Below are positions 1 through 64,000 of a stretch of DNA of 64,000 nt, piece after piece. The stretch comes from Sanguibacter hominis ATCC BAA-789 (GTDB lineage Bacteria > Actinomycetota > Actinomycetes > Actinomycetales > Cellulomonadaceae), in the NCBI RefSeq assembly GCF_012396185.1, contig NZ_JAAXOW010000001.1, positions 62,001 through 126,000 on the forward strand, in the 5' to 3' direction. The notes beneath the pieces were generated by a model that saw only the letters and a list, made by a program, of their open reading frames with translations, had not been told where the DNA came from and ran no database searches. The translations under genes were made by a program, and so were the position numbers. Position 1 is the first letter of the stretch. Every line of letters starts with the position of its first letter.

Positions 1-469
1 GGATCGACACGAGCCGGCCCGTGAAGCCGACGAGGACGGCGAGCACGCACGCCATGAACCAGCGCTGCCGACGGCGAGGGTCGCCGACGCGCGCACGCGG
101 GAACAGCGGGCCGCGGGGCGTGGGAGGTGCAGGCCGTCGGCCCGCAGCGGCACCCTTTCCAGGAGTCTGCTGCCCGGCCCGGGCGCCCGCCGGGACGCGG
201 ACACGTGCGGGCGCGCCGGCGCGCTCCTGCGGGCGGCGGGCCTGCGGGGCGGCGGAGCGCGGCGCGCGAGCGGTCGCGCGCTGACCGCGCCCGTCGGTCG
301 CGGAACGGGGCGCGGCATGCGTCCGCGAGGCCCCCTGGTTGCGGGCGACAGGCTGGGTGCGAGGGCTGGCCTCGCCGCGACGTGCAGCGACGGGAGTGCG
401 ACGCGGCTGCTCGCCAGCCCGTGGCGGCACGCGACGCGGCTGCGCGGCACCCGACCTCTGCTCGTCCAT
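1..469 (-). CDS. ftsI: FtsI/PBP3 (peptidoglycan transpeptidase), N-terminal part only
   Basis: Partial gene running off the left edge. Its family is the class B penicillin-binding protein that cross-links septal peptidoglycan with FtsW. About 156 residues are visible: a basic, Pro/Ala-rich cytoplasmic tail of about 137 residues, then a hydrophobic segment (residues 138-156, starting FMACVLAVLVGF and ending GRLVSI) that matches the single membrane anchor of FtsI. The reading frame is open throughout. I chose the ATG at 469 because an AGGA-type ribosome site lies just before it and it begins 10 bp after the ftsL stop. The catalytic domain is outside the window, so the identity rests on gene order (mraZ-rsmH-ftsL-ftsI) and the anchor. 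The tail is long for FtsI. Confidence 0.82.
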   Translation of the reverse strand, partial: MDEQRSGAAQPRRVPPRAGEQPRRTPVAARRGEASPRTQPVARNQGASRTHAAPRSATDGRGQRATARAPRSAAPQARRPQERAGAPARVRVPAGARAGQQTPGKGAAAGRRPAPPTPRGPLFPRARVGDPRRRQRWFMACVLAVLVGFTGRLVSI

Positions 470-478
470 CCCCACGTC

Positions 479-901
479 CTAGTTCTTCGCCGGGGCTGGC
501 GCCCCGATGATCTTCCCGGCCGCGAGATCGATGAACGCGGGCGTCGAGTCCTGGACCATGCCCAGCTCGCGGGCACGCGCGGCGAGGGCGCCGGGCGCCG
601 ACTTCGCGTCGAGGTCAGCGAGGAGAGCCTGCTCCTGCTCGGCGAGCCGGGCGATCGCCGACTGCAGGTCGCGCTCCTCGTACGCACCGTGCGCCATCGC
701 CGTGTTCAGCAGGAGCACGGCGACGAGCGAGGCGACGAGCACCGCCATGCAGAGCAGGACGAACGGCACCCGGCTGCGGGGTCGTGCAGGAGCAGCGACG
801 AGGTGGATGTCGGGGGCGGACTGCGCCGGGGCTGGAGCGGTGGCCCGCCGTACCGAGGGTGCGAAGGAAGGCACGCGTGCGGGCGCTGCGCTCGAGCTCA
901 T
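479..901 (-). CDS. ftsL: FtsL-like septal protein
   Basis: Small bitopic division protein of 140 aa. A Pro/Ala-rich cytoplasmic part (residues 1-44) is followed by one membrane helix (about 45-68) and a periplasm-side heptad-like region (about 75-110, with [12 protein letters not shown]-type spacing) typical of the FtsL/FtsB coiled coil. In the family it forms a complex with FtsB and FtsQ that activates FtsWI. Sequence is poorly conserved in this family, so position decides: its ATG overlaps the rsmH stop by 4 bp (ATGA) and ftsI starts 10 bp downstream, so the genes are probably translationally coupled. Confidence 0.8.
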
Positions 902-1902
902 GGGTGCACCGCCGTACGGTCGAGAAGGTGGTCAGGGGTCGGACGGGTCCGGCGCGCGGCGCGCAGCCGGACGGAGGCTGATCGCGGGTTGGTCTCGAGC
1001 TCCTCACCACGCGCCTCCTCGGCGCCGCGTGTGAGCAGCTCCAGGTAGGGCTTGTGGGTCTCGGGCTCGACCGGGAGCCCGGGGGGCGCGCTCGACGTCG
1101 CCCCGCGGGCGAGGGTCCGCTTCACGATGCGGTCCTCGAGCGAGTGGTAGGACTCGACGACGATGCGGCCGTCGACCGCGAGGACCTCGACGGCGGCGGG
1201 CACGGCACGCGAGAGGACCTCGAGCTCGCCGTTCACCTCGATCCGCAGCGCCTGGAAGGTGCGCTTGGCGGGGTTGCCCCCGGTCTTGCGGGACGCGGCC
1301 GGGATGCAGGCGCGCACGAGGTCGACGAGCTCGGCGCTGCGCGTCCAGGGGCGCTCCTCGCGGCGTCGGACGATCGAGCGTGCGATCTTGCCCGCAAAAC
1401 GCTCCTCGCCGTACTCGCGGAGGATGCGGGTGAGGTCTCGCTCGTCGTACGTGTTGAGCACGTCGGCGGCGGTGGGTCCGGTCGTCGCGTCCATGCGCAT
1501 GTCGAGCGGGGCGTCCTGCGCGTACGCGAAGCCGCGGTCCGCCTCGTCGAGCTGGAGAGACGAGACGCCGAGGTCCATGAGGACCCCCTGGACCTCGCGC
1601 AGCCCCTGGTCGGCGACGACGTCGGCGATCTCGTCGTAGACGGCGTGCACGGGCGTGAACCGGTCGCCGAAGCGCTCGAGGCGCCGAGACGCGAGCTCGA
1701 GCGCCTGGGTGTCACGGTCGATGCCGATGACCCGCGCCTCGGGGAGCTGCTCGAGGACTGCCTCCGTGTGGCCGCCCATGCCGAGCGTGCAGTCGACGAG
1801 GACGGACCCTGGGGCCGCGAGCGCTGGCGCCAGGAGGTCGACGCAGCGCTGGAGGAGCACGGGGACGTGACGGTCCGACGTGGGGCGCGGGTCGTTCGCC
1901 AT
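898..1902 (-). CDS. rsmH: 16S rRNA (cytosine1402-N4)-methyltransferase RsmH
   Basis: RsmH (MraW) of 334 aa, the normal family length. It methylates N4 of C1402 in the ribosomal P site using S-adenosylmethionine. The N-terminus [13 protein letters not shown] and the SAM-binding motif [12 protein letters not shown] (residues 36-47) are diagnostic. Further on it has [17 protein letters not shown] and the C-terminal [13 protein letters not shown]. The ATG at 1902 follows GAGGAGAG; an in-frame extension further upstream has no family similarity. It is the second gene of the mraZ cluster, between mraZ and ftsL. Confidence 0.97.
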
Positions 1903-2080
1903 GGGCTCTCCTCTCGTGTCTGGTCGCGGCCCGGCAAGGGCGGGAGTACGGGGTGGACGTGGCAGGTCGGGTGGTGGTCGATCAACCGCCCGACCAGGTC
2001 TCCCACCGCGACCCCGCTGGCACCGGGGAAGGTGTGCCAGATGGGGCGGGAGGAGGCCGAGGCGTGCGGGTGCGTGGCTC

Positions 2081-2548
2081 CTAGAACGGGAAGGGCGGCA
2101 GCACCTCCTCGGCGGTGTCGGCGTATCCGGACTCCTGGCCGGCGAGGTACTCGTCCCAGGCGGCCGAGTCCCAGATCTCGACGCGCGTACCCATGCCGAT
2201 GACGGCGACGTCACGGTCGAGGCTCGCGTACTCGCGCAGCGGTGCGGGGATGGAGATCCGGCCCTGCTTGTCGGGGATCTCGTCGCTCGCTCCCGAGAGG
2301 AACACGCGGAGGTAGTCACGCGACTGCTTGCTCGTGATCGGCGCGAGGCGGATCTGCTCGTACATCCGGCGGAACTCGTCCATGGGGAGCAGGTAGAGGC
2401 AGTGCTCCTGACCGCGGGTCATGACGAGACCGGAGGCGAGCTGCGACCGGAACTTGGCCGGGAGGATGAGCCGCCCCTTGTCGTCGAGCCGAGGGTTGTA
2501 GGTGCCCAGGAGGAGGCTCGGCGCGCCCGTGAACGACTCAGCGCCCAT
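2081..2548 (-). CDS. mraZ: Transcriptional regulator MraZ
   Basis: First gene of the division/cell-wall cluster, 155 aa. MraZ is a ring-forming AbrB-fold DNA-binding protein that represses its own operon. Both tandem family motifs are visible: [13 protein letters not shown] (residues 22-34) and the degenerate repeat [15 protein letters not shown] (about 93-107). About 12 residues precede the usual LGTY start, a little longer than most homologues. The ATG at 2548 follows AGGGGAGGT. Its promoter is overlapped by three GTGGR boxes, which are the probable autoregulatory operator. It is separated from rsmH by about 180 bp. Confidence 0.96.
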
Positions 2549-2582
2549 GTGGATGCACCTCCCCTCATCTCCCGATGGCCCC

Positions 2583-2610
2583 ACAGTACTCCACAATCCT
2601 CCACCGTCAA
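2583..2610 (-). promoter_or_regulatory. mraZ promoter with three in-phase MraZ boxes
   Basis: On the minus strand a -35 TTGACG (2610-2605) and a -10 TACTGT (2588-2583) are 16 bp apart. Within and just beyond them lie GTGGA (2604-2600), GTGGA (2594-2590) and GTGGG (2584-2580), exactly 10 bp apart with 5-bp spacers. MraZ is known to bind direct repeats of a TGGG-like core at 10-bp spacing, so this is a promoter occluded by autorepression. The predicted transcript start is about 2576, giving a short leader of roughly 28 nt. Confidence 0.85.
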
Positions 2611-2664
2611 CGACGAGATAGCCCTTCTTGAACCGTGTCCTGAACAAATTCGCAGGTCACAGCA

Positions 2665-2679
2665 GTGGAGGGAAGTGGA
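2665..2679 (+). promoter_or_regulatory. MraZ-like box pair, plus strand (1)
   Basis: GTGGA at 2665-2669 and again at 2675-2679 with spacer GGGAA. The 10-bp phase and core are those of the mraZ operator, but the pair is on the opposite strand and faces the MoxR operon. Function is inferred. Confidence 0.5.
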
Positions 2680-2777
2680 GGGAAATCTGCATCCAGTCAG
2701 CCTGACGCTCCGCAGGCCAGCCGAGGAGACCACCGAAAGGCCCCACGAGGCGCCCCAGCACGCCCTGATGAGGGCCC

Positions 2778-2792
2778 GTGGAGCACAGTGGG
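2778..2792 (+). promoter_or_regulatory. MraZ-like box pair, plus strand (2)
   Basis: GTGGA at 2778-2782 and GTGGG at 2788-2792, 10 bp apart, same strand as the downstream MoxR operon. It is one of three such pairs in this intergenic region. Confidence 0.45.
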
Positions 2793-2811
2793 GGTCCACC
2801 GGGCACCGCCG

Positions 2812-2826
2812 GTGGAGGGAAGTGGG
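2812..2826 (+). promoter_or_regulatory. MraZ-like box pair, plus strand (3)
   Basis: GTGGA at 2812-2816 and GTGGG at 2822-2826 with spacer GGGAA, as in pair 1. It lies roughly 70-80 bp before the transcript start inferred for the MoxR gene (about 2895, from TAGGCT at 2883). Confidence 0.5.
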
Positions 2827-2912
2827 GGGACGTCCGGAGCGACGCGGGACCCGGACGAATGCCTCACGCCGGTCCGTTCCTCTAGGCTTCACCCAGCCGA
2901 CGAGGAGGAACC

Positions 2913-3896
2913 GTGACGACGACGCAAGTTCCGAGCAGCCAGGAGCTCTGGGAGATCACCACCACGTGCGACCAGGTCCGGGAGCAGCTCTCCGGCGTGC
3001 TCTCCGGAAAGCCCGAGGTCGTGCTCACCACGATCGCCGTCATGCTCGCCGAGGGTCACATCCTCCTCGAGGACGTTCCCGGCGTCGGCAAGACGACCCT
3101 CGCCAAGGCGCTCGCACGTGCGATCGACGGCCGCGTCGGACGCATCCAGTTCACCCCGGACCTGCTGCCGAGCGACCTCACCGGCGTGAGCATCTATCGC
3201 GCCCAGCAGCACGAGTTCGAGTTCCGGCCCGGTCCGATCTTCGCGAGCATCGTCATCGGCGACGAGATCAACCGCGCCTCGCCGAAGACGCAGTCCGCGC
3301 TCCTGCAGTGCATGGAGGAAGGCCAGGTCACCGTCGACGGCCGCACCTACTCGCTCCCCCGCCCCTTCCTCGTCGTCGCGACCCAGAACCCGGTCGAGAT
3401 GGAGGGCACCTACCCGCTACCCGAAGCGCAGCGCGACCGTTTCATGGCATGCCTGAGCGTCGGCTACCCCTCCCCCGACGCCGAGCTCGAGATGCTCGAG
3501 CGACGCGAGGGACGCGACCCCCTCGACGCCGTCCAGAAGGTCACGGACTCCGCGACCATCGAGCGGTTCGTCCAGACCGTGCACCGCATCCACGCCGCGA
3601 CCGCCGTCAAGCGCTACATCCTCGACCTCGTCGCCGCGACGCGCGCGACGCCGGCGCTCCGGCTCGGCGCATCACCCCGCGCCTCGGTGCAGCTCCTGCG
3701 CGCCGCGAAGGCCGTCGCCGCGCTGTCCGGACGCGAGTACGTGATCCCCGACGACGTGCAGATGCTCGCGCACCCCGTGCTGTGCCACCGGCTGATCCTC
3801 AGCCCTCAAGCCCGCGCAGGCGGGCAGACCACCGCCTCCGTCGTCGACGACGTGCTCGCCTCCGTCCCGGTCCCGAGCCCGCACCACGTCTCGTGA
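2913..3896 (+). CDS. MoxR-family AAA+ ATPase
   Basis: AAA+ ATPase of the MoxR/RavA group, 327 aa. These proteins act as chaperone-like ATPases, often on a partner that carries a von Willebrand A-like or DUF58 domain. Walker A is DVPGVGKTTLAKA (about residues 54-66) and Walker B is IVIGDEIN (113-120); then come the sensor region PLPEAQRDRF and the C-terminal lid domain. The GTG start at 2913 follows GAGGAGGAA. It heads a three-gene cassette with 4-bp overlaps to the DUF58 and transglutaminase genes. Substrates are unknown. Confidence 0.93.
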   Translation: MTTTQVPSSQELWEITTTCDQVREQLSGVLSGKPEVVLTTIAVMLAEGHILLEDVPGVGKTTLAKALARAIDGRVGRIQFTPDLLPSDLTGVSIYRAQQHEFEFRPGPIFASIVIGDEINRASPKTQSALLQCMEEGQVTVDGRTYSLPRPFLVVATQNPVEMEGTYPLPEAQRDRFMACLSVGYPSPDAELEMLERREGRDPLDAVQKVTDSATIERFVQTVHRIHAATAVKRYILDLVAATRATPALRLGASPRASVQLLRAAKAVAALSGREYVIPDDVQMLAHPVLCHRLILSPQARAGGQTTASVVDDVLASVPVPSPHHVS

Positions 3897-5206
3897 CGCT
3901 GCGCCCCGCAGGCCCGACGCCGGCCCGCGTCCGGCTCACCGGCCGCGGGGTGGGCCTCGCCGGAGCAGGCACCGCGCTCGCCGTCGGCGGTCACCTCGTC
4001 GACCTGTCAGCGGTCGCCCTCGCCGGGTGCATCGTCCTCGCCGCTCCCCTCGTGTCCTGGCTCGCCCTGCGCGCACGCCCGCTCGGCCCGCGGCTGCGTG
4101 TGCGCCGCTCCCTCCAGCCGACGCCCGCGCACGCAGGTCAGGACGTCTCCGTGACCACCGAGGTGGGACCCTCGCGCCCGACCCCGTGGTCCGTCGCCGC
4201 CTCGCGCGCGCTCAACCTCGGCGAGGCCGTGCCCGAAGCGTTGCGCGGCCACGCCGTCCTGCGCGCCGCCGTCCGTCCGACGCCGCGCGGCACCTCGCTG
4301 CACTACACCCTGCGTCCCAGGCAGCGCGGTCGCTGGCCCGTCGGGCCGCTCGCGACGCGCCGCTACGACGTGCTCGGGCTCGCGACCGCGACCGAGCAGG
4401 TCGGCGCGGCCGTACCGCTCACGGTCTGGCCGTCCCTGCTGACCGGGACGATCAGCGACACAGGGGCCCGCTCGGGCCTCACCCCGATGCGGGCCGGCGC
4501 GAACGACCCGAGCGACGAGGACACGTCGCTGCGCACCTACCAGGCCGGCGACGACCTGCGCCGGGTGCACTGGGCGAGCGCTGCGCGCCACGGCGAGCTC
4601 ATGGTCCGCACGAGCGAGGGCGCCAGCCAGGCCCCCGTGTGCGTGATCCTCGACGTCGCCTCCCTCAACGGGAGCGGTGAGCCCGGCTCGCAGAGGCACG
4701 TCGCTCTCGAGTGGACCGTGTCGGTCGCGGCCTCGGTCGCCGTCAGCCTCCTCGACTCCGGCCACCCCGTGCGCCTCGTCCTGTCCGACGGCGGCACCGC
4801 CCAGGCGGGCCTGCGCGGAGGCGACGGGCAGGCCGGCGCACGCTGGGTGCGATCGCGCGACGCGCAAGGACACGCGGTGCTCCTCGACCTGACCGTCGAC
4901 GCAGGGCGCCGCGAGCCAGGAGCCACCATCGCCGGGACCCGCGACGACGTGCTGTCTGGCCTCGTCGGCGACAGCCAGCTCGGCGAGATCGTCATCGCGG
5001 TGACCGCCTCGACGAGCCGCGACGAGACGTCGCCTCTCGCCGTCGTCGGCGGGACAGCATCACGCCGCTACGCCATCGTCGTCCCGGTCGACAGGACGCA
5101 GGACGCCGTGCCGACGCTCCTCGAGCACGGCTGGCGAGCCACACCCCTGCCCGTGGGCGGGGACCTCCCCGCTGCCTGGGACCGGCTGACCGGAGGGACC
5201 CGATGA
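3893..5206 (+). CDS. DUF58 domain protein, membrane-anchored
   Basis: 437 aa, starting at a GTG that overlaps the MoxR stop (GTGA). Two hydrophobic segments near the N-terminus (about residues 20-35 and 39-58) form a hairpin anchor. The DUF58 signature LRTYQAGDDLRRVHWASAAR lies around residues 212-231, inside a vWA-like domain. DUF58 proteins nearly always sit next to MoxR ATPases and are thought to be their partner or client, but no activity is established. A much longer in-frame reading frame upstream is only antisense-type open frame and lacks similarity. Confidence 0.9.
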   Translation: MTLRPAGPTPARVRLTGRGVGLAGAGTALAVGGHLVDLSAVALAGCIVLAAPLVSWLALRARPLGPRLRVRRSLQPTPAHAGQDVSVTTEVGPSRPTPWSVAASRALNLGEAVPEALRGHAVLRAAVRPTPRGTSLHYTLRPRQRGRWPVGPLATRRYDVLGLATATEQVGAAVPLTVWPSLLTGTISDTGARSGLTPMRAGANDPSDEDTSLRTYQAGDDLRRVHWASAARHGELMVRTSEGASQAPVCVILDVASLNGSGEPGSQRHVALEWTVSVAASVAVSLLDSGHPVRLVLSDGGTAQAGLRGGDGQAGARWVRSRDAQGHAVLLDLTVDAGRREPGATIAGTRDDVLSGLVGDSQLGEIVIAVTASTSRDETSPLAVVGGTASRRYAIVVPVDRTQDAVPTLLEHGWRATPLPVGGDLPAAWDRLTGGTR

Positions 5207-7506
5207 CACGGCTGAGCGCACCGACGCCGTCGGGCATCCCGACCCCCGCCAAGGTGGTCGCTTCCGGGGCCGTCGTCCTCGCGATGACCATCGCGTGCGT
5301 GGCCGGTCTGGACGGGCTCATCCTGCCTGGCGCGTGGCGGTGGACTGTCGTCGCGATCCTCACGGCCGTCACCGGGGTCATCGTCGCCGCGCGCCTCGCC
5401 CTGCGCCGCTGGTCCGGACCGGACGTGAGCACGCTCGCGAGCCTGACCCCGTCCCTCGCCGGTCTCGTGACGGCCGTGCTGCTGCTGGCCGCGCGGTTCG
5501 GCCGCAGCGCGCCGCGCGGGACGAGCGGCGACCTCGACCTGTCCGTGTCACTCGAGAACTTCCGCGGTCTCGCGCGCCTCGCCCGCACGATCGAGGAGAT
5601 CGCGGTCACGACGATCGCACCGATCACCCCGCTCGAGGCGATCGTGGCGCTCTTCACCGCTGGCGCGTGCCTCGTCCTCGTCCTGATGGACATGTTCGTC
5701 GCGGTCCGCGTCCCTGCGCTCGCCGGCCTCGCGACGTCGCTCCTCTGGCTCCCCGCCCTCATGATCGTGGGCGACGTCCCCGCGTGGTCGGTCATCACGG
5801 TGACCGGGCTTCTGCTCGTCCTCCTCGCCGTCGACCGTCCCACCGGCGCGACGGCACAGACGGGTCGCCGGACTGCCCGTGAGACAGCGATACCGGTCGC
5901 CGGTGCTGGCCTGACGATCACCGCGGTCGTCGCGGTCGGGCTCGCCGTGTCGCTCGTGCTGCCGTCCCTCCCCTGGCGCGGCGTCGTCGCCGCTCCCGAC
6001 CTGAGGACGGGCGTCGCGAACCTGACCGACGACCTCGACCTGCGCCGCAGCCTGCAGGAACAGTCGACCCGCGAGGTCCTCACGTACACGGTCTCCGAGG
6101 GAGCTCCGCCGGTCGGCCCGCTGCGCACGACGTCGCTCGTGGACTTCGACGGACAGCAGTGGCAGCCGTCGGACAGCGCCGGCGAGCCCGCGCGCGCCGG
6201 GGACCTGCTGTGGCCGTCTCTCGCCGAGGGGAGCTCGGCGACGAGCTTCGCGCTCCGGATGCAGTTCGAAGGTCTGGCGTCGTCGACCGTCCCGGTCCCG
6301 CTCGAGCCTCGCATGATCACGTCGAACCGCCAGATGAGCTACGACCCGGAACGGGACGCGGTCGACGTGGCGAACCGCCTCTCGAGCGGCGACTCCCTCG
6401 AGATGACCGTCATGCCCCGCGACCTCGACCCGGCGCGCCTGCGGTCCCGCAACACGCTCGAGCTTCTCGACCAGTCCCTCTCGGGTCCTTTCGTCGACCC
6501 GGACCGGACGGTGCCCGAGACCTCGCACTCCGCCGACGTGGCGCAGCTGGCCCGGTCGGTCGTCGGCACTGCGGAGAACCGGTACGACGCCGCCGTCGCG
6601 CTCCAGGACTTCCTGCGGACGAGCCCGGACTTCAACTACTCGCTCAGCGTCCCGGCCCCGACGTCCGACGACGCCGTGTGGGACTTCCTCCAGGACGGCA
6701 CCGGGTACTGCGTGCAGTTCGCGTCCGCGATGACGATCATGGCGCGCACGCTCGGCATCCCTGCGCGGATGAGCATCGGATACCTGCCGGGCACGGTCGG
6801 GTCGGACGGTGTCGCGGTCGTCCGCGGTCGCGACGCGCACGCGTGGCCGGAGATCTACTTCGACGACGTCGGCTGGGTGCGGTTCGAGCCCACACCGGCG
6901 TTGCAGTCGGGTGCACTGCCCGGGTACGCCGCGACGGCGACGGCGACGCCCACCCCGACGGCGACGAAGACGCCCACCCCCACCACGACGTCGCAGCGCC
7001 CGACGCGCAGCGCGACGACAGGTCCGACCCGCACCACGGCGACGGCGACGGCGTCGTCCTCCACGAGCGGGCCCGGTGTTCTCGTCGCATCGCTCGTTCT
7101 CGTGCTCGTGGCAGCGGCGGGCGTGACCGCGATGCTGCTGCGTCGACGAGCGTCTCGAGTGCACGCGCGCGACGTCGAGGAGGCGTGGTCCACCATCGTC
7201 CGCGCCGCTCGCAAGGGCGGTCTCGAGGTGGATCCTGCCGCGACCGTGCGGTCCACGGCCGCGCGGATCGCCCCTGACGGTGACGCTGTGGGCGAGGTCG
7301 GGCGTCGCGTGGAGGTCGCGAGGTATGCGCCTGCACCTCGCGCGACTGACAGGGACGAGCTCGACGGGCTGGTTCGCGCGGCTCTTGCTGAGGTCGCGAC
7401 GCGGTTGGCGGAGGTTGCCAGGTCCGAGGACGGGGGCGACGACGCCAGCACGGCTGAGGAACGGCCCCGCGAGGCGGGTACGAGCGACCGTGGCGAACCT
7501 CGATGA
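5203..7506 (+). CDS. TgpA-like transmembrane transglutaminase-fold protein
   Basis: 767 aa. About seven membrane segments fill the first 260 residues. A transglutaminase-like core follows, with catalytic Cys503 (GTGYCVQFASAM) and His546 (RDAHAWPEIYF); the usual third residue, the Asp of an Asp-Pro-Thr motif, is Glu562 (RFEPTP). A Thr/Ala/Pro-rich linker built on TPT/TAT units comes next, then one more membrane helix and a cytoplasmic tail resembling the DUF4129 position. Homologues are membrane enzymes with an extracytoplasmic protease or cross-linking core. The ATG overlaps the DUF58 stop (ATGA). The MoxR-DUF58-transglutaminase set is widespread in bacteria; its role is unclear. Confidence 0.9.
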   Translation: MTRLSAPTPSGIPTPAKVVASGAVVLAMTIACVAGLDGLILPGAWRWTVVAILTAVTGVIVAARLALRRWSGPDVSTLASLTPSLAGLVTAVLLLAARFGRSAPRGTSGDLDLSVSLENFRGLARLARTIEEIAVTTIAPITPLEAIVALFTAGACLVLVLMDMFVAVRVPALAGLATSLLWLPALMIVGDVPAWSVITVTGLLLVLLAVDRPTGATAQTGRRTARETAIPVAGAGLTITAVVAVGLAVSLVLPSLPWRGVVAAPDLRTGVANLTDDLDLRRSLQEQSTREVLTYTVSEGAPPVGPLRTTSLVDFDGQQWQPSDSAGEPARAGDLLWPSLAEGSSATSFALRMQFEGLASSTVPVPLEPRMITSNRQMSYDPERDAVDVANRLSSGDSLEMTVMPRDLDPARLRSRNTLELLDQSLSGPFVDPDRTVPETSHSADVAQLARSVVGTAENRYDAAVALQDFLRTSPDFNYSLSVPAPTSDDAVWDFLQDGTGYCVQFASAMTIMARTLGIPARMSIGYLPGTVGSDGVAVVRGRDAHAWPEIYFDDVGWVRFEPTPALQSGALPGYAATATATPTPTATKTPTPTTTSQRPTRSATTGPTRTTATATASSSTSGPGVLVASLVLVLVAAAGVTAMLLRRRASRVHARDVEEAWSTIVRAARKGGLEVDPAATVRSTAARIAPDGDAVGEVGRRVEVARYAPAPRATDRDELDGLVRAALAEVATRLAEVARSEDGGDDASTAEERPREAGTSDRGEPR

Positions 7507-7749
7507 GGTCGCAGGTCTCGTCGAGGTCCCGCGTCTCGTCGAGGGCGAAGGGACGGTCGCGGCCGTCGACGTGTGACCTAGCCGAGCGGGCGTCAGCCCT
7601 AGCGAGCGGCACGGGGCGCGGCACGCGCAGTGAGCAAACGACGGCCTGGTTCAGCTCACCGGACGTGTCGGCCGCTCCACGGTCGGGCTGGTGCGCGTCG
7701 TGAAGGGACGACGCCCGGGCGGGCGTGACGTCTGCGCGGCGCGCGTGGG

Positions 7750-8145
7750 TCAGAGGCCCTGGTCGCGGCGCCGGTCCCAGCGCTCTTCGAGGCGGGTCAT
7801 GAAGTCACCAGATCCGCGGCGCTTGGTCGACTTGGCGGTCTTCGAGATCTTTCCGTCAGCGTCGACGGTCCCGAGGGGGCCCTTCTTCGCGGCGGGGCGC
7901 AGGAGCGCATAGGCGACGCCACCGAACATGATGGCGAACCCGATGATCCCGACGGCCGGCACGTCGGTCATGACGCCGACGATGAGGAGAACGACGCCGA
8001 CGACGACGCCTGCTCCCGCAAGCACGTAACGGACACCCGAGCGCCGCGCAGACGGTGACATCGCGCTCGCAAGCTTGGGGTCCTCGGAGTACAGCTGCTG
8101 CTCCATCTGCTCGAGCACCCTCTGCTCATACTCTGAGAGCGGCAT
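7750..8145 (-). CDS. DUF3040 small membrane protein
   Basis: 131 aa. The N-terminal motif PLSEYEQRVLEQMEQQLYSEDPKL is the hallmark of DUF3040, a family confined to Actinobacteria and often found near mraZ and dinB. Two membrane helices follow (about residues 41-80), then a basic C-terminal tail. GAGGAGG lies 6 nt before the ATG at 8145; the GTG two codons earlier abuts the ribosome site and is less likely. Function is unknown. Confidence 0.9.
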   Translation of the reverse strand: MPLSEYEQRVLEQMEQQLYSEDPKLASAMSPSARRSGVRYVLAGAGVVVGVVLLIVGVMTDVPAVGIIGFAIMFGGVAYALLRPAAKKGPLGTVDADGKISKTAKSTKRRGSGDFMTRLEERWDRRRDQGL

Positions 8146-8250
8146 GAGCACCTCCTCGTGTCGACGCGCCGGACCTGTTCCACCTCAAGGATAGGTCGAG
8201 ATCCTGGGAGGCGGTAGTTGCGCCGCTCGGGCCTGTCGCAACCGCACGCT

Positions 8251-9486
8251 TCAGGAGGAGCGGCGCAGGCCTGCCGCTCCCATGCTGATCGCGGCACTGC
8301 CGAACTTGCCTCGGACGAGGTCGAGTGCGGCCTCTGCATCGCGGCGCCCCTGGCTCGTCTCGAGGACGGCATCCTCGAGGGTCGGCTGACTGATGCTCCC
8401 GGCGCGTTCTCGCAGGTCCTCGACGCGGATGCCGACCAGTCGCACGTCGAGCCCGCGCAGGTCCACCCCGGAGAACAGCTCGCGCGCGACGAGGTAGACG
8501 TCGCGCGCCACGTCGGTCGGCGAGCCGAGGGTGCGTGACCGGGTGAGCGTGCGGAAGTCGCTCGTGCGCACCTTGAGAGATACGACACGCCCGACGACGC
8601 CCTGGCGCCTCAGCCGTGTCGCGCAGCGGTCTGCCAGCTCGAGCAGGCGAGCCTCGATCTGCGAGATCTCGGACGAGTCCTCACGGAAGGTCACCTCCGC
8701 GCCGATCGACCGTTCGACCTGTGTGGTCTCCACTGCGCGTGGGTCCTTGCCCCACGCGAGGTCGTGGAGCCGGGCCCCTGACGCCTTGCCCACGACACGC
8801 TGCAGCAACGACACGTCCGTGTCGGCGAGCTGGGCGACCGTCGTGATGCCGAACCGTTCGAGCGCCTCCTCGGTCTTGCCGCCCACGCCCCAGAGAGCTC
8901 CGACCGGGAGCGAACGCAGGAACGGCACGGTCGCCTCCGCCGGTATCACGAGAAGACCGTCCGGCTTGGCGTGCACCGAGGCGATCTTCGCGACGAACTT
9001 GGAGCTCGCCACCCCGATCGAGCACGGGAGCCCGAGCTCCGCGCTGACGCGGGAGCGGATGCTGGCGGCGATGTCAGCAGGCGGCCCCAGGCGGCGGCGG
9101 GCGCCACGGACGTCGAGGAACGCTTCATCGACGCTCACCTGCTCCACGACGCTCGTGACGTCGCGCAGGATGCCCATGACAGCGACCGACGCCTCGCGGT
9201 ACGCCGCCATGTCGGGTCTGATGACGATGGCCTGGGGGCAGGCACGCAACGCCCTCGACATCGGCATCGCTGACGACACCCCGAACGCTCTGGCCTCGTA
9301 GGTCGCGGCAAGCACGACGGACCGCTCGCCTCCTCCGACGATCACGGGCCGACCGGCCAGCTGGGGCTGGCGCACGAGCTCGACCGAGGCGAAGAACGCG
9401 TCCATGTCCACGTGCAGGATGTGGCAGCCGTCGTCGGACGTACCCCACTGCCCCGGACGGACCGTTGCCCGCGGGCCCCGGCTCAT
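8251..9486 (-). CDS. dinB: DNA polymerase IV (Y family)
   Basis: 411 aa translesion polymerase. Catalytic acidic residues are visible: Asp27 in HVDMDAFFASVE, and Asp120/Glu121 in SVDEAFLDV. The helix-hairpin-helix thumb (ALWGVGGKTEEALERFGI) and little-finger domain follow. I see no canonical C-terminal clamp-binding motif of the QLSLF type; the protein ends GAAGLRRSS. Its ATG overlaps the stop of the upstream HEPN-like gene (ATGA), so both come from the SOS-box promoter at 10023-10038 and should be DNA-damage inducible through LexA. Confidence 0.95.
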   Translation of the reverse strand: MSRGPRATVRPGQWGTSDDGCHILHVDMDAFFASVELVRQPQLAGRPVIVGGGERSVVLAATYEARAFGVSSAMPMSRALRACPQAIVIRPDMAAYREASVAVMGILRDVTSVVEQVSVDEAFLDVRGARRRLGPPADIAASIRSRVSAELGLPCSIGVASSKFVAKIASVHAKPDGLLVIPAEATVPFLRSLPVGALWGVGGKTEEALERFGITTVAQLADTDVSLLQRVVGKASGARLHDLAWGKDPRAVETTQVERSIGAEVTFREDSSEISQIEARLLELADRCATRLRRQGVVGRVVSLKVRTSDFRTLTRSRTLGSPTDVARDVYLVARELFSGVDLRGLDVRLVGIRVEDLRERAGSISQPTLEDAVLETSQGRRDAEAALDLVRGKFGSAAISMGAAGLRRSS

Positions 9487-9998
9487 GATGCCCTCACGAC
9501 GGCAGGCCGAGCCGCCGCGACTGCGTCCGCCAGCAGTACCGCGACGGCATCCCGGAAGTCCTCGGCCGCGGCAAGGGCCTGCTCCGCAACCGCAGCGTCC
9601 ACGGACGACAGGTCGCCTGCCTCGATCGCCGCACGCACGCGAGCGGACCGCGCGAAGACCTGGACCCACTCGGCCAGCTCGGGGACGAACTCCCCCGCGA
9701 GCTGCCACACGTTGCGGCCCCGGCCACGCACCTTGGCACGACCGCGCGCCTCGAGGATCGCGCCGGCAGCGCGCAGCGCAGCGAAGTGGGCGTGCAAGAA
9801 CGTGTCAGCCGGGTCGCTCGACAGCTGGGCGGCAAGGATCTCGGCGTCGCAACGCTCGAGGAGGCGGCCCGCAGCGCGGACGCCAGGCAGCTCGGCGGCG
9901 CTTCGGTCGGCGCGGACCACAGCGCCGGACGCTGGGTACGCCAGAACGAGGCGCCCGGCAGGAGCACTGCCGTACCGCTCGTGAGTCGCCGTCGTCAT
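9483..9998 (-). CDS. SAV_6107-type HEPN domain protein
   Basis: 171 aa, all-helical and Ala/Arg-rich, matching the small actinobacterial family annotated as SAV_6107-type HEPN, which usually precedes dinB. No catalytic RNase motif of active HEPN toxins is obvious. I chose ATG 9998 because GGGAGGTGGAG sits just before it; an upstream in-frame start at 10016 would place that ribosome site inside the gene. Co-transcription with dinB behind an SOS box suggests a DNA-damage role; this is inference. Confidence 0.8.
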   Translation of the reverse strand: MTTATHERYGSAPAGRLVLAYPASGAVVRADRSAAELPGVRAAGRLLERCDAEILAAQLSSDPADTFLHAHFAALRAAGAILEARGRAKVRGRGRNVWQLAGEFVPELAEWVQVFARSARVRAAIEAGDLSSVDAAVAEQALAAAEDFRDAVAVLLADAVAAARPAVVRAS

Positions 9999-10022
9999 GC
10001 TCTCCACCTCCCACATCCATGA

Positions 10023-10038
10023 TCGAACACATGTTCGA
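10023..10038. promoter_or_regulatory. LexA SOS box of the dinB operon
   Basis: A perfect palindrome, TCGAAC-ACAT-GTTCGA, matching the actinobacterial/Bacillus-type LexA box GAAC-N4-GTTC. It lies 25 bp upstream of the HEPN-dinB operon and only 30 bp upstream of the -10 of the divergent gene at 10080, so LexA could cover both promoters. Confidence 0.92.
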
Positions 10039-10067
10039 TACCGTCAAGCCCGCGGAGCCCCGGCACG

Positions 10068-10073
10068 TACCGT
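10068..10073 (+). promoter_or_regulatory. -10 element of a leaderless promoter (10080 gene)
   Basis: TACCGT followed by 6 nt and the ATG at 10080, with no ribosome site. The transcript probably starts at or next to the start codon. Confidence 0.6.
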
Positions 10074-10079
10074 TGAGCC

Positions 10080-10988
10080 ATGGCCCGCTCGTCACGTCGA
10101 CAGAACCAGAACCCTCTGACATCGCGACGCCCCGAGCTGCCGGTCGGGCCCGTCGACATCGCGTCGGGCACCGTCGAGCTCGTCGCCGACCGCGACGACC
10201 CGCGCGCGGTCACCGTGCACGTCAACGGCGTGCCGAGCTCCTACGTCCATCTCGACGACCCGACATTCCTCGCCTTCGAGTACATGCAGCAGATGGCATG
10301 CCTCATCGACGCGCTCCCCGCAGGCCCGCTCTCCGTCATCCACGTCGGCGCCGCAGGATGCTCCCTCGCCCGCTACGTCGCCGCCGAACGCCCCGGCAGC
10401 CGCCAGGTCGCCCTCGACCCTGACCCCACGCTCCTCGAGCTCGTCCGAGGATGGTTCGACCTTCCGCGCGCACCCGAGCTGCGGCTCCGGGCACAGGACG
10501 GCCGCGAGGGGCTCGTGAGCCTGCGCGACTCGAGCGCCGACGTCATCATCCGCGACGCGTTCGCCCCCGACACCACGCCGCGCCACCTGACGACGCTCGA
10601 GTTCCTCACCGAGGTCGCGCGCGTGCTGCGTCCCGGCGGGCTCTACCTCGCGAACATCGCCGACCGCGCTCCCCTCACCCTGACCCGCAGCGAGGTCGCG
10701 ACCGCGCTGCAAGCACGCGAGCATGTCGCTGGACGCACCGAGACACGATCGCCGTGGGCCGACCTCGCCGTCGTCGCCGAACCGGCCGTCCTCAAGGGCC
10801 GGCGCTACGGCAACCTCGTCCTCGTCGCGCTCCGCGCCGACGAGGACCTCGCGCCTCGCGACTCCTGGCTGTCCGACGTCGACCGGCCGCTCCGGGTGCT
10901 CCCCGTCCCCGCCACACGCCTGGGTCGCGTCGACCTCACCCAGCTCAGCGCAGCCGCGCAGGCGCTCCTCGACCCCGCTACCGGCTGA
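10080..10988 (+). CDS. Spermidine-synthase-like SAM-fold protein
   Basis: 302 aa. It has a Rossmann methyltransferase fold as in polyamine aminopropyltransferases: SAM-site motif VIHVGAAGCSLARYVA (about residues 86-101), an acidic residue after strand 2 (ALDPDPTLLE), and SSADVIIRDAF at about 151-161, where spermidine synthases carry the catalytic Asp. The N-terminal beta part and C-terminal tail are divergent, and no polyamine genes lie nearby, so the substrate is unknown. It is divergent from the dinB operon, shares the intergenic SOS box, and ends 9 bp before the convergent PAC2 gene. Confidence 0.8.
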   Translation: MARSSRRQNQNPLTSRRPELPVGPVDIASGTVELVADRDDPRAVTVHVNGVPSSYVHLDDPTFLAFEYMQQMACLIDALPAGPLSVIHVGAAGCSLARYVAAERPGSRQVALDPDPTLLELVRGWFDLPRAPELRLRAQDGREGLVSLRDSSADVIIRDAFAPDTTPRHLTTLEFLTEVARVLRPGGLYLANIADRAPLTLTRSEVATALQAREHVAGRTETRSPWADLAVVAEPAVLKGRRYGNLVLVALRADEDLAPRDSWLSDVDRPLRVLPVPATRLGRVDLTQLSAAAQALLDPATG

Positions 10989-11002
10989 GCGCGAGGCTCA
11001 GC
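10984..11002. terminator. Short inverted repeat between convergent genes
   Basis: GCTGAGC-GCGAG-GCTCAGC, a 7-bp stem spanning both stop codons. Without a T tract it is at best a weak bidirectional terminator. Confidence 0.4.
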
Positions 11003-11948
11003 GGGGCTCGGCGCCGTCGTCCTCGCCGCCGTCGGGCGCCTGCTCCGCGAGGAAGCGCTCGAACTCTGCGCCGATCTCCTCCGCCGTCGGGATCGCCACG
11101 GGCTCCGCCAGCAGGCTGGTGCGCCCCACGCCCTCGACGTAGGCGTCGTACTGCCGCTCGAGCGCATGGACCACGCTCTGGATCTCCTCGGACTCTGCGG
11201 CCTGGCGGCCGATCTCCTCGAGCGACTCGGTCGCCGCGTCCTCGAGCGCCTCAGCGTCGAGGTCGAGCCCCGTGGCCACCTCGACGCGACGGAGAGCCGC
11301 GAGCGCCGCGGGCGCGAACTGCCCCTGCGCGAGGTAGTGCGGTACGTGCACGGCGAAGCTCATCGCGTCGGTGCCCGCCTCGCCCAGCCGCCGCTCGAGC
11401 AGCGCCCCGAACCCGGCGGGCACGGAGACCCGCCCGAAGATCCGCGGCTGCACGCCGGTCAGCTCAGGACGGGTCGCGCTCGTCGTCGCACCGACGGGCC
11501 GCGTGTGCGGAACCGCCATCGGTATGCCGTGGACCCCGACCGCGAGACTCACGCCGAACTGGTCGACGAGCCCTTGCACCGCCGCCGCCACACGCTCCCA
11601 CTGCAGATCAGGCTCACGACCGTGCATCAGGAGGAACCCCGTGCCCTCCGCGTCCTTCACCAGGTCGATCACGAGCCGCGGCTCGTCGTAGTCGGCCCAG
11701 TGGTCCTCGTCGAAGATCATCACCGGTCGCCGCGCACGGTAGCTCAGCAGCTGGTCGACGTCGAACGTCACGAGCCGGCGCGCCTCGAGCCGGTCGCGCA
11801 GGTGGTCCGACGTGAGCTCGCCGGTGCTCCCCGCGTCGACGAATCCGTCGAGCAGGTGGATGAGGACAGGGCCGTCTGCGCCGGGAGCGCTCGCCAGGCT
11901 GGCAGCGACGTCAGCGTCGAGGTGGTAGATGTCCTGCGGGTCGAGCAC
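10998..11948 (-). CDS. PAC2 family protein (proteasome-assembly-chaperone-like)
   Basis: 316 aa, PAC2 fold. The start region LDPQDIYHL and the internal LIHLLDGFVDAG and LLMHGREPDLQWERV are typical of the actinobacterial branch. In eukaryotes PAC2 helps assemble proteasomes; the bacterial function is unknown. The GTG at 11948 is preceded by AGGAGGAG. A longer frame to 12050 would add a 34-residue extension carrying Cys-x2-Cys (CNVCG); it lacks a ribosome site, so I exclude it. The gene is divergent from the HelD gene. Confidence 0.88.
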   Translation of the reverse strand: MLDPQDIYHLDADVAASLASAPGADGPVLIHLLDGFVDAGSTGELTSDHLRDRLEARRLVTFDVDQLLSYRARRPVMIFDEDHWADYDEPRLVIDLVKDAEGTGFLLMHGREPDLQWERVAAAVQGLVDQFGVSLAVGVHGIPMAVPHTRPVGATTSATRPELTGVQPRIFGRVSVPAGFGALLERRLGEAGTDAMSFAVHVPHYLAQGQFAPAALAALRRVEVATGLDLDAEALEDAATESLEEIGRQAAESEEIQSVVHALERQYDAYVEGVGRTSLLAEPVAIPTAEEIGAEFERFLAEQAPDGGEDDGAEPR

Positions 11949-11975
11949 CGGCTCCTCCTGGGATGTCGTCGGCTG

Positions 11976-11993
11976 GGCCCGCTCGTGCGGGCC
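11976..11993. repeat. Inverted repeat in the PAC2 leader
   Basis: GGCCCGC-TCGT-GCGGGCC, a 7-bp stem with a 4-nt loop, about 28 bp upstream of the PAC2 start. It could be an operator or a leader hairpin; nothing else in the sequence decides. Confidence 0.5.
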
Positions 11994-12047
11994 GCACACG
12001 TTGCAACGACGCTCCGCCCCGGTTGATTCCCAAGGCCGTGCGTCCGC

Positions 12048-12053
12048 CATAAT
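12048..12053. promoter_or_regulatory. Back-to-back -10 elements for the helD and PAC2 genes
   Basis: Read on the plus strand the site is CATAAT (12048-12053); read on the minus strand it is CATTAT (12054-12049). Both resemble -10 hexamers, so the two divergent promoters may overlap and exclude one another. The helD leader would be about 33 nt and the PAC2 leader about 90 nt. Confidence 0.4.
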
Positions 12054-12092
12054 GGTTGGCCGTGGCCGACGAGGAGAGCACGAGGTGACCAG

Positions 12093-14327
12093 GTGACGGT
12101 CGACGACGGTCGGTCAGGAATGGCGGCCCGTCCGCCCGAGGTGCTCAAGGAGCAGGAGGTCGTCGACGGGCTCTACGCCCGGCTCGACGAGCTCCGTTCG
12201 CGCGCCCGCGCGCGGCTCGGTCAGGTGCGCCGCTCAGGACCGTCGGGCTCCCCGCAGAACAGGTCCGAGCGCGACGCGTTCGCGACGCTCTACGAGGACC
12301 GCCTCGCGCAGCTCGAAGCGGTCGAGGACCGCCTCGTCTTCGGCAGGCTCGACCTGGCGGACGGCGGCGACCGCTATGTCGGCCGCATCGGGCTGAGCGA
12401 CGAGGCGCACGCCTCTCTGCTGACCGACTGGCGCGCTCCAGCAGCCCAGGCGTTCTACCGCGCGACGAGCGCCCAGCCCGACGGCGTGCTGCGCCGTCGG
12501 CACCTCGTCACCCGGGGCCGCGCGGTCCTCTCGGTCGAGGACGAGATCCTCGACCTCGACTCGATCGACGAGCAGGACACGACCCACCTGTCCGGCGAGG
12601 GTGCGCTCGTCGCCGCGATGGCAGCCGGGCGCACGGCGCGCATGTCGGACATCGTCGCGACGATCCAGGCCGAGCAGGACCGCATCATCCGCTCCGCGCT
12701 CGAGGGCGCGCTCGTGGTCCAGGGCGGCCCCGGCACCGGCAAGACTGCGGTCGCCCTGCACCGCGCCGCCTACCTCCTCTACGCGCACCGGCGGGTGCTC
12801 GAGCGCTCCGGGGTGCTCCTCGTGGGACCGAGCGAGGACTTCCTCGGGTACATCGACCAGGTCCTGCCCTCGCTCGGCGAGACGGGCGTCGTGTCGACGA
12901 CGATCGGCTCGCTCCTCCCGGGCATCCGGGCGACCGCGGTCGAGGGCGACGTCGCGGCACGTCTCAAGGGAGACCTGGGCTTCGCGCGGTCGGTCGCGCG
13001 CGCCGTGCGCGCCCGGCAGCGCGTCCCGCAGGCGGACGTCCACCTGGAGCTCGACGGCGTCCCGCTCGTCATCCGTCGCGGCGACGTCGAGCAGGCGATC
13101 GACCGCGCGCGCCGCACGCGCAAGCCGCACAACCTGGCGCGGCCGGTCTTCGTCAAGGACGTGCTCAAGCGGCTGGTCGCGCAGTATGCCGAGCACGTCG
13201 GGACAGATCTCGAGCCCGAGGAGCGGGCGATCGTCCTCGAGGACCTGCGCTCGCACCGCGACGTGCGCGTGACCCTCAACCTCGCGTGGTTCCCGATCAC
13301 TCCGCAGCGCCTGATCGAGGACCTGTGGATCAAGCCGCACCGCCTCGAGGAGGCGGCACCGCACCTGAGCGCGGAGCAGCGCGCGGCGCTGCGTCGCGAG
13401 CCGGGCGCACCGTGGACGGATGCGGACATCCCTCTGCTCGACGAGGCGGCCGAGCTGCTCGGGGAGGACGACGAGGCGGCACGCGTGCAGGCGCGCGCGG
13501 ACGCGGAGCAGCGCAAGCGCGACGTCGAATATGCCCAGCAGGTCCTGTCCCGGTCCGACGCGGGCGCGCTCGTCTCCGCCGAGATGCTCGCCGACCGCTT
13601 CTCGTCAGGGGGCACGACCCTGACGACGGCGGAGCGTGCGGCGTCCGACAGGTCGTGGACCTACGGTCACGTGATCGTCGACGAGGCGCAGGAGCTCTCG
13701 GCGATGGCATGGCGGATGCTCTTGCGGCGCTGCCCCACGCAGTCGATGACGATCGTCGGCGACGTCGCCCAGACGTCGAGCAGCGCGGGCACCCGCTCGT
13801 GGGCGTCGATGTTCTCGCAGGTGCTGCGTCCGGGCTGGCGGCTCGAGGAGCTCACGGTCAACTACCGGACGCCGTCGGCGATCGCAGAGGCGGCACAGCG
13901 CGCGGCGGTCGCGGCGCGCCTGCCCGTCTCGCGGGTGACGTCGGCCCGCGAGGTGCCCGAGGCGCTGCACGCGGTCGCGCTCGTCGACGGCGACCGTCAG
14001 CTGCGCGCGATCGTGGCCGATGCCCTCGACCGGCACGTCCGCGAGGACGGCACGGGGCGCGTCGCCGTCCTGGCGACGTCCGAGCGGGCGGACCGGCTGC
14101 GCACGGTCCTGGCGGGGGCCGCCGACGGCGTGCTCACCACCGTGCAGGACGCGCTCGTCGTCCTCGACGTCCGCAGCGCGAAGGGCCTCGAGTTCGACGC
14201 CGTCGTGCTCGTCGAGCCCGACGAGCTCGCGCCGTCGGACCTCTACGTGGCGATGACGCGCCCCACCCAGCAGCTCATCCTGGTGCACTCGCGCGACCTT
14301 CCGGAGGGCACCATCCCCCAGGCGTGA
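12093..14327 (+). CDS. helD: HelD-family RNA polymerase-recycling motor ATPase
   Basis: 744 aa, UvrD-like superfamily 1 ATPase without nuclease motifs. The N-terminal region EQEVVDGLYARLDELRSRAR predicts the coiled-coil arm that enters the RNA polymerase secondary channel, followed by the HelD-typical LTDWRAPAAQAFY. Walker A is QGGPGTGKTAV (residues 210-220) and Walker B IVDEAQELS (528-536), with C-terminal motifs VNYRTPSAI and YVAMTRPTQQL. HelD proteins remove stalled or inactive RNA polymerase from DNA, and some actinobacterial versions (HelR) confer rifamycin tolerance; I see no clear rifamycin-associated element upstream. The GTG start follows GAGGTGACCAG. Confidence 0.9.
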   Translation: MTVDDGRSGMAARPPEVLKEQEVVDGLYARLDELRSRARARLGQVRRSGPSGSPQNRSERDAFATLYEDRLAQLEAVEDRLVFGRLDLADGGDRYVGRIGLSDEAHASLLTDWRAPAAQAFYRATSAQPDGVLRRRHLVTRGRAVLSVEDEILDLDSIDEQDTTHLSGEGALVAAMAAGRTARMSDIVATIQAEQDRIIRSALEGALVVQGGPGTGKTAVALHRAAYLLYAHRRVLERSGVLLVGPSEDFLGYIDQVLPSLGETGVVSTTIGSLLPGIRATAVEGDVAARLKGDLGFARSVARAVRARQRVPQADVHLELDGVPLVIRRGDVEQAIDRARRTRKPHNLARPVFVKDVLKRLVAQYAEHVGTDLEPEERAIVLEDLRSHRDVRVTLNLAWFPITPQRLIEDLWIKPHRLEEAAPHLSAEQRAALRREPGAPWTDADIPLLDEAAELLGEDDEAARVQARADAEQRKRDVEYAQQVLSRSDAGALVSAEMLADRFSSGGTTLTTAERAASDRSWTYGHVIVDEAQELSAMAWRMLLRRCPTQSMTIVGDVAQTSSSAGTRSWASMFSQVLRPGWRLEELTVNYRTPSAIAEAAQRAAVAARLPVSRVTSAREVPEALHAVALVDGDRQLRAIVADALDRHVREDGTGRVAVLATSERADRLRTVLAGAADGVLTTVQDALVVLDVRSAKGLEFDAVVLVEPDELAPSDLYVAMTRPTQQLILVHSRDLPEGTIPQA

Positions 14328-14385
14328 CGGGTCCAGCGGCTGGACGAGTTTGTGAGCCTCCTCGCACCCGGCCGATACTGGCCGG

Positions 14386-15585
14386 GTGCAACGAGCCCTT
14401 CTGCTGGAGAACCTCCACCCTCTCGCCACCTCGATCCTGCAGGCGCAGGGCATCGAGGTAGTCACACGCACGGGCGCTCTCGACGAGCCTGAGCTCATCG
14501 AGGCGCTCGACGGCGTGCACATCCTGGGCATCAGGTCCAAGACCACCGTCTCGCAGCGCGTGATCGAGTCCGCGCCCGACCTGATGGCGATCGGTGCGTT
14601 CTGCATCGGCACCAACCAGATCGACCTGGCCACCGCTGCCCGCCACGGCGTCGCAGCGTTCAACGCGCCCTTCTCGAACACCCGCTCGGTCGTCGAGATC
14701 GCGATCGCCGACATCATCGCGCTCACGCGGCGCCTGACGGTGTTCAACGACGAGATGCACGCTGGCACGTGGAACAAGTCGGCTGTCGGCGCGCACGAGA
14801 TCCGCGGCCGCACGCTCGGCATCGTCGGCTACGGCAACATCGGCACCCAGCTGTCGGTCCTCGCCGAGAACCTCGGCATGTCCGTCGTCTTCTACGACAC
14901 GGCGGAGAAGCTTGCGCTCGGGAACGCGCGCCGCATGGAGTCGCTCGACGAGCTGCTGGAGATCGCGGACATCGTCACGCTCCACGTCGACGGCCGCGCG
15001 GGCAACGCCGGCATGTTCGGTGCGGAGCAGGTCGCCAAGATGCGGCCGGGTGCGGTGTTCCTCAACCTGTCCCGCGGATTCGTGGTGGACTACGGCGCGC
15101 TGCGCGACGCGATCCTGTCGGGTCACGTGGCGGGCGCTGCGGTCGACGTCTTCCCGACGGAGCCCAAGCGGAAGGGTGACCCCTTCGCGTCGGAGCTCCA
15201 GGGTCTGCCGAACGTCATCCTCACGCCGCACACCGGCGGTTCGACCGAGGAGGCACAAGAGGCGATCGGCCAGTTCGTCGCGACGAAGATCCGCGACTAC
15301 CTGACGACGGGCTCGACGACGCTGAGCGTCAACCTGCCGAACCTGGCGCTCGAGCACGGGGACGGCGTCAACCGCCTCGCGTACCTCCACCGCAACGTCC
15401 CCGGTGTGCTCGCTCGGGTCAACCAGATCCTCGCGACTCACGACGTCAACATCGAGGGTCAGCTCCTCGCGACGCGCGGCGATCTCGGCTACGTGGTCAC
15501 GGACGCCGAGGGCAGCATCCCCGCCGAGGTGCTCGACGAGCTCGGGGCGCTGGACGCGACGATCCGGCTCCTGCAGGTGGGCTGA
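14386..15585 (+). CDS. serA: D-3-phosphoglycerate dehydrogenase
   Basis: 399 aa, the short SerA type with one C-terminal ACT domain (about residues 320-399). It oxidises 3-phosphoglycerate, the first step of serine synthesis. The NAD site is GIVGYGNIG (145-153). The catalytic Arg is in NLSRGFVVD, the Glu in DVFPTEP and the His in TPHTGGST. The ACT domain suggests feedback inhibition by serine. GTG 14386 follows a GATACT element by 6 nt with no ribosome site, a weaker leaderless candidate. A strong hairpin follows the gene. Confidence 0.96.
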   Translation: MQRALLLENLHPLATSILQAQGIEVVTRTGALDEPELIEALDGVHILGIRSKTTVSQRVIESAPDLMAIGAFCIGTNQIDLATAARHGVAAFNAPFSNTRSVVEIAIADIIALTRRLTVFNDEMHAGTWNKSAVGAHEIRGRTLGIVGYGNIGTQLSVLAENLGMSVVFYDTAEKLALGNARRMESLDELLEIADIVTLHVDGRAGNAGMFGAEQVAKMRPGAVFLNLSRGFVVDYGALRDAILSGHVAGAAVDVFPTEPKRKGDPFASELQGLPNVILTPHTGGSTEEAQEAIGQFVATKIRDYLTTGSTTLSVNLPNLALEHGDGVNRLAYLHRNVPGVLARVNQILATHDVNIEGQLLATRGDLGYVVTDAEGSIPAEVLDELGALDATIRLLQVG

Positions 15586-15595
15586 CCAGACGACC

Positions 15596-15644
15596 GACAC
15601 GAGAGGGGCGTCCGGGACGATGTCCCAGGCGCCCCTCTCGTGTC
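15596..15644. terminator. Long hairpin between serA and the DUF5302 gene
   Basis: The outer 15 bp pair perfectly (GACACGAGAGGGGCG at 15596-15610 with its complement at 15630-15644) and an inner stem GGGAC/GTCCC extends it. It lies between two convergent genes and serves as a bidirectional terminator. Confidence 0.8.
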
Positions 15645-15659
15645 GTCTGTGCGAAAGCG

Positions 15660-15839
15660 TCAGCCGGACTTGCGGCGGAAGGTGCGCTGCGTCGGCCCGC
15701 TCGTCTCGGAGCCGTGGACCGCGCCCGTGTTCTGCTCGTTGTCACCGCCGGGGTGCTTGCCGGCGCTCTTGCGCTCGAGTGCCTCGCGGAACTTGTCCTT
15801 CACGTCCTGCGGCACTGCCTGGCGCTTGTCGTCCGTCAT
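15660..15839 (-). CDS. DUF5302 small protein
   Basis: 59 aa, very polar: a charged helix (DVKDKFREALERKSAG, residues 12-27), then Gly/Asp/His-rich linker, and the C-terminus QRTFRRKSG. This layout, including the terminal FRRKSG, is that of DUF5302, a small actinobacterial family of unknown function. A textbook ribosome site GGAGGTGAGG lies directly before the ATG at 15839, which argues that the gene is real despite its size. Confidence 0.85.
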   Translation of the reverse strand: MTDDKRQAVPQDVKDKFREALERKSAGKHPGGDNEQNTGAVHGSETSGPTQRTFRRKSG

Positions 15840-15970
15840 GCCTCACCTCCGAGTGTGTCGACGGGCCGCCATCTGCGGCGCCTGCCCTCCAGCCTGCCCT
15901 GAACGCGGCGGAGGTGCCAGGACAAAACACGGACGGCGTGGCGAGAAGGCACGCACGACCGGCCGAGGCC

Positions 15971-16477
15971 CTACTCGGCGTCCCGGACCGAGTCGGTGTC
16001 GACGACCTCTCCGTCGAGCGCTTCGGCGTTCTCGCGGTCAGCGCGCAACGCGGTGATGGCCGACTCGAAGTCCTCGAGCGAGCTGAAGTCCTGGTAGACG
16101 CTCGCGAACCGGAGGTAGGCGACCTCGTCGAGCTCGCGCAGCGGCCCGAGGATCGACAACCCGATCTCGTTCGCGTCGATCTCGGCACTGCCGGAACCGC
16201 GGATGGAGTCCTCGACGCGCTGCGCGAGGATGGCGAGGTCGTCGTCACTCACGGGACGCCCCTGGCAGGCTTTGCGCACGCCGTTGGAGACCTTCTCGCG
16301 ACTGAACGGCTCGGTCGCACCCGAACGCTTGACGACCGTCAGGCTCGACGTCTCGATCGTGGAGAAACGCTTCTGGCAGGCCGTGCACTGGCGCCTGCGT
16401 CGGATGGAGAGGCCGTCGTCCGAGGTGCGGGAATCGATCACTCGCGAATCCTGATTCCGGCAGAACGGGCAGTGCAT
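15971..16477 (-). CDS. nrdR: Transcriptional repressor NrdR
   Basis: 168 aa. A zinc ribbon (Cys3/Cys6 in MHCPFC and Cys31/Cys34 in CTAC, with [12 protein letters not shown] between) is followed by an ATP-cone domain (about residues 49-139, starting [16 protein letters not shown]). NrdR represses ribonucleotide reductase genes when dATP is high. GAAGGA precedes both a GTG (16480) and the ATG at 16477; the ATG matches the family start MHCPFC. The lexA-LysM-nrdR neighbourhood is conserved in Actinobacteria. An acidic C-terminal tail of about 25 residues is an addition. Confidence 0.97.
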
Positions 16478-16577
16478 CACAATCCTTCGCGACGATCGGG
16501 GCGTACTCTCCCGCCGAATCTAGGTGGCGCACCCCGACGAAGCAAGGCAAACCGCCGCGCGCGCGGCAGCGACCTGA

Positions 16578-16979
16578 TCAGGGCAGGACAGGCACGACGA
16601 GCTGCTGACCGACCGACAGCTGGCTGCCAGCGAGGTCGTTGAGCTCCATCAGGTCGTCCATGACGTCCCTGACGTCCTCACCCACCGGCGTCGCCGCAGA
16701 CGCGATCTGCCACAGCGACTCCCCCGACGCGACCGTGTGGACGGTGACCTCCTGAGGCGCCGACGGGGCGTCCGCGTCGGCGACCGACGCGAACAGCACG
16801 GCCCCCAGCGCGACGACGAGGAGCGCGAGCAGGGAGAGCACGACCCGGCCCCGCCGGGTCAGTCGCAGAGGCGCCTCGGCCTGGGGTGCACGCGCGACGG
16901 AGACCCGCTGCACCCGCGGGCGCAGCTCGACGACGACACCGGCTCGTGCGCCCGGCCCTGCGACCACCATGCTGCTCAT
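16578..16979 (-). CDS. LysM domain membrane protein
   Basis: 133 aa. A basic cytoplasmic N-terminus is followed by one membrane helix (about residues 46-68) and an extracytoplasmic LysM domain (about 79-131: VHTVASGESLWQIASAAT through LNDLAGSQLSVGQQLVVP). LysM binds N-acetylglucosamine in peptidoglycan. The gene is always found between lexA and nrdR in this lineage; it may be an anchor or division-linked protein, with no known activity. The ribosome site GGGAGCGGAG precedes ATG 16979. A LexA box lies 59 bp upstream. Confidence 0.9.
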   Translation of the reverse strand: MSSMVVAGPGARAGVVVELRPRVQRVSVARAPQAEAPLRLTRRGRVVLSLLALLVVALGAVLFASVADADAPSAPQEVTVHTVASGESLWQIASAATPVGEDVRDVMDDLMELNDLAGSQLSVGQQLVVPVLP

Positions 16980-17037
16980 CTGAACTCCGCTCCCAGCGCC
17001 GCGAGGCGCCTGCTCATCGACCCGAACACCTGTATGA

Positions 17038-17051
17038 CGAACATGTGTTCT
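17038..17051. promoter_or_regulatory. LexA SOS box 1 (lexA / LysM intergenic)
   Basis: CGAAC-ATGT-GTTCT: GAAC-N4-GTTC core at 17039-17050. It lies between the divergent LysM and lexA genes. Confidence 0.88.
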
Positions 17052-17088
17052 ATTTCTAGCAGCGTGGGGGCCTCTTGTCGAGACACGA

Positions 17089-17104
17089 TCGAACGGGTGT
17101 TTGA
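17089..17104. promoter_or_regulatory. LexA SOS box 2, one mismatch
   Basis: TCGAAC-GGGT-GTTTGA; only the second half differs from the consensus GTTCGA (C to T). It is centred 52 bp from box 1, so the two sites are about five helical turns apart and could bind cooperatively. Confidence 0.7.
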
Positions 17105-17229
17105 AACGAGTCCCTCGCTCCCCTACGCTGAAACAAGAGCATCACGAGCCTCTGACACTGCGGTGCGGCGGTCTGGATGCCCGCCTGACCACACGGGATG
17201 GCGACCGTCCGACGATCAGGGAGCCGAGC

Positions 17230-17979
17230 GTGAACGAGACCAGGACGCGAGAAGCCGACGTGAGCCCGGGGGGCGAGGTCGTCCTCGGCGAGACGTTGAC
17301 ACCGCGCCAGCGTGCGGTGCTCGAGTGCATCCGGCAGTCTCTCGAGGCCCGGGGCTACCCGCCCACGATGCGAGAGATCGGCGAGCGCGTCGGTCTCACG
17401 AGCCCGTCGAGCGTCAAGCACCAGCTCGAGTCGCTCGAGCGCAAGGGGTTCCTGCGGCGGGACCCGAACCGGCCCCGTGCGATGGAGATCGTGCAGGCGC
17501 ACGACGCGCAGCTCGTCCCTCTCGACCGCGGCGCCACCGAGGCACCGGGCCGCCCCGCCCTGTCGCTCGTGTCGGAGGGCGCGGCCCCCGAGGACAGCAG
17601 GCCCGCCCCGTCGTACGTCCCGCTCGTCGGCCGCATCGCTGCTGGCGGTCCCATCCTCGCCGACCAGGTCGTCGAGGACGTGTTCCCGCTCCCCCGTCAG
17701 CTCGTCGGCGACGGCGACCTCTTCCTCCTGACCGTCGTCGGCGACTCGATGATCGACGCCGCGATCTGCGACGGCGACCTCGTCGTCGTCCGCAGCCAGC
17801 CCGTCGCCGAGAACGGTGAGATCGTCGCCGCGATGATCGACGGCGAGGCGACCGTCAAGACGCTGCGCCGCGCGCACGACGGCGTCTGGCTCATGCCTGC
17901 CAACGCGGCCTACCAGCCCATCCCCGGGAACGACGCGACCATCCTCGGTCGGGTCGTGAGCGTGCTCCGCTCCCTCTGA
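17230..17979 (+). CDS. lexA: SOS repressor LexA
   Basis: 249 aa. The winged helix-turn-helix covers residues 24-88 ([29 protein letters not shown]), then a linker and the S24-type autoprotease. The cleavage site is Ala138-Gly139 in [10 protein letters not shown], with catalytic Ser173 ([10 protein letters not shown]) and Lys210 ([10 protein letters not shown]). RecA-DNA filaments trigger self-cleavage. The GTG at 17230 follows AGGGAG; a longer open frame from 17101 would begin inside the second SOS box and has no similarity. The leader is long, about 125 bp from box 2 to the start. Autoregulation through both boxes is expected. Confidence 0.96.
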
Positions 17980-18010
17980 CCGGCGCCGGCACGCGAGCGA
18001 GCGGCCGGAG

Positions 18011-18055
18011 ACGCACCGCGGGCCCGGACCGACAAGGTCCGGGCCCGCGGTGCGT
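18011..18055. terminator. Perfect 20-bp hairpin between lexA and ldh
   Basis: A 20-bp arm beginning ACGCACCGCGGG (18011-18030), a 5-nt loop GACAA and the exact complement (18036-18055). Lying between convergent genes, it is a bidirectional terminator. Confidence 0.88.
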
Positions 18056-18069
18056 CCAGGTTCTGGGTG

Positions 18070-19056
18070 TCAGAAGCCGAACTGTCGCGCGACCGCGCGA
18101 AGCTGGTCGGCCGAGTTCTTCAGCCCGTCGTACTCAGCGTCGGAGAGCGGGATCTGCAGCGTGTCGTAGATGCCGCGGCGCCCGACGATCGACGGGACCG
18201 AGAGGCACACGTCAGTGATGCCGAAGTAGTCGTCGAGGAGCGACGACACTGGCAGGACCGAGTGCTCGTTGTTGAGGACGGCCTCGATGATCCGGGTGCC
18301 TGCGAGCCCCACGGCGTAGTTCGTCGCGCCCTTGCCCTCGATGATCCGGTAGGCGGAGTTCGCGACCTCGTGCGCGATCTGGGCGCGGACCTCGGCCGTC
18401 AACGGGCCGTGCTTGCCCGAGCGGTTCCACTCGAGCAGCGGGATCGCACCGATGGACGCGGAGTCCCACAGCGGGATCTCGGAGTCGCCGTGCTCGCCCG
18501 CGATGTACGCGTGCACGTTCTGCACCGCGACGCCGCAGTGCTCGGCGATCAGGTAGCGCAGGCGCGACGAGTCGAGCACCGTGCCCGAGCCGAACATCTG
18601 CTGCGGCGGCAGCCCCGAGATCTTGAGCGACGCATACGTCACGACGTCGACAGGGTTCGTCACCATGATGTAGACCGCGTCCGGTGCGACCTCGACGAGC
18701 GGCGGCAGGATCTTCTTCATCAGCTCGATCGTCGCCCCGGCGAGATCGATCCGGCTCTGGCCCGGCTTCTGCTTCGCCCCTGCGGTCACGACGACGACGT
18801 CCGCGTCGGCGCACACGGCGATGTCGTCCGAGCCGAGCACCTCGGCCTGCGGGACGAACTGGACGCCGTGCTGGAGGTCGAGCGCCTCGGCCTCGACCTT
18901 GGCGGCGTTGATGTCGTGCAGCGCAACGGTGCGTGCGGCACCGCGCATGAGGGCCGCATAGGCGAGCGTCGCTCCCACGGCACCCGCACCGACGACGGCG
19001 AGCTTGGTCGTGCGGCGTGCGGGCTCGAGCGACAGGTCAGGGGTGTGCGTTGACAT
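18070..19056 (-). CDS. ldh: L-lactate dehydrogenase
   Basis: 328 aa NAD-dependent enzyme reducing pyruvate to L-lactate. The nucleotide site is VVGAGAVGAT (residues 21-30), the mobile-loop motif is GAKQKPGQSR (93-102), and catalytic His189 lies in IAGEHGDSEIPLW. The Gln in the loop (QKPGQSR) specifies lactate rather than malate dehydrogenase. GGAGG precedes ATG 19056. It stands alone between the lexA terminator and the DinG-type helicase and implies fermentative capacity. Confidence 0.96.
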   Translation of the reverse strand: MSTHTPDLSLEPARRTTKLAVVGAGAVGATLAYAALMRGAARTVALHDINAAKVEAEALDLQHGVQFVPQAEVLGSDDIAVCADADVVVVTAGAKQKPGQSRIDLAGATIELMKKILPPLVEVAPDAVYIMVTNPVDVVTYASLKISGLPPQQMFGSGTVLDSSRLRYLIAEHCGVAVQNVHAYIAGEHGDSEIPLWDSASIGAIPLLEWNRSGKHGPLTAEVRAQIAHEVANSAYRIIEGKGATNYAVGLAGTRIIEAVLNNEHSVLPVSSLLDDYFGITDVCLSVPSIVGRRGIYDTLQIPLSDAEYDGLKNSADQLRAVARQFGF

Positions 19057-19112
19057 CGGTCCTCCGGTCGTGACGTCGGCGCCGCGCGAGGGCACGCACG
19101 GCTGGTGCCAGC

Positions 19113-21239
19113 CTAGCCAGCCAGGCGACGCAGCGCCGCGACGACCGTGTCGTGGTCGGTCGTCGGCCACAACGGGGGCATCGACCTGGTGAGGAACGTG
19201 CCGTAGCGCGCGGTGTGCAGGCGCGGGTCGAGGACCGCGACGACGCCACGGTCGCTCGTCGCACGCACGAGCCGTCCAGCGCCCTGCGCGAGCAGGAGCG
19301 CGGCGTGCGTCGCGGACACCTGCATGAAGCCGTTGCCCCCGGCAGCGGCGACGGCCTCGGTCCGCGCGGAGCGCACGGGGTCGTCAGGGCGCGGGAACGG
19401 GATGCGGTCGATCAGGACCAGGCTGCAGGCCGGGCCGGGGACGTCGACCCCCTGCCACAGCGAGAGCGTGCCGAAGAGGCACGCCTCCTCGTCCTCGGCG
19501 AACTGCTTGACGAGCGTCGGGAGCTGGTCGTCGCCCTGGCAGAGGATCGGCACGTCGAGACGCTCCCGCATCGCTTCAGCAACGGCGTCGGCGGCCCTGC
19601 GCGACGAGAACAGCCCGAGCGTGCGGCCGCCCGCGGCCTCGATGAGCTCGGCGACGGCGTCGAGCTGTGCATCGGTCGCGGGCTCGCGCCCGGGCGCGGG
19701 CAGGTGCTTCGCGATGTAGAGGATCCCCTGCTTGGCGTAGTCGAAGGGCGTACCGACGTCGATGCCGGACCAGCCCCGGACCGACGGCGCTGCGGAGGGC
19801 TCGACGCCGAGGGTGCCCTCGCCGCGCGCGCTCGTCCCAGGCTCGGCTCCAGCAGGGCCGAGCAGCCCGAGCGACCGGGCCACCGGCTCGAACGTCCCGC
19901 CGAGGCTCAGGGTCGCGGACGTGAAGATCCCCGTGCGCTCGGTGAGCAGGTGCGTCCGGACGAGCCCCGAGACGTTGAGCGGCGCGCTGTGCAGCCGCGT
20001 GATGCCCGACGCGTCCCACCCGCCGTCGGCGGAGCTGCGTGCGCTCCAGAGGACGTCGTGACCTGTCGGGTCGGCGGCCATACCTTCGGCGACCTCGAAC
20101 AGGACGAGCATCGCGGCCTGGGCGATCTTGGCACCGCCGTCGGTCGCGTCCTTCTCCCCTGCGGCTGGCTTGAGCGCGGTGACGAGCTCGCGGGCTGCGT
20201 CGCGTACGTGGGCGACGGCGGCGCGCACGCCGTCGGGCAGGCCGTGCGGGAAGCGCCCCTCGGGCAGGTCCATGAGGGCGGCGCCGAGATCGGCGGCGGC
20301 GCGGTCGAGGTCGGGGGTCGGAAGCCCTGCGTGCCGACGCGCGAGCCGCGCGGCAGCCTCGATGGAGGCCGCGGACAGCTCGGCAGTGGACTGGCTGGTG
20401 ATGCGGTCGGCGAGCTCGTGCGCCTCGTCGACGACGAGCACCGCGTGCTCGGGGAGCACGTGCGTGCTACCCGATGCGGCGATGCCGAGCATGGCGTGGT
20501 TGGTCACGACGACGTCGGCCTCACGCGTCTGCGCGCGCGCCCGCTCGGGGAAGCACTCCGAGAGCAGCGGGCACTTCTGCCCGAGGCACTCGAGCGAGGT
20601 GACCGACACCTGCCGCCAGGCGCGGTCCGAGACGCCGGGCACGAGGTCGTCGCGGTCGCCGGTGTCCGTCTCCTCGGCCCATGCTCGCAGCCGGAGCACC
20701 TCGGCGCCGAGCCGTCGCACGGGCGACGCGTCGGCGCCGGAGGTGTCGGTCTCGATGCTGCGCGGTTCGTCGCCCGGCAGGTCGAAGAGCGTGGCGCCGG
20801 GCTCGTCCGACGGGTACCCGCCCGCGAGCCGGTGCTTGCACAGATAGTTGTGCCATCCCTTGAGGAGCGCGATCGCCGGCTTGCGCGGCAGGTGCGGGGC
20901 GAGCGCGTCGACGACGAGCGGCAGGTCGCGCGTGAGCACCTGGCGTTGGAGCGCGAGGGTCGCGGTCGAGACGACGACGCGCTCGTCCTCCTCGACGGCG
21001 TGCGCGACGACCGGGACGAGGTAGCCGAGCGACTTCCCGGTTCCTGTGCCTGCCTGGACAAGCAGGTGCTCGCCCGTCGCGATCGACGTCGCAACCGCGC
21101 GGGCCATGTCCTGCTGCCCGTGACGGACGCTGCCTCCGAGCGCCTCGACGGCGGCACCCAGGAGCGTGATCGCGGTGTCTGCGGCCCGCTCCGCGGCTCC
21201 CCGGCCGGCGTAGTCGTCGGTCGTGGGCGTGTCGGTCAC
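19113..21239 (-). CDS. DinG/XPD-type ATP-dependent DNA helicase
   Basis: 708 aa superfamily 2 helicase. Walker A is QAGTGTGKSLGYLVP; the Fe-S cluster cysteines lie in NYLCKHR and in LECLGQKCPLLSEC; the DEAH box is VVDEAHEL; the C-terminal motifs include LFGTLSLWQGVDVPG and LLAQGAGRLVR. Such helicases unwind forked or displaced DNA during repair. Start: TAGGAT (21251-21246) is followed by 6 nt and GTG 21239 with no ribosome site, so I take 21239 as a leaderless start. GTG 21245 would lie directly on the -10. No SOS box is seen upstream, unlike E. coli dinG. Confidence 0.9.
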   Translation of the reverse strand: MTDTPTTDDYAGRGAAERAADTAITLLGAAVEALGGSVRHGQQDMARAVATSIATGEHLLVQAGTGTGKSLGYLVPVVAHAVEEDERVVVSTATLALQRQVLTRDLPLVVDALAPHLPRKPAIALLKGWHNYLCKHRLAGGYPSDEPGATLFDLPGDEPRSIETDTSGADASPVRRLGAEVLRLRAWAEETDTGDRDDLVPGVSDRAWRQVSVTSLECLGQKCPLLSECFPERARAQTREADVVVTNHAMLGIAASGSTHVLPEHAVLVVDEAHELADRITSQSTAELSAASIEAAARLARRHAGLPTPDLDRAAADLGAALMDLPEGRFPHGLPDGVRAAVAHVRDAARELVTALKPAAGEKDATDGGAKIAQAAMLVLFEVAEGMAADPTGHDVLWSARSSADGGWDASGITRLHSAPLNVSGLVRTHLLTERTGIFTSATLSLGGTFEPVARSLGLLGPAGAEPGTSARGEGTLGVEPSAAPSVRGWSGIDVGTPFDYAKQGILYIAKHLPAPGREPATDAQLDAVAELIEAAGGRTLGLFSSRRAADAVAEAMRERLDVPILCQGDDQLPTLVKQFAEDEEACLFGTLSLWQGVDVPGPACSLVLIDRIPFPRPDDPVRSARTEAVAAAGGNGFMQVSATHAALLLAQGAGRLVRATSDRGVVAVLDPRLHTARYGTFLTRSMPPLWPTTDHDTVVAALRRLAG

Positions 21240-21245
21240 CGGCAC

Positions 21246-21251
21246 ATCCTA
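21246..21251 (-). promoter_or_regulatory. -10 element, leaderless promoter of the DinG-type gene
   Basis: TAGGAT on the minus strand, 6 nt before GTG 21239. Confidence 0.55.
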
Positions 21252-21282
21252 CGTGGGAGGGACGGCCCCGGACGGGCTGTCC

Positions 21283-22779
21283 TCAGGCGAGCGACACCGT
21301 CTTGAGCTCGGTAGCGAGGCCCTCCGCGGCGCGACCGCGCAGCAACGTGCCCTGGGCCGTGTGCTCCTCGTGGTCGATCTCACCCTCGAGGTGCATGCGG
21401 TTGACGAGGTCTCCACGCGTGTACGGGACGACGACCTCGACGCTGACGTCCGGGCGCGGCAACGCGTCAGCGATCAGCTCGAGGAGCGCGTCGATGCCCT
21501 CGCCCGTGTGCGCCGAGACGACGATCGTCGAGCGCTCCCGGCCACGGATGCGGGTGATGACCTCGGGGTCGGCGACGTCGGCCTTGTTGAGGACGATCAC
21601 CTCGGGGACGTTCTCGACTCCGGGAATCTCGGCGAGCACCTCGCGCACCGCGGAGATCTGCCCCTCGGGGTCGGGGTGGGACGCGTCGACGACGTGCAGG
21701 AGCAGGTCGGCCTCGCCGACCTCCTCGAGCGTCGACCGGAACGCCTCGATGAGCTGGTGCGGGAGCGCCCGGACGAAGCCGACCGTGTCGGCGAGCGTGT
21801 AGACGCGTCCGTCGGCGGTCTGCGCGCGGCGGACGGTCGGGTCGAGGGTCGCGAAGAGCGCATTCTCGACGAGGACTCCCGCGCCCGTGAGCGCGTTGAG
21901 CAGGCTCGACTTGCCGGCGTTCGTGTAGCCGGCGATCGCGACGGCCGGGATCGCGTTCCGGCGGCGCGTCGCCCGCTTCGTCACGCGTGCGGGCGCCATC
22001 GCGGCGATCTCGCGGCGCAGCTTGGCCATGCGGTCACGGATACGACGACGGTCGAGCTCGATCTTGGTCTCGCCGGGACCGCGCGAGCCCATGCCTGCTC
22101 CGGCGCCGCCGACCTGCCCACCGGCCTGCCGGGACATCGACTCGCCCCAGCCACGCAGGCGCGGCAGCAGGTACTCGAGCTGTGCGAGCTCGACCTGCGC
22201 CTTGCCCTCCCGGGACTTGGCGTGCTGCGCGAAGATGTCGAGGATCAGGGCGGTGCGGTCGACGACCTTGATCTTGATGATGTCCTCGAGCGCTCGACGC
22301 TGGGAGGGAGCGAGGTCGCCGTCGACGATGACCGTGTCCGCGCCGACCGCCGCGACGATGCCCGCGAGCTCGGCAGCCTTGCCCGAGCCGAGGTACGTCG
22401 AGGGGTCGGGCGTCTGCCTGCGCTGGAGGAGGCCGTCGAGGACCTGCGAGCCGGCGGTCTCGGCGAGGGCTGCGAGCTCGCGCAGCGACACCTCGGCGTC
22501 AGCGGTGCTGCCGCCCGAGTAGACGCCGACGAGCACGACCTTCTCGAGCCGCAGCTGGCGGTACTCGACCTCGGTGACGTCCTCGAGCTCGGTCGAGAGT
22601 CCGACGACGCGCTTGAGGGCGCTGCGCTCGACCAGGTCGAGCTGGTCGCCGTCCGCCGAGGTGTGGACCGTACCTCCCGCGTCGAGCGCGGTGCCCGCCC
22701 GAGCCAGCACCCGCGCGACGACGTCGTCGGCGATGTCACGCTCCTCGCGGGGCGTGGGCTCCAGGGTGGGGTGCGTCAT
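21283..22779 (-). CDS. hflX: GTPase HflX
   Basis: 498 aa. An N-terminal HflX domain (GVYSGGSTADAEVSLRELAALAETAGSQV, then YLGSGKAAEL) is followed by a coiled-coil Gly-rich linker (LRGWGESMSRQAGGQVGGAGAG) and a GTPase domain with G1 GYTNAGKSSLLNAL, G3 DTVGF and G4 NKAD. HflX binds the ribosome and splits stalled or stressed 70S particles. AAGGAAGG precedes ATG 22779. The gene is divergent from the methyltransferase and is followed closely by the helicase gene in the same direction. Confidence 0.96.
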   Translation of the reverse strand: MTHPTLEPTPREERDIADDVVARVLARAGTALDAGGTVHTSADGDQLDLVERSALKRVVGLSTELEDVTEVEYRQLRLEKVVLVGVYSGGSTADAEVSLRELAALAETAGSQVLDGLLQRRQTPDPSTYLGSGKAAELAGIVAAVGADTVIVDGDLAPSQRRALEDIIKIKVVDRTALILDIFAQHAKSREGKAQVELAQLEYLLPRLRGWGESMSRQAGGQVGGAGAGMGSRGPGETKIELDRRRIRDRMAKLRREIAAMAPARVTKRATRRRNAIPAVAIAGYTNAGKSSLLNALTGAGVLVENALFATLDPTVRRAQTADGRVYTLADTVGFVRALPHQLIEAFRSTLEEVGEADLLLHVVDASHPDPEGQISAVREVLAEIPGVENVPEVIVLNKADVADPEVITRIRGRERSTIVVSAHTGEGIDALLELIADALPRPDVSVEVVVPYTRGDLVNRMHLEGEIDHEEHTAQGTLLRGRAAEGLATELKTVSLA

Positions 22780-22982
22780 GTGGTGCCTTCCTTGCCGGGG
22801 GTTCCGGGCGCTGCGTCGTCGACGGCGCCGCCCCTCCAGGGTCCCACGGCCGTGAGGCACGAGCGAGAGATTTCACGCAGGGCGTGAGCGGCGCCGGCGG
22901 TCGGGCACGGTCCTGGGCCGGTGCGTGTCGCCGTAGGCTACTGAGGCTGGACAGCCGTCATCGACCCGCAGGAGAGCTCGAC

Positions 22983-23591
22983 GTGAGCAACGACCACTAC
23001 TTCACGGCGCAGCCCGCGTCGAAGGACGAGCGCCGGCTCGTGAGCGTCCGCCTGGACGGCCGTGACGTCGAGATCGAGACTGCGGGCGGGATCTTCTCCC
23101 CCGGTCGCCTCGACCTCGGTACGCAGGTGCTGCTCCGCTCGGTGCCGGAGCCTCCGCAGCGCGGGAACCTGCTCGACGTCGGGTGCGGCTGGGGTCCCGT
23201 CGCCCTGACCCTCGCGCTCCAGGCGCCCGAGGCGACCGTGTGGGCGGTCGACGTCAACGAGCGTGCGCTCGACCTCACGCGCCGCAACGCGGCGCGTCTC
23301 GGTCTCGACAACGTCGTCGCGCGCCGGCCCGAGGACGTGCCCGCCGACGTCCGCTTCGCGACGCTGTGGTCGAACCCTCCGATCCGCGTGGGCAAGGACG
23401 TGCTGCACGGCCTCCTGCGGACGTGGCTCCCGCGGCTCGAGCCTGGCGCTGAGGGCTACCTGGTGGTCCAGCGGAACCTCGGCGCGGACTCGTTGCAGGC
23501 GTGGATCGACGCCGAGGTCGCGCCGGGGACGAGCAAGGCCGCCTCGGCCAAGGGCTTCCGCGTCCTGCGGGTGCCCGGACCTGCGTCCTGA
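22983..23591 (+). CDS. RsmC-like class I SAM methyltransferase
   Basis: 202 aa. The N-terminus (DHYFTAQPASKDERRLVSV) is typical of the single-domain RsmC/RlmG-type proteins. The SAM motif is LLDVGCGWGPVALTLA (about residues 62-77) and the catalytic NPP[I/F] motif for N-methylation of a base is WSNPPIRVG. Probable substrate: guanine N2 in 16S rRNA; E. coli RsmC has a second N-terminal domain missing here, so the exact target is uncertain. A -10 TAGGCT lies at 22934 and AGGAGAG before GTG 22983. Confidence 0.88.
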   Translation: MSNDHYFTAQPASKDERRLVSVRLDGRDVEIETAGGIFSPGRLDLGTQVLLRSVPEPPQRGNLLDVGCGWGPVALTLALQAPEATVWAVDVNERALDLTRRNAARLGLDNVVARRPEDVPADVRFATLWSNPPIRVGKDVLHGLLRTWLPRLEPGAEGYLVVQRNLGADSLQAWIDAEVAPGTSKAASAKGFRVLRVPGPAS

Positions 23592-23765
23592 CGTATCACC
23601 GCCGCCCGACGGCACCTCGGTGCGACGCGTCGCCGGGCGACAGAAGTTCACCCCGCCGTCCCCGGACCTCGGCGCGCCAGCGTCAGAGGCCGTCGCTAGT
23701 GTGGGCGCGTCGCTCAGGCGAACGTCCGCACCGCACCCGCACGGGAGCACGACGAGGGAGATCAG

Positions 23766-24239
23766 ATGGGGTTCTTCACCAAGCCAGCAGGAGCAGTCGC
23801 GACCGGGTCCAACACGCCCGTGACCCGCGAGCGCGTCGCCGCGATCCTCGAGGCCGCTGACTGGAACATCGGGGTGGACGGGGACGGCGACGTGTTCGGC
23901 ACGTGGGACGGCCACCTCTTCTACTTCTTCCTCCTCGGCGAGCGCGACGAGATCCTCCAGGTGAGGGGGCGGTGGGCGGGTGACGCCCCGGCCGGCGCCC
24001 AGGCGGAGCTCCTGCCGTTCCTCGACGAGCACCACCGCGACCGCCTCTGGCCCAAGGTCTACACGCGGGAGGAGTCAGAGAGCACCGGTGTCTACGCCGA
24101 GATGTCGACCGACCTCGAGTTCGGGGTCGCGGACGACCAGCTCGAACAGCTCCTCAAGTGCGCGCTCTTCACGAGCCTGCAGCTCTTCGACCGGCTCGCC
24201 GAGGCGTTCCCGCAGTGGGCGCCGGCGGACGCGGAGTGA
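23766..24239 (+). CDS. YbjN domain protein (1), first gene of the HSP90 cassette
   Basis: 157 aa with a single YbjN domain. The conserved core EILQVRGRWAG and DRLWPKVYT recurs in the two other YbjN genes of the window (30071, 30643). The YbjN fold resembles type III secretion chaperones, and the family is linked to stress and motility regulation in enterobacteria; no mechanism is known in Actinobacteria. -10 TAGTGT lies at 23697 and GAGGGAG before ATG 23766. Its TGA overlaps the GTG of the HSP90-like gene (GTGA), so the two products are probably made together. Confidence 0.88.
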   Translation: MGFFTKPAGAVATGSNTPVTRERVAAILEAADWNIGVDGDGDVFGTWDGHLFYFFLLGERDEILQVRGRWAGDAPAGAQAELLPFLDEHHRDRLWPKVYTREESESTGVYAEMSTDLEFGVADDQLEQLLKCALFTSLQLFDRLAEAFPQWAPADAE

Positions 24240-26140
24240 CCGGCTCGGCGTCGGCGGAGGCCTCGAGCGAGACGGCTGCGTTCCAGGTCGACCTGCACGG
24301 CATGGTCGACCTGCTCGCCCGGCACCTGTACTCGAGCCCTCGCGTCTACCTGCGCGAGCTCCTCCAGAACGGTGTCGACGCGCTGACCGCGCGCGCCATG
24401 CACGAGGGGGTGCCAGAGCGTGCAGGAGCGATCTTCCTGACGCCGTGCGCTGACGGTTCCCTCGAGGTGCGCGACGACGGGATCGGGCTCACCCGTGCCG
24501 AGGCGGTCGAGCTGCTCGCCACGATCGGCCGGTCCTCCAAGCGTGACGCCGACCTCGGCGCGGCTCGGAGCGAGTACCTGGGGCAGTTCGGCATCGGTCT
24601 GCTCTCAGCGTTCATGGTTGCCGACGAGATCGAGCTCGTGTCGCGCTCGGCTCGAGACCCGCACGCGCCGGCGATCCGCTGGCGCGGGTTCGCCGACGGG
24701 CGCTACGAGCTGACGGCGATCCGCTCCGACGACCCGGACGTCCCGGGCGGCGGCGGGAGCCTCGTGCGCCTACGCCCTCGGCGGGACATGGAGCACTGGC
24801 TGTCCGTCGAGACCGTGACGGCCCTCGCGACCGACGTCGGCGGGCTGCTGCCGGTGCCTGTCCTCGTCACGACGGAGCTCGAGGACGGATCGGGTACCGT
24901 CCGCCGCCGCGTGAGCGCAGCTCGGCTGCCGTGGTCCCGGCACAGCGCCACGGACCGCGAGCGCGACGCGGCGCTCGTCGACCATGCGGAGCGGACGCTC
25001 GGTTTCACGCCGCTCGCCCGGATCGACCTCGACCTCCCGCTCGCCGGGCTCACCGGTGTCGCATACGTGCTGCCGTCTGCCATCGCGCCGACGAGCACGC
25101 CCCAGCATCGCGTCTACCTGCGCCGCATGCTGCTGTCGGCATCGATCCCGGACCTGTTGCCGCCGTGGGCGTTCTTCGTGCGGTGCGTCGTCGACGTGGG
25201 CGCGCTGCGCCCGACCGCCTCCCGCGAGGGGCTCTACGACGACGAGGTTCTCCTTGCGACCCGGGAGGCCCTCGGGCGCCAGGTGCGTGCGTGGCTCCTC
25301 GAGACTCTCGCCGAGGGGTCGCCGCTCGCGACGGCGTTCCTCCGCACGCACCACCTCGCGGTGCGGGCGCTCGCGCTGCAGGACGACGAGATGCTCGACG
25401 TCGCTGCGCGCGTCCTGCCGTTCGAGTCCACACGAGGCCCGATGACGCTCGCGGCCGCTGCCGAGGCCCTCGACGGCGCGCCCCTGCTGTACACGACGGA
25501 CCTCGAGGAGTTCCGCCGTCTCGCGCCGGTGGCGAGCGCGCAGGACGTGCTCATCGTCAACGGCGGCTACGTCTACGACGGAGACCTCCTCGACCGCGTC
25601 GCGCGCCGCTTCCCGGCGTGGCGCGCGGCGCGGGTCCGGGCGGAGGACGTCGCGCACGAGCTCGAGGAGGTCGCGCCGGTGCGTGAGCTCGAGGTCGCGG
25701 ACGCCTTGCGTGACGCGTCGGCAGCGCTCCACGAGGCGGGGTGCGACGTCGTGCTGCGGCGCTTCGAGCCCGTCACGCTCCCTGCTGTCCTGCTGCGTGA
25801 CGCCGAGGGCGACCACGCCCGTGAGGCGCAGCGGACGGCTGAGTCGGCTGACGACGTCTGGGGCGGGATCGTCGCGGGGCTCACGGCGCCCGCTCCACCG
25901 CGCCGGCTCGTCCTCAACGACGCCAATCCGACCGTCCGTGCCCTGCTCGCCGGGACGGCGGGACCGGTGCGCGACGCGGGCACCCACGCGCTCTACGTCA
26001 CGAGCCTGCTGTCGTCGGGCCGCCCTCTCCACGACGCCGAGGCACGCCTGCTCGACGGCGCTCTCACGACGCTTCTCGACAGTGCGTTGCACACCGCACC
26101 AGACCAGACCACGCAGGACGACCGGGAGGACAACCCGTGA
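24236..26140 (+). CDS. HSP90-family protein (divergent HtpG-like chaperone)
   Basis: 634 aa, similar in length to HtpG. The GHKL ATPase boxes are present: ELLQNGVDA (residues 41-49, N box), DDGIGL (80-85, G1) and GQFGIGLLS (116-124, G2). The middle domain keeps LLPPWAFFVRCVVD and TASREGLYDD, where the Arg of the catalytic loop is retained but the preceding Asn of HtpG (LN-x-SRE) is Thr. Overall identity to true HtpG is visibly low. GTG 24236 overlaps the YbjN stop, and its own stop overlaps the TPR gene start (both GTGA). The cassette suggests a chaperone with dedicated partners. ATPase activity is inferred. Confidence 0.88.
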   Translation: MTGSASAEASSETAAFQVDLHGMVDLLARHLYSSPRVYLRELLQNGVDALTARAMHEGVPERAGAIFLTPCADGSLEVRDDGIGLTRAEAVELLATIGRSSKRDADLGAARSEYLGQFGIGLLSAFMVADEIELVSRSARDPHAPAIRWRGFADGRYELTAIRSDDPDVPGGGGSLVRLRPRRDMEHWLSVETVTALATDVGGLLPVPVLVTTELEDGSGTVRRRVSAARLPWSRHSATDRERDAALVDHAERTLGFTPLARIDLDLPLAGLTGVAYVLPSAIAPTSTPQHRVYLRRMLLSASIPDLLPPWAFFVRCVVDVGALRPTASREGLYDDEVLLATREALGRQVRAWLLETLAEGSPLATAFLRTHHLAVRALALQDDEMLDVAARVLPFESTRGPMTLAAAAEALDGAPLLYTTDLEEFRRLAPVASAQDVLIVNGGYVYDGDLLDRVARRFPAWRAARVRAEDVAHELEEVAPVRELEVADALRDASAALHEAGCDVVLRRFEPVTLPAVLLRDAEGDHAREAQRTAESADDVWGGIVAGLTAPAPPRRLVLNDANPTVRALLAGTAGPVRDAGTHALYVTSLLSSGRPLHDAEARLLDGALTTLLDSALHTAPDQTTQDDREDNP

Positions 26141-28074
26141 CCAGGACGAGCCAGGAAGCCGAGGCAGCCCTCGGTCGCACGAACGCGCTGCCGTACGGCG
26201 TCGCAAGGACCGCCGCGACGCTGGCCGAGGTCGAGCGGATCGAGGCGGAAGGGCCCGACGAGGTCCGCGCCTACGCGTACACGTCCCTCGTCGACGCCTA
26301 CGTGTGGGGAGGCGACGTCGCGAAGGCGTACGTCCCGTTCACGCGTGCGCTGCGCCTCTACGACGAGCGCCCCGACCTGTTCGACGCCTACGACTCGCAC
26401 GCCCTGTTCTGGTCGTTCAAGTGGATGGTCGGGCACCTGTCCGACTTCCCCGAGATCTCGGTCGCCCAGATCACGTCGACGCTCGAGGACATGGCGCGGC
26501 GGTTCGCGGTAGCCGGCCACGGGATGAACGCCGTCGAGCTCAGCCGGTTCCAGTGGGCGCGAGCCCGCGGCGCCGCCCCTGAGGAGGTCGCGGCAGCCTA
26601 CGAGACCTGGGTCGCCACGCCGCGCGACGACTACTCGCAGTGCGAGGCGTGCGAGCCGGGAGACCGGGCCGCCTACCTCTTCGAGGTGGGGCGCCGGGAC
26701 GAGGGCATCCGCCTGCTCGAGACGGTGCTGACGGGGTCGCCCTCGTGCGCGACAGAGCCGGGCGACATGCTCTCGCACCTCCAGCTGGCCTACCTCGACG
26801 CGGGCGACGCGGACGCTGTCGTCCGCACGCACCGCCGCGGCCTGCGCCACCTCGACGGGGAGACGACTCTCGACGCGCCGACGGCGCGGCACGTCGAGCT
26901 GCTCGCCCGCACCGGCAACCACGGCCGCGCGCTCCGCATGCTCGAGAAGGTCGCGGGGGCGCTGCTCGAGGCGGACTCCCCGGGCGAGCGGCTGAGCGTC
27001 CTCACGCACGTCGGCGTCGGCGTCCGCGTCATCGCCATGGCCGAGCCGTCGACCCCGGTCTCGCTGCCCGGGGTCCCGGCGTCCTCGGTCGACGAGCTCG
27101 CGGCGTGGATCGACGCCGAGGCTCGCGAGCTCGCTCGAGCCTTCGACGCGCGCAACGGCAACGACGCTGCCTCCGCCAGGCTCGCCCGCTCCCGCGACAG
27201 GGACGTGCGGACGCTCCGGGTGGACCTCGACGTCCTGTCGACCAGCGCCGCACCCCACGAGCACGGCCCGGCCCAGACCGGGTCAGCAGAGCCCGGCAGC
27301 GAGAGTGCCGACAGCCTCGACAACGCCCACACGCTCCTCGCGCAGGCCGAGTCGCTCGTGGCCGACGACCGGGTCGCGGCCGCGCGGGTCTACGCCCAGG
27401 CGTCCGCCCTCGCCGAGGCCGAGGGAGACCTCGAGACAGCAGGGCTCGCGCTGGCCGAGGCCGCTCAGCTCGCGGCGCTCGAGGACGACGCCGTCGGCGC
27501 GACCGGTGCGTTCCGACGCGCTCTCGCGCTCCTGAGGGCAGGCGGCGCCGCCCCCCGCACCGCGGGCCCCGTCGCGCGGGCCGCCGCGGCCGTCGCCCCG
27601 GAACGCGGAGACCAGGAAGCCGTGCTCCAGTTCGTCGACCGTGTCCTCATCGAGATCGCGGGCCAGCAGCCCGACGAGCCGGCACCGGGGCACGGCACGA
27701 GCCTCACCGCTCGTGACAGCGCACAGCTCGCGCTCGAGGCCGCCGAGCTGCGGGACACCAGGGCGCGCCTGCTCGCGACGCTCGGGAACCTCGATGAGGC
27801 AGCGGAGATCGCGGAGGACGTCGCCGCCGAGATGGCCGGGCTCGGTCGCACGGGTGACGCCGCCCACGCCTTCTGGCTCGCTGGCCGGTGCCGGGCGCAG
27901 AGCGACCCGGAGGCTGCGGTCGCCCTGCTCGAGTCAGCCGTGGAGGGTTTCACCATGATCCGTGGCGAACGGTCCAGCCGGGGCGCGGCGTCGGACGAGC
28001 TCGTCGAGCTCCTCACCGCCCTCGGTCGCGAGGACGACGCCGCCGCGGTGCTGAGCAGGCTGATGGCGACCTGA
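26137..28074 (+). CDS. TPR-repeat protein coupled to the HSP90-like gene
   Basis: 645 aa, largely helical, with two sets of TPR-like units: residues about 40-270 (AYAYTSLVDAYVWGGDVAKAYVPFTRAL) and about 385-640 (LLAQAESLVADDRVAAARVYAQASALAEAEGD, and later ALLESAVEGFTMI). A Cys-x2-Cys (QCEAC) near residue 168 sits between helices. TPR proteins are classic HSP90 partners in eukaryotes; here the GTG overlaps the HSP90-like stop codon, which supports a joint complex, though eukaryotic TPR clamps bind an MEEVD tail absent here. The function is unknown. The two sets are separated by a Ser/Glu/Gly-rich linker (about residues 365-390). Confidence 0.82.
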   Translation: MTRTSQEAEAALGRTNALPYGVARTAATLAEVERIEAEGPDEVRAYAYTSLVDAYVWGGDVAKAYVPFTRALRLYDERPDLFDAYDSHALFWSFKWMVGHLSDFPEISVAQITSTLEDMARRFAVAGHGMNAVELSRFQWARARGAAPEEVAAAYETWVATPRDDYSQCEACEPGDRAAYLFEVGRRDEGIRLLETVLTGSPSCATEPGDMLSHLQLAYLDAGDADAVVRTHRRGLRHLDGETTLDAPTARHVELLARTGNHGRALRMLEKVAGALLEADSPGERLSVLTHVGVGVRVIAMAEPSTPVSLPGVPASSVDELAAWIDAEARELARAFDARNGNDAASARLARSRDRDVRTLRVDLDVLSTSAAPHEHGPAQTGSAEPGSESADSLDNAHTLLAQAESLVADDRVAAARVYAQASALAEAEGDLETAGLALAEAAQLAALEDDAVGATGAFRRALALLRAGGAAPRTAGPVARAAAAVAPERGDQEAVLQFVDRVLIEIAGQQPDEPAPGHGTSLTARDSAQLALEAAELRDTRARLLATLGNLDEAAEIAEDVAAEMAGLGRTGDAAHAFWLAGRCRAQSDPEAAVALLESAVEGFTMIRGERSSRGAASDELVELLTALGREDDAAAVLSRLMAT

Positions 28075-28085
28075 CCAGCCCGCCG

Positions 28086-29024
28086 TCACGCGGGTTCGGA
28101 GGTCAGCCCCGCCCGCAGCTCGGCCAGGTCGACGTGCCCGTGCGCGACGAGCACCGCCGGTCCCGCGAGCTCGACGCGCTGGTCCGGCAGCATCCGGACC
28201 CGCACCCTCCCGCCAGGGACGTCGACGAACCACGTGCTCGGCGCACCCGCGCCGGCCCACGCCGCGACCGCGAGCGCAGCCGCGCATGCGCCGGTGCCGC
28301 ACGACCGCGTCTCGCCCACGCCACGCTCGTGGACGCGCATGCGCACGGGCCCGACGGTCGTACCGCCGCCGTCGTGCGTCTCCGCGCGCGGCACCACGTA
28401 CTCGACGTTCGTCCCGGCGGGCGGCACCGGCGCGACCTCGGGGATGCTGGTGAGGTCGAGCCCGTCCAGCTCGGCGTCCGTCGCGAGCGCGACGACCGTG
28501 TGCGGGTTGCCCATGTCGACGCTCAGCGCGACCCGTACGCCGTCGAGCCCCGTCGTGCGCACCTGCGCGTCGTAGCCGTCGGCGAGCGCCTGCGTCCCGC
28601 CCGTGAGGCGCCACTCCCCCATCTCGACCGCGTACTGGTCGCCCTCGCGCCGGACGCGACGCACTCCGGCGCGCGTGCCGATCGCGAGCGCGCGCCCGTC
28701 CGCGAGGTCCGCGAGGCCGAGGTGCTCGAGGAAACGCACGAAGACGCGCACGCCGTTGCCGCACATCTCGGCGATCGAACCGTCGGCGTTGCGGTAGTCC
28801 ATGAACCACTGCGCGTCCGGGGCGTCCGCGAGCGCGGCGCGTCCCTCCGGGAGAGCGGAGCTCGGCACGACGCGGATGAGGCCGTCGCCCCCGATGCCGG
28901 CACGACGGTCGGTCAGGGCGCGGACGTCGTCGGGCGTCAGCGCGAGCTGGTCGTCCGGATCGGCGACGAGGACGAAGTCGTTCTGCGTCCCGTGCCCCTT
29001 GGAGAAGGCCAGCTGCTGCGTCAT
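28086..29024 (-). CDS. dapF: Diaminopimelate epimerase
   Basis: 312 aa. It converts LL- to meso-diaminopimelate for peptidoglycan and lysine. Both catalytic cysteines are present: Cys88 in EMCGNGVRV and Cys242 in RSCGTGACAAAL, in the two halves of the pseudo-symmetric fold. The start KGHGTQNDFVLV matches the family. ATG 29024 overlaps the miaA stop (ATGA), so it is translated from the miaA transcript, a conserved actinobacterial pair. It is convergent with the TPR gene, with only 11 bp between. Confidence 0.97.
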   Translation of the reverse strand: MTQQLAFSKGHGTQNDFVLVADPDDQLALTPDDVRALTDRRAGIGGDGLIRVVPSSALPEGRAALADAPDAQWFMDYRNADGSIAEMCGNGVRVFVRFLEHLGLADLADGRALAIGTRAGVRRVRREGDQYAVEMGEWRLTGGTQALADGYDAQVRTTGLDGVRVALSVDMGNPHTVVALATDAELDGLDLTSIPEVAPVPPAGTNVEYVVPRAETHDGGGTTVGPVRMRVHERGVGETRSCGTGACAAALAVAAWAGAGAPSTWFVDVPGGRVRVRMLPDQRVELAGPAVLVAHGHVDLAELRAGLTSEPA

Positions 29025-30037
29025 GAGCCCAGGGTACGGCGCACCGGGACGGTCAGGTCGACAGGGTCCAGCGTCCCGGCGTCCGCTCTCTCGACCACAG
29101 CGAGCGCCTGCTCGACGACGTCCGGCGCCTGCGCGTCGAGCCACACGATCCGCGGGTCACGCCCGAACCAACCCATCTGCTTGCGGGTGAGCCGTCGGGT
29201 CGCGGCGACCGTGCGCTCCTGCGCTTCGGCCTCGTCGATCTCGCCGTCCAGCATCGCGAGGACCTCCGCGTAGCCGACGGCGCGGCTCGCGGTGCGGCCC
29301 ATGCCGCGCCCGCGCAGGGCGCGGACCTCGTCGACGAGACCGTCACGCCACATGCGCTCGACCCGGGCCGCGACGCGTGCGTCGAGCGCAGCACGGTCGT
29401 GGTCGAGCCCGATCTGCACGGTCGGCCGGACGTGCTCCTGGACCGGGAGGTGCGCGCTGAACGGCTCGCCCGTGATCTCGATGACCTCGAGCGCGCGCAC
29501 GATCCGCTTGGTGTTGCCGGCACCGATGTTCGCTGCGGCCTGGGGGTCGCGTCGGGCCAGCTCGTCGTGGAGGGGGCGCGTCCCCTCCACCTCGGCCCGG
29601 CGCTCGAGCGCGGCGCGCACGCCGGGGTCGGTCGGGGGGAACTCGATGTGGTCGAGCAGCGCCCGCACGTACAGGCCAGAGCCGCCAGCGACGACAGGCC
29701 GCCCCCCACGTCCGAGGATGCGGGCGACGTCCGCACGCGCCTCGCGCTGGAACGCCGCGACAGACGCCTCCTCGGACGGGTCGATCACGTCGAGCTGGTG
29801 GTGGACGACGCCGCGGCGCTGCTCGACAGGCACCTTCGCAGTACCGACGTCCATGCCGCGGTAGAGCTGGAACGCGTCCGCGTTGACCACCTCGCCCTGG
29901 ACGCCGTCGCTCGGGGCGAGCCTCAGCGCGAGCTCGATCGCCAGGTCGGACTTGCCCGTCGCCGTCGGCCCCACCACCGCGACGACGACGCGTCCGGCGG
30001 CGTCGCTCCCGGATTCCCGCCCGTTCGTCCTCAACAC
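29021..30037 (-). CDS. miaA: tRNA dimethylallyltransferase
   Basis: 338 aa. It transfers dimethylallyl to N6 of A37 in tRNAs reading UNN codons, the step before MiaB, which is encoded 1 kb away. The P loop is VGPTATGKSDLA (residues 22-33); DAFQLYRGMDVGTAK and the Trp/Tyr-rich C-terminal motif TRRLTRKQMGWFGRD follow. The GTG at 30037 is chosen because TACCGT lies 6 nt upstream with no ribosome site, indicating a leaderless mRNA. A longer frame overlaps the divergent YbjN gene. Confidence 0.95.
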   Translation of the reverse strand: MLRTNGRESGSDAAGRVVVAVVGPTATGKSDLAIELALRLAPSDGVQGEVVNADAFQLYRGMDVGTAKVPVEQRRGVVHHQLDVIDPSEEASVAAFQREARADVARILGRGGRPVVAGGSGLYVRALLDHIEFPPTDPGVRAALERRAEVEGTRPLHDELARRDPQAAANIGAGNTKRIVRALEVIEITGEPFSAHLPVQEHVRPTVQIGLDHDRAALDARVAARVERMWRDGLVDEVRALRGRGMGRTASRAVGYAEVLAMLDGEIDEAEAQERTVAATRRLTRKQMGWFGRDPRIVWLDAQAPDVVEQALAVVERADAGTLDPVDLTVPVRRTLGS

Positions 30038-30043
30038 CCCGAC

Positions 30044-30049
30044 ACGGTA
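30044..30049 (-). promoter_or_regulatory. -10 element, leaderless miaA promoter
   Basis: TACCGT on the minus strand, 6 nt before GTG 30037. It is only 8 bp from the -10 of the divergent YbjN gene. Confidence 0.6.
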
Positions 30050-30057
30050 CCCGAGGG

Positions 30058-30063
30058 TAGGGT
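30058..30063 (+). promoter_or_regulatory. -10 element, leaderless promoter of YbjN (2)
   Basis: TAGGGT followed by 7 nt and ATG 30071, no ribosome site. Confidence 0.6.
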
Positions 30064-30070
30064 GGCGATC

Positions 30071-30646
30071 ATGCCCTTCTGGACGCGCGACTCCCGCCGC
30101 GGGCCGTCCGAGGAGCCCGACAGCGCAGGTCAGGACGCCTCGGCCGGTCCCACCCTGTCTCCGCTCGACCTTCCGGACGAGCACCCGACCACGACCGATC
30201 CCACCGTCTTCCCGCGACCGCTCACGATCGAACGCGTCGCAGCCGACCTGCGCCGACGGGGTGCCGGGTTCTCGGTCGCTGAACGGACCGGCGAGCTGAC
30301 CGCCCTGTGGGGGACGCGCTCGTTCGTCCTGTCCACGCTCGGTGAGCCGCCCACGATCCTCCAGGTGCGCGGCCAGTGGAACCGTGAGGCGTCGATCGAC
30401 CACCTCGACGAGATCCTGACGTTCTGCAACGAGTGGAACATGCAGCGCTTCTGGCCCAAGTGCTACGCCCAGGTCCGGGACGACGGCGCTGTCATGGTCC
30501 GCGCGGAGAACGCCCAGGACCTTCACGAGGGGGTCAACGACGCCCAGCTCGCGCAGCTCGTCAGCTCTGCCTTCGCCACGACCGCGACGTTCTTCGCCGG
30601 GCTCGACGCGCGGTTCCCCGACCCGCTCCTCGAGGCGGGGTCATGA
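30071..30646 (+). CDS. YbjN domain protein (2)
   Basis: 191 aa. A polar, Pro/Asp-rich N-terminal extension of about 50 residues precedes the YbjN domain (TILQVRGQWNREASIDHLDE, RFWPKCYAQ). Its stop overlaps the ATG of the next YbjN gene (ATGA), so the two paralogues are translationally coupled. It is divergent from miaA with overlapping promoters. Function is unknown. Confidence 0.86.
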   Translation: MPFWTRDSRRGPSEEPDSAGQDASAGPTLSPLDLPDEHPTTTDPTVFPRPLTIERVAADLRRRGAGFSVAERTGELTALWGTRSFVLSTLGEPPTILQVRGQWNREASIDHLDEILTFCNEWNMQRFWPKCYAQVRDDGAVMVRAENAQDLHEGVNDAQLAQLVSSAFATTATFFAGLDARFPDPLLEAGS

Positions 30647-31128
30647 GGGGGCTCCCGTTCCGGCGTCGGGCGGACGAGCCGCAGGCGTCGGGGCCCGTCC
30701 CGATCCCGCTCACGCGCGCACGCATCGCGGCATACCTGGACAGCGAAGGCTACAAGCACGTCATGGACGACGACGGCGACCTCGCCGCGAGCTGGAACGG
30801 AAACCCGTTCTGGCTCATCGTCTCGGGTGAGCGGGAGGAGGTGCTCCAGGTACGGGGCCGCTGGGCGACCACGCTCCCCCTCGCCGCCCGCGCCTCTCTC
30901 CTGCACGTCATCAACGGCTGGAACCGGGACCGCTTCTGGCCCAAGGCCTATGTCCGCGACGAGGGCGGCCTGCTCGCGGTCTACGGCGAGTGGTCGATCG
31001 ACCTTGCTCACGGCGTCACGGACGAGCAGCTCGGCAGGTCCGTCCTGACGGGGCTGGCGACCACGCTCCAGCTGTTCGAGCACGTCGCAGCGACTCTGCC
31101 GCCGTCCGACTCACCTGACGCGGACTGA
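30643..31128 (+). CDS. YbjN domain protein (3)
   Basis: 161 aa with little beyond the YbjN domain: EVLQVRGRWAT and RDRFWPKAYVRDEGG. It resembles YbjN (1) at 23766 more than its neighbour: both share the order domain start LTRARIAAYLD/VTRERVAAILE, a D-D-G-D turn, and a WNG/WDG motif. This suggests duplication within the region. It is coupled to YbjN (2) and convergent with miaB. Confidence 0.86.
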   Translation: MRGLPFRRRADEPQASGPVPIPLTRARIAAYLDSEGYKHVMDDDGDLAASWNGNPFWLIVSGEREEVLQVRGRWATTLPLAARASLLHVINGWNRDRFWPKAYVRDEGGLLAVYGEWSIDLAHGVTDEQLGRSVLTGLATTLQLFEHVAATLPPSDSPDAD

Positions 31129-31137
31129 GGCCGCGCG

Positions 31138-31164
31138 GCGCCTGAGCGCGACGACGTCAGGCGC
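31138..31164. terminator. Inverted repeat between YbjN (3) and miaB
   Basis: GCGCCTGA (31138-31145) and its complement TCAGGCGC (31157-31164) with an 11-nt loop, overlapping the miaB stop. Possible bidirectional terminator. Confidence 0.5.
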
Positions 31165-32779
31165 GACGGATCATCGGCAGCCCGAGCGTGACCGGTCCAC
31201 CCGACGCGGGGGCCGAGCCGTGCGAGTGGTCGTCCCCGCCCAGCCCCAGACGGGCGCGCTCGCGCGCGACCCACGCGTCACCGGCGCGCGTCCTGCGCAC
31301 CTCGTAGACGTCGTCGACCTCGCTGCGGTCCGCGACCAGGTGGTGCGGTGCCGTGCGGGTCACGCGAGCGACGACGAGGTCGCCCGGGCGCGGGAGGCGT
31401 GGGTCCACGGCCTCCGCGAGGCGCGCGTCCGCGCCGCCGGCCTCACCCACGACGCGAGCGACGCCGTCAGGCAGTGCGACGTGCACGAGCCGGTTGTCGC
31501 GGGCACGGCCCGTGACGCGGTGCGACGCGTCGTCCTTGCGGCCGGCACCCTCTCCGACGAGCACCTCGACGACGCGGCCGAGCTGGCGCGCCGACTCCTC
31601 CTCGCTGATCCGGTCCTGGAGCGCCACGAGCCGTTCGAAACGCTCCTGGACGACCTCCTTCGGAAGCTGGTCCGGGAGCTCGGCTGCGGGCGTGCCGGGG
31701 CGCGGCGAGTACTGGAACGTGAACGCGTTCGTGAACCGTGCGGCCTCGACGACGCGGAGCGTCTCGAGGAAGTCCTCCTCCGTCTCCCCCGGGAAGCCGA
31801 CGATGATGTCGGTGCTCACGGCGGCGTCGGGAAGCTGCGCGCGCACCTTGTCGAGGATCGCGAGGAACTTCTCCGAGCGGTACGAACGGCGCATCGCACG
31901 GAGGACCCGGTCGGAGCCCGACTGCAGCGGGAAGTGCAGCTGCGGCATGACGTTGTGCGTCTGGGCCATCGCGTCGATCACGTCGTCCGTGAACGCGGCG
32001 GGGTGCGGGCTCGTGAAGCGCACGCGCTCGAGCCCCTCGATCTGTCCGCACGCACGCAGCAGCTTCGCGAAGGCACCGCGGTCGCCGAACTCGACACCGT
32101 ACGAGTTGACGTTCTGGCCGAGGAGCGTGACCTCGATCGCGCCCTGCGCGACGAGCGCCTCGACCTCCGCAAGGACCTGCCCCGGGCGACGGTCGCGCTC
32201 CTTGCCGCGCAGGTGCGGCACGATGCAGAAGGTGCACGTGTTGTTGCAGCCGACACTGATCGACACCCAGCCCGCATACACAGACTCGCGGCGCGTCGGG
32301 AGCGTCGACGGGAACACCTGGAGCGACTCGGCGATCTCGACCTGAGCCTTCTCGTTGTGCCGGGCCCGCTCGAGCAGGACCGGCAGCGCGTCGAGGTTGT
32401 GCGTCCCGAAGACGACGTCGACCCACGGCGCCCGGTCCACGATGCCCGCGCGGTCCTTCTGCGCGAGACAACCACCCACGGCGATCTGCATGCCCGGGCG
32501 CTCGCGCTTCATCTCGGCGAGCTGGCCGAGGTTGCCGTACAGCTTGCTCGCTGCGTTCTCGCGGACGGCGCACGTGTTGATGACGACGACGTCAGCGCGG
32601 CTGGCAGCCTCGTCGGCCGCGGAGGCCCGGACATAGCCTGCCTGCTCGAGCATCCCGGCCATGTGCTCGGAGTCGTGCACGTTCATCTGGCAGCCGAGGG
32701 TGCGCACCGCATAGGTGCGTGCGGCGGCAGCGGACGCGTCGACGTCGGGCAGGGCGGGGGTCTGGGTACGTGTGGACAT
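31157..32779 (-). CDS. miaB: tRNA-2-methylthio-N6-dimethylallyladenosine synthase
   Basis: 540 aa radical SAM methylthiotransferase that acts on i6A37 made by MiaA. The N-terminal cluster domain has Cys30 ([13 protein letters not shown]), [10 protein letters not shown] and GGCLAQ; the radical SAM Cys-x3-Cys-x2-Cys is in [20 protein letters not shown]; the C-terminal TRAM domain is about residues 400-480. A tail of about 60 residues beyond TRAM ([17 protein letters not shown]) is an extra. GGGAGGG precedes ATG 32779. It is divergent from gluABCD. Confidence 0.96.
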
Positions 32780-32916
32780 CCCTCCCAGTTTACGGCGCCA
32801 ACGAGCCGCTCCCGGCACCCTCGCGCAGCGGCCGTCCGACGCATGAGACCTGCGTCCATGACCCGATCGATACCTCTTCGTGACCTGTCTGGGTGGCGCG
32901 CCCGACCGTCAGTACC

Positions 32917-32922
32917 TACGGT
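32917..32922 (+). promoter_or_regulatory. -10 element, probable leaderless gluA promoter
   Basis: TACGGT, then AGGGAA and ATG 32929. The AGGGAA touches the start codon and is too close to act as a ribosome site. Confidence 0.55.
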
Positions 32923-32928
32923 AGGGAA

Positions 32929-33738
32929 ATGGTGGACAACGGCACAACACCGGCAAGTCGGCATGCACCCGGCACTGACGGGCAGTCCCCGCGCGAGTCG
33001 ACCGGGCCGCTCGTCGAGCTGATCGACGTCAACAAGCACTTCGGCGACCTCCACGTCCTGCAGGACATCAACCTCGAGGTCCGGCGCGGCGAGGTCGTCG
33101 TCATCATCGGCCCCTCAGGCTCGGGCAAGTCGACCCTGTGCCGCACGATCAACCGCCTCGAGACGATCGACTCGGGCACCATCCGCGTCGACGGCAAGGT
33201 CCTCCCGGAAGAGGGGAAGGAGCTCGCCCGCCTGCGCGCCGACGTCGGCATGGTCTTCCAGTCCTTCAACCTCTTCGCCCACCGGTCCGTCCTCGACAAC
33301 GTGACCCTCGGCCCCATCAAGGCCCGTGGTGTGTCGAAGAGCGACGCCCAGACGCAGGCGCTCGCCCTCCTCGAGCGCGTGGGCGTGCAGAACCAGGCGC
33401 AGAAGCTCCCCGCGGCACTGTCCGGCGGCCAGCAGCAGCGCGTCGCGATCGCCCGCTCCCTGGCCATGAGCCCCAAGGTCATGCTGTTCGACGAGCCGAC
33501 CTCCGCGCTCGACCCCGAGATGATCAACGAGGTCCTCGACGTCATGGTCGCTCTCGCGAAGGACGGCATGACGATGATCGTCGTCACCCACGAGATGGGC
33601 TTCGCCCGCCGCGCCGCCGACCGCGTCGTCTTCATGGCGGACGGCCAGATCGCCGAAGAGGCAGACCCCGAGACGTTCTTCACGGCGCCCCGCACGGACC
33701 GCGCCCGCGACTTCCTGTCCAAGATCCTCACCCACTGA
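32929..33738 (+). CDS. gluA: Glutamate ABC transporter, ATP-binding protein
   Basis: 269 aa ATPase of a polar amino acid importer. Walker [15 protein letters not shown], the Q loop [15 protein letters not shown], the signature [17 protein letters not shown], Walker [15 protein letters not shown] and the switch His in [11 protein letters not shown] are all intact. First gene of gluABCD, named by analogy with the Corynebacterium glutamate importer. About 28 polar residues precede the ATPase domain. Start chosen from the -10 element six bases upstream. Substrate is inferred from the operon. Confidence 0.92.
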
Positions 33739-33782
33739 CCCCCGCCCCACCGCGGCGGGAGACGAGACCCTGGAGGAACACC

Positions 33783-34589
33783 ATGCGCACGAAGCTCATC
33801 GCGGCCGGCACGGCCGCTGCAGCCATGGCCGCACTGCTCACCGGCTGCGGATCGTCCGACGACGACAAGCTCACGATCGGCATCAAGTTCGACCAGCCCG
33901 GGCTCGGCCTCCGCAGCGGCTCGGACTACTCGGGCTTCGACGTCGACGTCGCCCGGTACGTCGCCAAGGAGCTCGGCTACGAGGCGGACCAGATCGAGTT
34001 CAAGGAGACCCCCTCCCCGCAGCGGGAGAACATGCTCCAGTCCGGTCAGGTGGACATGATCTTCGCGACGTACTCGATCACCGACGCACGCAAGGAGAAG
34101 GTCGCCTTCGCCGGCCCCTACTTCATCGCCGGCCAGGACCTCCTCGTCGCAGCCGACAACACCGACATCACCGGCCCCGACGCTCTCGACGGCAAGAAGC
34201 TCTGCTCCGTGCAGGGCTCGACGTCGGCACAGAAGGTCAAGGACGACTACTCGACGGGCGTCCAGCTGCAGGAGTTCGACACGTACTCCAAGTGCATCGA
34301 GCAGCTCGCTGCCGGCACGATCGACGCCGTCACGACCGACGACATCATCCTCGCGGGCTTCGCCGCCCAGCCGGCCAACGCAGGCAAGCTCAAGGTCGTC
34401 GGCAGCCCGTTCTCCGAGGAGCAGTACGGCGTCGGACTGCCCAAGGACAACGACACGTGCCAGAAGGTCAACGACGCGATCACGAAGATGATCGAGGACG
34501 GGGCCTGGCAGAAGGCCGTGGACGACAACACGGCGGAGGGCTACACCCCCAGCGCCGCGAACCCGCCCACCCCTGCCGCCTGCAGCTGA
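33783..34589 (+). CDS. gluB: Glutamate-binding lipoprotein of the ABC importer
   Basis: 268 aa solute-binding protein (family 3). The lipobox LLTGC has the lipidated Cys22 after a short Ala-rich signal. LTIGIKFDQPGLGLR and GFDVDVARYVAKELG are the usual start of the amino acid-binding fold, and FAGPYFIAGQDLLV follows. GAGGAA precedes ATG 33783, 44 bp after gluA. A strong hairpin right after the gene probably makes it the most abundant product of the operon. Confidence 0.93.
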   Translation: MRTKLIAAGTAAAAMAALLTGCGSSDDDKLTIGIKFDQPGLGLRSGSDYSGFDVDVARYVAKELGYEADQIEFKETPSPQRENMLQSGQVDMIFATYSITDARKEKVAFAGPYFIAGQDLLVAADNTDITGPDALDGKKLCSVQGSTSAQKVKDDYSTGVQLQEFDTYSKCIEQLAAGTIDAVTTDDIILAGFAAQPANAGKLKVVGSPFSEEQYGVGLPKDNDTCQKVNDAITKMIEDGAWQKAVDDNTAEGYTPSAANPPTPAACS

Positions 34590-34596
34590 CCCTTCC

Positions 34597-34624
34597 CGGG
34601 CGGGCGCGGGGACGCGCCCGCCCG
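34597..34624 (+). terminator. Intra-operon hairpin between gluB and gluC
   Basis: A perfect 12-bp stem CGGGCGGGCGCG with GGGA loop and exact complement (34613-34624). It lies in the 61-bp gap after gluB and has no T run. It probably acts as an attenuator or a 3' stabiliser for the gluAB message. Confidence 0.7.
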
Positions 34625-34650
34625 TCCCTCCTCCGACCACGAGGTGATCG

Positions 34651-35352
34651 ATGACGACGCTCTATGCCGACGTCTCCTCGCTGTTCGCCCAGTACGACAT
34701 CCTCGGGGCGTTCGCGATGACACTGCGACTGACCGGGATGGCGCTCCTCGGCTCGCTCGGGATCGGAACGGTCCTCGCTGTCATGCGGATCTCGCCGATC
34801 CCCTCGCTCCAGCTCGGCGGAGCGATCTACGTCAACGTCGTGAGGAACACGCCGCTGACTCTCATCCTCGTCGCATGCTCCCTCGGCCTCTACACGCAGC
34901 TCGGCATCGTGCTCGCGGACAGCTCGTCGCCGACGTTCATCGTGGACAACAACATCCGGCTCGCCGTGCTCGGCCTCTCGGCCTACCACGCGTCCTTCGT
35001 GTGCGAGGCGCTGCGGTCCGGTGTGAACACGGTCCCCACGGGGCAGGCAGAGGCCGCACGGTCGATCGGGTTGTCGTTCGGTCAGAGCCTGCGGCTCGTC
35101 ATCCTCCCGCAGGCGTTCCGCGGCGCGATCGCCCCGCTCGGCAACGTGGTCATCGCGCTGACGAAGAACACGACCGTCGCCGCGACCATCGGGGTCGCCG
35201 AGGCGTCGTACGTCATGAAGGAGATGATCGAGTTCCGTCCTGACGTGATCTTCCTGGTGTTCGCGATCTTCGCGATCGGCTTCGTCGTGATCGTGCTCCC
35301 CGTGGGCGTCTTCATGACATGGCTGTCCCGACGAGTGGCGGTGACCCGATGA
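34651..35352 (+). CDS. gluC: Glutamate ABC transporter permease 1
   Basis: 233 aa inner-membrane permease with about five helices. VVRNTPLTLILVACSLGLY and the EAA-type loop EALRSGVNTVPTGQAEAARSIG, followed by FGQSLRLVILPQAFRGAIAPLG, are the family signatures. Unlike most members it has a short insertion around LADSSSPTFIVDNN between helices. GAGGT precedes ATG 34651. Its stop overlaps gluD. Confidence 0.93.
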   Translation: MTTLYADVSSLFAQYDILGAFAMTLRLTGMALLGSLGIGTVLAVMRISPIPSLQLGGAIYVNVVRNTPLTLILVACSLGLYTQLGIVLADSSSPTFIVDNNIRLAVLGLSAYHASFVCEALRSGVNTVPTGQAEAARSIGLSFGQSLRLVILPQAFRGAIAPLGNVVIALTKNTTVAATIGVAEASYVMKEMIEFRPDVIFLVFAIFAIGFVVIVLPVGVFMTWLSRRVAVTR

Positions 35353-36209
35353 GCACGAACCCCTTGTTCGACGTCCCTGGGCCTCGGACGCGGCGCGCGT
35401 TCCGTGTCGCCAACGTGCTGGCCCTGCTGCTGCTCCTCGGCGGGCTGGCGTGGGTGCTGGTCGTGCTCGAGCGTCGTGGCCAGCTGACGGCGGCGAAGTG
35501 GGAGCCGTTCCTGACAGCAGGCGTGTGGACCGACTACCTCCTCCCGGGGATCGGCGGCACGCTCACGGCTGCGGCGTGGTCGGTCGTGTTCGCGGGGATC
35601 TTCGGCGTCGTCCTCGGGCTCGGCCGGTTGTCGCAGAGCCGCGTCCTGCGTGCTGTGAGCGGAGCGGTCGTGGAGTTCTTCCGGGCGGTCCCGGTCCTCC
35701 TGATGATGGTCTTCGTCTACCAGCTCCTGATCGTCTACCGGCTGGTGCCGTCAGACAAGCTCGCGCTGACTGCGGTGGTCACGGCACTGACGCTCTACAA
35801 CGGCTCGGTCGTCGCCGAGCTGGTGCGCTCGGGCGTCCTGTCCCTTCCCCAGGGCCAGCGAGAGGCGGGGCTCGCGGTGGGCCTGACCCATGGGCAGACG
35901 TTGCGCAACGTGCTTCTCCCGCAGGGTGTGACGGCGATGCTCCCTGCTCTGGTGAGCCAGCTCGTCGTGGTGGTCAAGGACTCCGCCCTCGGGTACCTGA
36001 TCAGCTATGCGGAGCTGTTGCGGCAGGCGGAGTACGTCGCGACGAACTTCTCGAACTACATCCCGGCGGTCATGGTGATCGCGGCGATCTTCATCACGAT
36101 CAACTTCGCTCTGTCGACGGCTGCGGACCGTCTGGCGCGACGCCTGCGGTCGCGGACGTCGGGACGGCTGACGCCTCAGGCACCCGGGATGGTCACGAGC
36201 ACGAGGTGA
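35349..36209 (+). CDS. gluD: Glutamate ABC transporter permease 2
   Basis: 286 aa, longer than gluC by an N-terminal cytoplasmic part and an extra helix (NVLALLLLLGGLAWVLVVL). The permease domain contains FFRAVPVLLMMVFVYQLL and the EAA loop ELVRSGVLSLPQGQREAGLAVGLTHGQTLRNVLLPQG. ATG 35349 overlaps the gluC stop (ATGA). Last gene of the importer, convergent with rny 28 bp away. Confidence 0.93.
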   Translation: MSTNPLFDVPGPRTRRAFRVANVLALLLLLGGLAWVLVVLERRGQLTAAKWEPFLTAGVWTDYLLPGIGGTLTAAAWSVVFAGIFGVVLGLGRLSQSRVLRAVSGAVVEFFRAVPVLLMMVFVYQLLIVYRLVPSDKLALTAVVTALTLYNGSVVAELVRSGVLSLPQGQREAGLAVGLTHGQTLRNVLLPQGVTAMLPALVSQLVVVVKDSALGYLISYAELLRQAEYVATNFSNYIPAVMVIAAIFITINFALSTAADRLARRLRSRTSGRLTPQAPGMVTSTR

Positions 36210-36237
36210 CGGCCCGAGGCGCCGTGGCGCTGCGAGA

Positions 36238-37716
36238 TCATCCCGCGGTCGCGCGGGCGCGCAGCTCCCGCACGACGGTGACCGTGACCTGGCCGAGGAC
36301 GAGGTCGCGCTCGGCGATGTCACGGGCGATCTGGTCGGCAAGATCCGCGAGGGCGGAGTCCGGGACGGCGTCAGGCTCGACGACCACGCGAACCTCGTGC
36401 CCGGAGGCCATCACGACGACCCCGGAGACCCCGTCCACATGGCTGACGTGCCTCTCGAGCTCGTCCATCCGGCGGACGAAGGCGCTCGCGTCTTCGCGGC
36501 GCGCGCCGGGCCTGGCGGCAGAGATCGCGTCGGCGATCTGGACGATCACGGCCTCGATGGTCTCGGTGGGCACCTCGTCGTGGTGCGCCGCGATGGCGTT
36601 GACGATGACCGGGCTCTCGCCGTGCTGGGAAGCGAGCCGTGCCCCCTCCGCAGCATGCGTCCCGGCTCCACCCCGGCTCACGCCCTTGCCGAGGTCGTGG
36701 AGGAACCCCGCGCGCCGGGCGCTCTCGGCGTCAGCACCGACCTCGGCGGCGATCGCTGCGGCGATCAGGGCAGTCTCGACGAGGTGCTCCTGCACGTTCT
36801 GGCCGCCCGAGGTTCGGTAGGAGAGCTGGCCGACGATCGTCAGGAGCTCGGGTGCCAGGCCGCGGACTCCCGCTTGCTGCGCGGCCGCGAGCCCGCTCGC
36901 CTGGACGCGCTCTGCGGTCTGGCGGGTGGCCTCGGCCACCGCGGTCTCGATGCGATCGAGGTTGATGCGCCCGTCGGCGACGAGCCGTTCGAGAGCGACG
37001 CGAGCGACCTCGCGCCGCTCGGCGTCGAAGCACGACAGCACGACGTCGTCGGACTGGTCGTCGATGATCATCGTGACACCGGTGAGCGCCTCGAAGGCAC
37101 GGATGTTGCGTCCGTCCTTGCCGATGACGGGGCCCTTGAGGTCCGGGGACGGGAGCGGCACGACAGACACTGCGGCCTGGGCGCTCGTCGGAAGAGAGAG
37201 CCGGCCCACAGCGTCGACGATGATCCGGCGGGCTCTCGCTTCGGATTCCTTGCGAACCTGCTCCTCGTGGCGCCGCGCCTTGTCGAGCGCCTCCTGGCGG
37301 GCGTCGTCGAGCAACCGCCGCACCAGCTGGTCACGTGCGTCGCTCACGCTGAGGCCCGCACTGTCGGCAAGCTGCTGGTCGACCTGACGCTCGAGGTCCT
37401 CGAGCCTCAAACGCTCGGACTCGACCGTGTCTTGCAGGGCTGCGATGGCCGCCCGATCTGAGACGAGCCGCGCTTCGACGCCCTCGAGCCGCTGACGTTC
37501 GGCCTCGACGCTGCGTTCCCGCTCGGTGACTCGCTCGTCGCGGCCCGCGACGTCCTTCGCCTGACCGATCGCGGTCTCGCGCACCGAGGCGGCATAGTCA
37601 CGCGCCTGCTCGCGGACGGCTTCAGCCTCGCGTCGCGCGACGAGGACGAGGAGGAGTGCGACGAGGCAGGCGCCGAGCAGGACCAGAAGCAGGATGCTCG
37701 TCTCGACCGTTCCCAT
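36238..37716 (-). CDS. rny: Ribonuclease Y
   Basis: 492 aa membrane-bound endoribonuclease that starts mRNA decay. An N-terminal membrane helix (residues 7-27) is followed by a long coiled coil (about 30-170), a KH domain with GPVIGKDGRNIRAFE (195-209) and an HD domain with catalytic His340-Asp341 (AGFLHDLGKG). GAGGGAGGG precedes ATG 37716. It lies directly downstream of recX in the same direction, a position conserved in this order. RNase J and PNPase are also encoded in this window. Confidence 0.95.
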   Translation of the reverse strand: MGTVETSILLLVLLGACLVALLLVLVARREAEAVREQARDYAASVRETAIGQAKDVAGRDERVTERERSVEAERQRLEGVEARLVSDRAAIAALQDTVESERLRLEDLERQVDQQLADSAGLSVSDARDQLVRRLLDDARQEALDKARRHEEQVRKESEARARRIIVDAVGRLSLPTSAQAAVSVVPLPSPDLKGPVIGKDGRNIRAFEALTGVTMIIDDQSDDVVLSCFDAERREVARVALERLVADGRINLDRIETAVAEATRQTAERVQASGLAAAQQAGVRGLAPELLTIVGQLSYRTSGGQNVQEHLVETALIAAAIAAEVGADAESARRAGFLHDLGKGVSRGGAGTHAAEGARLASQHGESPVIVNAIAAHHDEVPTETIEAVIVQIADAISAARPGARREDASAFVRRMDELERHVSHVDGVSGVVVMASGHEVRVVVEPDAVPDSALADLADQIARDIAERDLVLGQVTVTVVRELRARATAG

Positions 37717-37802
37717 GACCCTCCCTCACGATGCGCACCGGACCTACGGGGCCATCCTTTCAAACGAATGTGGCCCGTGACGACCAGCCCAGGGTGTCGA
37801 CA

Positions 37803-38321
37803 TCAGTCTGCGCCGTCGACGACCTCACGGATCACCTGCATGGACACGCTCGACGAGTATCCCTTGCGGCCAAGAAACCCTGCGAGCCGTCGCCGGCGCG
37901 TGTCAGGGGGAAGGGACGTCATCCGGGCCGCTCTCGAGGCGGCGAGGCGTCGTGCGGCCATGAGCTCGTCGTCGTCGCCGACCTGGTCGAGCGCATCGCG
38001 CGCGACCGCCTCGGCGATGCCCTTGTTCCGCAGCTCCGCGGCGAGAGCTCGTCGTGACAGACCACGCTCGGTGAACCGGGTGCGGACGAGCGTGTGCGCG
38101 TACTGCACGTCGTCGATCAGCCCGACTTCTTCGAAGCGGTCGAGCACCTCTGCGGCGATGTCAGGGTCGACGTCCCGGTCAGCGAGTCCCCGCGCGAGGC
38201 GCGAACGGCTCTTGGCCGAGGCCGTGAGCGCCCGGAGCAGATACTCGCGGGCACGTTCGCGTTCTTCCTCGGGATCGGGCGCAGGCACGGTGGCGTCCCC
38301 TCCCTCCTCCGAGATGGACAT
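37803..38321 (-). CDS. recX: RecA regulator RecX
   Basis: 172 aa, three-helix tandem repeats typical of RecX (AREYLLRALTASAKSRSRLARGLADRDVD; VGLIDDVQYAHTLVRTRF; RGLSRRALAAELRNKGI). It caps and limits RecA filaments. I chose ATG 38321 because GAGGGCGGAG precedes it; two further in-frame starts at 38342 and 38348 lack such a site. It is 77 bp downstream of recA and should share its SOS induction. Confidence 0.92.
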   Translation of the reverse strand: MSISEEGGDATVPAPDPEEERERAREYLLRALTASAKSRSRLARGLADRDVDPDIAAEVLDRFEEVGLIDDVQYAHTLVRTRFTERGLSRRALAAELRNKGIAEAVARDALDQVGDDDELMAARRLAASRAARMTSLPPDTRRRRLAGFLGRKGYSSSVSMQVIREVVDGAD

Positions 38322-38398
38322 GGCTCCGCCCTCGCTGCCCATGCGCACGGACGCGCCGTCCCGCCGTGCGGGCCGACGCGTCCGTGCGGCTGGGCGAC

Positions 38399-39499
38399 TC
38401 AGAAGTCGACCTTCTTGCTCTTGGCGGCCTTGGTGGTCTTCGCCGCGGGAGCGTCAGCCACCGCGGCCGCGGGAGCGTCTGCGGCCGCCGGCTCGTCGGT
38501 GCTCGGCACGATCCCGAGCTTCTCAAGGATGCGGCGCTCGATGTCGGCTGCCAGCTCGGGGTTGTCGCGGAGGAACGACCGCGCGTTCTCCTTGCCCTGT
38601 CCCAGCTGGTCGCCGTCGCACGTGAACCAGGAGCCGGACTTGCGCACGATTCCCTGCTCGACGCCGAGGTCGATCAGGCTGCCCTCGCGCGAGATGCCGA
38701 CGCCGTAGAGGATGTCGAACTCTGCCTGCTTGAAGGGCGGTGCCATCTTGTTCTTCACGACCTTGACGCGCGTGCGGTTGCCGACAGCGTCGGTGCCTTC
38801 CTTGAGGGTCTCGATGCGACGGATGTCGAGACGCACGGACGCGTAGAACTTGAGCGCCTTGCCACCCGTCGTCGTCTCCGGCGAGCCGAAGAACACGCCG
38901 ATCTTCTCGCGAAGCTGGTTGATGAAGATCGCGGTCGTGCCCGAGGTGCTCAGCGCGCCAGTGATCTTGCGCAGCGCCTGGGACATGAGCCGGGCCTGGA
39001 GGCCGACGTGGCTGTCCCCCATCTCGCCCTCGATCTCGGCCTTGGGCACGAGCGCCGCGACCGAGTCGATCACGATGATGTCGATCGCGCCCGAACGGAT
39101 CAGCATGTCCATGATCTCGAGGGCCTGCTCACCCGTGTCCGGCTGCGACACGAGCAGCGCGTCGGTGTCGACGCCGAGCTTGCGCGCATAGACCGGGTCG
39201 AGCGCGTGCTCGGCGTCGATGAAGGCGGCGATGCCCCCCGCGCGCTGGGCGTTCGCGACGGCGTGCAGCGCGACGGTCGTCTTGCCCGAGGACTCAGGGC
39301 CGTAGATCTCGACGATGCGACCGCGCGGGAGCCCGCCGATGCCGAGCGCGACGTCGAGCGTGATGGAACCCGTCGGGATGACCTCGACGGCTGGGCGGTT
39401 GTCGTCGCCGAGACGCATCACCGAGCCCTTGCCGAACTGGCGGTCGATCTGGCTGAGCGCTGCTTCGAGCGCCTTCTCGCGGTCAGCGGTTGCTGCCAT
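38399..39499 (-). CDS. recA: Recombinase RecA
   Basis: 366 aa. Walker [10 protein letters not shown] (residues 67-75), Walker [27 protein letters not shown], loop L2 [32 protein letters not shown]. It forms filaments on single-stranded DNA, performs strand exchange and triggers LexA cleavage. The C-terminal tail is an Ala/Lys-rich low-complexity stretch ending KSKKVDF. AGAGGTGA precedes ATG 39499. A LexA box lies 156 bp upstream. Confidence 0.99.
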
Positions 39500-39654
39500 G
39501 GCTGTCACCTCTGTGCTCGGGCGACCTGCTGGCCGCGCGTCTCCGGTCGTTCGTGCTGTCGTGCCGACACTAGGACCGACCTCTGACACCGTCGCAGGAC
39601 GGGGCAGGAACGGTGCTTCCCGAGACGTGCCGACGCCTCTGAGGACAGACGATA

Positions 39655-39670
39655 CCGAACATCTGTTCGA
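39655..39670. promoter_or_regulatory. LexA SOS box of recA
   Basis: CCGAAC-ATCT-GTTCGA, matching GAAC-N4-GTTC. It lies between the DUF3046 stop (39710) and recA, 156 bp before the recA ATG, implying a long recA leader. Confidence 0.9.
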
Positions 39671-39709
39671 GAGGCGACGGTGCTCGCGCCCGGCGTGTCG
39701 GCGAGCCGC

Positions 39710-39943
39710 TCAGCGGCGCGGCGGGGCCTGTCGGTGCGGGTCGGTGCCCCATCGCTTGTCCTCCGGGACGCTCATCGCGTCGCACAGCGCGTGCCACACC
39801 ACCCTCGGCTCCTCGCCGTCGTCGAGCGCCTGGACCGCAGTCCGGTCCTGGAGCGGGGGCAGCACCTGGTCACCCGTGATCGAGCGCCCGTAGGCGCGGC
39901 CGAACACGTCGTCGACCAGGTCCCAGAACTCGCGGTAGCGCAC
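39710..39943 (-). CDS. DUF3046 protein
   Basis: 77 aa. The motifs RYREFWDLVDDVFGRAYGRSITGDQVL and ALDDGEEPRVVWHALCDAMSVPEDKRWGTD cover the whole DUF3046 family, which is found just upstream of recA across Actinobacteria. The GTG at 39943 gives the family's normal length; it lacks a clear ribosome site. Much longer in-frame reading frames upstream are antisense to lhr. The function is unknown. Confidence 0.9.
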   Translation of the reverse strand: MRYREFWDLVDDVFGRAYGRSITGDQVLPPLQDRTAVQALDDGEEPRVVWHALCDAMSVPEDKRWGTDPHRQAPPRR

Positions 39944-40012
39944 CCACCAAGCCTGCCACGCGACGGGAGCACCGCCGTGCCGTTGTCGGTGGTGAACGAC
40001 ACAATGTCCTGC

Positions 40013-43000
40013 ATGAGCAGTCCTGAGGTGCGCAGCGAGCCCGCGGCACGCGAGCCGGCCGACACCCTCGCCGGCTTCCACCCGGCGACGCGGGCGTGGT
40101 TCGAGGGCGCGTTCGCCGCCCCGACGGCGGCACAGTCCGGAGCATGGGCGGCGATCGACGCCGGCGACCACGCGCTCGTCGTCGCTCCGACCGGCTCGGG
40201 CAAGACGCTCGCGGCCTTCCTCTGGTCGATCGACCGCCTCCTCGCACGCCCACGCCCTGAGGACGCGTCGATCGCCCCCGAGCCCGTCCAGGACCGGATC
40301 GTCTACGTGTCGCCGCTCAAGGCCCTCGCAGCCGACGTCGAGCGGAACCTGCGTGCGCCGCTCACCGGGATCGGCCACGCAGCCCGGCGCCTGGGCTTGA
40401 CGATCCCCGACCTCACGAGCGGCGTCCGCACCGGTGACACACCGCCAGCCGAGCGGCGGCGCCTCGCGGTGCGGCCGCCCGACATCCTCATCACGACGCC
40501 CGAGTCGCTCTTCCTCATGCTCACGTCTTCCGCCCGCGACGGACTGCGTGGCACAGGCACGATCATCGTCGACGAGATCCACGCCGTCGCCGGCACGAAG
40601 CGCGGTGCGCACCTCGCGGTCTCGCTCGAGCGGCTCGACGACCTGCTCGACCGCCCTGCCCAGCGGATCGGGCTGTCCGCGACCGCCCGCCCGGTCGCTG
40701 TCGTCGCGGAGGTGCTGGCCGGGCACCGGCCCCCGGAGGACGGGGGCCGCGCCGTCACGGTCGTCCAGCCTCCCGCCCGCAAGCAGGTCGAGGTCGACGT
40801 CGTGCTCCCTGTCGAGGACCTCACGGACCTCGCGCGGCCGACGTCGGCGATGCCGGCACCGGACCCGACCGACCTGTCCGGCCCGGCCGCGGGCCCGCTC
40901 GCACGGCCGTCGATCTGGCCGCACGTCGAGGAGCGGATCGTCGACCTCGCACAGGAACGGCGCTCGACGATCGTGTTCACCAACTCGCGCCGCACGGCCG
41001 AACGCCTGACCGCACGGCTCAACGAGATCTGGGCCGAGCGGCAGGGAGAGACGGTCCCCGACCCGGGGGCGACGCACCCGGCGGCGGTGCCGGGCCAGTC
41101 CGGCACCGCCGCCGGCGCCGCCGGCGTCCTCGCGCGTGCGCACCACGGGTCCATGTCCCGGGCCGAGCGCACCTTCACCGAGACAGAGCTCAAGGCAGGC
41201 AGGCTGCCGGTCGTCGTCGCCACGAGCTCGCTCGAGCTCGGCATCGACATGGGCGCGGTCGACCTCGTCGTCCAGGTGGGCTCCCCGCCGTCGGTCGCGA
41301 GCGGGCTCCAGCGCGTCGGACGCGCCGGGCACCAGGTGGGCGCCCCGAGCCACGGCATCGTCCTGCCGACGTTCCGCGGCGACCTCGTCCCCGCCGCGGT
41401 CACGGCGGCACTCATGCGCGACGGCCAGATCGAGTCGCTGCACCCCGTGCGCAACCCGCTCGACGTGCTCGCCCAGCAGATCGTCGCGATGGTCGCGATG
41501 GAGGACCGTACGGTCGCCGACGTCGCGGCGACGGTACGGCGCAGCGCACCGTTCGCCCACCTGCCCGACTCTGCGCTCCGGTCGGTCCTCGACATGCTCT
41601 CGGGCCACTACCCGAGCGAGCAGTTCGGCGAGCTGCGCGCGCGACTGACGTGGGACCGCAGCACCGACGTCCTGAGCGCCCGGCCCGGCTCTCAGCGGCT
41701 TGCCGTGACGAGCGGCGGCACGATCCCCGACCGCGGCCTGTACGGAGTGTGCCTCGCGGGGCCGGGCGGCGTCTCAGGCTCGACCACGTCCGACGCCGTC
41801 CACACCGACGACGTGCCCGTGCGCGCCCGTGGTGGCCGTCGCGTCGGCGAGCTCGACGAGGAGATGGTCTTCGAGTCCCGCGCGGGCGACACGTTCACGC
41901 TCGGGTCGAGCACGTGGCGGATCGAGGAGATCACCCCCGACCGCGTCCTCGTCTCCCCCGCACCCGGCCTGCCCGGGCGGCTGCCGTTCTGGAAGGGCGA
42001 CGCGCCTGGTCGGCCGGCAGAGCTGGGCCGCGCTCTCGGCGCATGGGTCCGCGCGCTGCCCGCCGCTCCCACGCGTCGTGCACGCGACGCTGCTCAGGAG
42101 GTCCTTCCCGCAGACCCGCGCATCCTCGAGCTGCGGGTTCAAGGGCTCGACCCGTGGGCGGCGACCAACCTGCTCACGTACGTCGACGAGCAGAGGACCG
42201 CGACCGGGACCGTGCCGGACGACCGGACGATCGTCGTCGAGCGCTTCCGCGACGAGCTCGGAGACTGGCGCATCGTCGTCCACTCCCCGTACGGGGCGCG
42301 CGTCCACGCCCCGTGGGCGCTCGTGCTCGCGGCGCGCCTGCGCGAACGGCTCGGTGTGGACGTCGCAGCGATGCACGCAGACGACGGCATCGTCCTGCGC
42401 CTGCCCGACGACAGTCCCGGTGGCCCCGGCCGACACGACCCGTCCGGGCCGCGTTGGACCGACTCGTCCGAGGCCCCCGACCTCGTCGAGGACCTCCTGC
42501 TCGACCCTGAGGACGTCCACCGCCTGGTACGCGACCACCTCGGCGGCTCCGTCATGTTCGCCTCGCGGTTCCGCGAGGCCGCCGCACGCGCGCTCCTGCT
42601 CCCCCGCCGGTCCCCCGACCGCAGGCAGCCCCTGTGGCAGCAGCGGCAGCGCAGCGCGCAGCTCCTCTCCGTCGCGTCCGGGCACGACCAGTTCCCGATC
42701 GTCCACGAGGCGGTCCGCGAGTGCCTCCAGGACGACTTCGACGTCGCAGCGCTCGCCGACCTCATGCGCGCCGTCGCGACGGGCGAGATCTCGGTCGTCC
42801 ACGTGGACACGCCGTCACCGTCTCCCTTCGCGCAGTCGCTCCTGTTCAGCTACACGGCCCAGTTCCTGTACGACGGCGACGCGCCGCTCGCCGAGCGCCG
42901 CGCGGCCGCCCTCACGCTCGACCCGAACCTCCTCGACGAGCTGCTCGGCCGCACCGCGGAGGCGCAGGTCGCGGACCTCCTCGATGTCGACGCGGTCGCA

Positions 43001-44965
43001 CGCACCGCGGCGGAGCTCGCCGGTCTCGCCCCTGACCGGCAGTCCCGGCACGCCGACGACGTCCTCGACATGCTCCGCCGGCTCGGGCCGCTCACGCTCG
43101 CCGAGGTCGAGGAACGCACCCTGCCCGACGTGCGCGACCACGCCGCCCGCTGGCTGGCGGCGCTCGCGGACGCGCGGCAGGTGTTCAGCACGAGACTGCC
43201 GGGTGCGGAGCGTCCTGACCCTGTGTGGGCGGCCACGACCGACGCCGCACGACTGCGCGACGGTCTCGGTGCCCCGCTCCCGGCCGGCCTGCCCGTCGAC
43301 CTGACGGCGCCCGTCCCGGACCCTGTCGGAGACCTCGTGCTGCGCCACGCACGCACCCACGTGCCGTTCGCTGCGAGCGCCGTCAGCGCGCGGTTCGGGC
43401 TGCCCCCGGCCGTCGTCGACGACGTGCTCACCCGGCTGGCTGCTGCCGGACACCTCGTGTCCGGGCGTCTCCTGCCCGAGGCGCTCGGGGGCACAGGGCT
43501 CGAGCACTGCCACCGCGACGTCATGCGGGTGCTGCGGCGGCGGTCGCTCGCAGCCCTGCGCGCCGAGGTCGAGCCGGTCCCACCGCGGACGCTCGGCGTG
43601 TTCCTGCCGCGCTGGCAGCGTGTCGGCGCGCTCCGCGGCCGCACCGGTCTGCTCTCGTCGATCGAGCAGCTCGTCGGCGTCCCTGTGCCCGCGAGCGACC
43701 TCGAGACGCACATCCTCCCGGCGCGTGTCGTCGACTACGAGCCGGGCATGCTCGACGAGCTCACGACGTCGGGCGAGGTGCTCTGGTGCGGGCACTCGGC
43801 GCTCCCGGCCGCGGGGCGCGCGGCGGGCAACGGGCTCGTGTCCCTGCACCTCGCCGACACGGCGCACCTGACTCTGCCGTGGGACGGGCTCGCCGGCGGC
43901 GCCGTCGGGACCCCTGAGCCCGAGGACACGACCGCCGCCGTGGTCGAGCGCCTCGTGCGGACAGCGCTCGACGGCGCCGGGGCCTTCTTCCTCGACCGGC
44001 TCGTCGACCGGGTCCGCGACGTCGGCGACGCCGCCGAGCTCCCCGTGGACCTCACGGCGGCCGTCCGCGACGCACTGTGGCACCTCGTCTGGGCCGGGCG
44101 GGTCACGAACGACTCCCTCGGACCTGTCCGCGAGCTCCTCGGCCCGACCCGGTCCCGCGTCAGCCGCACGCGCACCGCACGGCCGGTGCGCCGCGGCCGG
44201 ACGGGCCTTGCGGCGCTCGCTGCTGCGAGCAGCGCAGGACGCGCCGGGGCGCTCCACGGCGGCGGACGTTGGTCGCTCCTGCCGCGCGCCGAGCAGGACC
44301 CGACCGTGCGCGCCCACGCGCTCGCGACCGTCCTGCTCGAGCGGCACGGCGTCGTCACCCGGGCGCTGGCGGCCGCCGAGCAGGTCAGCAGCACCCAGAT
44401 CGGTGGCGCCTTCCGGGTGCTCGGTGCGCTCGAGTCGCAGGGTGAGGCCCGGCGGGGCTACTTCGTCGAGCACCTGGGCGGCACCCAGTTCGCGCTCCCG
44501 GGCGCTGTCGACACGCTGCGGCAGGACGCGCGCGACCTCGAGCGTGCCGCCGACGGCGGCTCCGCGAGCCCGTCGACGCCAGCATGCTTCGTGCTCGCCG
44601 CGACCGACCCAGCCAACCCGTACGGCGCAGCGCTGCCGTGGCCGCCGCCGGGCGAGGTGGCCCACCGACCGGGCCGCAAAGCGGGCGCGGTCGTCGTTCT
44701 CGTGGCCGGGGAGCTCGTATGGTTCGTCGAGAAGGGCGGCCGCACGGCGCTGTCCTTCACGACGGACGACGACGTGCTCGGGGAGGGCGCGGCTGCGCTC
44801 GCCGAAGCCGTGCGCGAAGGCCGTCTGGGACGGGTCACCCTCAGCAGGGTCGACGGGCACGAGGTGTTCGGAGCGTCGAGCCCCGCCCTCGCCGCACTCC
44901 TCCGCGCTGGGTTTGCCGTGACGCCGCGAGGGCTGCGCGTCTCGGCAGGGAGCAGCCGTGCCTGA
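40013..44965 (+). CDS. lhr: Lhr-type superfamily 2 ATP-dependent helicase
   Basis: 1650 aa, the full-length bacterial Lhr with a large C-terminal extension. Walker A APTGSGKT (residues 58-65), DEIH box (187-190), motif IIb VVVATSSLELGIDMGAVDLVVQVGSP and QRVGRAGH form the Lhr core (about 1-900); the rest is the winged-helix-rich C-terminal region. Lhr translocates 3' to 5' on DNA and is induced by damage in mycobacteria. ATG 40013 is 7 nt after CACAAT, a possible leaderless start; ATG 40004 is an alternative. It overlaps the glycosylase gene by 8 bp. Confidence 0.94.
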   Translation: MSSPEVRSEPAAREPADTLAGFHPATRAWFEGAFAAPTAAQSGAWAAIDAGDHALVVAPTGSGKTLAAFLWSIDRLLARPRPEDASIAPEPVQDRIVYVSPLKALAADVERNLRAPLTGIGHAARRLGLTIPDLTSGVRTGDTPPAERRRLAVRPPDILITTPESLFLMLTSSARDGLRGTGTIIVDEIHAVAGTKRGAHLAVSLERLDDLLDRPAQRIGLSATARPVAVVAEVLAGHRPPEDGGRAVTVVQPPARKQVEVDVVLPVEDLTDLARPTSAMPAPDPTDLSGPAAGPLARPSIWPHVEERIVDLAQERRSTIVFTNSRRTAERLTARLNEIWAERQGETVPDPGATHPAAVPGQSGTAAGAAGVLARAHHGSMSRAERTFTETELKAGRLPVVVATSSLELGIDMGAVDLVVQVGSPPSVASGLQRVGRAGHQVGAPSHGIVLPTFRGDLVPAAVTAALMRDGQIESLHPVRNPLDVLAQQIVAMVAMEDRTVADVAATVRRSAPFAHLPDSALRSVLDMLSGHYPSEQFGELRARLTWDRSTDVLSARPGSQRLAVTSGGTIPDRGLYGVCLAGPGGVSGSTTSDAVHTDDVPVRARGGRRVGELDEEMVFESRAGDTFTLGSSTWRIEEITPDRVLVSPAPGLPGRLPFWKGDAPGRPAELGRALGAWVRALPAAPTRRARDAAQEVLPADPRILELRVQGLDPWAATNLLTYVDEQRTATGTVPDDRTIVVERFRDELGDWRIVVHSPYGARVHAPWALVLAARLRERLGVDVAAMHADDGIVLRLPDDSPGGPGRHDPSGPRWTDSSEAPDLVEDLLLDPEDVHRLVRDHLGGSVMFASRFREAAARALLLPRRSPDRRQPLWQQRQRSAQLLSVASGHDQFPIVHEAVRECLQDDFDVAALADLMRAVATGEISVVHVDTPSPSPFAQSLLFSYTAQFLYDGDAPLAERRAAALTLDPNLLDELLGRTAEAQVADLLDVDAVARTAAELAGLAPDRQSRHADDVLDMLRRLGPLTLAEVEERTLPDVRDHAARWLAALADARQVFSTRLPGAERPDPVWAATTDAARLRDGLGAPLPAGLPVDLTAPVPDPVGDLVLRHARTHVPFAASAVSARFGLPPAVVDDVLTRLAAAGHLVSGRLLPEALGGTGLEHCHRDVMRVLRRRSLAALRAEVEPVPPRTLGVFLPRWQRVGALRGRTGLLSSIEQLVGVPVPASDLETHILPARVVDYEPGMLDELTTSGEVLWCGHSALPAAGRAAGNGLVSLHLADTAHLTLPWDGLAGGAVGTPEPEDTTAAVVERLVRTALDGAGAFFLDRLVDRVRDVGDAAELPVDLTAAVRDALWHLVWAGRVTNDSLGPVRELLGPTRSRVSRTRTARPVRRGRTGLAALAAASSAGRAGALHGGGRWSLLPRAEQDPTVRAHALATVLLERHGVVTRALAAAEQVSSTQIGGAFRVLGALESQGEARRGYFVEHLGGTQFALPGAVDTLRQDARDLERAADGGSASPSTPACFVLAATDPANPYGAALPWPPPGEVAHRPGRKAGAVVVLVAGELVWFVEKGGRTALSFTTDDDVLGEGAAALAEAVREGRLGRVTLSRVDGHEVFGASSPALAALLRAGFAVTPRGLRVSAGSSRA

Positions 44966-45749
44966 GGGCGACGTCCTGCGACTGACCGCCTCGCGCCTCC
45001 ACCAGGCGCTCGCGAGCACCACGCTCTCCCGGGTCGACCTGCGCTGGCCCGGGGTCGACGACGCGACGCTCCGCGACGGACGAGTCACGGAGGTCGCCGC
45101 GTACGGGAAGCACCTCCTCGTGCGGACCGACCACGGGTGGACGCTCAGGACGCACCTGCGCATGGAGGGTTCCTGGCACGTCGCACGGACCGGCTCCGAC
45201 CAGGCCCGAGGGCGCTCACCCTTCGTGCGCGCCGTCCTCGGCAACGAGACGTGGACTGCGGTCGGCTACCGCCTCGGGATGCTCGACCTCGTCCGCACCC
45301 GCGACGAGCACACGCTCCTAGGGCACCTGGGGCCAGACCTGCTCGCGGACGACCTCGCCGTCGACGTCGATCTCGTGCGCGAGCACCTGCTCGGTGACGA
45401 GCCGCAGACCCCGGTCGCGGAAGCGCTCCTCGACCAGACCCGGCTCGCCGGTATCGGCACGATCTACGCGTCGGAGAGCCTCTTCGTCGCGCGCGTGCAC
45501 CCGTGGGAGCCGCTCGCGAACATCCCTGAGGAGCAGCTCGCCCTCGTCCTGTCGACCGCCCGCGAACTCATGCTCCGAGCGGTCGCTGAGGGCCTCGGTG
45601 CCCGCGCGAGGCTGGTCCACGCACGCGTAGGGCGGCCGTGCGTGCGCTGCGGCACGGCTGTCACCGTGCGGCAGGCTCGCAGGCCGCCCTTCGAGCGTCC
45701 GATCTTCTTCTGCCCGCGGTGTCAGCGAGGGCAGGGTGGGTGGACCTGA
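44958..45749 (+). CDS. Fpg/Nei-family DNA glycosylase
   Basis: 263 aa bifunctional glycosylase/AP lyase for oxidised bases. Pro2-Glu3 after the initiator Met form the active site (MPEGDVLRL), then the H2TH region (ALLDQTRLAGIGTIYASESLF) and a C-terminal zinc finger CVRC...FCPRC. It is closest to the actinobacterial Nei2 type, which is known to travel with lhr. The GTG at 44958 lies inside lhr, so the two repair proteins are coupled. Confidence 0.94.
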   Translation: MPEGDVLRLTASRLHQALASTTLSRVDLRWPGVDDATLRDGRVTEVAAYGKHLLVRTDHGWTLRTHLRMEGSWHVARTGSDQARGRSPFVRAVLGNETWTAVGYRLGMLDLVRTRDEHTLLGHLGPDLLADDLAVDVDLVREHLLGDEPQTPVAEALLDQTRLAGIGTIYASESLFVARVHPWEPLANIPEEQLALVLSTARELMLRAVAEGLGARARLVHARVGRPCVRCGTAVTVRQARRPPFERPIFFCPRCQRGQGGWT

Positions 45750-45771
45750 CGGCCGCACCGGTGCGGTCGGC

Positions 45772-46098
45772 TCAGCCGACCGGGGTGAGCTCGCGCCGCG
45801 AGCTCGGGTACCTGTCGACCGCCGTGGCGAACTCGTCCGGGACCGTGTCCGGGATGAGCAGACCCTCGGCGACGGCTACGCGGTCGCTGACCTCGCGGAG
45901 CACGAGCGAGAGCGGCAGGTCCAGCGCCTCGCAGATGGAGCCCAGGAGCTCGGAAGACGCTTCCTTCTGCCCGCGCTCGACCTCGCTCAGGTAGCCCAGG
46001 GACACACGTGCCGACGAGGACACCTCACGGAGGGTTCGCCCTTGCCGCTGGCGCGCATCGCGCAACACGTCCCCGATCTCTCGTCGTAGGACAATCAT
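45772..46098 (-). CDS. clgR: ClgR-type XRE-family regulator
   Basis: 108 aa. A single helix-turn-helix of the XRE type ([33 protein letters not shown], residues 23-55) is followed by a short C-terminal region. ClgR activates clp protease genes and the pgsA-cinA-clgR set in Actinobacteria, and is itself degraded by ClpP. The place downstream of cinA supports this. GAGGGGGCG precedes ATG 46098, after 160 bp of non-coding DNA. Confidence 0.88.
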
Positions 46099-46258
46099 CA
46101 GACGCCCCCTCTCTGCTTGTCGGCCGCCCGCGTTCGGTGCTGTGCACCGCCGTTCGTAGCGACGTCGGTCCGGCTGGTAGTTCTACGGTACCGCCGACCG
46201 CCGATAACCACCTCGGCAAATCCGCGATCCTCGAGAATCACCCGCACACTCGTCACAA
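46099..46258. other. cinA-clgR intergenic region with palindromes
   Basis: 160 bp before clgR. It contains an inverted repeat CGGTGC-TGT-GCACCG (46135-46149) and a small palindrome GTAGTTCTAC (46178-46187). Either could be an operator for clgR, but I cannot match the published ClgR box with confidence. Confidence 0.4.
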
Positions 46259-46765
46259 CTACCGGACGGGCGCGTTTGTTCCCGCTCCCGGTGCGTCCTC
46301 GCCGAGCACCTCGAGCGCGAGGCCGATCGCCCGGGCAACGGTGGCCGCCCGGATCGCCGCACGGTCGCCGTCGAGAGCCAGGCGGCGCACGGTCGAGCGC
46401 CCGTCCACCTGCACGGCGACGAACACCGTGCCGACCGGCTGGCCGTCCTGCGGGTCCGGTCCCGCGACCCCGGTGGTCGCGAGCCCGACCGACGCGTCCG
46501 CGAGGCGCGCGACGCCTGCCGCCATCTGCTCCGCCACGAGCGGGTGCACGGCGCCCTCCCGCGCGAGCAGGTCCCCGTCGACTCCGAGCACGCTCGCCTT
46601 GAGGTCCGTCGCGTACGCGACGACTCCCCCGCGCAGGACGGTCGACGCGCCCGGCACGTCGACGATCGCGCTCGCGAGCGCCCCGCCGGTGAGCGACTCT
46701 GCGACGGCGATCGTGCGCCGTTGCGCTGCGACGAGCGCGACGAGCGCGGCGGCGCGGCCGGTCAC
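46259..46765 (-). CDS. cinA: CinA-family protein (nicotinamide-nucleotide amidohydrolase)
   Basis: 168 aa, the stand-alone C-terminal CinA domain (PncC). The motifs TIAVAESLTGGALASAIVDVPGAS and YATDLKASVLGV, with GLATTGVAGPDPQDGQPVGTVFVAV, carry the Ser and Lys/Thr residues of the deamidase. It hydrolyses NMN to nicotinate mononucleotide in pyridine salvage. The GTG at 46765 overlaps the pgsA stop (GTGA). Confidence 0.93.
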   Translation of the reverse strand: MTGRAAALVALVAAQRRTIAVAESLTGGALASAIVDVPGASTVLRGGVVAYATDLKASVLGVDGDLLAREGAVHPLVAEQMAAGVARLADASVGLATTGVAGPDPQDGQPVGTVFVAVQVDGRSTVRRLALDGDRAAIRAATVARAIGLALEVLGEDAPGAGTNAPVR

Positions 46766-47340
46766 CGCTTCGGACGCAGCCGGGCGGCCTGGACGAGGTA
46801 GTCGACACCCGTCACGACGGTCACCACCACGGCCGCGACCATGAGGACGACACCCACGACATGGACGAAGCCGGGCAGCACCCAGGTGGGCGCGAGCAGC
46901 GCGACGATCGCTGCCGACTGCAGGACGGTCTTGACCTTGCCGCCGCGCGAGGCGGGCAGCACGACGTACCGCAGCATGAAGAACCGCATGACGGTGATGC
47001 CGAGCTCACGCACGAGGATCAGTGCGGTCACCCACCACCACAGCTCGCCGATGATCGACAGCCCGACGAGCGCAGTCCCGACGAGCGCCTTGTCCGCGAT
47101 CGGGTCCAGGAGCTTGCCCAGGTCGGTGACGAGGTTCCGCCGCCGTGCGAGGTATCCGTCGAGCTTGTCGGTGCTCGCCGACACCGCGAAGATCACGGTC
47201 GCCACCCAGCGCCACGTCTGGGACTCGCCACCGTCGGCGAGGAGCGCCCACACGAAGAACGGGACGGTCGCGATGCGGGTGGCCGTGATCGCGTTCGGGA
47301 GGTTCCACTGCTGGCGCCACGGCGTCGTCGTAGTCGGCAC
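46762..47340 (-). CDS. pgsA: CDP-diacylglycerol-glycerol-3-phosphate 3-phosphatidyltransferase
   Basis: 192 aa membrane enzyme making phosphatidylglycerophosphate. The CDP-alcohol phosphotransferase motif is complete: Asp58, Asp61-Gly62, Ala65-Arg66, Gly75, Asp79, Asp83 (TDKLDGYLARRRN to GKLLDPIADK), with about five helices. GTG 47340 is 6 nt after TATCCT and has no ribosome site, so I use it rather than the GTG at 47364, which lies upstream of the -10. Confidence 0.94.
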   Translation of the reverse strand: MPTTTTPWRQQWNLPNAITATRIATVPFFVWALLADGGESQTWRWVATVIFAVSASTDKLDGYLARRRNLVTDLGKLLDPIADKALVGTALVGLSIIGELWWWVTALILVRELGITVMRFFMLRYVVLPASRGGKVKTVLQSAAIVALLAPTWVLPGFVHVVGVVLMVAAVVVTVVTGVDYLVQAARLRPKR

Positions 47341-47346
47341 CCACCC

Positions 47347-47352
47347 AGGATA
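47347..47352 (-). promoter_or_regulatory. -10 element, leaderless pgsA promoter
   Basis: TATCCT on the minus strand, 6 nt before GTG 47340. It would drive pgsA and the coupled cinA. Confidence 0.6.
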
Positions 47353-47408
47353 GGTCCTGCACAAAGGGCGTCCACGCGGGCTGCGTGCTGTCGGCGCCGC
47401 GGTCGCGC

Positions 47409-47414
47409 TAGTGT
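47409..47414 (+). promoter_or_regulatory. -10 element, leaderless promoter of the CapA-like gene
   Basis: TAGTGT followed by CCTCGC and ATG 47421. Confidence 0.6.
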
Positions 47415-47420
47415 CCTCGC

Positions 47421-48710
47421 ATGCGCCACGCCCGCCTCACCCCACGCGCCTCACGCGCGCAACGCGTCCTCCTGGGGGCGGCGATCGTGACCGTCGTGGG
47501 CGCCGGAGGCCTCGCGGCCGCGACGACGGTGCGCGATGACACGCGGGGCGCCCAGGCCACCACGACCACGACGAGCGCAGCGGGGACGGACGCATCGGCG
47601 CCGACCACGACGACGCCCGCGCTCCCAGAGGACATCAGCTTCACGATCCTCGCCGCAGGAGACGTCCTCCCGCACCTGCCCGTCATGAAGTCTGCGCGCG
47701 CGGGAGACGGCTACGACTTCAGCCCGCTCCTCGCGGGTCTCGACCCGTGGGTCCAGGGCGCCGACCTCGCGCTGTGCCACATGGAGGTGCCCGTCGCGCC
47801 GAAGGGTCGACCAGTGAGCGGCTACCCGATGTTCGGCACGACACCAGCGCTCGTCGAGGATCTCGCGGAGCAGGGCTGGGACGGCTGCTCGACGGCGTCG
47901 AACCACTCGGTCGACCGCGGCTACGCAGGTGTCGAGCGCACCCTCGACGTGTTCGACTCGGCAGGCCTGGGACACGTCGGGACAGCTCGCTCGGCGCAGG
48001 AGGCGGCGGCACCTGCGCTGTACCGCGTCACCGTCGACGGCCAGCCGACGCTCGTCGCGCACCTGTCCGCGGCGTACGGCACGAACGGCATGCCCGTCGA
48101 CGCGGACAAGCCCTGGTCCGTGACGCTCATCGACACGGACCGGATCGTCGCGCAGGCCAAGGCCGCTCGGGCCGACGGCGCCGACATCGTGCTCGTCTCG
48201 ATCCACGACGGCACCGAGTACCGCACCGCCCCGACGGAGCACCAGGAGAAGGTCGCCGCTGCTCTCGCTGAGTCGGGCCAGGTCGACGTCGTCATCGGCC
48301 ACCACGCGCACGTCCCCCAGCCCATGACGCGGCTCGCGGGCGGGCCCGGGGGCCGCGGCATGTGGCTCGCGTACGGGCTCGGCAACCTCCTGTCGAACCA
48401 GTCGGCGGAGTGCTGCGCATCCGAGTCGTCCAACGGGCTCCTGCTCGTCGCCGAGGTCACGCGCGTCGCCGGCGGCCCTGCTGAGGTCACCGACATGACG
48501 TGGGTCGGCACGACCGTCGACCGTGTCGGGAAGCACACCCTGCACGCGCTCGCAGACATCGTCGGCGCGGCGACCGGCAAGCTCTCCGCGAAGGAGATCG
48601 ACGCTCGCTATGCACGCGTGCGCGACGCCGTCGGCACGGACCTCCAGGAGCGCACCTCACCGCCCGAGCACCAGCGCAGCACCGTCGAGGTGATCTCCCG
48701 CCCGCGCTGA
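47421..48710 (+). CDS. CapA-like metallophosphatase-fold protein, exported
   Basis: 429 aa. A basic N-terminus and one hydrophobic segment (residues 16-35) act as signal or anchor; a Thr/Ala-rich linker follows to about residue 70. The CapA (PGA_cap) domain carries ILAAGDVLPH, CHMEVPVAPKG, TASNHSVDRG, SIHDGTEY and VIGHHAHVPQP, the metal-binding motifs of calcineurin-like enzymes. CapA proteins are named for poly-gamma-glutamate capsule synthesis, but no capB/capC is near, so the substrate is unknown. Confidence 0.9.
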   Translation: MRHARLTPRASRAQRVLLGAAIVTVVGAGGLAAATTVRDDTRGAQATTTTTSAAGTDASAPTTTTPALPEDISFTILAAGDVLPHLPVMKSARAGDGYDFSPLLAGLDPWVQGADLALCHMEVPVAPKGRPVSGYPMFGTTPALVEDLAEQGWDGCSTASNHSVDRGYAGVERTLDVFDSAGLGHVGTARSAQEAAAPALYRVTVDGQPTLVAHLSAAYGTNGMPVDADKPWSVTLIDTDRIVAQAKAARADGADIVLVSIHDGTEYRTAPTEHQEKVAAALAESGQVDVVIGHHAHVPQPMTRLAGGPGGRGMWLAYGLGNLLSNQSAECCASESSNGLLLVAEVTRVAGGPAEVTDMTWVGTTVDRVGKHTLHALADIVGAATGKLSAKEIDARYARVRDAVGTDLQERTSPPEHQRSTVEVISRPR

Positions 48711-48730
48711 CCGCCTGAGCGCAGTCAGCG
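48705..48730. terminator. Inverted repeat between the CapA-like gene and ftsK
   Basis: CGCTGAC (48705-48711) and GTCAGCG (48724-48730) span the two stop codons of convergent genes. A 7-bp stem, weak terminator candidate. Confidence 0.35.
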
Positions 48731-51475
48731 ACCGGTCTCGTTCCAGGCGTCGTCGACGCCCGGCGTGTCGTCGTCGTAGTAGTCGGTCGCGGCCGGCGGC
48801 AGGCCCGCGTCAGCCCCTGCGGCGTAGCGGTCGCCGTCCTCCGACTGGTCGTAGGCCTCCGCGCCCGAGCCGGGCTCAGGCTCCCCACGGAGCATCGCGA
48901 GGGTCCCGGCGAGGTCGTCGGGCTGCACGAGCACCTCGCGCGCCTTCGACCCCTCGGAGGGGCCGACGATCTCGCGCGATTCGAGCAGGTCCATGAGACG
49001 CCCAGCCTTCGCGAAGCCGACGCGCAGCTTGCGCTGGAGCATCGACGTCGACCCGAACTGTGACGTGATGACGAGCTCGGCCGCCTGCAGCAGGACGTCG
49101 AGGTCGTCGCCGATGTCCTCGTCGACCTGCTTCTTCGCCGCGGTGACCGCGACGTCCTCGCGGTAGACGGGCTTGAGCTGCTCCTTGACGTGCGCCACGA
49201 CGGCGTGGATCTCGCTCTCGGTGACCCACGCGCCCTGGACGCGCATCGGCTTAGCCTCGCCCATCGGCATGAAGAGCGCGTCACCCTGGCCGATGAGCTT
49301 CTCCGCGCCCGGCTGGTCGAGGACGACGCGGGAGTCGGTGAGCGACGACGTCGCGAACGCGAGGCGGGACGGCACGTTCGCCTTGATGAGGCCCGTGACG
49401 ACGTCGACGCTCGGGCGCTGCGTCGCGAGCACGAGGTGGATGCCTGCTGCTCGGGCGAGCTGCGTGATGCGCTGGATCGACGCCTCGACGTCGCGCGGCG
49501 CGACCATCATGAGGTCGGCGAGCTCGTCGACGACCACGAGCAGGTAGGGGTACGGCGCGATCTTGCGCTGCGATCCTTCGAGCGGCTTGACCTTGCCCGC
49601 GCGCACCGCGGTGTTGAAGTCGTCGATGTGCTTGAAACCGAACATCGCGAGGTCGTCGTACCGGGCATCCATCTCGCGCACGACCCACTCGAGGGCCTCG
49701 GCGGCCTTCTTCGGGTTCGTGATGATCGGCGTGATGAGGTGCGGGATGCCCTCGTAGATCGTGAGCTCGACGCGCTTCGGGTCAACGAGCACCATGCGCA
49801 CCTGGTCGGGCGTGGAACGCATGAGGAGCGACACGATCATCGAGTTCACAAAGCTCGACTTGCCGGCGCCGGTGGCGCCGGCGACGAGGATGTGCGGCAT
49901 CTTCGCGAGGTTCGCGACGACGTAGCCGCCCTCGACGTCCTTGCCGATACCGATCACCATCGGGTGCTCGGTGCGGCGCGCCACCGACGAACGCAGCACG
50001 TCGCCGAGCGCGACCGTCTCGCGGTCGGCGTTGGGGATCTCGATCCCGATCGCGGACTTGCCGGGGATCGGCGAGAGGATGCGGACGTCCGCGCTCGCCA
50101 CGGCGTACGCGATGTTCTTGCTGAGGGCGGTGACGCGCTCGACCTTCGTGCCCGTGCCGAGCTCGACCTCGTAGCGCGTGACGGTCGGTCCACGGGAGAA
50201 GCCCGTGACGGACGCGTTGATCGAGAACTGCTCGAACACGTTGGTGAGCGCCTCGACGACCCGGTCGTTCGCGGCGGAGCGCACCTTGTGCGGCGGACCC
50301 TTGACGAGGCTCTCCTCGCTCGGCAGGAGGTAGACGACGTCGCCCTCGAGCATGGGCTGCTCCCCCGGCGGCACGGGAGCCGTCGGGGGGGCCGCGAGCT
50401 CGTGCGCGGGCGCGTCGACGGCCGTGATCGCCTCGGTCACGGCGTCGTGGTCGACGGGCGCAGCGAGCGCCTCGGTCGCCGCCGCGAGCACCTCCGTCTC
50501 CTCGGCCGCCTCGATCTCGCCGCGGAGCGCGGCAGCCTCGAACGCCTCGTCGCCGACGTAGCCGGGAAGCCCGTCGTGCTGCGCGACGTCCTGCGCGCGG
50601 GACCCGCCTCGGCCGAACCGACGCCGACGCTTGGGCGCCTCCTCGGGCTCACCGTCATGCCGGGACACTCCCTCGGCGAGGGCCAGGGGCCCGTCCTCGT
50701 CCACGTCCGCAGGGACGCCCTTGCCCGTGAGGCGGTCCAGGAGCGTCCGGAGCCGCGGGACGATCTGGTTGATGGGGGTCGCGGTGAGCACCAGGATCCC
50801 GAAGAACCCGAGGATGAGCAGGACCGGCACGGCGATCCACGCGCTCAGACCGGCGACGAGCGGGTTGCCAGCGACGACGCCGACGAGGCCGCCGGCGGAC
50901 TGCACGGCATCCCACCGCGGCGGGGCCGGCAGCTCTGCCCAGACCGCGACCAGTCCGCACACGGACACGACCATCGCCGTGAGACCGATCGACTTGCGGC
51001 TCGTGACGGCCGAGTCGGTGGGGTTGCGCATGAAGCGCACCGAGAGCCACAGCAGGAGCAGCGGCACGACGACGCCCACGATGCCGACCGCGCCCGCCAC
51101 GACCACGTGCACGAAGTCCATGACGAACCCCTCGAGCCGGAACCACTCCCGGCCCGCCGTGATGATCGTCAGCGCGAGGAGCAGCAGCGCGACACCGTCG
51201 CGGCGGTGAGCCGGGTCGAGGTCGTGCGCGCCCTGGCCGATCCGCCGCGCGGAGCCGCCCACGAGGTGGGCGCAGCCCATCCAGGCTCCCTTGACCATCC
51301 GGACAGGGAGCGGTGACCGTGCCGGTCCTGCGTCCGTCACGGGCTTGCGCCCGGTCGAGCCGGCGCGCGCGGACCCGGACTTCGCGGCCGCGGGGCGCGC
51401 GGCTCCACCCGAGGCGCGCACCGTCGTCGAACGGTTGCGCGTTCCGGAAGAGGAGCTGGACCCACGTGTCGCCAT
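48725..51475 (-). CDS. ftsK: DNA translocase FtsK
   Basis: 916 aa. A Ser/Arg-rich N-tail is followed by about four membrane helices (roughly residues 90-230), a variable linker rich in Ala/Glu, and the motor: Walker [20 protein letters not shown], Walker [32 protein letters not shown]. The C-terminal gamma winged helix that reads KOPS sites is present ([27 protein letters not shown]). It pumps chromosome termini at division. ATG 51475 follows TAGATT by 7 nt without a ribosome site. A Ser/Gly/Asp-rich tail of about 70 residues lies after gamma. Confidence 0.95.
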
Positions 51476-51482
51476 GCTGCGA

Positions 51483-51488
51483 AATCTA
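51483..51488 (-). promoter_or_regulatory. -10 element, leaderless ftsK promoter
   Basis: TAGATT on the minus strand, 7 nt before ATG 51475. It lies just past the terminator of rnj, so ftsK has its own promoter. Confidence 0.6.
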
Positions 51489-51500
51489 CCGTCCAGACGC

Positions 51501-51548
51501 ACGCAGCCCCGGCAGGCGCCGCCGTGAGGCGGGCTGCCGGGGCTGCGT
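51501..51548 (-). terminator. Terminator of the dapA-rnj operon
   Basis: A perfect 15-bp stem, ACGCAGCCCCGGCAG (51501-51515) with its complement (51534-51548), plus an inner CCGCC/GGCGG pair, starting 9 bp past the rnj stop. Confidence 0.85.
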
Positions 51549-51556
51549 GGCGAGGA

Positions 51557-53242
51557 TCACGCCTCGACGACCACCGGGATGATCATCGGGCGACGACGCA
51601 GCCGGTTCGACACGAAACGACCGACGACGCGGCGCATCACCTGCTGCAGCTGGTGCGTGTCGACGCTGCCCGTCGAGGCTGCCTCCTCGAGGGCAGCGGT
51701 GAGCTGCGGCAGGATCGACTCGAAGACGGCCTCGTCCTCGGCGAAGCCGCGAGCGTGGATCTCGGGCCCTGCGAGGACCTTGCCGGTCCCCGAGTCGATC
51801 ACGGCGAACAGGGAGATGAAGCCCTCCTCGCCGAGGATCCGCCGGTCCTTGAGCTCCGCGTCCGTGAGCTCGCCGACGCTCGAGCCGTCCACGTAGACGT
51901 AGCCGCACGGGACCGCGCCCACGATCGACGCCTTACCGTCGACGAGGTCGATCACGAAGCCGTCCTCAGCGAGCACGACGCGCTCAGGCGGAACGCCCGT
52001 GCGCACCGCGAGGGCGCCGTTCGCGACCAGGTGACGCACCTCGCCGTGGACCGGCATGACGTTCTTCGGTCGAAGGATGTTGTAGCAGTACAGGAGCTCG
52101 CCGGCGGAAGCGTGGCCCGAGACGTGAACCTTGGCGTTGCCCGAGTGCACGACGCGTGCGCCGAGGCGCGTGAGGCCGTTGATGACGCGGTAGACCGAGT
52201 TCTCGTTGCCCGGGATGAGCGACGACGCGAGGATCACCGTGTCGCCGGGACCGACAGACACCTTGTGGTCACGGTTCGCGATGCGCGACAGCGCGGCCAT
52301 CGGCTCACCCTGCGAGCCGGTGCACATGAGCACGACCTGATCGTCGCGCAGCGTGTCGATCTTCTTGATGTCGATGAGCAGACCCTCGGGCACGTCGAGG
52401 TACCCGAGCTCTGCCGCGATCCCCATGTTGCGGACCATCGAGCGGCCGACGAACGCGACGCGGCGCCCGTGGGAGTGCGCAGCGTTGAGGACCTGCTGGA
52501 CCCGGTGCACGTGCGACGCGAAGGACGCGACGACGACGCGCTTCTCGCACGTGTCGAACACGGCGTCGAGCACGGGGCCGATCTCCGTCTCGTTCGTGAC
52601 GAAACCGGGGACCTCGGCGTTCGTGGAGTCGACCATGAACAGGTCGACGCCCTTCTCGCCGAGGCGCGCGAACGCGCGCAGGTCGGTGACGCGCCCGTCG
52701 AGCGGGAGCTGGTCCATCTTGAAGTCGCCCGTGTGCAGGACGGTTCCCGCCGACGTGGTCACCGCGACCGCGAGCGCGTCCGGGATCGAGTGGTTGACGG
52801 CGACGAACTCGCAGTCGAACACACCGAGCTTCTCGGTCTGCCCCTCCTTGACCGTGAGGGTCAACGGGGTGATGCGGTGCTCCTTGAGCTTCGCCTCGAT
52901 GAAGGCGAGCGTGAGCTGCGACCCGACGAGCGGGATGTCGCGGCGCAGACGCAGGAGGTAGGGCACGCCACCGATGTGGTCCTCGTGACCGTGCGTCAGG
53001 ACGATCGCCTCGATGTCGTCGAGGCGGTCCTTGATGTAGTCGAAGTCGGGGAGGATCAGGTCGACCCCGGGCTGGTGGTCCTCAGGGAACAGGACGCCGC
53101 AGTCGATGATCAGCAGGCGTCCCTCGTGCTCGAGGACCGCCATGTTCCGGCCGACCTCACCGAGCCCGCCGAGGGGCACGATGCGCAGGGCGCCGGGTGC
53201 CAAGGGAGGCGGTGCGGGAAGCTCGGGGTGGGAGTGGCTCAA
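51557..53242 (-). CDS. rnj: Ribonuclease J
   Basis: 561 aa beta-CASP metallo-beta-lactamase exo/endoribonuclease. Metal motif LTHGHEDHIGG, then LHTGDFKMDQLP, the beta-CASP region VFDTCEKRVVVASFASHVHRVQQ and VHVSGHASAGELLYCYNILRPKNVMPVHGE. No ATG or GTG fits: the start is TTG 53242 (MSHSHPELP) preceded by GAAAGGCACC; the next in-frame Met is inside the conserved fold. It follows dapA by 20 bp, the usual actinobacterial pair. Confidence 0.95.
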   Translation of the reverse strand: MSHSHPELPAPPPLAPGALRIVPLGGLGEVGRNMAVLEHEGRLLIIDCGVLFPEDHQPGVDLILPDFDYIKDRLDDIEAIVLTHGHEDHIGGVPYLLRLRRDIPLVGSQLTLAFIEAKLKEHRITPLTLTVKEGQTEKLGVFDCEFVAVNHSIPDALAVAVTTSAGTVLHTGDFKMDQLPLDGRVTDLRAFARLGEKGVDLFMVDSTNAEVPGFVTNETEIGPVLDAVFDTCEKRVVVASFASHVHRVQQVLNAAHSHGRRVAFVGRSMVRNMGIAAELGYLDVPEGLLIDIKKIDTLRDDQVVLMCTGSQGEPMAALSRIANRDHKVSVGPGDTVILASSLIPGNENSVYRVINGLTRLGARVVHSGNAKVHVSGHASAGELLYCYNILRPKNVMPVHGEVRHLVANGALAVRTGVPPERVVLAEDGFVIDLVDGKASIVGAVPCGYVYVDGSSVGELTDAELKDRRILGEEGFISLFAVIDSGTGKVLAGPEIHARGFAEDEAVFESILPQLTAALEEAASTGSVDTHQLQQVMRRVVGRFVSNRLRRRPMIIPVVVEA

Positions 53243-53262
53243 CGTGGTGCCTTTCGTTCTGC

Positions 53263-54165
53263 TCAGTCGACCAGGCCGGCAGCCACCAGGTGGCTGCGCA
53301 CGCCGACGACCTCGTCATCGGTGGCTGCCACCTGGGGCAGCCGAAGAATGCGGTTGGGAAGCAGGCCGAGGATCTCGAGCGCTGCCTTGGCCATGACGGC
53401 CTGGAAGCCGGCGCCGTTGACGGCGTCGATCGCTTCCGTGATGGTCGAGAACACGCGCCAGGCGCGGGCGTGGTCGCCCGCGTCGAAGGCTGCGGTGATC
53501 TCGGCGAGCTGGTCGCCGACGAGGTGCCCGGCGACCGACACGATGCCGCTCGCGCCGTACGCGAGATAGGCGGGGTACAGCGAGTCGTCACCGCAGTACC
53601 AGGCGAGGCCGGTCGATGCGATGAGCTTGGAGGCCCCGTAGATGTCACCCGTCGCGTCCTTGATCGCCACGACGTTCTGGTGCTCTGCGAGGCGGCTGAT
53701 CGTGCTGGGTGAGAAGCGGACCCCGGTCCGTGCCGGGACGTCGTAGAGCATGACCGGGAGGTCGGTCGCCTCTGCGACGGCGAGCGTGTGCCGGTAGACG
53801 CCCTCCTGGCTCGGTCGCGAGTAGTAGGGGCTCACGACGAGGAGGCCGTGCGCCCCCGCTGCTGCTGCCTGCTCGGCCATGCGCACGGCGTGCGCCGTGT
53901 CGTTCGAGCCGGCACCGGCGACGATCCGTGCGCGGTCTCCGACGGCCTCGACGACCGCAGTGACGAGCTCGGCCTTCTCCGGCGCGTGCGTCGTCGGCGA
54001 CTCCCCTGTCGTGCCGTTGAGCACGAGACCGTCGTGGCCGTGGTCGACGAGGTGGGTCGCGAGCCGCACCGCGGCGTCGATGTCCACCTCACCGTCGATA
54101 CGCATCGGGGTGACCATGGCGGTGAGCACTGCGCCGAACGGGCGCGCAGGGGTCTGTGCAGGCAT
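53263..54165 (-). CDS. dapA: 4-hydroxy-tetrahydrodipicolinate synthase
   Basis: 300 aa (beta/alpha)8 barrel condensing pyruvate with aspartate semialdehyde. Lys169 (NVVAIKDATGD) forms the Schiff base, Tyr141 (MLYDVPARTG) is the proton relay and NGTTGESPT (residues 50-58) is the GTTGE signature. ATG 54165 follows TAGGTT by 6 nt with no ribosome site. First gene of a two-gene unit with rnj. Confidence 0.97.
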   Translation of the reverse strand: MPAQTPARPFGAVLTAMVTPMRIDGEVDIDAAVRLATHLVDHGHDGLVLNGTTGESPTTHAPEKAELVTAVVEAVGDRARIVAGAGSNDTAHAVRMAEQAAAAGAHGLLVVSPYYSRPSQEGVYRHTLAVAEATDLPVMLYDVPARTGVRFSPSTISRLAEHQNVVAIKDATGDIYGASKLIASTGLAWYCGDDSLYPAYLAYGASGIVSVAGHLVGDQLAEITAAFDAGDHARAWRVFSTITEAIDAVNGAGFQAVMAKAALEILGLLPNRILRLPQVAATDDEVVGVRSHLVAAGLVD

Positions 54166-54171
54166 GGTGAC

Positions 54172-54177
54172 AACCTA
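54172..54177 (-). promoter_or_regulatory. -10 element, leaderless dapA promoter
   Basis: TAGGTT on the minus strand, then 6 nt and ATG 54165. Confidence 0.6.
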
Positions 54178-54244
54178 CCGCGCCACGCCTCCGGGCGTGG
54201 GCTTGTCCGCCGTCGCGTCGTGCGGGCCAGGGCACCCCAACTGC

Positions 54245-54250
54245 TATCCT
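54245..54250 (+). promoter_or_regulatory. -10 element, probable leaderless promoter of the deacetylase gene
   Basis: TATCCT, 8 nt, then GTG 54259; no ribosome site in phase with this start. Confidence 0.5.
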
Positions 54251-54258
54251 CGCGAACC

Positions 54259-55134
54259 GTGGGGGCAGGGACAGAACATGATGATGACACGACGCGCGCC
54301 GGCACGCCCGAGGGCGACGGCACCGAGGCGTCTCAGGGCGAGCGAGCCGCACGCACGGCCGTCGGCGTCTCGCGGCGCCGGCTGCTGACGACGACGTTGT
54401 CCGCGGCGGCGCTCGCCGCAGCGTCGACCTACGCGGCGTCCGACGCCGTCGCGCACCGACCACGCAAGCACAGCCCGACGTATCGCGTCTGCCCGCGCCC
54501 CGAGCTGGAGACGGCTCGCCGGGACGCGCGCGTCGTCTGGCGCGGTCACCCCGCGGAGCGACTCGTGTGCCTGACGTTCGACGACGGACCCGACCCACGG
54601 TGGACGCCGCTGGTCCTCGACCTCCTCGCCCGGCACGACGCCCGCGCGACGTTCTTCGTGCTCGGCTCTCACGTCGTCGCGCACCCTGACGTCGCCCGCG
54701 CGACCGCGCAGCAGGGCCACGAGATCGCGAGCCACGGCTGGGACCACCAGGACATGACCGTCCTCGAGCAGACGCCCCTCCTCGACGAGTTCCGGCGCAC
54801 TCACGACGCGATCGTCGAGCACACGGGCACGACACCCCGCCTCGTGCGCCCCCCGTGGGGCAGGATCGACTCCCCCGGCCTGTGGGCCGCGTCGGAGCAC
54901 GGGTACGACATCGCGCTCTGGTCGCACCACCTCCCCACCGACGGCGCGGCTGCGAAGGTCGACCGTGACATCGAGACCGCGAGCCCCGGCATGATCGTCT
55001 TGTGCCACGACGGGCGCGGCACGCCCGCAGAGTCGCTGTTCGTCGAGGTCGAGCGGCTCGTCGCGACGCTCACGGCGGACGGCTACCGGTTCGTCACCGT
55101 GTCGGAGATGCTCGCAGCGCCCGAGGCGCCCTAA
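54259..55134 (+). CDS. Polysaccharide deacetylase, Tat-type export
   Basis: 291 aa carbohydrate esterase 4. The catalytic Asp and metal site begin in LTFDDGPDP (residues 105-113), the metal His pair is in SHGWDH (158-163), and RPPWGRID and VLCHDGRG complete motifs 3-5. A twin-arginine-like signal SRRRLLTTTLSAAALAAAS starts at residue 38 after a polar N-tail. The likely substrate is cell-wall or environmental N-acetylglucosamine polymer. It could instead start at an internal GTG nearer the signal, but GTG 54259 sits well after a -10. Confidence 0.88.
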   Translation: MGAGTEHDDDTTRAGTPEGDGTEASQGERAARTAVGVSRRRLLTTTLSAAALAAASTYAASDAVAHRPRKHSPTYRVCPRPELETARRDARVVWRGHPAERLVCLTFDDGPDPRWTPLVLDLLARHDARATFFVLGSHVVAHPDVARATAQQGHEIASHGWDHQDMTVLEQTPLLDEFRRTHDAIVEHTGTTPRLVRPPWGRIDSPGLWAASEHGYDIALWSHHLPTDGAAAKVDRDIETASPGMIVLCHDGRGTPAESLFVEVERLVATLTADGYRFVTVSEMLAAPEAP

Positions 55135-55146
55135 CGCCCGGAGCTC

Positions 55147-55668
55147 TCAGAGCGCTTCAGCTCCCGCGCGCTCGTACCGGGAGATCTCGAACCGCATGCC
55201 GTTCGCGGCGGTCGTCCAGCCCTGCGCCGGTTCACGGTCCACGAGCCGCCACTCGTCCAGGTCGACCTCGGGCGCGAACGTGTCCGCCTCGGTGAGGGTG
55301 TCGATCGTGGTCACGACGAGCACGTCCGCGTACGGCATCGCGAGCTCGTAGACCTGTCCCCCGCCCACGACCCACGCGTCCTTGCCGCGCACGTGCTCGA
55401 GCGCGTCCGCCAGCTCCGTCACGACGAGAGCACCAGGGGCGTCGAGCTCGGGGTTCCGCGTGAGCACGACGTTCTCGCGGCCCGGCAGCGGGCGGAACCG
55501 CTCCGGCAGCGACTCCCACTGGAGACGCCCCATGACGACCGGGCACCCGCGCGTCGTGGCGCGGAAGTGCGCCATGTCCTCCGGCAGGTGCCACGGCAGG
55601 TCGCCGTCGCGGCCGATCCCCCGGGCGCGGTCCTGCGCCCAGATCATGCCGAGCCGGCCCGCGGTCAT
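55147..55668 (-). CDS. folA: Dihydrofolate reductase
   Basis: 173 aa. [28 protein letters not shown] is the N-terminal signature with the active-site acidic residue in [17 protein letters not shown] and [14 protein letters not shown] are the NADPH site. It regenerates tetrahydrofolate used by ThyA. ATG 55668 overlaps the thyA stop (ATGA). Note MGRLQWES where most family members read MGRKTWES. Confidence 0.96.
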
Positions 55669-56519
55669 ACCGCGACCGGCGCGCTGATCGCGGGGTGGTG
55701 CTCGTACCCGTGCACGACGACGTCGTCGAACGAGTAGTCGAACAGCGACGCCGCGGGCTTCAGCTCGAGCGTCGGGAACGGGAACGGCTCGCGCGAGAGC
55801 TGCTCGCGCACCTGCTCGTGGTGGTTGTCGTAGATGTGGCAGTCCCCGCCGGTCCAGACGAAGTCGCCGACCTCGAGGCCGACCTGCGCCGCGACCATGT
55901 GCGTCAGCAGCGCGTAGGACGCGATGTTGAACGGCACGCCGAGGAACAGGTCCGCGGAGCGCTGGTACAGCTGGCACGAGAGCCTGCCGTCCGCGACGTA
56001 GAACTGGAAGAACGCGTGGCACGGTGCGAGAGCCATCGCGTCGAGCTCGCCGACGTTCCACGCGGACACGATGATGCGCCGCGAGTCGGGGTCCGTCCGC
56101 AGCGTCTCGAGCACCTGCGCGAGCTGGTCGACGTGACCGCCGTCCGGTGTCGGCCACGACCGCCACTGCACCCCGTACACAGGCCCGAGCTCGCCGTCGG
56201 CGTCTGCCCACTCGTTCCAGATCCGGATGCCGTTCTCCTGGAGCCAGCGGACGTTCGAGTCCCCGCGCAGGAACCACAAGAGCTCACCGACGACGGAACG
56301 CACGTGCACGCGCTTGGTCGTGACGAGCGGGAAGCCGCGCGACAGGTCGTAGCGCATCTGGTGGCCGAAGACGCTGCGCGTCCCCGTGCCGGTGCGGTCC
56401 GCCTTGGGCGTACCGGTCGCCATGACGTGCCGCAGCAGGTCCTCGTACTGCGTGTCGACGGGACCCTGCCCGGGGCTGGCGGTCGAGGTGCTGACGGTGT
56501 CACGCGTCGGGGCAGTCAT
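55665..56519 (-). CDS. thyA: Thymidylate synthase
   Basis: 284 aa, classical folate-dependent ThyA. Catalytic Cys167 is in [27 protein letters not shown] is the N-terminal substrate motif, and [24 protein letters not shown] is intact. ATG 56519 follows TACGAT by 7 nt without a ribosome site, giving a leaderless start; an in-frame GTG at 56543 lies upstream of that -10. It forms a two-gene unit with folA. Confidence 0.97.
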
Positions 56520-56526
56520 GACCCAG

Positions 56527-56532
56527 ATCGTA
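56527..56532 (-). promoter_or_regulatory. -10 element, leaderless thyA promoter
   Basis: TACGAT on the minus strand, 7 nt before ATG 56519. Confidence 0.6.
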
Positions 56533-56605
56533 GTCCGGGCCACGCCACCGACGAGGGTGTGTCCGCGGTGTGCCGCGACGTCCGTCCGTGAGAGAGACTA
56601 GGCGG

Positions 56606-57115
56606 ATGAGCCTGTTCTCCCCGACCGCCGACGTCTCGGTCCGCCCCGCGGTCTCGGGTGACGAGGACGCCGTCGCCCGTATCCAGCTCTCCGCCTGGGC
56701 CGCGACCCACACGGACGTCCTCACCGAGGACGTGCTCGACAAGCTCGACGCGGACCGCATCCGCGCTCAGTGGCGCGACGCGATCATGTCCCCGCCGGGC
56801 CCGGGCTTCGCCGTCCTCGTCGCGTGCTCCGGCCCGCACGTCGTCGGCTTCTGCGCCGTCGCTCCCGCTCAGCTCGTGTCGCTCGAGGTGCTCCCTGAGC
56901 ACCGTCGCGGCGGTCACGGCTCTCGCCTGCTCATGGCGGGCGTCGACCGGCTCAGGTCGGACGGTGCGGACGAGGTCGTCACGTGGGTGCTCGACGGCGA
57001 CACGGGCCGCGAGCAGTTCCTCGCCGGTGCAGGGCTCGGGCCCGACGGGCGCACCCGTCTGCTCGCGACCGGCCTCAAGGACGTCCGTGAGTCGCGCTGG
57101 AGCGCGTCGCTCTAG
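56606..57115 (+). CDS. GNAT-family N-acetyltransferase
   Basis: 169 aa. The GNAT fold is recognisable from the N-terminal VRPAVSGDEDAVARIQLSAWAATH and the acetyl-CoA site LEVLPEHRRGGHGSRLLMAG (Q/RxxGxG/A type: RRGGHG). The substrate is unknown. A stand-alone gene, divergent from thyA. ATG 56606 is 6 nt after a weak -10-like GAGACT. Confidence 0.88.
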   Translation: MSLFSPTADVSVRPAVSGDEDAVARIQLSAWAATHTDVLTEDVLDKLDADRIRAQWRDAIMSPPGPGFAVLVACSGPHVVGFCAVAPAQLVSLEVLPEHRRGGHGSRLLMAGVDRLRSDGADEVVTWVLDGDTGREQFLAGAGLGPDGRTRLLATGLKDVRESRWSASL

Positions 57116-57146
57116 CGGAAGTCTCGCTCCGGCGGGTCGCCGTGCG

Positions 57147-57596
57147 CTAGCGGGCCCCGCTACGGAACAGCGCCGATGCCCGCCGCAGCCCTGAGCGCGC
57201 ACGCTTGCGGTCCCCCGCGGCGTCGTACGCGAACGACAAGAGGTACCAGGCCTCCCAGCTCTCCGGCTCAGCCTCGGTACGGGCCCGCGCGACCTCGAAC
57301 GCCGCGTCGGCCGCGTCACGATCGATCCTTCCGCCCGGCGACCGCGGCAGGTCGTCGACCGGGAGCGCCCCGCGCTCGGCGAGCAGGTCCGCCATGCGCT
57401 GCACGGTGAACGCGAGCTGCCACTCGCGCACGATCAGCCCGAGGCAGACGAGCGGCGCGACGAGCGCCGCGACACCCATCGTGATCCCGAACGGGTCGCC
57501 CGTCCGGACGAGCGCGACCCCCTTGCCCAGGACCGCCCACAGGTACAGGGCGAACAGCGCCGTGACGACGACAGCAGGAACGACTCCGCGCCGCAT
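57147..57596 (-). CDS. Small membrane protein with TPR-like C-terminus
   Basis: 149 aa. Two membrane helices (about residues 4-24 and 38-58) are followed by a soluble part ending in a helical pair resembling one TPR unit (ESWEAWYLLSFAYDAAGDRKRARSGLRRASALF). I do not recognise a characterised family; such proteins recur between dapB and thyA in this lineage. ATG 57596 lies 11 bp after the dapB stop, in the same operon. Confidence 0.75.
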   Translation of the reverse strand: MRRGVVPAVVVTALFALYLWAVLGKGVALVRTGDPFGITMGVAALVAPLVCLGLIVREWQLAFTVQRMADLLAERGALPVDDLPRSPGGRIDRDAADAAFEVARARTEAEPESWEAWYLLSFAYDAAGDRKRARSGLRRASALFRSGAR

Positions 57597-57607
57597 GCTC
57601 GGGGCCT

Positions 57608-58387
57608 TCAGGAGAGGTCCAGGACGTTCTCGAGGCCGACCGTCAGCCCGGGGCGGGACACGACCTCTCGGACCGCGAGCAGGACGCCCGGCATGAAGGA
57701 GACACGGTCGAACGAGTCCTGCCGGATCGACAGCTGCTCGCCGGTGTTGCCGAACAGGATCTCCTCGTGCGCGACGAGCCCCCGCAGCCGGACGGCGTGC
57801 ACGCGGACCCCGTCCACGTCGGCTCCCCGAGCCTCCCAGCCCGTCTCGGTCGCGTCCGGGCTCGACGCGACGCCAGCCTCTGCGCGCGCCGCCGCGATCG
57901 CGTGCGCGGTGTGCCGGGCGGTGCCCGACGGCGCATCGACCTTGTCGGGGTGGTGCAGCTCGATGACCTCGACCGACTCGAAGTAGCGCGCGGCCTTCGC
58001 CGCGAACGTCATCGCGAGGACGGCGGACAGCCCGAAGTTGGGCGCGATGAGCACACCTCGCGCCGTGCCGCTCTCCGCGAGGCGCTCGAGGTGCTCGCTC
58101 ACGCGGGCACGGGACGCGTCGTCCCAGCCCGTCGTCCCGACGACGACGTGCGCGCCGCCGTCGAGCGCGGCATGGACGTTCGCCTCGGTGACCGACGGGA
58201 CGGTGAAGTCGATCGCGACGTCGGCGCCGCTCTCGCGGACGACCGCGGCGACGTCGTCGCCCACGTCGATGCGGGCGACGAGCTCGAGGTCGGGGGCGCC
58301 GTCGACCGCGGCGCACACCGTCTGGCCCATGCGGCCAGCGGCTCCGAGCACGGCGACCTTGAGGGGGGTGGTGGTCTGATTCGTCAC
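57608..58387 (-). CDS. dapB: 4-hydroxy-tetrahydrodipicolinate reductase
   Basis: 259 aa, the second step after DapA. Nucleotide motif VAVLGAAGRMGQTV (residues 11-24), the substrate motif IELHHPDKVDAPSGTA, and the NFGLSAVLAMTFA region. GTG 58387 follows TAGTGT by 7 nt, no ribosome site. It lies downstream of pnp and the M16 gene but has its own promoter after their terminator. Confidence 0.96.
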   Translation of the reverse strand: MTNQTTTPLKVAVLGAAGRMGQTVCAAVDGAPDLELVARIDVGDDVAAVVRESGADVAIDFTVPSVTEANVHAALDGGAHVVVGTTGWDDASRARVSEHLERLAESGTARGVLIAPNFGLSAVLAMTFAAKAARYFESVEVIELHHPDKVDAPSGTARHTAHAIAAARAEAGVASSPDATETGWEARGADVDGVRVHAVRLRGLVAHEEILFGNTGEQLSIRQDSFDRVSFMPGVLLAVREVVSRPGLTVGLENVLDLS

Positions 58388-58394
58388 GAGGTTC

Positions 58395-58400
58395 ACACTA
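58395..58400 (-). promoter_or_regulatory. -10 element, leaderless dapB promoter
   Basis: TAGTGT on the minus strand, 7 nt before GTG 58387. Confidence 0.6.
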
Positions 58401-58483
58401 GCCGCCGCGATGACGCGCGCCGGGGCGTGTCCGCCCTCCGGCGCGCTGCGCCGCGGCGGGCTGGCGCCGGCTGGCAGGCGCGA

Positions 58484-58517
58484 CGAAGCCCCGGCGCCCT
58501 GGCCCGCCGGGGCTTCG
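58484..58517 (-). terminator. Terminator after the pnp-M16 operon
   Basis: CGAAGCCCCGGCG (58484-58496), an 8-nt loop and the exact complement (58505-58517): a 13-bp stem starting 28 bp past the M16 stop. Confidence 0.82.
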
Positions 58518-58545
58518 GTACGGTCACGTGGCCTGGTCGCGAGAC

Positions 58546-59874
58546 TCAGCGGCCGAACGGGCCGACGCGCACGATCGTGCGGTCTCGCGACGCGAGCTCC
58601 TTCGCGAGGGTCTGCACGTCCTCCGCGGTGACCGAGCGCATGCGCTCGAGCGCCTCCTCGAGGCTCTGCAGCTCCCCGTGGACGAGCTCGGCCTTCCCGA
58701 GCCTGCTCATCCGGGAGCCCGAGTCCTCGAGCCCGAGGACGAGTCCGCCGGAGAGCTGACCGCGGCTGCGCTCGAGCTCGGTCGGCGTGATACCGCCGTC
58801 GGCGAGCTTCTCGAGCTCCGCCGCGAGCAGCGCTGTCACCTCGTCGACCTTGCTGGGCGTGCAGCCCGCGTACAGGCCGAAGATGCCGGTCCCGCCGAAC
58901 CCGGAAGCGAACGAGTACGTCGAGTACGCGAGACCGCGACGCTCCCGGATCTCCTGGAACAGCCGCGAGGACATACCCCCGCCGAGCACCGCGTTGAGGA
59001 CGGTCATCGCGTAGCGACGGTCGTCGGTCGCGCTGAGCCCGAGGGTTCCGAGCACGACGTTCGCCTGCTCGACGGGACGGTGCACGTCGCACTCGACGCC
59101 GCGAGGGATCTCGCCGAGGTCGGCGATCGAGTCCGTGCGGCGCGGACGCGGCGCGTTCGCAGGGTCGAGATCCCACCCTCCCGCGACGAGGGAGTCGGCC
59201 ACCTGCGCGCAGAGCGCGTCGTGGTCGACGTTGCCCGCAGCAGACACGACGAGCGTCTCGGGGCGGTAGTGCCAGCGGTAGTGCTCCCAGACCGCGTCCC
59301 GCGGGACCGCGTTGATCGTCGCGGGCGTGCCGCCGATGGGGCGGCCGAGCGGGTTGTCACCGAGGACGGCGGTCGAGAACTCCTCGTGGACGACGTCGCT
59401 CGGGTCGTCGTCGTTCATCGCGAGCTCTTCGAGGATGACGCCGCGCTCGGTCTCGAGCTCGTGTGCGTCGATCCGGGCGGAGGTCACCATGTCGGTGATG
59501 ACGTCGACGGCCATGGGCAGGTCGGTGTCGAGCACGCGCGCGTAGTAGCACGTGTGCTCCTTGCCGGTCGCGGCGTTGGCCTCGCCGCCGACGGCGTCGA
59601 ACGACTCGGCGATGTCGAGGGCGCTGCGCCGAGCGGTGCCCTTGAAGAGCAGGTGCTCGAGGAAGTGCGTCGAACCGAAGTGCCCGTCGGTCTCGTCACG
59701 AGAACCGACGGGCACCCAGGCACCGAAAGATGCGGAGCGCTGGCCGGGCATCGACTCGGTGATGACCCGGACCCCGCCGGGCAGGATCGAGCGCCGGATG
59801 ACGGCGCCGTCCTGCCCGGCGGTGAGCTCGCTACCGGGCTCTCCGGCCCGGGTGAGGGGAAGGTCCCAGCTCAC
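58546..59874 (-). CDS. M16-family zinc metallopeptidase
   Basis: 442 aa, processing-peptidase/pitrilysin type. The inverted zinc motif HFLEH (His70, Glu73, His74) sits in GSTHFLEHLLFKGT, with the distal Glu in the ELETERGVILEELAM helix; the C-terminal half has the Arg/Tyr motif RERRGLAYSTYSF. Start GTG 59874 lies one base after the pnp stop, so translation is probably coupled. pnp-M16-dapB order is conserved in Actinobacteria; the substrate is unknown. Confidence 0.93.
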   Translation of the reverse strand: MSWDLPLTRAGEPGSELTAGQDGAVIRRSILPGGVRVITESMPGQRSASFGAWVPVGSRDETDGHFGSTHFLEHLLFKGTARRSALDIAESFDAVGGEANAATGKEHTCYYARVLDTDLPMAVDVITDMVTSARIDAHELETERGVILEELAMNDDDPSDVVHEEFSTAVLGDNPLGRPIGGTPATINAVPRDAVWEHYRWHYRPETLVVSAAGNVDHDALCAQVADSLVAGGWDLDPANAPRPRRTDSIADLGEIPRGVECDVHRPVEQANVVLGTLGLSATDDRRYAMTVLNAVLGGGMSSRLFQEIRERRGLAYSTYSFASGFGGTGIFGLYAGCTPSKVDEVTALLAAELEKLADGGITPTELERSRGQLSGGLVLGLEDSGSRMSRLGKAELVHGELQSLEEALERMRSVTAEDVQTLAKELASRDRTIVRVGPFGR

Positions 59875-59875
59875 G

Positions 59876-62089
59876 TCAGGCGTCGGCCTGCTCGTCGCCG
59901 GACTCTTCGCCCTCGATGACCGCGTGCAGCGACAGCTTGCCGCGCGGGTCGACCTCACCGATCTCGACCTGGACCTTCTGGCCGATCGAGAGGACGTCCT
60001 CGACGTTCTCGACGCGCTTGCCACCGACGAGCTTGCGGATCTGGCTGATGTGCAGCAGACCGTCCTTGCCCGGGGACAGCGAGATGAACGCACCGAACGA
60101 GGTGGTCTTGACAACCGTGCCGACGAAGCGCTCGCCGACCTCGGGGACGTGCGGGTTGGCGATCGCGTTGATCGCCGCACGAGCGGCCTCGGCCGAGGGG
60201 CCGTCGGTCGCACCGATGTAGACGGTGCCGTCGTCCTCGATCGAGATGTCGGCGCCGGTCTCGTCCTGGATCTGGTTGATCATCTTGCCCTTCGGGCCGA
60301 TGACCTCGCCGATCTTGTCGACAGGCACCTTGACCGCGATGACGCGCGGCGCGTTCGGCGACATCTCGTCGGGCGTGTCGATCGCCTCGTTGATGACGTC
60401 GAGGATCGCGAGACGCGCCTCCTTGGCCTGGGTCAGCGCGCCGGCGAGCACGTCGGCGGGGATGCCGTCGAGCTTCGTGTCGAGCTGGATAGCCGTGACG
60501 AACTCGCGGGTGCCGGCGACCTTGAAGTCCATGTCCCCGAACGCGTCCTCGGCACCGAGGATGTCGGTGAGCGCCGCGTAGCGGGTCTCACCGTCGACGG
60601 TGTCGGAGACGAGGCCCATCGCGATGCCCGCGACGGCGGCGCGCAGCGGCACACCGGCGTTGAGCATCGAGAGGGTCGACGCGCAGACGGAGCCCATCGA
60701 GGTCGAACCGTTGGAGCCGAGAGCCTCGGAGACCTGACGGATCGCGTACGGGAACTCCTCGCGGCTCGGGAGCACGGGGATCAGCGCACGCTCGGCGAGC
60801 GCTCCGTGGCCGATCTCGCGACGCTTCGGCGAGCCGACTCGGCCGGTCTCACCGGTCGAGTAGGGCGGGAAGTTGTAGTGGTGCATGTAGCGCTTGCGCG
60901 TCTCGGGCGCGAGCGTGTCGAGCTGCTGCTCCATGCGGAGCATGTTGAGCGTCGTGACGCCGAGGATCTGCGTCTCGCCGCGCTCGAAGAGAGCGGACCC
61001 GTGCACGCGCGGCAGCACCTCGACCTCGGCCGAGAGCGTGCGGATGTCCCGCAGCCCGCGGCCGTCGATGCGGAAGCCGTCCGTGAGGATGCGCTTGCGG
61101 ATGAGCTGCTTCTGCACCGAGCGGTACGCGGCGGAGAGCTCCTTCTCACGACCCTCGAACTGGGAGGCGAGCTGCTCGACGACCTCAGCCTTGATCTCGT
61201 CGAGGCGAGCCTCGCGAGCCTGCTTGTCAGCGATCGACAGCGCCTCGCCGAGGCTCGCCGTCGCGGCAGCCTCGACAGCGTCGTACGCGTCGGCCTGGTA
61301 GTCGGGGAACGTCGGGAACGCCTGGGTCTCCTTCGCGGCGCTCGCAGCGAGCTGCGCCTGCGCCTCGACGAGGGCCTTGATGAACGGCTTGGCAGCCTCG
61401 AGGCCCTGCGCGACGACCTCTTCGGTCGGTGCGACGGCACCCTCGTCGTGGATGAGGGTCCAGGACGCCTCGGGCGCCTCGGCCTCGATCATCGCGATCG
61501 CGACGTCGTCACCGACGACGCGGCCGGCGACGACCATGTCGAACGTGGCGCGCTCACGCTCGGAGTAGCGCGGGAACGCGACCCACTGGCCGTCGATCAG
61601 TGCGATGCGGACACCCGCGACCGGGCCGGAGAACGGCAGGCCGGAGAGCTGCGTGGACGCGGACGCGGCGTTGATCGCGAGGACGTCGTACGAGTCGTCC
61701 GGGTGGATCGCCATGACGGTCAGGACGACCTGGACCTCGTTGCGCAGGCCCTTGACGAAGAGCGGGCGCAGCGGACGGTCCACGAGACGGCACGCGAGGA
61801 TGGCCTCGGTCGAGGGACGGCCCTCGCGGCGGAAGAACGAGCCGGGGATCTTGCCGGCGGCGTACTGCCGCTCCTCGACGTCGATCGTCAGCGGGAAGAA
61901 GTCGAACTGCTCCTTGGGGTGCTTGCCGGCCGTCGTGGCCGACAGGAGCATGGTGTCGCCGTCGAGGTAGGCGGCGACGGCGCCGGCTGCCTGCTTGGCG
62001 AGGCGGCCCGTCTCGAAACGGACGGTGCGGGTGCCGAAACGACCGTTGTCGATCGTTGCTTCGGCGAACTGGATCTCGGGACCCTCCAC
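59876..62089 (-). CDS. pnp: Polyribonucleotide nucleotidyltransferase (PNPase)
   Basis: 737 aa. Two RNase PH-like domains ([25 protein letters not shown], and [27 protein letters not shown]), the KH domain ([18 protein letters not shown]) and a C-terminal S1 domain ([31 protein letters not shown]). It degrades RNA 3' to 5' using phosphate. GTG 62089 is preceded by GAGGAGGG; a longer frame to 62173 is not conserved. The next gene upstream is rpsO, as in many bacteria. Confidence 0.98.
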
Positions 62090-62252
62090 GGGTGCCCTCC
62101 TCTCGTCATCCGCCCTGCTCTCGACGGTCTTCGATCGAGGCCTACGCAACGCGTTCGCGCTGACGGGGGCCACTACCGAGGACCGGACGAGACAGGCAGG
62201 GCGGCGGTTCAGATGATGACGAACAAGTCTTCGTCAGGACGGTGACACTACG

Positions 62253-62282
62253 CCAGCCCGGACCCTGAGGGGTCCGGGCTGG
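62253..62282 (-). terminator. Terminator of rpsO
   Basis: A 13-bp perfect stem, CCAGCCCGGACCC (62253-62265), loop TGAG, and complement (62270-62282), 12 bp beyond the rpsO stop. It limits read-through into pnp. Confidence 0.85.
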
Positions 62283-62294
62283 TGAGGTGTCGGA

Positions 62295-62564
62295 TCAGCG
62301 GCGCAGACCGAGGCGCTCGATCAGGCTGCGGTAGCGGTTGATGTCGACCTTCTGCAGGTAGCCGAGGAGGCGACGGCGCTGGCCGACGAGGAGGAGCAGA
62401 CCACGACGGCTGTGGTGGTCGTGCTTGTGCTCCTTGAGGTGCTCGGTCAGGTCCTTGATGCGCTGCGTCAGCATCGCGATCTGGACCTCGGGCGAACCGG
62501 TGTCACCCTCGTGGGTGGCGTACTCGGTCATGATGGCCTGCTTGGTGGCCTTGTCGAGGGGCAC
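62295..62564 (-). CDS. rpsO: Ribosomal protein S15
   Basis: 89 aa, full length. [19 protein letters not shown] and [29 protein letters not shown] are family signatures. It binds the central domain of 16S rRNA early in 30S assembly. GTG 62564 follows AAGGAGAG. It lies about 200 bp upstream of pnp, separated by a terminator. Confidence 0.98.
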
Positions 62565-62690
62565 GGCTCTCCTTGTGTTTCACTCGTTGCGCGGCGCCCT
62601 GGGGCTGGTTCACCCGGGCTCTCTCTGTCCGCGGCCGCTATGACGGCACACCGATCCTACCAGGCAGGCAAGAGCCGGCGCAGGACCTAC

Positions 62691-64000
62691 TCAGCGCGCC
62701 GTGGTGACGGCGCTCACCCGAACTGTCTTCGCGTCGAGCGTCTTGACGGTGACGGTCCCCGAGAACGCCTTGGGCAGCGTGACGTTCAGGCGAGAGAGCC
62801 TGCTTGTCTTGGTCGCCTTGAGGGAGAACGTCTTGACCTTCTTCGTGCCCGTGTAGACGGCGATGCGGCCGTAGCCCTTGCCCTTGCCCGCGGTGACCTG
62901 GATCGTCTTGGCGCTCTTGACCTTCGTGACCGCGATGGTCGCGCCCTTCTTCTTCGTCGAGAACGCGAAGTCGCGGAAGTAGCTGCCGTGCCGGACCTTG
63001 GTCCACGCCTTGGATCCCTTGGACCGCACGAGCGTCCCGGTCGAGACCGGACGCGTGATCGTGGGGAACGTCGCGCGGGCGGACGTCGTCCTGCCGGGAG
63101 CGACGGCGCGGATCCCGACCTGGGCCGACGCGCCGCTCGCGATCGTGACGACGTACTTGCGGGACGTCGTCGTCGCGACGGTCTTCCACGCGCCGTAGCC
63201 CTTGCCGTGGGCCGCGGTGCGCACCTGGACCTTGTACGACGTCGCGCCGGGGACGGCCGCCCAGCGCAGCGTGGCCGTGCTGGAGAGCCGGACAGGGGCG
63301 ACCGTGGCGGCGGGCGTGGTGAGCCCAGGCTTGGCGAGCGCGCTCGGCGCGGCCGGCACGTCGGTCGTCGCGGGGAAGCGCGGGAACGCGAGCGCGCTCA
63401 GCGCGACGCGTGCGTCGTCGAGCGTGACGAGACGGATCCGGCCGCTCGTCGGGGCAGGGAGGTCGAGCACCCGCGCGGCAGCGCGGTCGACCGTGGACGC
63501 CGACCAGCTGAGCGTCCCGAGCGGCGTGTCGCCGAGCAGGACCTGCGTGCGCCCGCGTCCCGGCCCCGCCTCGCCGTGGACGACGACGCGACGCGCGTCG
63601 CGCACGCTCTCAACTGCGAGGCTCGCGCCAGCGACGTTCGTGGACCGCAGGTTGCCGTTGACGGCGCCGTCACCCGGCTCCTGGGTCCAGCGGAGCTTCG
63701 ACGACCACGTGATGGCCGACGTCGCCACGGGGCGTGCCGTCTGCGTCAGGATGCTGAGCGCCCCGCGGCGCCCCGCGGAGTCGACCCCGCGCACGGCCAC
63801 GATCCGGTTGGCGCCCGCGTCGAGCCTGACGGTCGCGGACGTCGCCGTCACGGTCGCATAGGTACCCCAGCCGCGGGAGTCCGTCATCGCGTAGCCGTGG
63901 CTGCCGACGCGGGTGAGCAGCTCGTAGCGCACCGCACCGGGTACTGCCTGCCACGAGTATGTGGAGCCGGCATCGAGCTGGGCGGGACTCTGCCGAGCAT
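62691..64000 (-). CDS. Fibronectin type III-like secreted protein, C-terminal part
   Basis: Partial: the frame is open from the right edge to the stop at 62691 (about 436 residues visible), with the N-terminus outside. Two fibronectin type III-like units are recognisable, one at the edge (YSWQAVPGAVRYELLTR) and one in the middle (LRWAAVPGATSYKVQVRTA). Between them lies a beta-rich segment (VLLGDTPLGTLSWSAS); the C-terminal 120 residues are Lys/Thr/Val-rich. Such modules occur in exported polysaccharide-binding enzymes and surface proteins. The catalytic part, if any, is outside the window. Confidence 0.7.
   Translation of the reverse strand, partial: ARQSPAQLDAGSTYSWQAVPGAVRYELLTRVGSHGYAMTDSRGWGTYATVTATSATVRLDAGANRIVAVRGVDSAGRRGALSILTQTARPVATSAITWSSKLRWTQEPGDGAVNGNLRSTNVAGASLAVESVRDARRVVVHGEAGPGRGRTQVLLGDTPLGTLSWSASTVDRAAARVLDLPAPTSGRIRLVTLDDARVALSALAFPRFPATTDVPAAPSALAKPGLTTPAATVAPVRLSSTATLRWAAVPGATSYKVQVRTAAHGKGYGAWKTVATTTSRKYVVTIASGASAQVGIRAVAPGRTTSARATFPTITRPVSTGTLVRSKGSKAWTKVRHGSYFRDFAFSTKKKGATIAVTKVKSAKTIQVTAGKGKGYGRIAVYTGTKKVKTFSLKATKTSRLSRLNVTLPKAFSGTVTVKTLDAKTVRVSAVTTAR

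Follow-up and report, generated by a model that had tools for sequence, protein, structure and literature searches.

A candidate HSP90–co-chaperone operon outside the HtpG lineage in the actinobacterium Sanguibacter hominis

An HSP90 lineage beside canonical HtpG is already known from the main texts of Chen et al. (2006; PMC1525184) and Press et al. (2013; PMC3708813), the former reporting that S. coelicolor (HTPG2, 615 aa) and B. fragilis (HTPG2, 588 aa) each have two HTPG copies from different groups and the latter leaving hsp90B and hsp90C aside. No mention of a linked partner was found in either paper, the string "tpr" occurring 0 times in both main texts. The HSP90 described here probably belongs to the lineage termed HTPG Group C in the first paper and hsp90C in the second, an assignment drawn from protein length and from genomes of the phylum that carry both types. 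Among the literature matches listed, whose coverage leaves most subscription journals outside, no description was found of the HSP90-partner pair, of the distribution of the partner's conserved core or of the YbjN clade reported below.

Operon layout and the HSP90 protein

In the window, by which we mean the whole 64-kb stretch of DNA analyzed, the operon consists of three genes whose features all lie on the plus strand. The gene for a YbjN-domain protein (23766..24239; ATG start, 157 aa) ends in a GTGA (24236..24239) that holds both its stop codon and the proposed GTG start of the HSP90 gene (24236..26140; 634 aa), and a second GTGA (26137..26140) combines the HSP90 stop with the proposed GTG start of the gene for a helical-repeat (TPR-type) partner (26137..28074; 645 aa). 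Although we infer the GTG start codons of the two downstream genes, the three open reading frames and both 4-base junctions on which the original prediction was built were found in the sequence. A 4-base HSP90/partner overlap is likewise possible at 58 of the 85 loci with a phmmer-identified downstream partner (see below).

The middle product had been proposed to be a divergent HSP90 with ATP-site boxes, part of a module distinct from HtpG, and the profile searches agree with this proposal. The protein is a clear member of the NF010683/PRK14083 family (697.2 bits against a curated cut-off of 455), whereas its score against the canonical HtpG model NF003555 is 131.8 bits, well under the cut-off of 371. 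In the HSP90 tree, NF010683-type proteins are split from 10 presumed canonical HtpG sequences with 100 SH-aLRT, and the canonical Group A signatures IGQFGVGFY and PLN are replaced in the window protein by LGQFGIGLL and PTASRE. The Pfam families HATPase_c_3 and HSP90 match it barely above their cut-offs. What it has in common with canonical HtpG is the superfamily, the predicted three-domain fold and the ATP-site residues; the differences lie in the model scores, in the separate clade and in the partner gene, which was not found at 20 presumed HtpG loci (see below).

The putative ATP site (24356..24598) comprises E41, N45, D80 and the G116-x-F-G119-x-G121 of a GQFGIG loop, all of which (E41, N45, D80, G116, G119 and G121) are invariant among 27 aligned HSP90s, the window's included. 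The catalytic loop of the middle domain, S329-R330-E331 (25220..25228), is present as well, with R330 invariant and S329 and E331 conserved in at least 90% of the 27 sequences. We take the roles of these residues and of the catalytic loop to be those established for Hsp90 and GHKL proteins generally. A structure model (pLDDT 87.4) shows a full-length HSP90 fold in which the N-terminal, middle and C-terminal dimerization domains are all covered. The pan-HSP90 signatures given in Table 4 of Chen et al. (Y, REL, N, D, G.G, GQFG and SRE; PMC1525184) were all located, at Y32, REL 40-42, N45, D48, G82 and G84, GQFG 116-119 and SRE 329-331. The ATPase-site residues are intact, and the protein is predicted to be an ATP-driven clamp chaperone.

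Canonical HtpG was not found in the window's genome, where PF00183 likewise returned no second HSP90. A weak NF010683 match (33.5 bits) at G000:C6:50102-50440 lies inside a 1114-aa frame; long frames of this kind occur in many relatives and perhaps encode a sacsin-like GHKL ATPase. Separately, the HtpG model matched only twice in a Glycomyces genome (G456), each time below its cut-off.

Linkage and distribution of the HSP90-partner pair

Linkage was evaluated at 92 loci, consisting of 80 kept from 90 relatives and 12 further regions that include the window's own. A phmmer search with the window TPR protein placed a homologue downstream of HSP90 on the same strand at 85 of these loci, and a profile search added L092 and L118, resulting in 87 of 92, the window's own among them. 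Because the profile was built from those same phmmer matches, the control at HtpG loci is the meaningful test. The partner was found at 0 of 20 presumed canonical HtpG loci (defined as matches to NF010683 below its cut-off) compared to 10 of 10 NF010683-type loci (window included), in a control that is modest in reach, since the flanks extended 1.5 kb from the matched stretch and so reached about 1 kb or less past the HtpG gene itself, and since L025 and L029, two of the 20 loci, were clipped by a contig end. The exceptions among the 92 are L101, L112 and L116, where HSP90 has no adjacent partner (L112 offering only 1.6 kb past the gene), L117, where the partner is present but convergent to HSP90, and L115, where the sequence ends within HSP90.

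In a sample of 150 genomes from the window's family, 59 carry an NF010683 HSP90 over the cut-off. A search for the partner core (aa 1-355 of the window protein, at E 1e-8 or lower) matched exactly these 59 and 0 of the 91 HSP90-negative genomes. All 59 have a core copy next to HSP90, on its strand and downstream of it, the matched stretches lying 27-233 bp apart; two of the 62 core matches obtained in all, both in G296, are on a different contig from HSP90. A Paenibacillus-type family of 118 genomes showed the HSP90 over cut-off in 42 and the core in 41, adjacent in all 41 (9-69 bp between matched stretches) and absent from the 76 genomes in which no HSP90 exceeded the cut-off, G494 being the sole genome of the 42 with HSP90 and no core. 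The survey of co-occurrence therefore shows that HSP90 and the TPR-type protein, in keeping with the original prediction, are not independently distributed: NF010683 HSP90 almost always comes with the partner core, and no genome in the two family samples was found to have the core but not this HSP90. More than one core copy is present in L123, G296, G321, G480, G516, G571 and G587, mostly in tandem beside one HSP90.

We next consider readings of this linkage other than a functional one. If the three genes were independent housekeeping genes that are simply co-inherited, parallel gene trees would be expected, and the HSP90 and core trees are indeed alike (Mantel r 0.79 across 41 loci, with 0 of 2000 permutations as high), a likeness that shared descent alone can give. 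Such a synteny-only explanation is nevertheless already disfavored, and we regard it as highly improbable, since the genomic setting of the pair differs across 23 lineages, where no further neighbor is widely shared, and HSP90 and partner are present, absent or lost together. Clustering of the frames within 6-8 kb of HSP90 (28 of the 92 loci, representing 23 lineages; 14 largest clusters) placed HSP90 in 23 lineages, the partner in 22 and YbjN in 9, while the remaining large clusters appear to be antisense or shadow frames of these genes or to reflect synteny among three close relatives.

The pair is sparse and patchy. At phylum scale the HSP90 exceeded its cut-off in 10 of 296 genomes, the window's own counted, with carriers in Actinomycetota, Pseudomonadota, Bacillota, Planctomycetota and Bacteroidota and at least one partner locus in each; within a single genus (g1) it is present in 3 of 6 genomes. 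Decay was also observed. In G584 the HSP90 is truncated and there is no core, and in the Oerskovia-like genome G380 (L127, G380:C11:254000-268000) an HSP90 remnant corresponding to residues 14-37 of an Oerskovia HSP90 abuts a partner remnant of residues 403-652, with YbjN left whole; a single deletion there seems to have taken most of HSP90 and the partner core together. Both the patchiness inside one genus and these scars are what might be expected of a stress-sensing or defense module, in which the HSP90-TPR pair would activate an effector or guard a pathway. We judge this very unlikely, however, since the only PADLOC matches were weak ones to the shared ATPase fold, the largest neighbor clusters contained no recurring effector or mobile gene, and the window operon sits amid genes that, from their translations by eye, look like housekeeping genes of the dapF, miaA, miaB and hflX types. 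A defense system was rejected as a candidate on the PADLOC result.

The partner core and a candidate co-chaperone

The structure model of the partner (pLDDT 89.7, pTM 0.66, 29 helices) predicts a helical-hairpin solenoid. The only Pfam match over cut-off is SNAP (residues 533-617), and TPR_12 (residues 541-605) stays below its cut-off; both fall in the C-terminal TPR array (aa 392-645; 27310..28071), an extension seen in Actinomycetota. What is conserved with HSP90 is not this Pfam-visible array but the N-terminal part of about 350 residues, an unnamed domain (aa 1-355; 26137..27201) that constitutes the entire partner in Paenibacillus, Undibacterium, Albitalea, Planctomycetota (L123) and Bacteroidota loci. 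Within this core, Pfam TPR matches were sub-threshold only in the window core and five short forms, and one short form had none. The description of the partner as a large TPR protein thus holds for the modeled solenoid and the C-terminal array and fails for the conserved core, which is under all Pfam TPR cut-offs. A CxxC...C motif (C169-x2-C172 ... C204; 26641..26748) is conserved in the core in at least 90% of 24 aligned sequences, and the conserved cysteines are absent from the Glycomyces partner at L092. A fold search with the full partner returned matches taken up by the C-terminal array, none of them informative on the core.

The partner had further been likened to the class that serves eukaryotic HSP90, and this comparison was not supported. 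The resemblance consists in a predicted HSP90 ATPase together with a helical-repeat protein; the differences are that the conserved part here is the unnamed domain, that coupling is by operon, and that the HSP90 has no MEEVD tail. The window protein ends in DDREDNP, and inspection by eye of the 27 aligned sequences, whose tails are short and variable, showed neither MEEVD nor EEVD there. Docking through MEEVD is unlikely because this tail is absent, and we rejected it as disfavored by the sequences.

Our preferred explanation, which we consider probable from the comparative sequence data, is that the operon encodes an ATP-driven HSP90 paralogue outside HtpG and a dedicated co-chaperone, with a lineage-specific, holdase-like YbjN helper. 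In this scheme the helical-repeat core of the partner, rather than an MEEVD tail, would mediate docking on the HSP90 dimer, and the partner would either select clients or adjust the ATPase and the clamp cycle of HSP90. In Actinomycetota, the C-terminal TPR array may widen the reach to clients or adaptors, YbjN, from a family with the type III secretion chaperone fold, may hold unfolded segments without ATP and hand them to HSP90, and translational coupling through the overlaps would maintain stoichiometry. With this pair one can test whether an HSP90 of bacteria may possess a helper protein of its own, and if the partner is an hsp90C co-chaperone, the two genes would form a compact system, without the complications of eukaryotes, for studying HSP90/co-chaperone co-evolution and for searching for clients.

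Several observations count against the co-chaperone reading, namely the HSP90s without an adjacent partner (L101, L112 and L116) or without a core (G494), the convergent arrangement at L117 and the unlinked cores of G296. The Fisher value for co-occurrence, moreover, carries no phylogenetic correction, and the products of a conserved operon can act in one pathway without binding each other. The one-way dependency, in which the partner needs HSP90 and HSP90 can stand alone, fits a co-chaperone and an obligate client alike. The HSP90 might accordingly be a specialized chaperone with essentially one client, either the linked helical-repeat protein or a complex nucleated by it, and a client in need of its chaperone would produce the pattern observed, with the core absent where HSP90 is absent (0/91 and 0/76) and HSP90 sometimes alone. 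We find this unlikely, given that some lineages keep HSP90 without the partner and that the core is short, confidently predicted on its own chain and marked by a near-invariant set of residues. A more far-reaching version of the co-chaperone reading, which we put forward only tentatively and hold to be rather doubtful as a whole, is that a separate class of HSP90 co-chaperone arose in bacteria: a helical-repeat protein of about 350 aa with a cysteine motif, near-obligate partner of a non-HtpG HSP90 in at least five phyla and docking in a manner unlike MEEVD-clamp proteins, in which CxxC...C would be a metal or redox switch and to which a YbjN holdase was added in one actinobacterial branch, giving a three-step client relay.

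YbjN as a probable lineage-specific addition and operon regulation

The YbjN domain predicted for the first product is well supported (PF10722, 75.1 bits, gathering cut-off 22, E 7e-21), placing it in the family of AmyR and DR1245. In the available part of the AmyR paper, YbjN proteins are proposed to bind other proteins non-enzymatically, and it is solely in fold that they resemble type III secretion chaperones (PMC5398634); YbjN has also been placed among peptide-binding "TY-chaperones" (PMC9503650, in the portion available). A role in type III secretion was rejected, as no computed result indicates a link.

The window YbjN differs from the family at large in that its group is tied to HSP90 and stands apart from two further YbjN genes of the window (30071-31128, plus strand), which lie between miaA- and miaB-like genes and form orthologue groups of their own (22 loci each). 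In the YbjN tree, a branch of moderate support (84/72; 88% of 200 bootstrap trees) separates the 42 linked copies from these two groups. YbjN is present in the flanking DNA covered at 42 of the 92 loci, with 39 linked copies upstream of HSP90 and three after the partner (L077-L079). At L077 the partner and YbjN form one 961-aa open frame (L077:11817-14702), a fusion seen in one Propionibacteriaceae metagenome contig, where a sequencing error is possible; in its relatives L078 and L079 the two are separate genes. One clade of the HSP90 tree (100 SH-aLRT) has 19 rows, of which 18 show YbjN in the DNA covered around the locus, compared to 0 of the other 26. Since YbjN is confined to one HSP90 clade, an already existing HSP90-partner pair probably gained it a single time, as a later, dedicated addition within one actinobacterial branch. 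The suggestion that YbjN is an equal, dedicated member of the module is therefore upheld as regards the dedicated paralogue and not as regards equal standing, and an obligatory role was rejected on the same distribution.

Heat-shock control is unsupported, because the 64-kb window contains no match to CIRCE and its only HAIR-like matches, two with 3 mismatches each, lie away from the operon at 10514 and 17425, a number within chance, as 21 of 100 shuffles have as many. No sigma-70-type promoter or terminator was matched in 23400-28400, by a scan that has little power for actinobacteria.

With respect to YbjN copy number, at least three YbjN genes are present in 41 of the 59 HSP90-positive genomes of the window's family, compared to 19 of the 91 HSP90-negative genomes. 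Finally, the three YbjN copies of L053, an assembly titled Sphaerisporangium cinnabarinum ATCC 31213, group inside Cellulosimicrobium, and this assembly is probably mislabelled.
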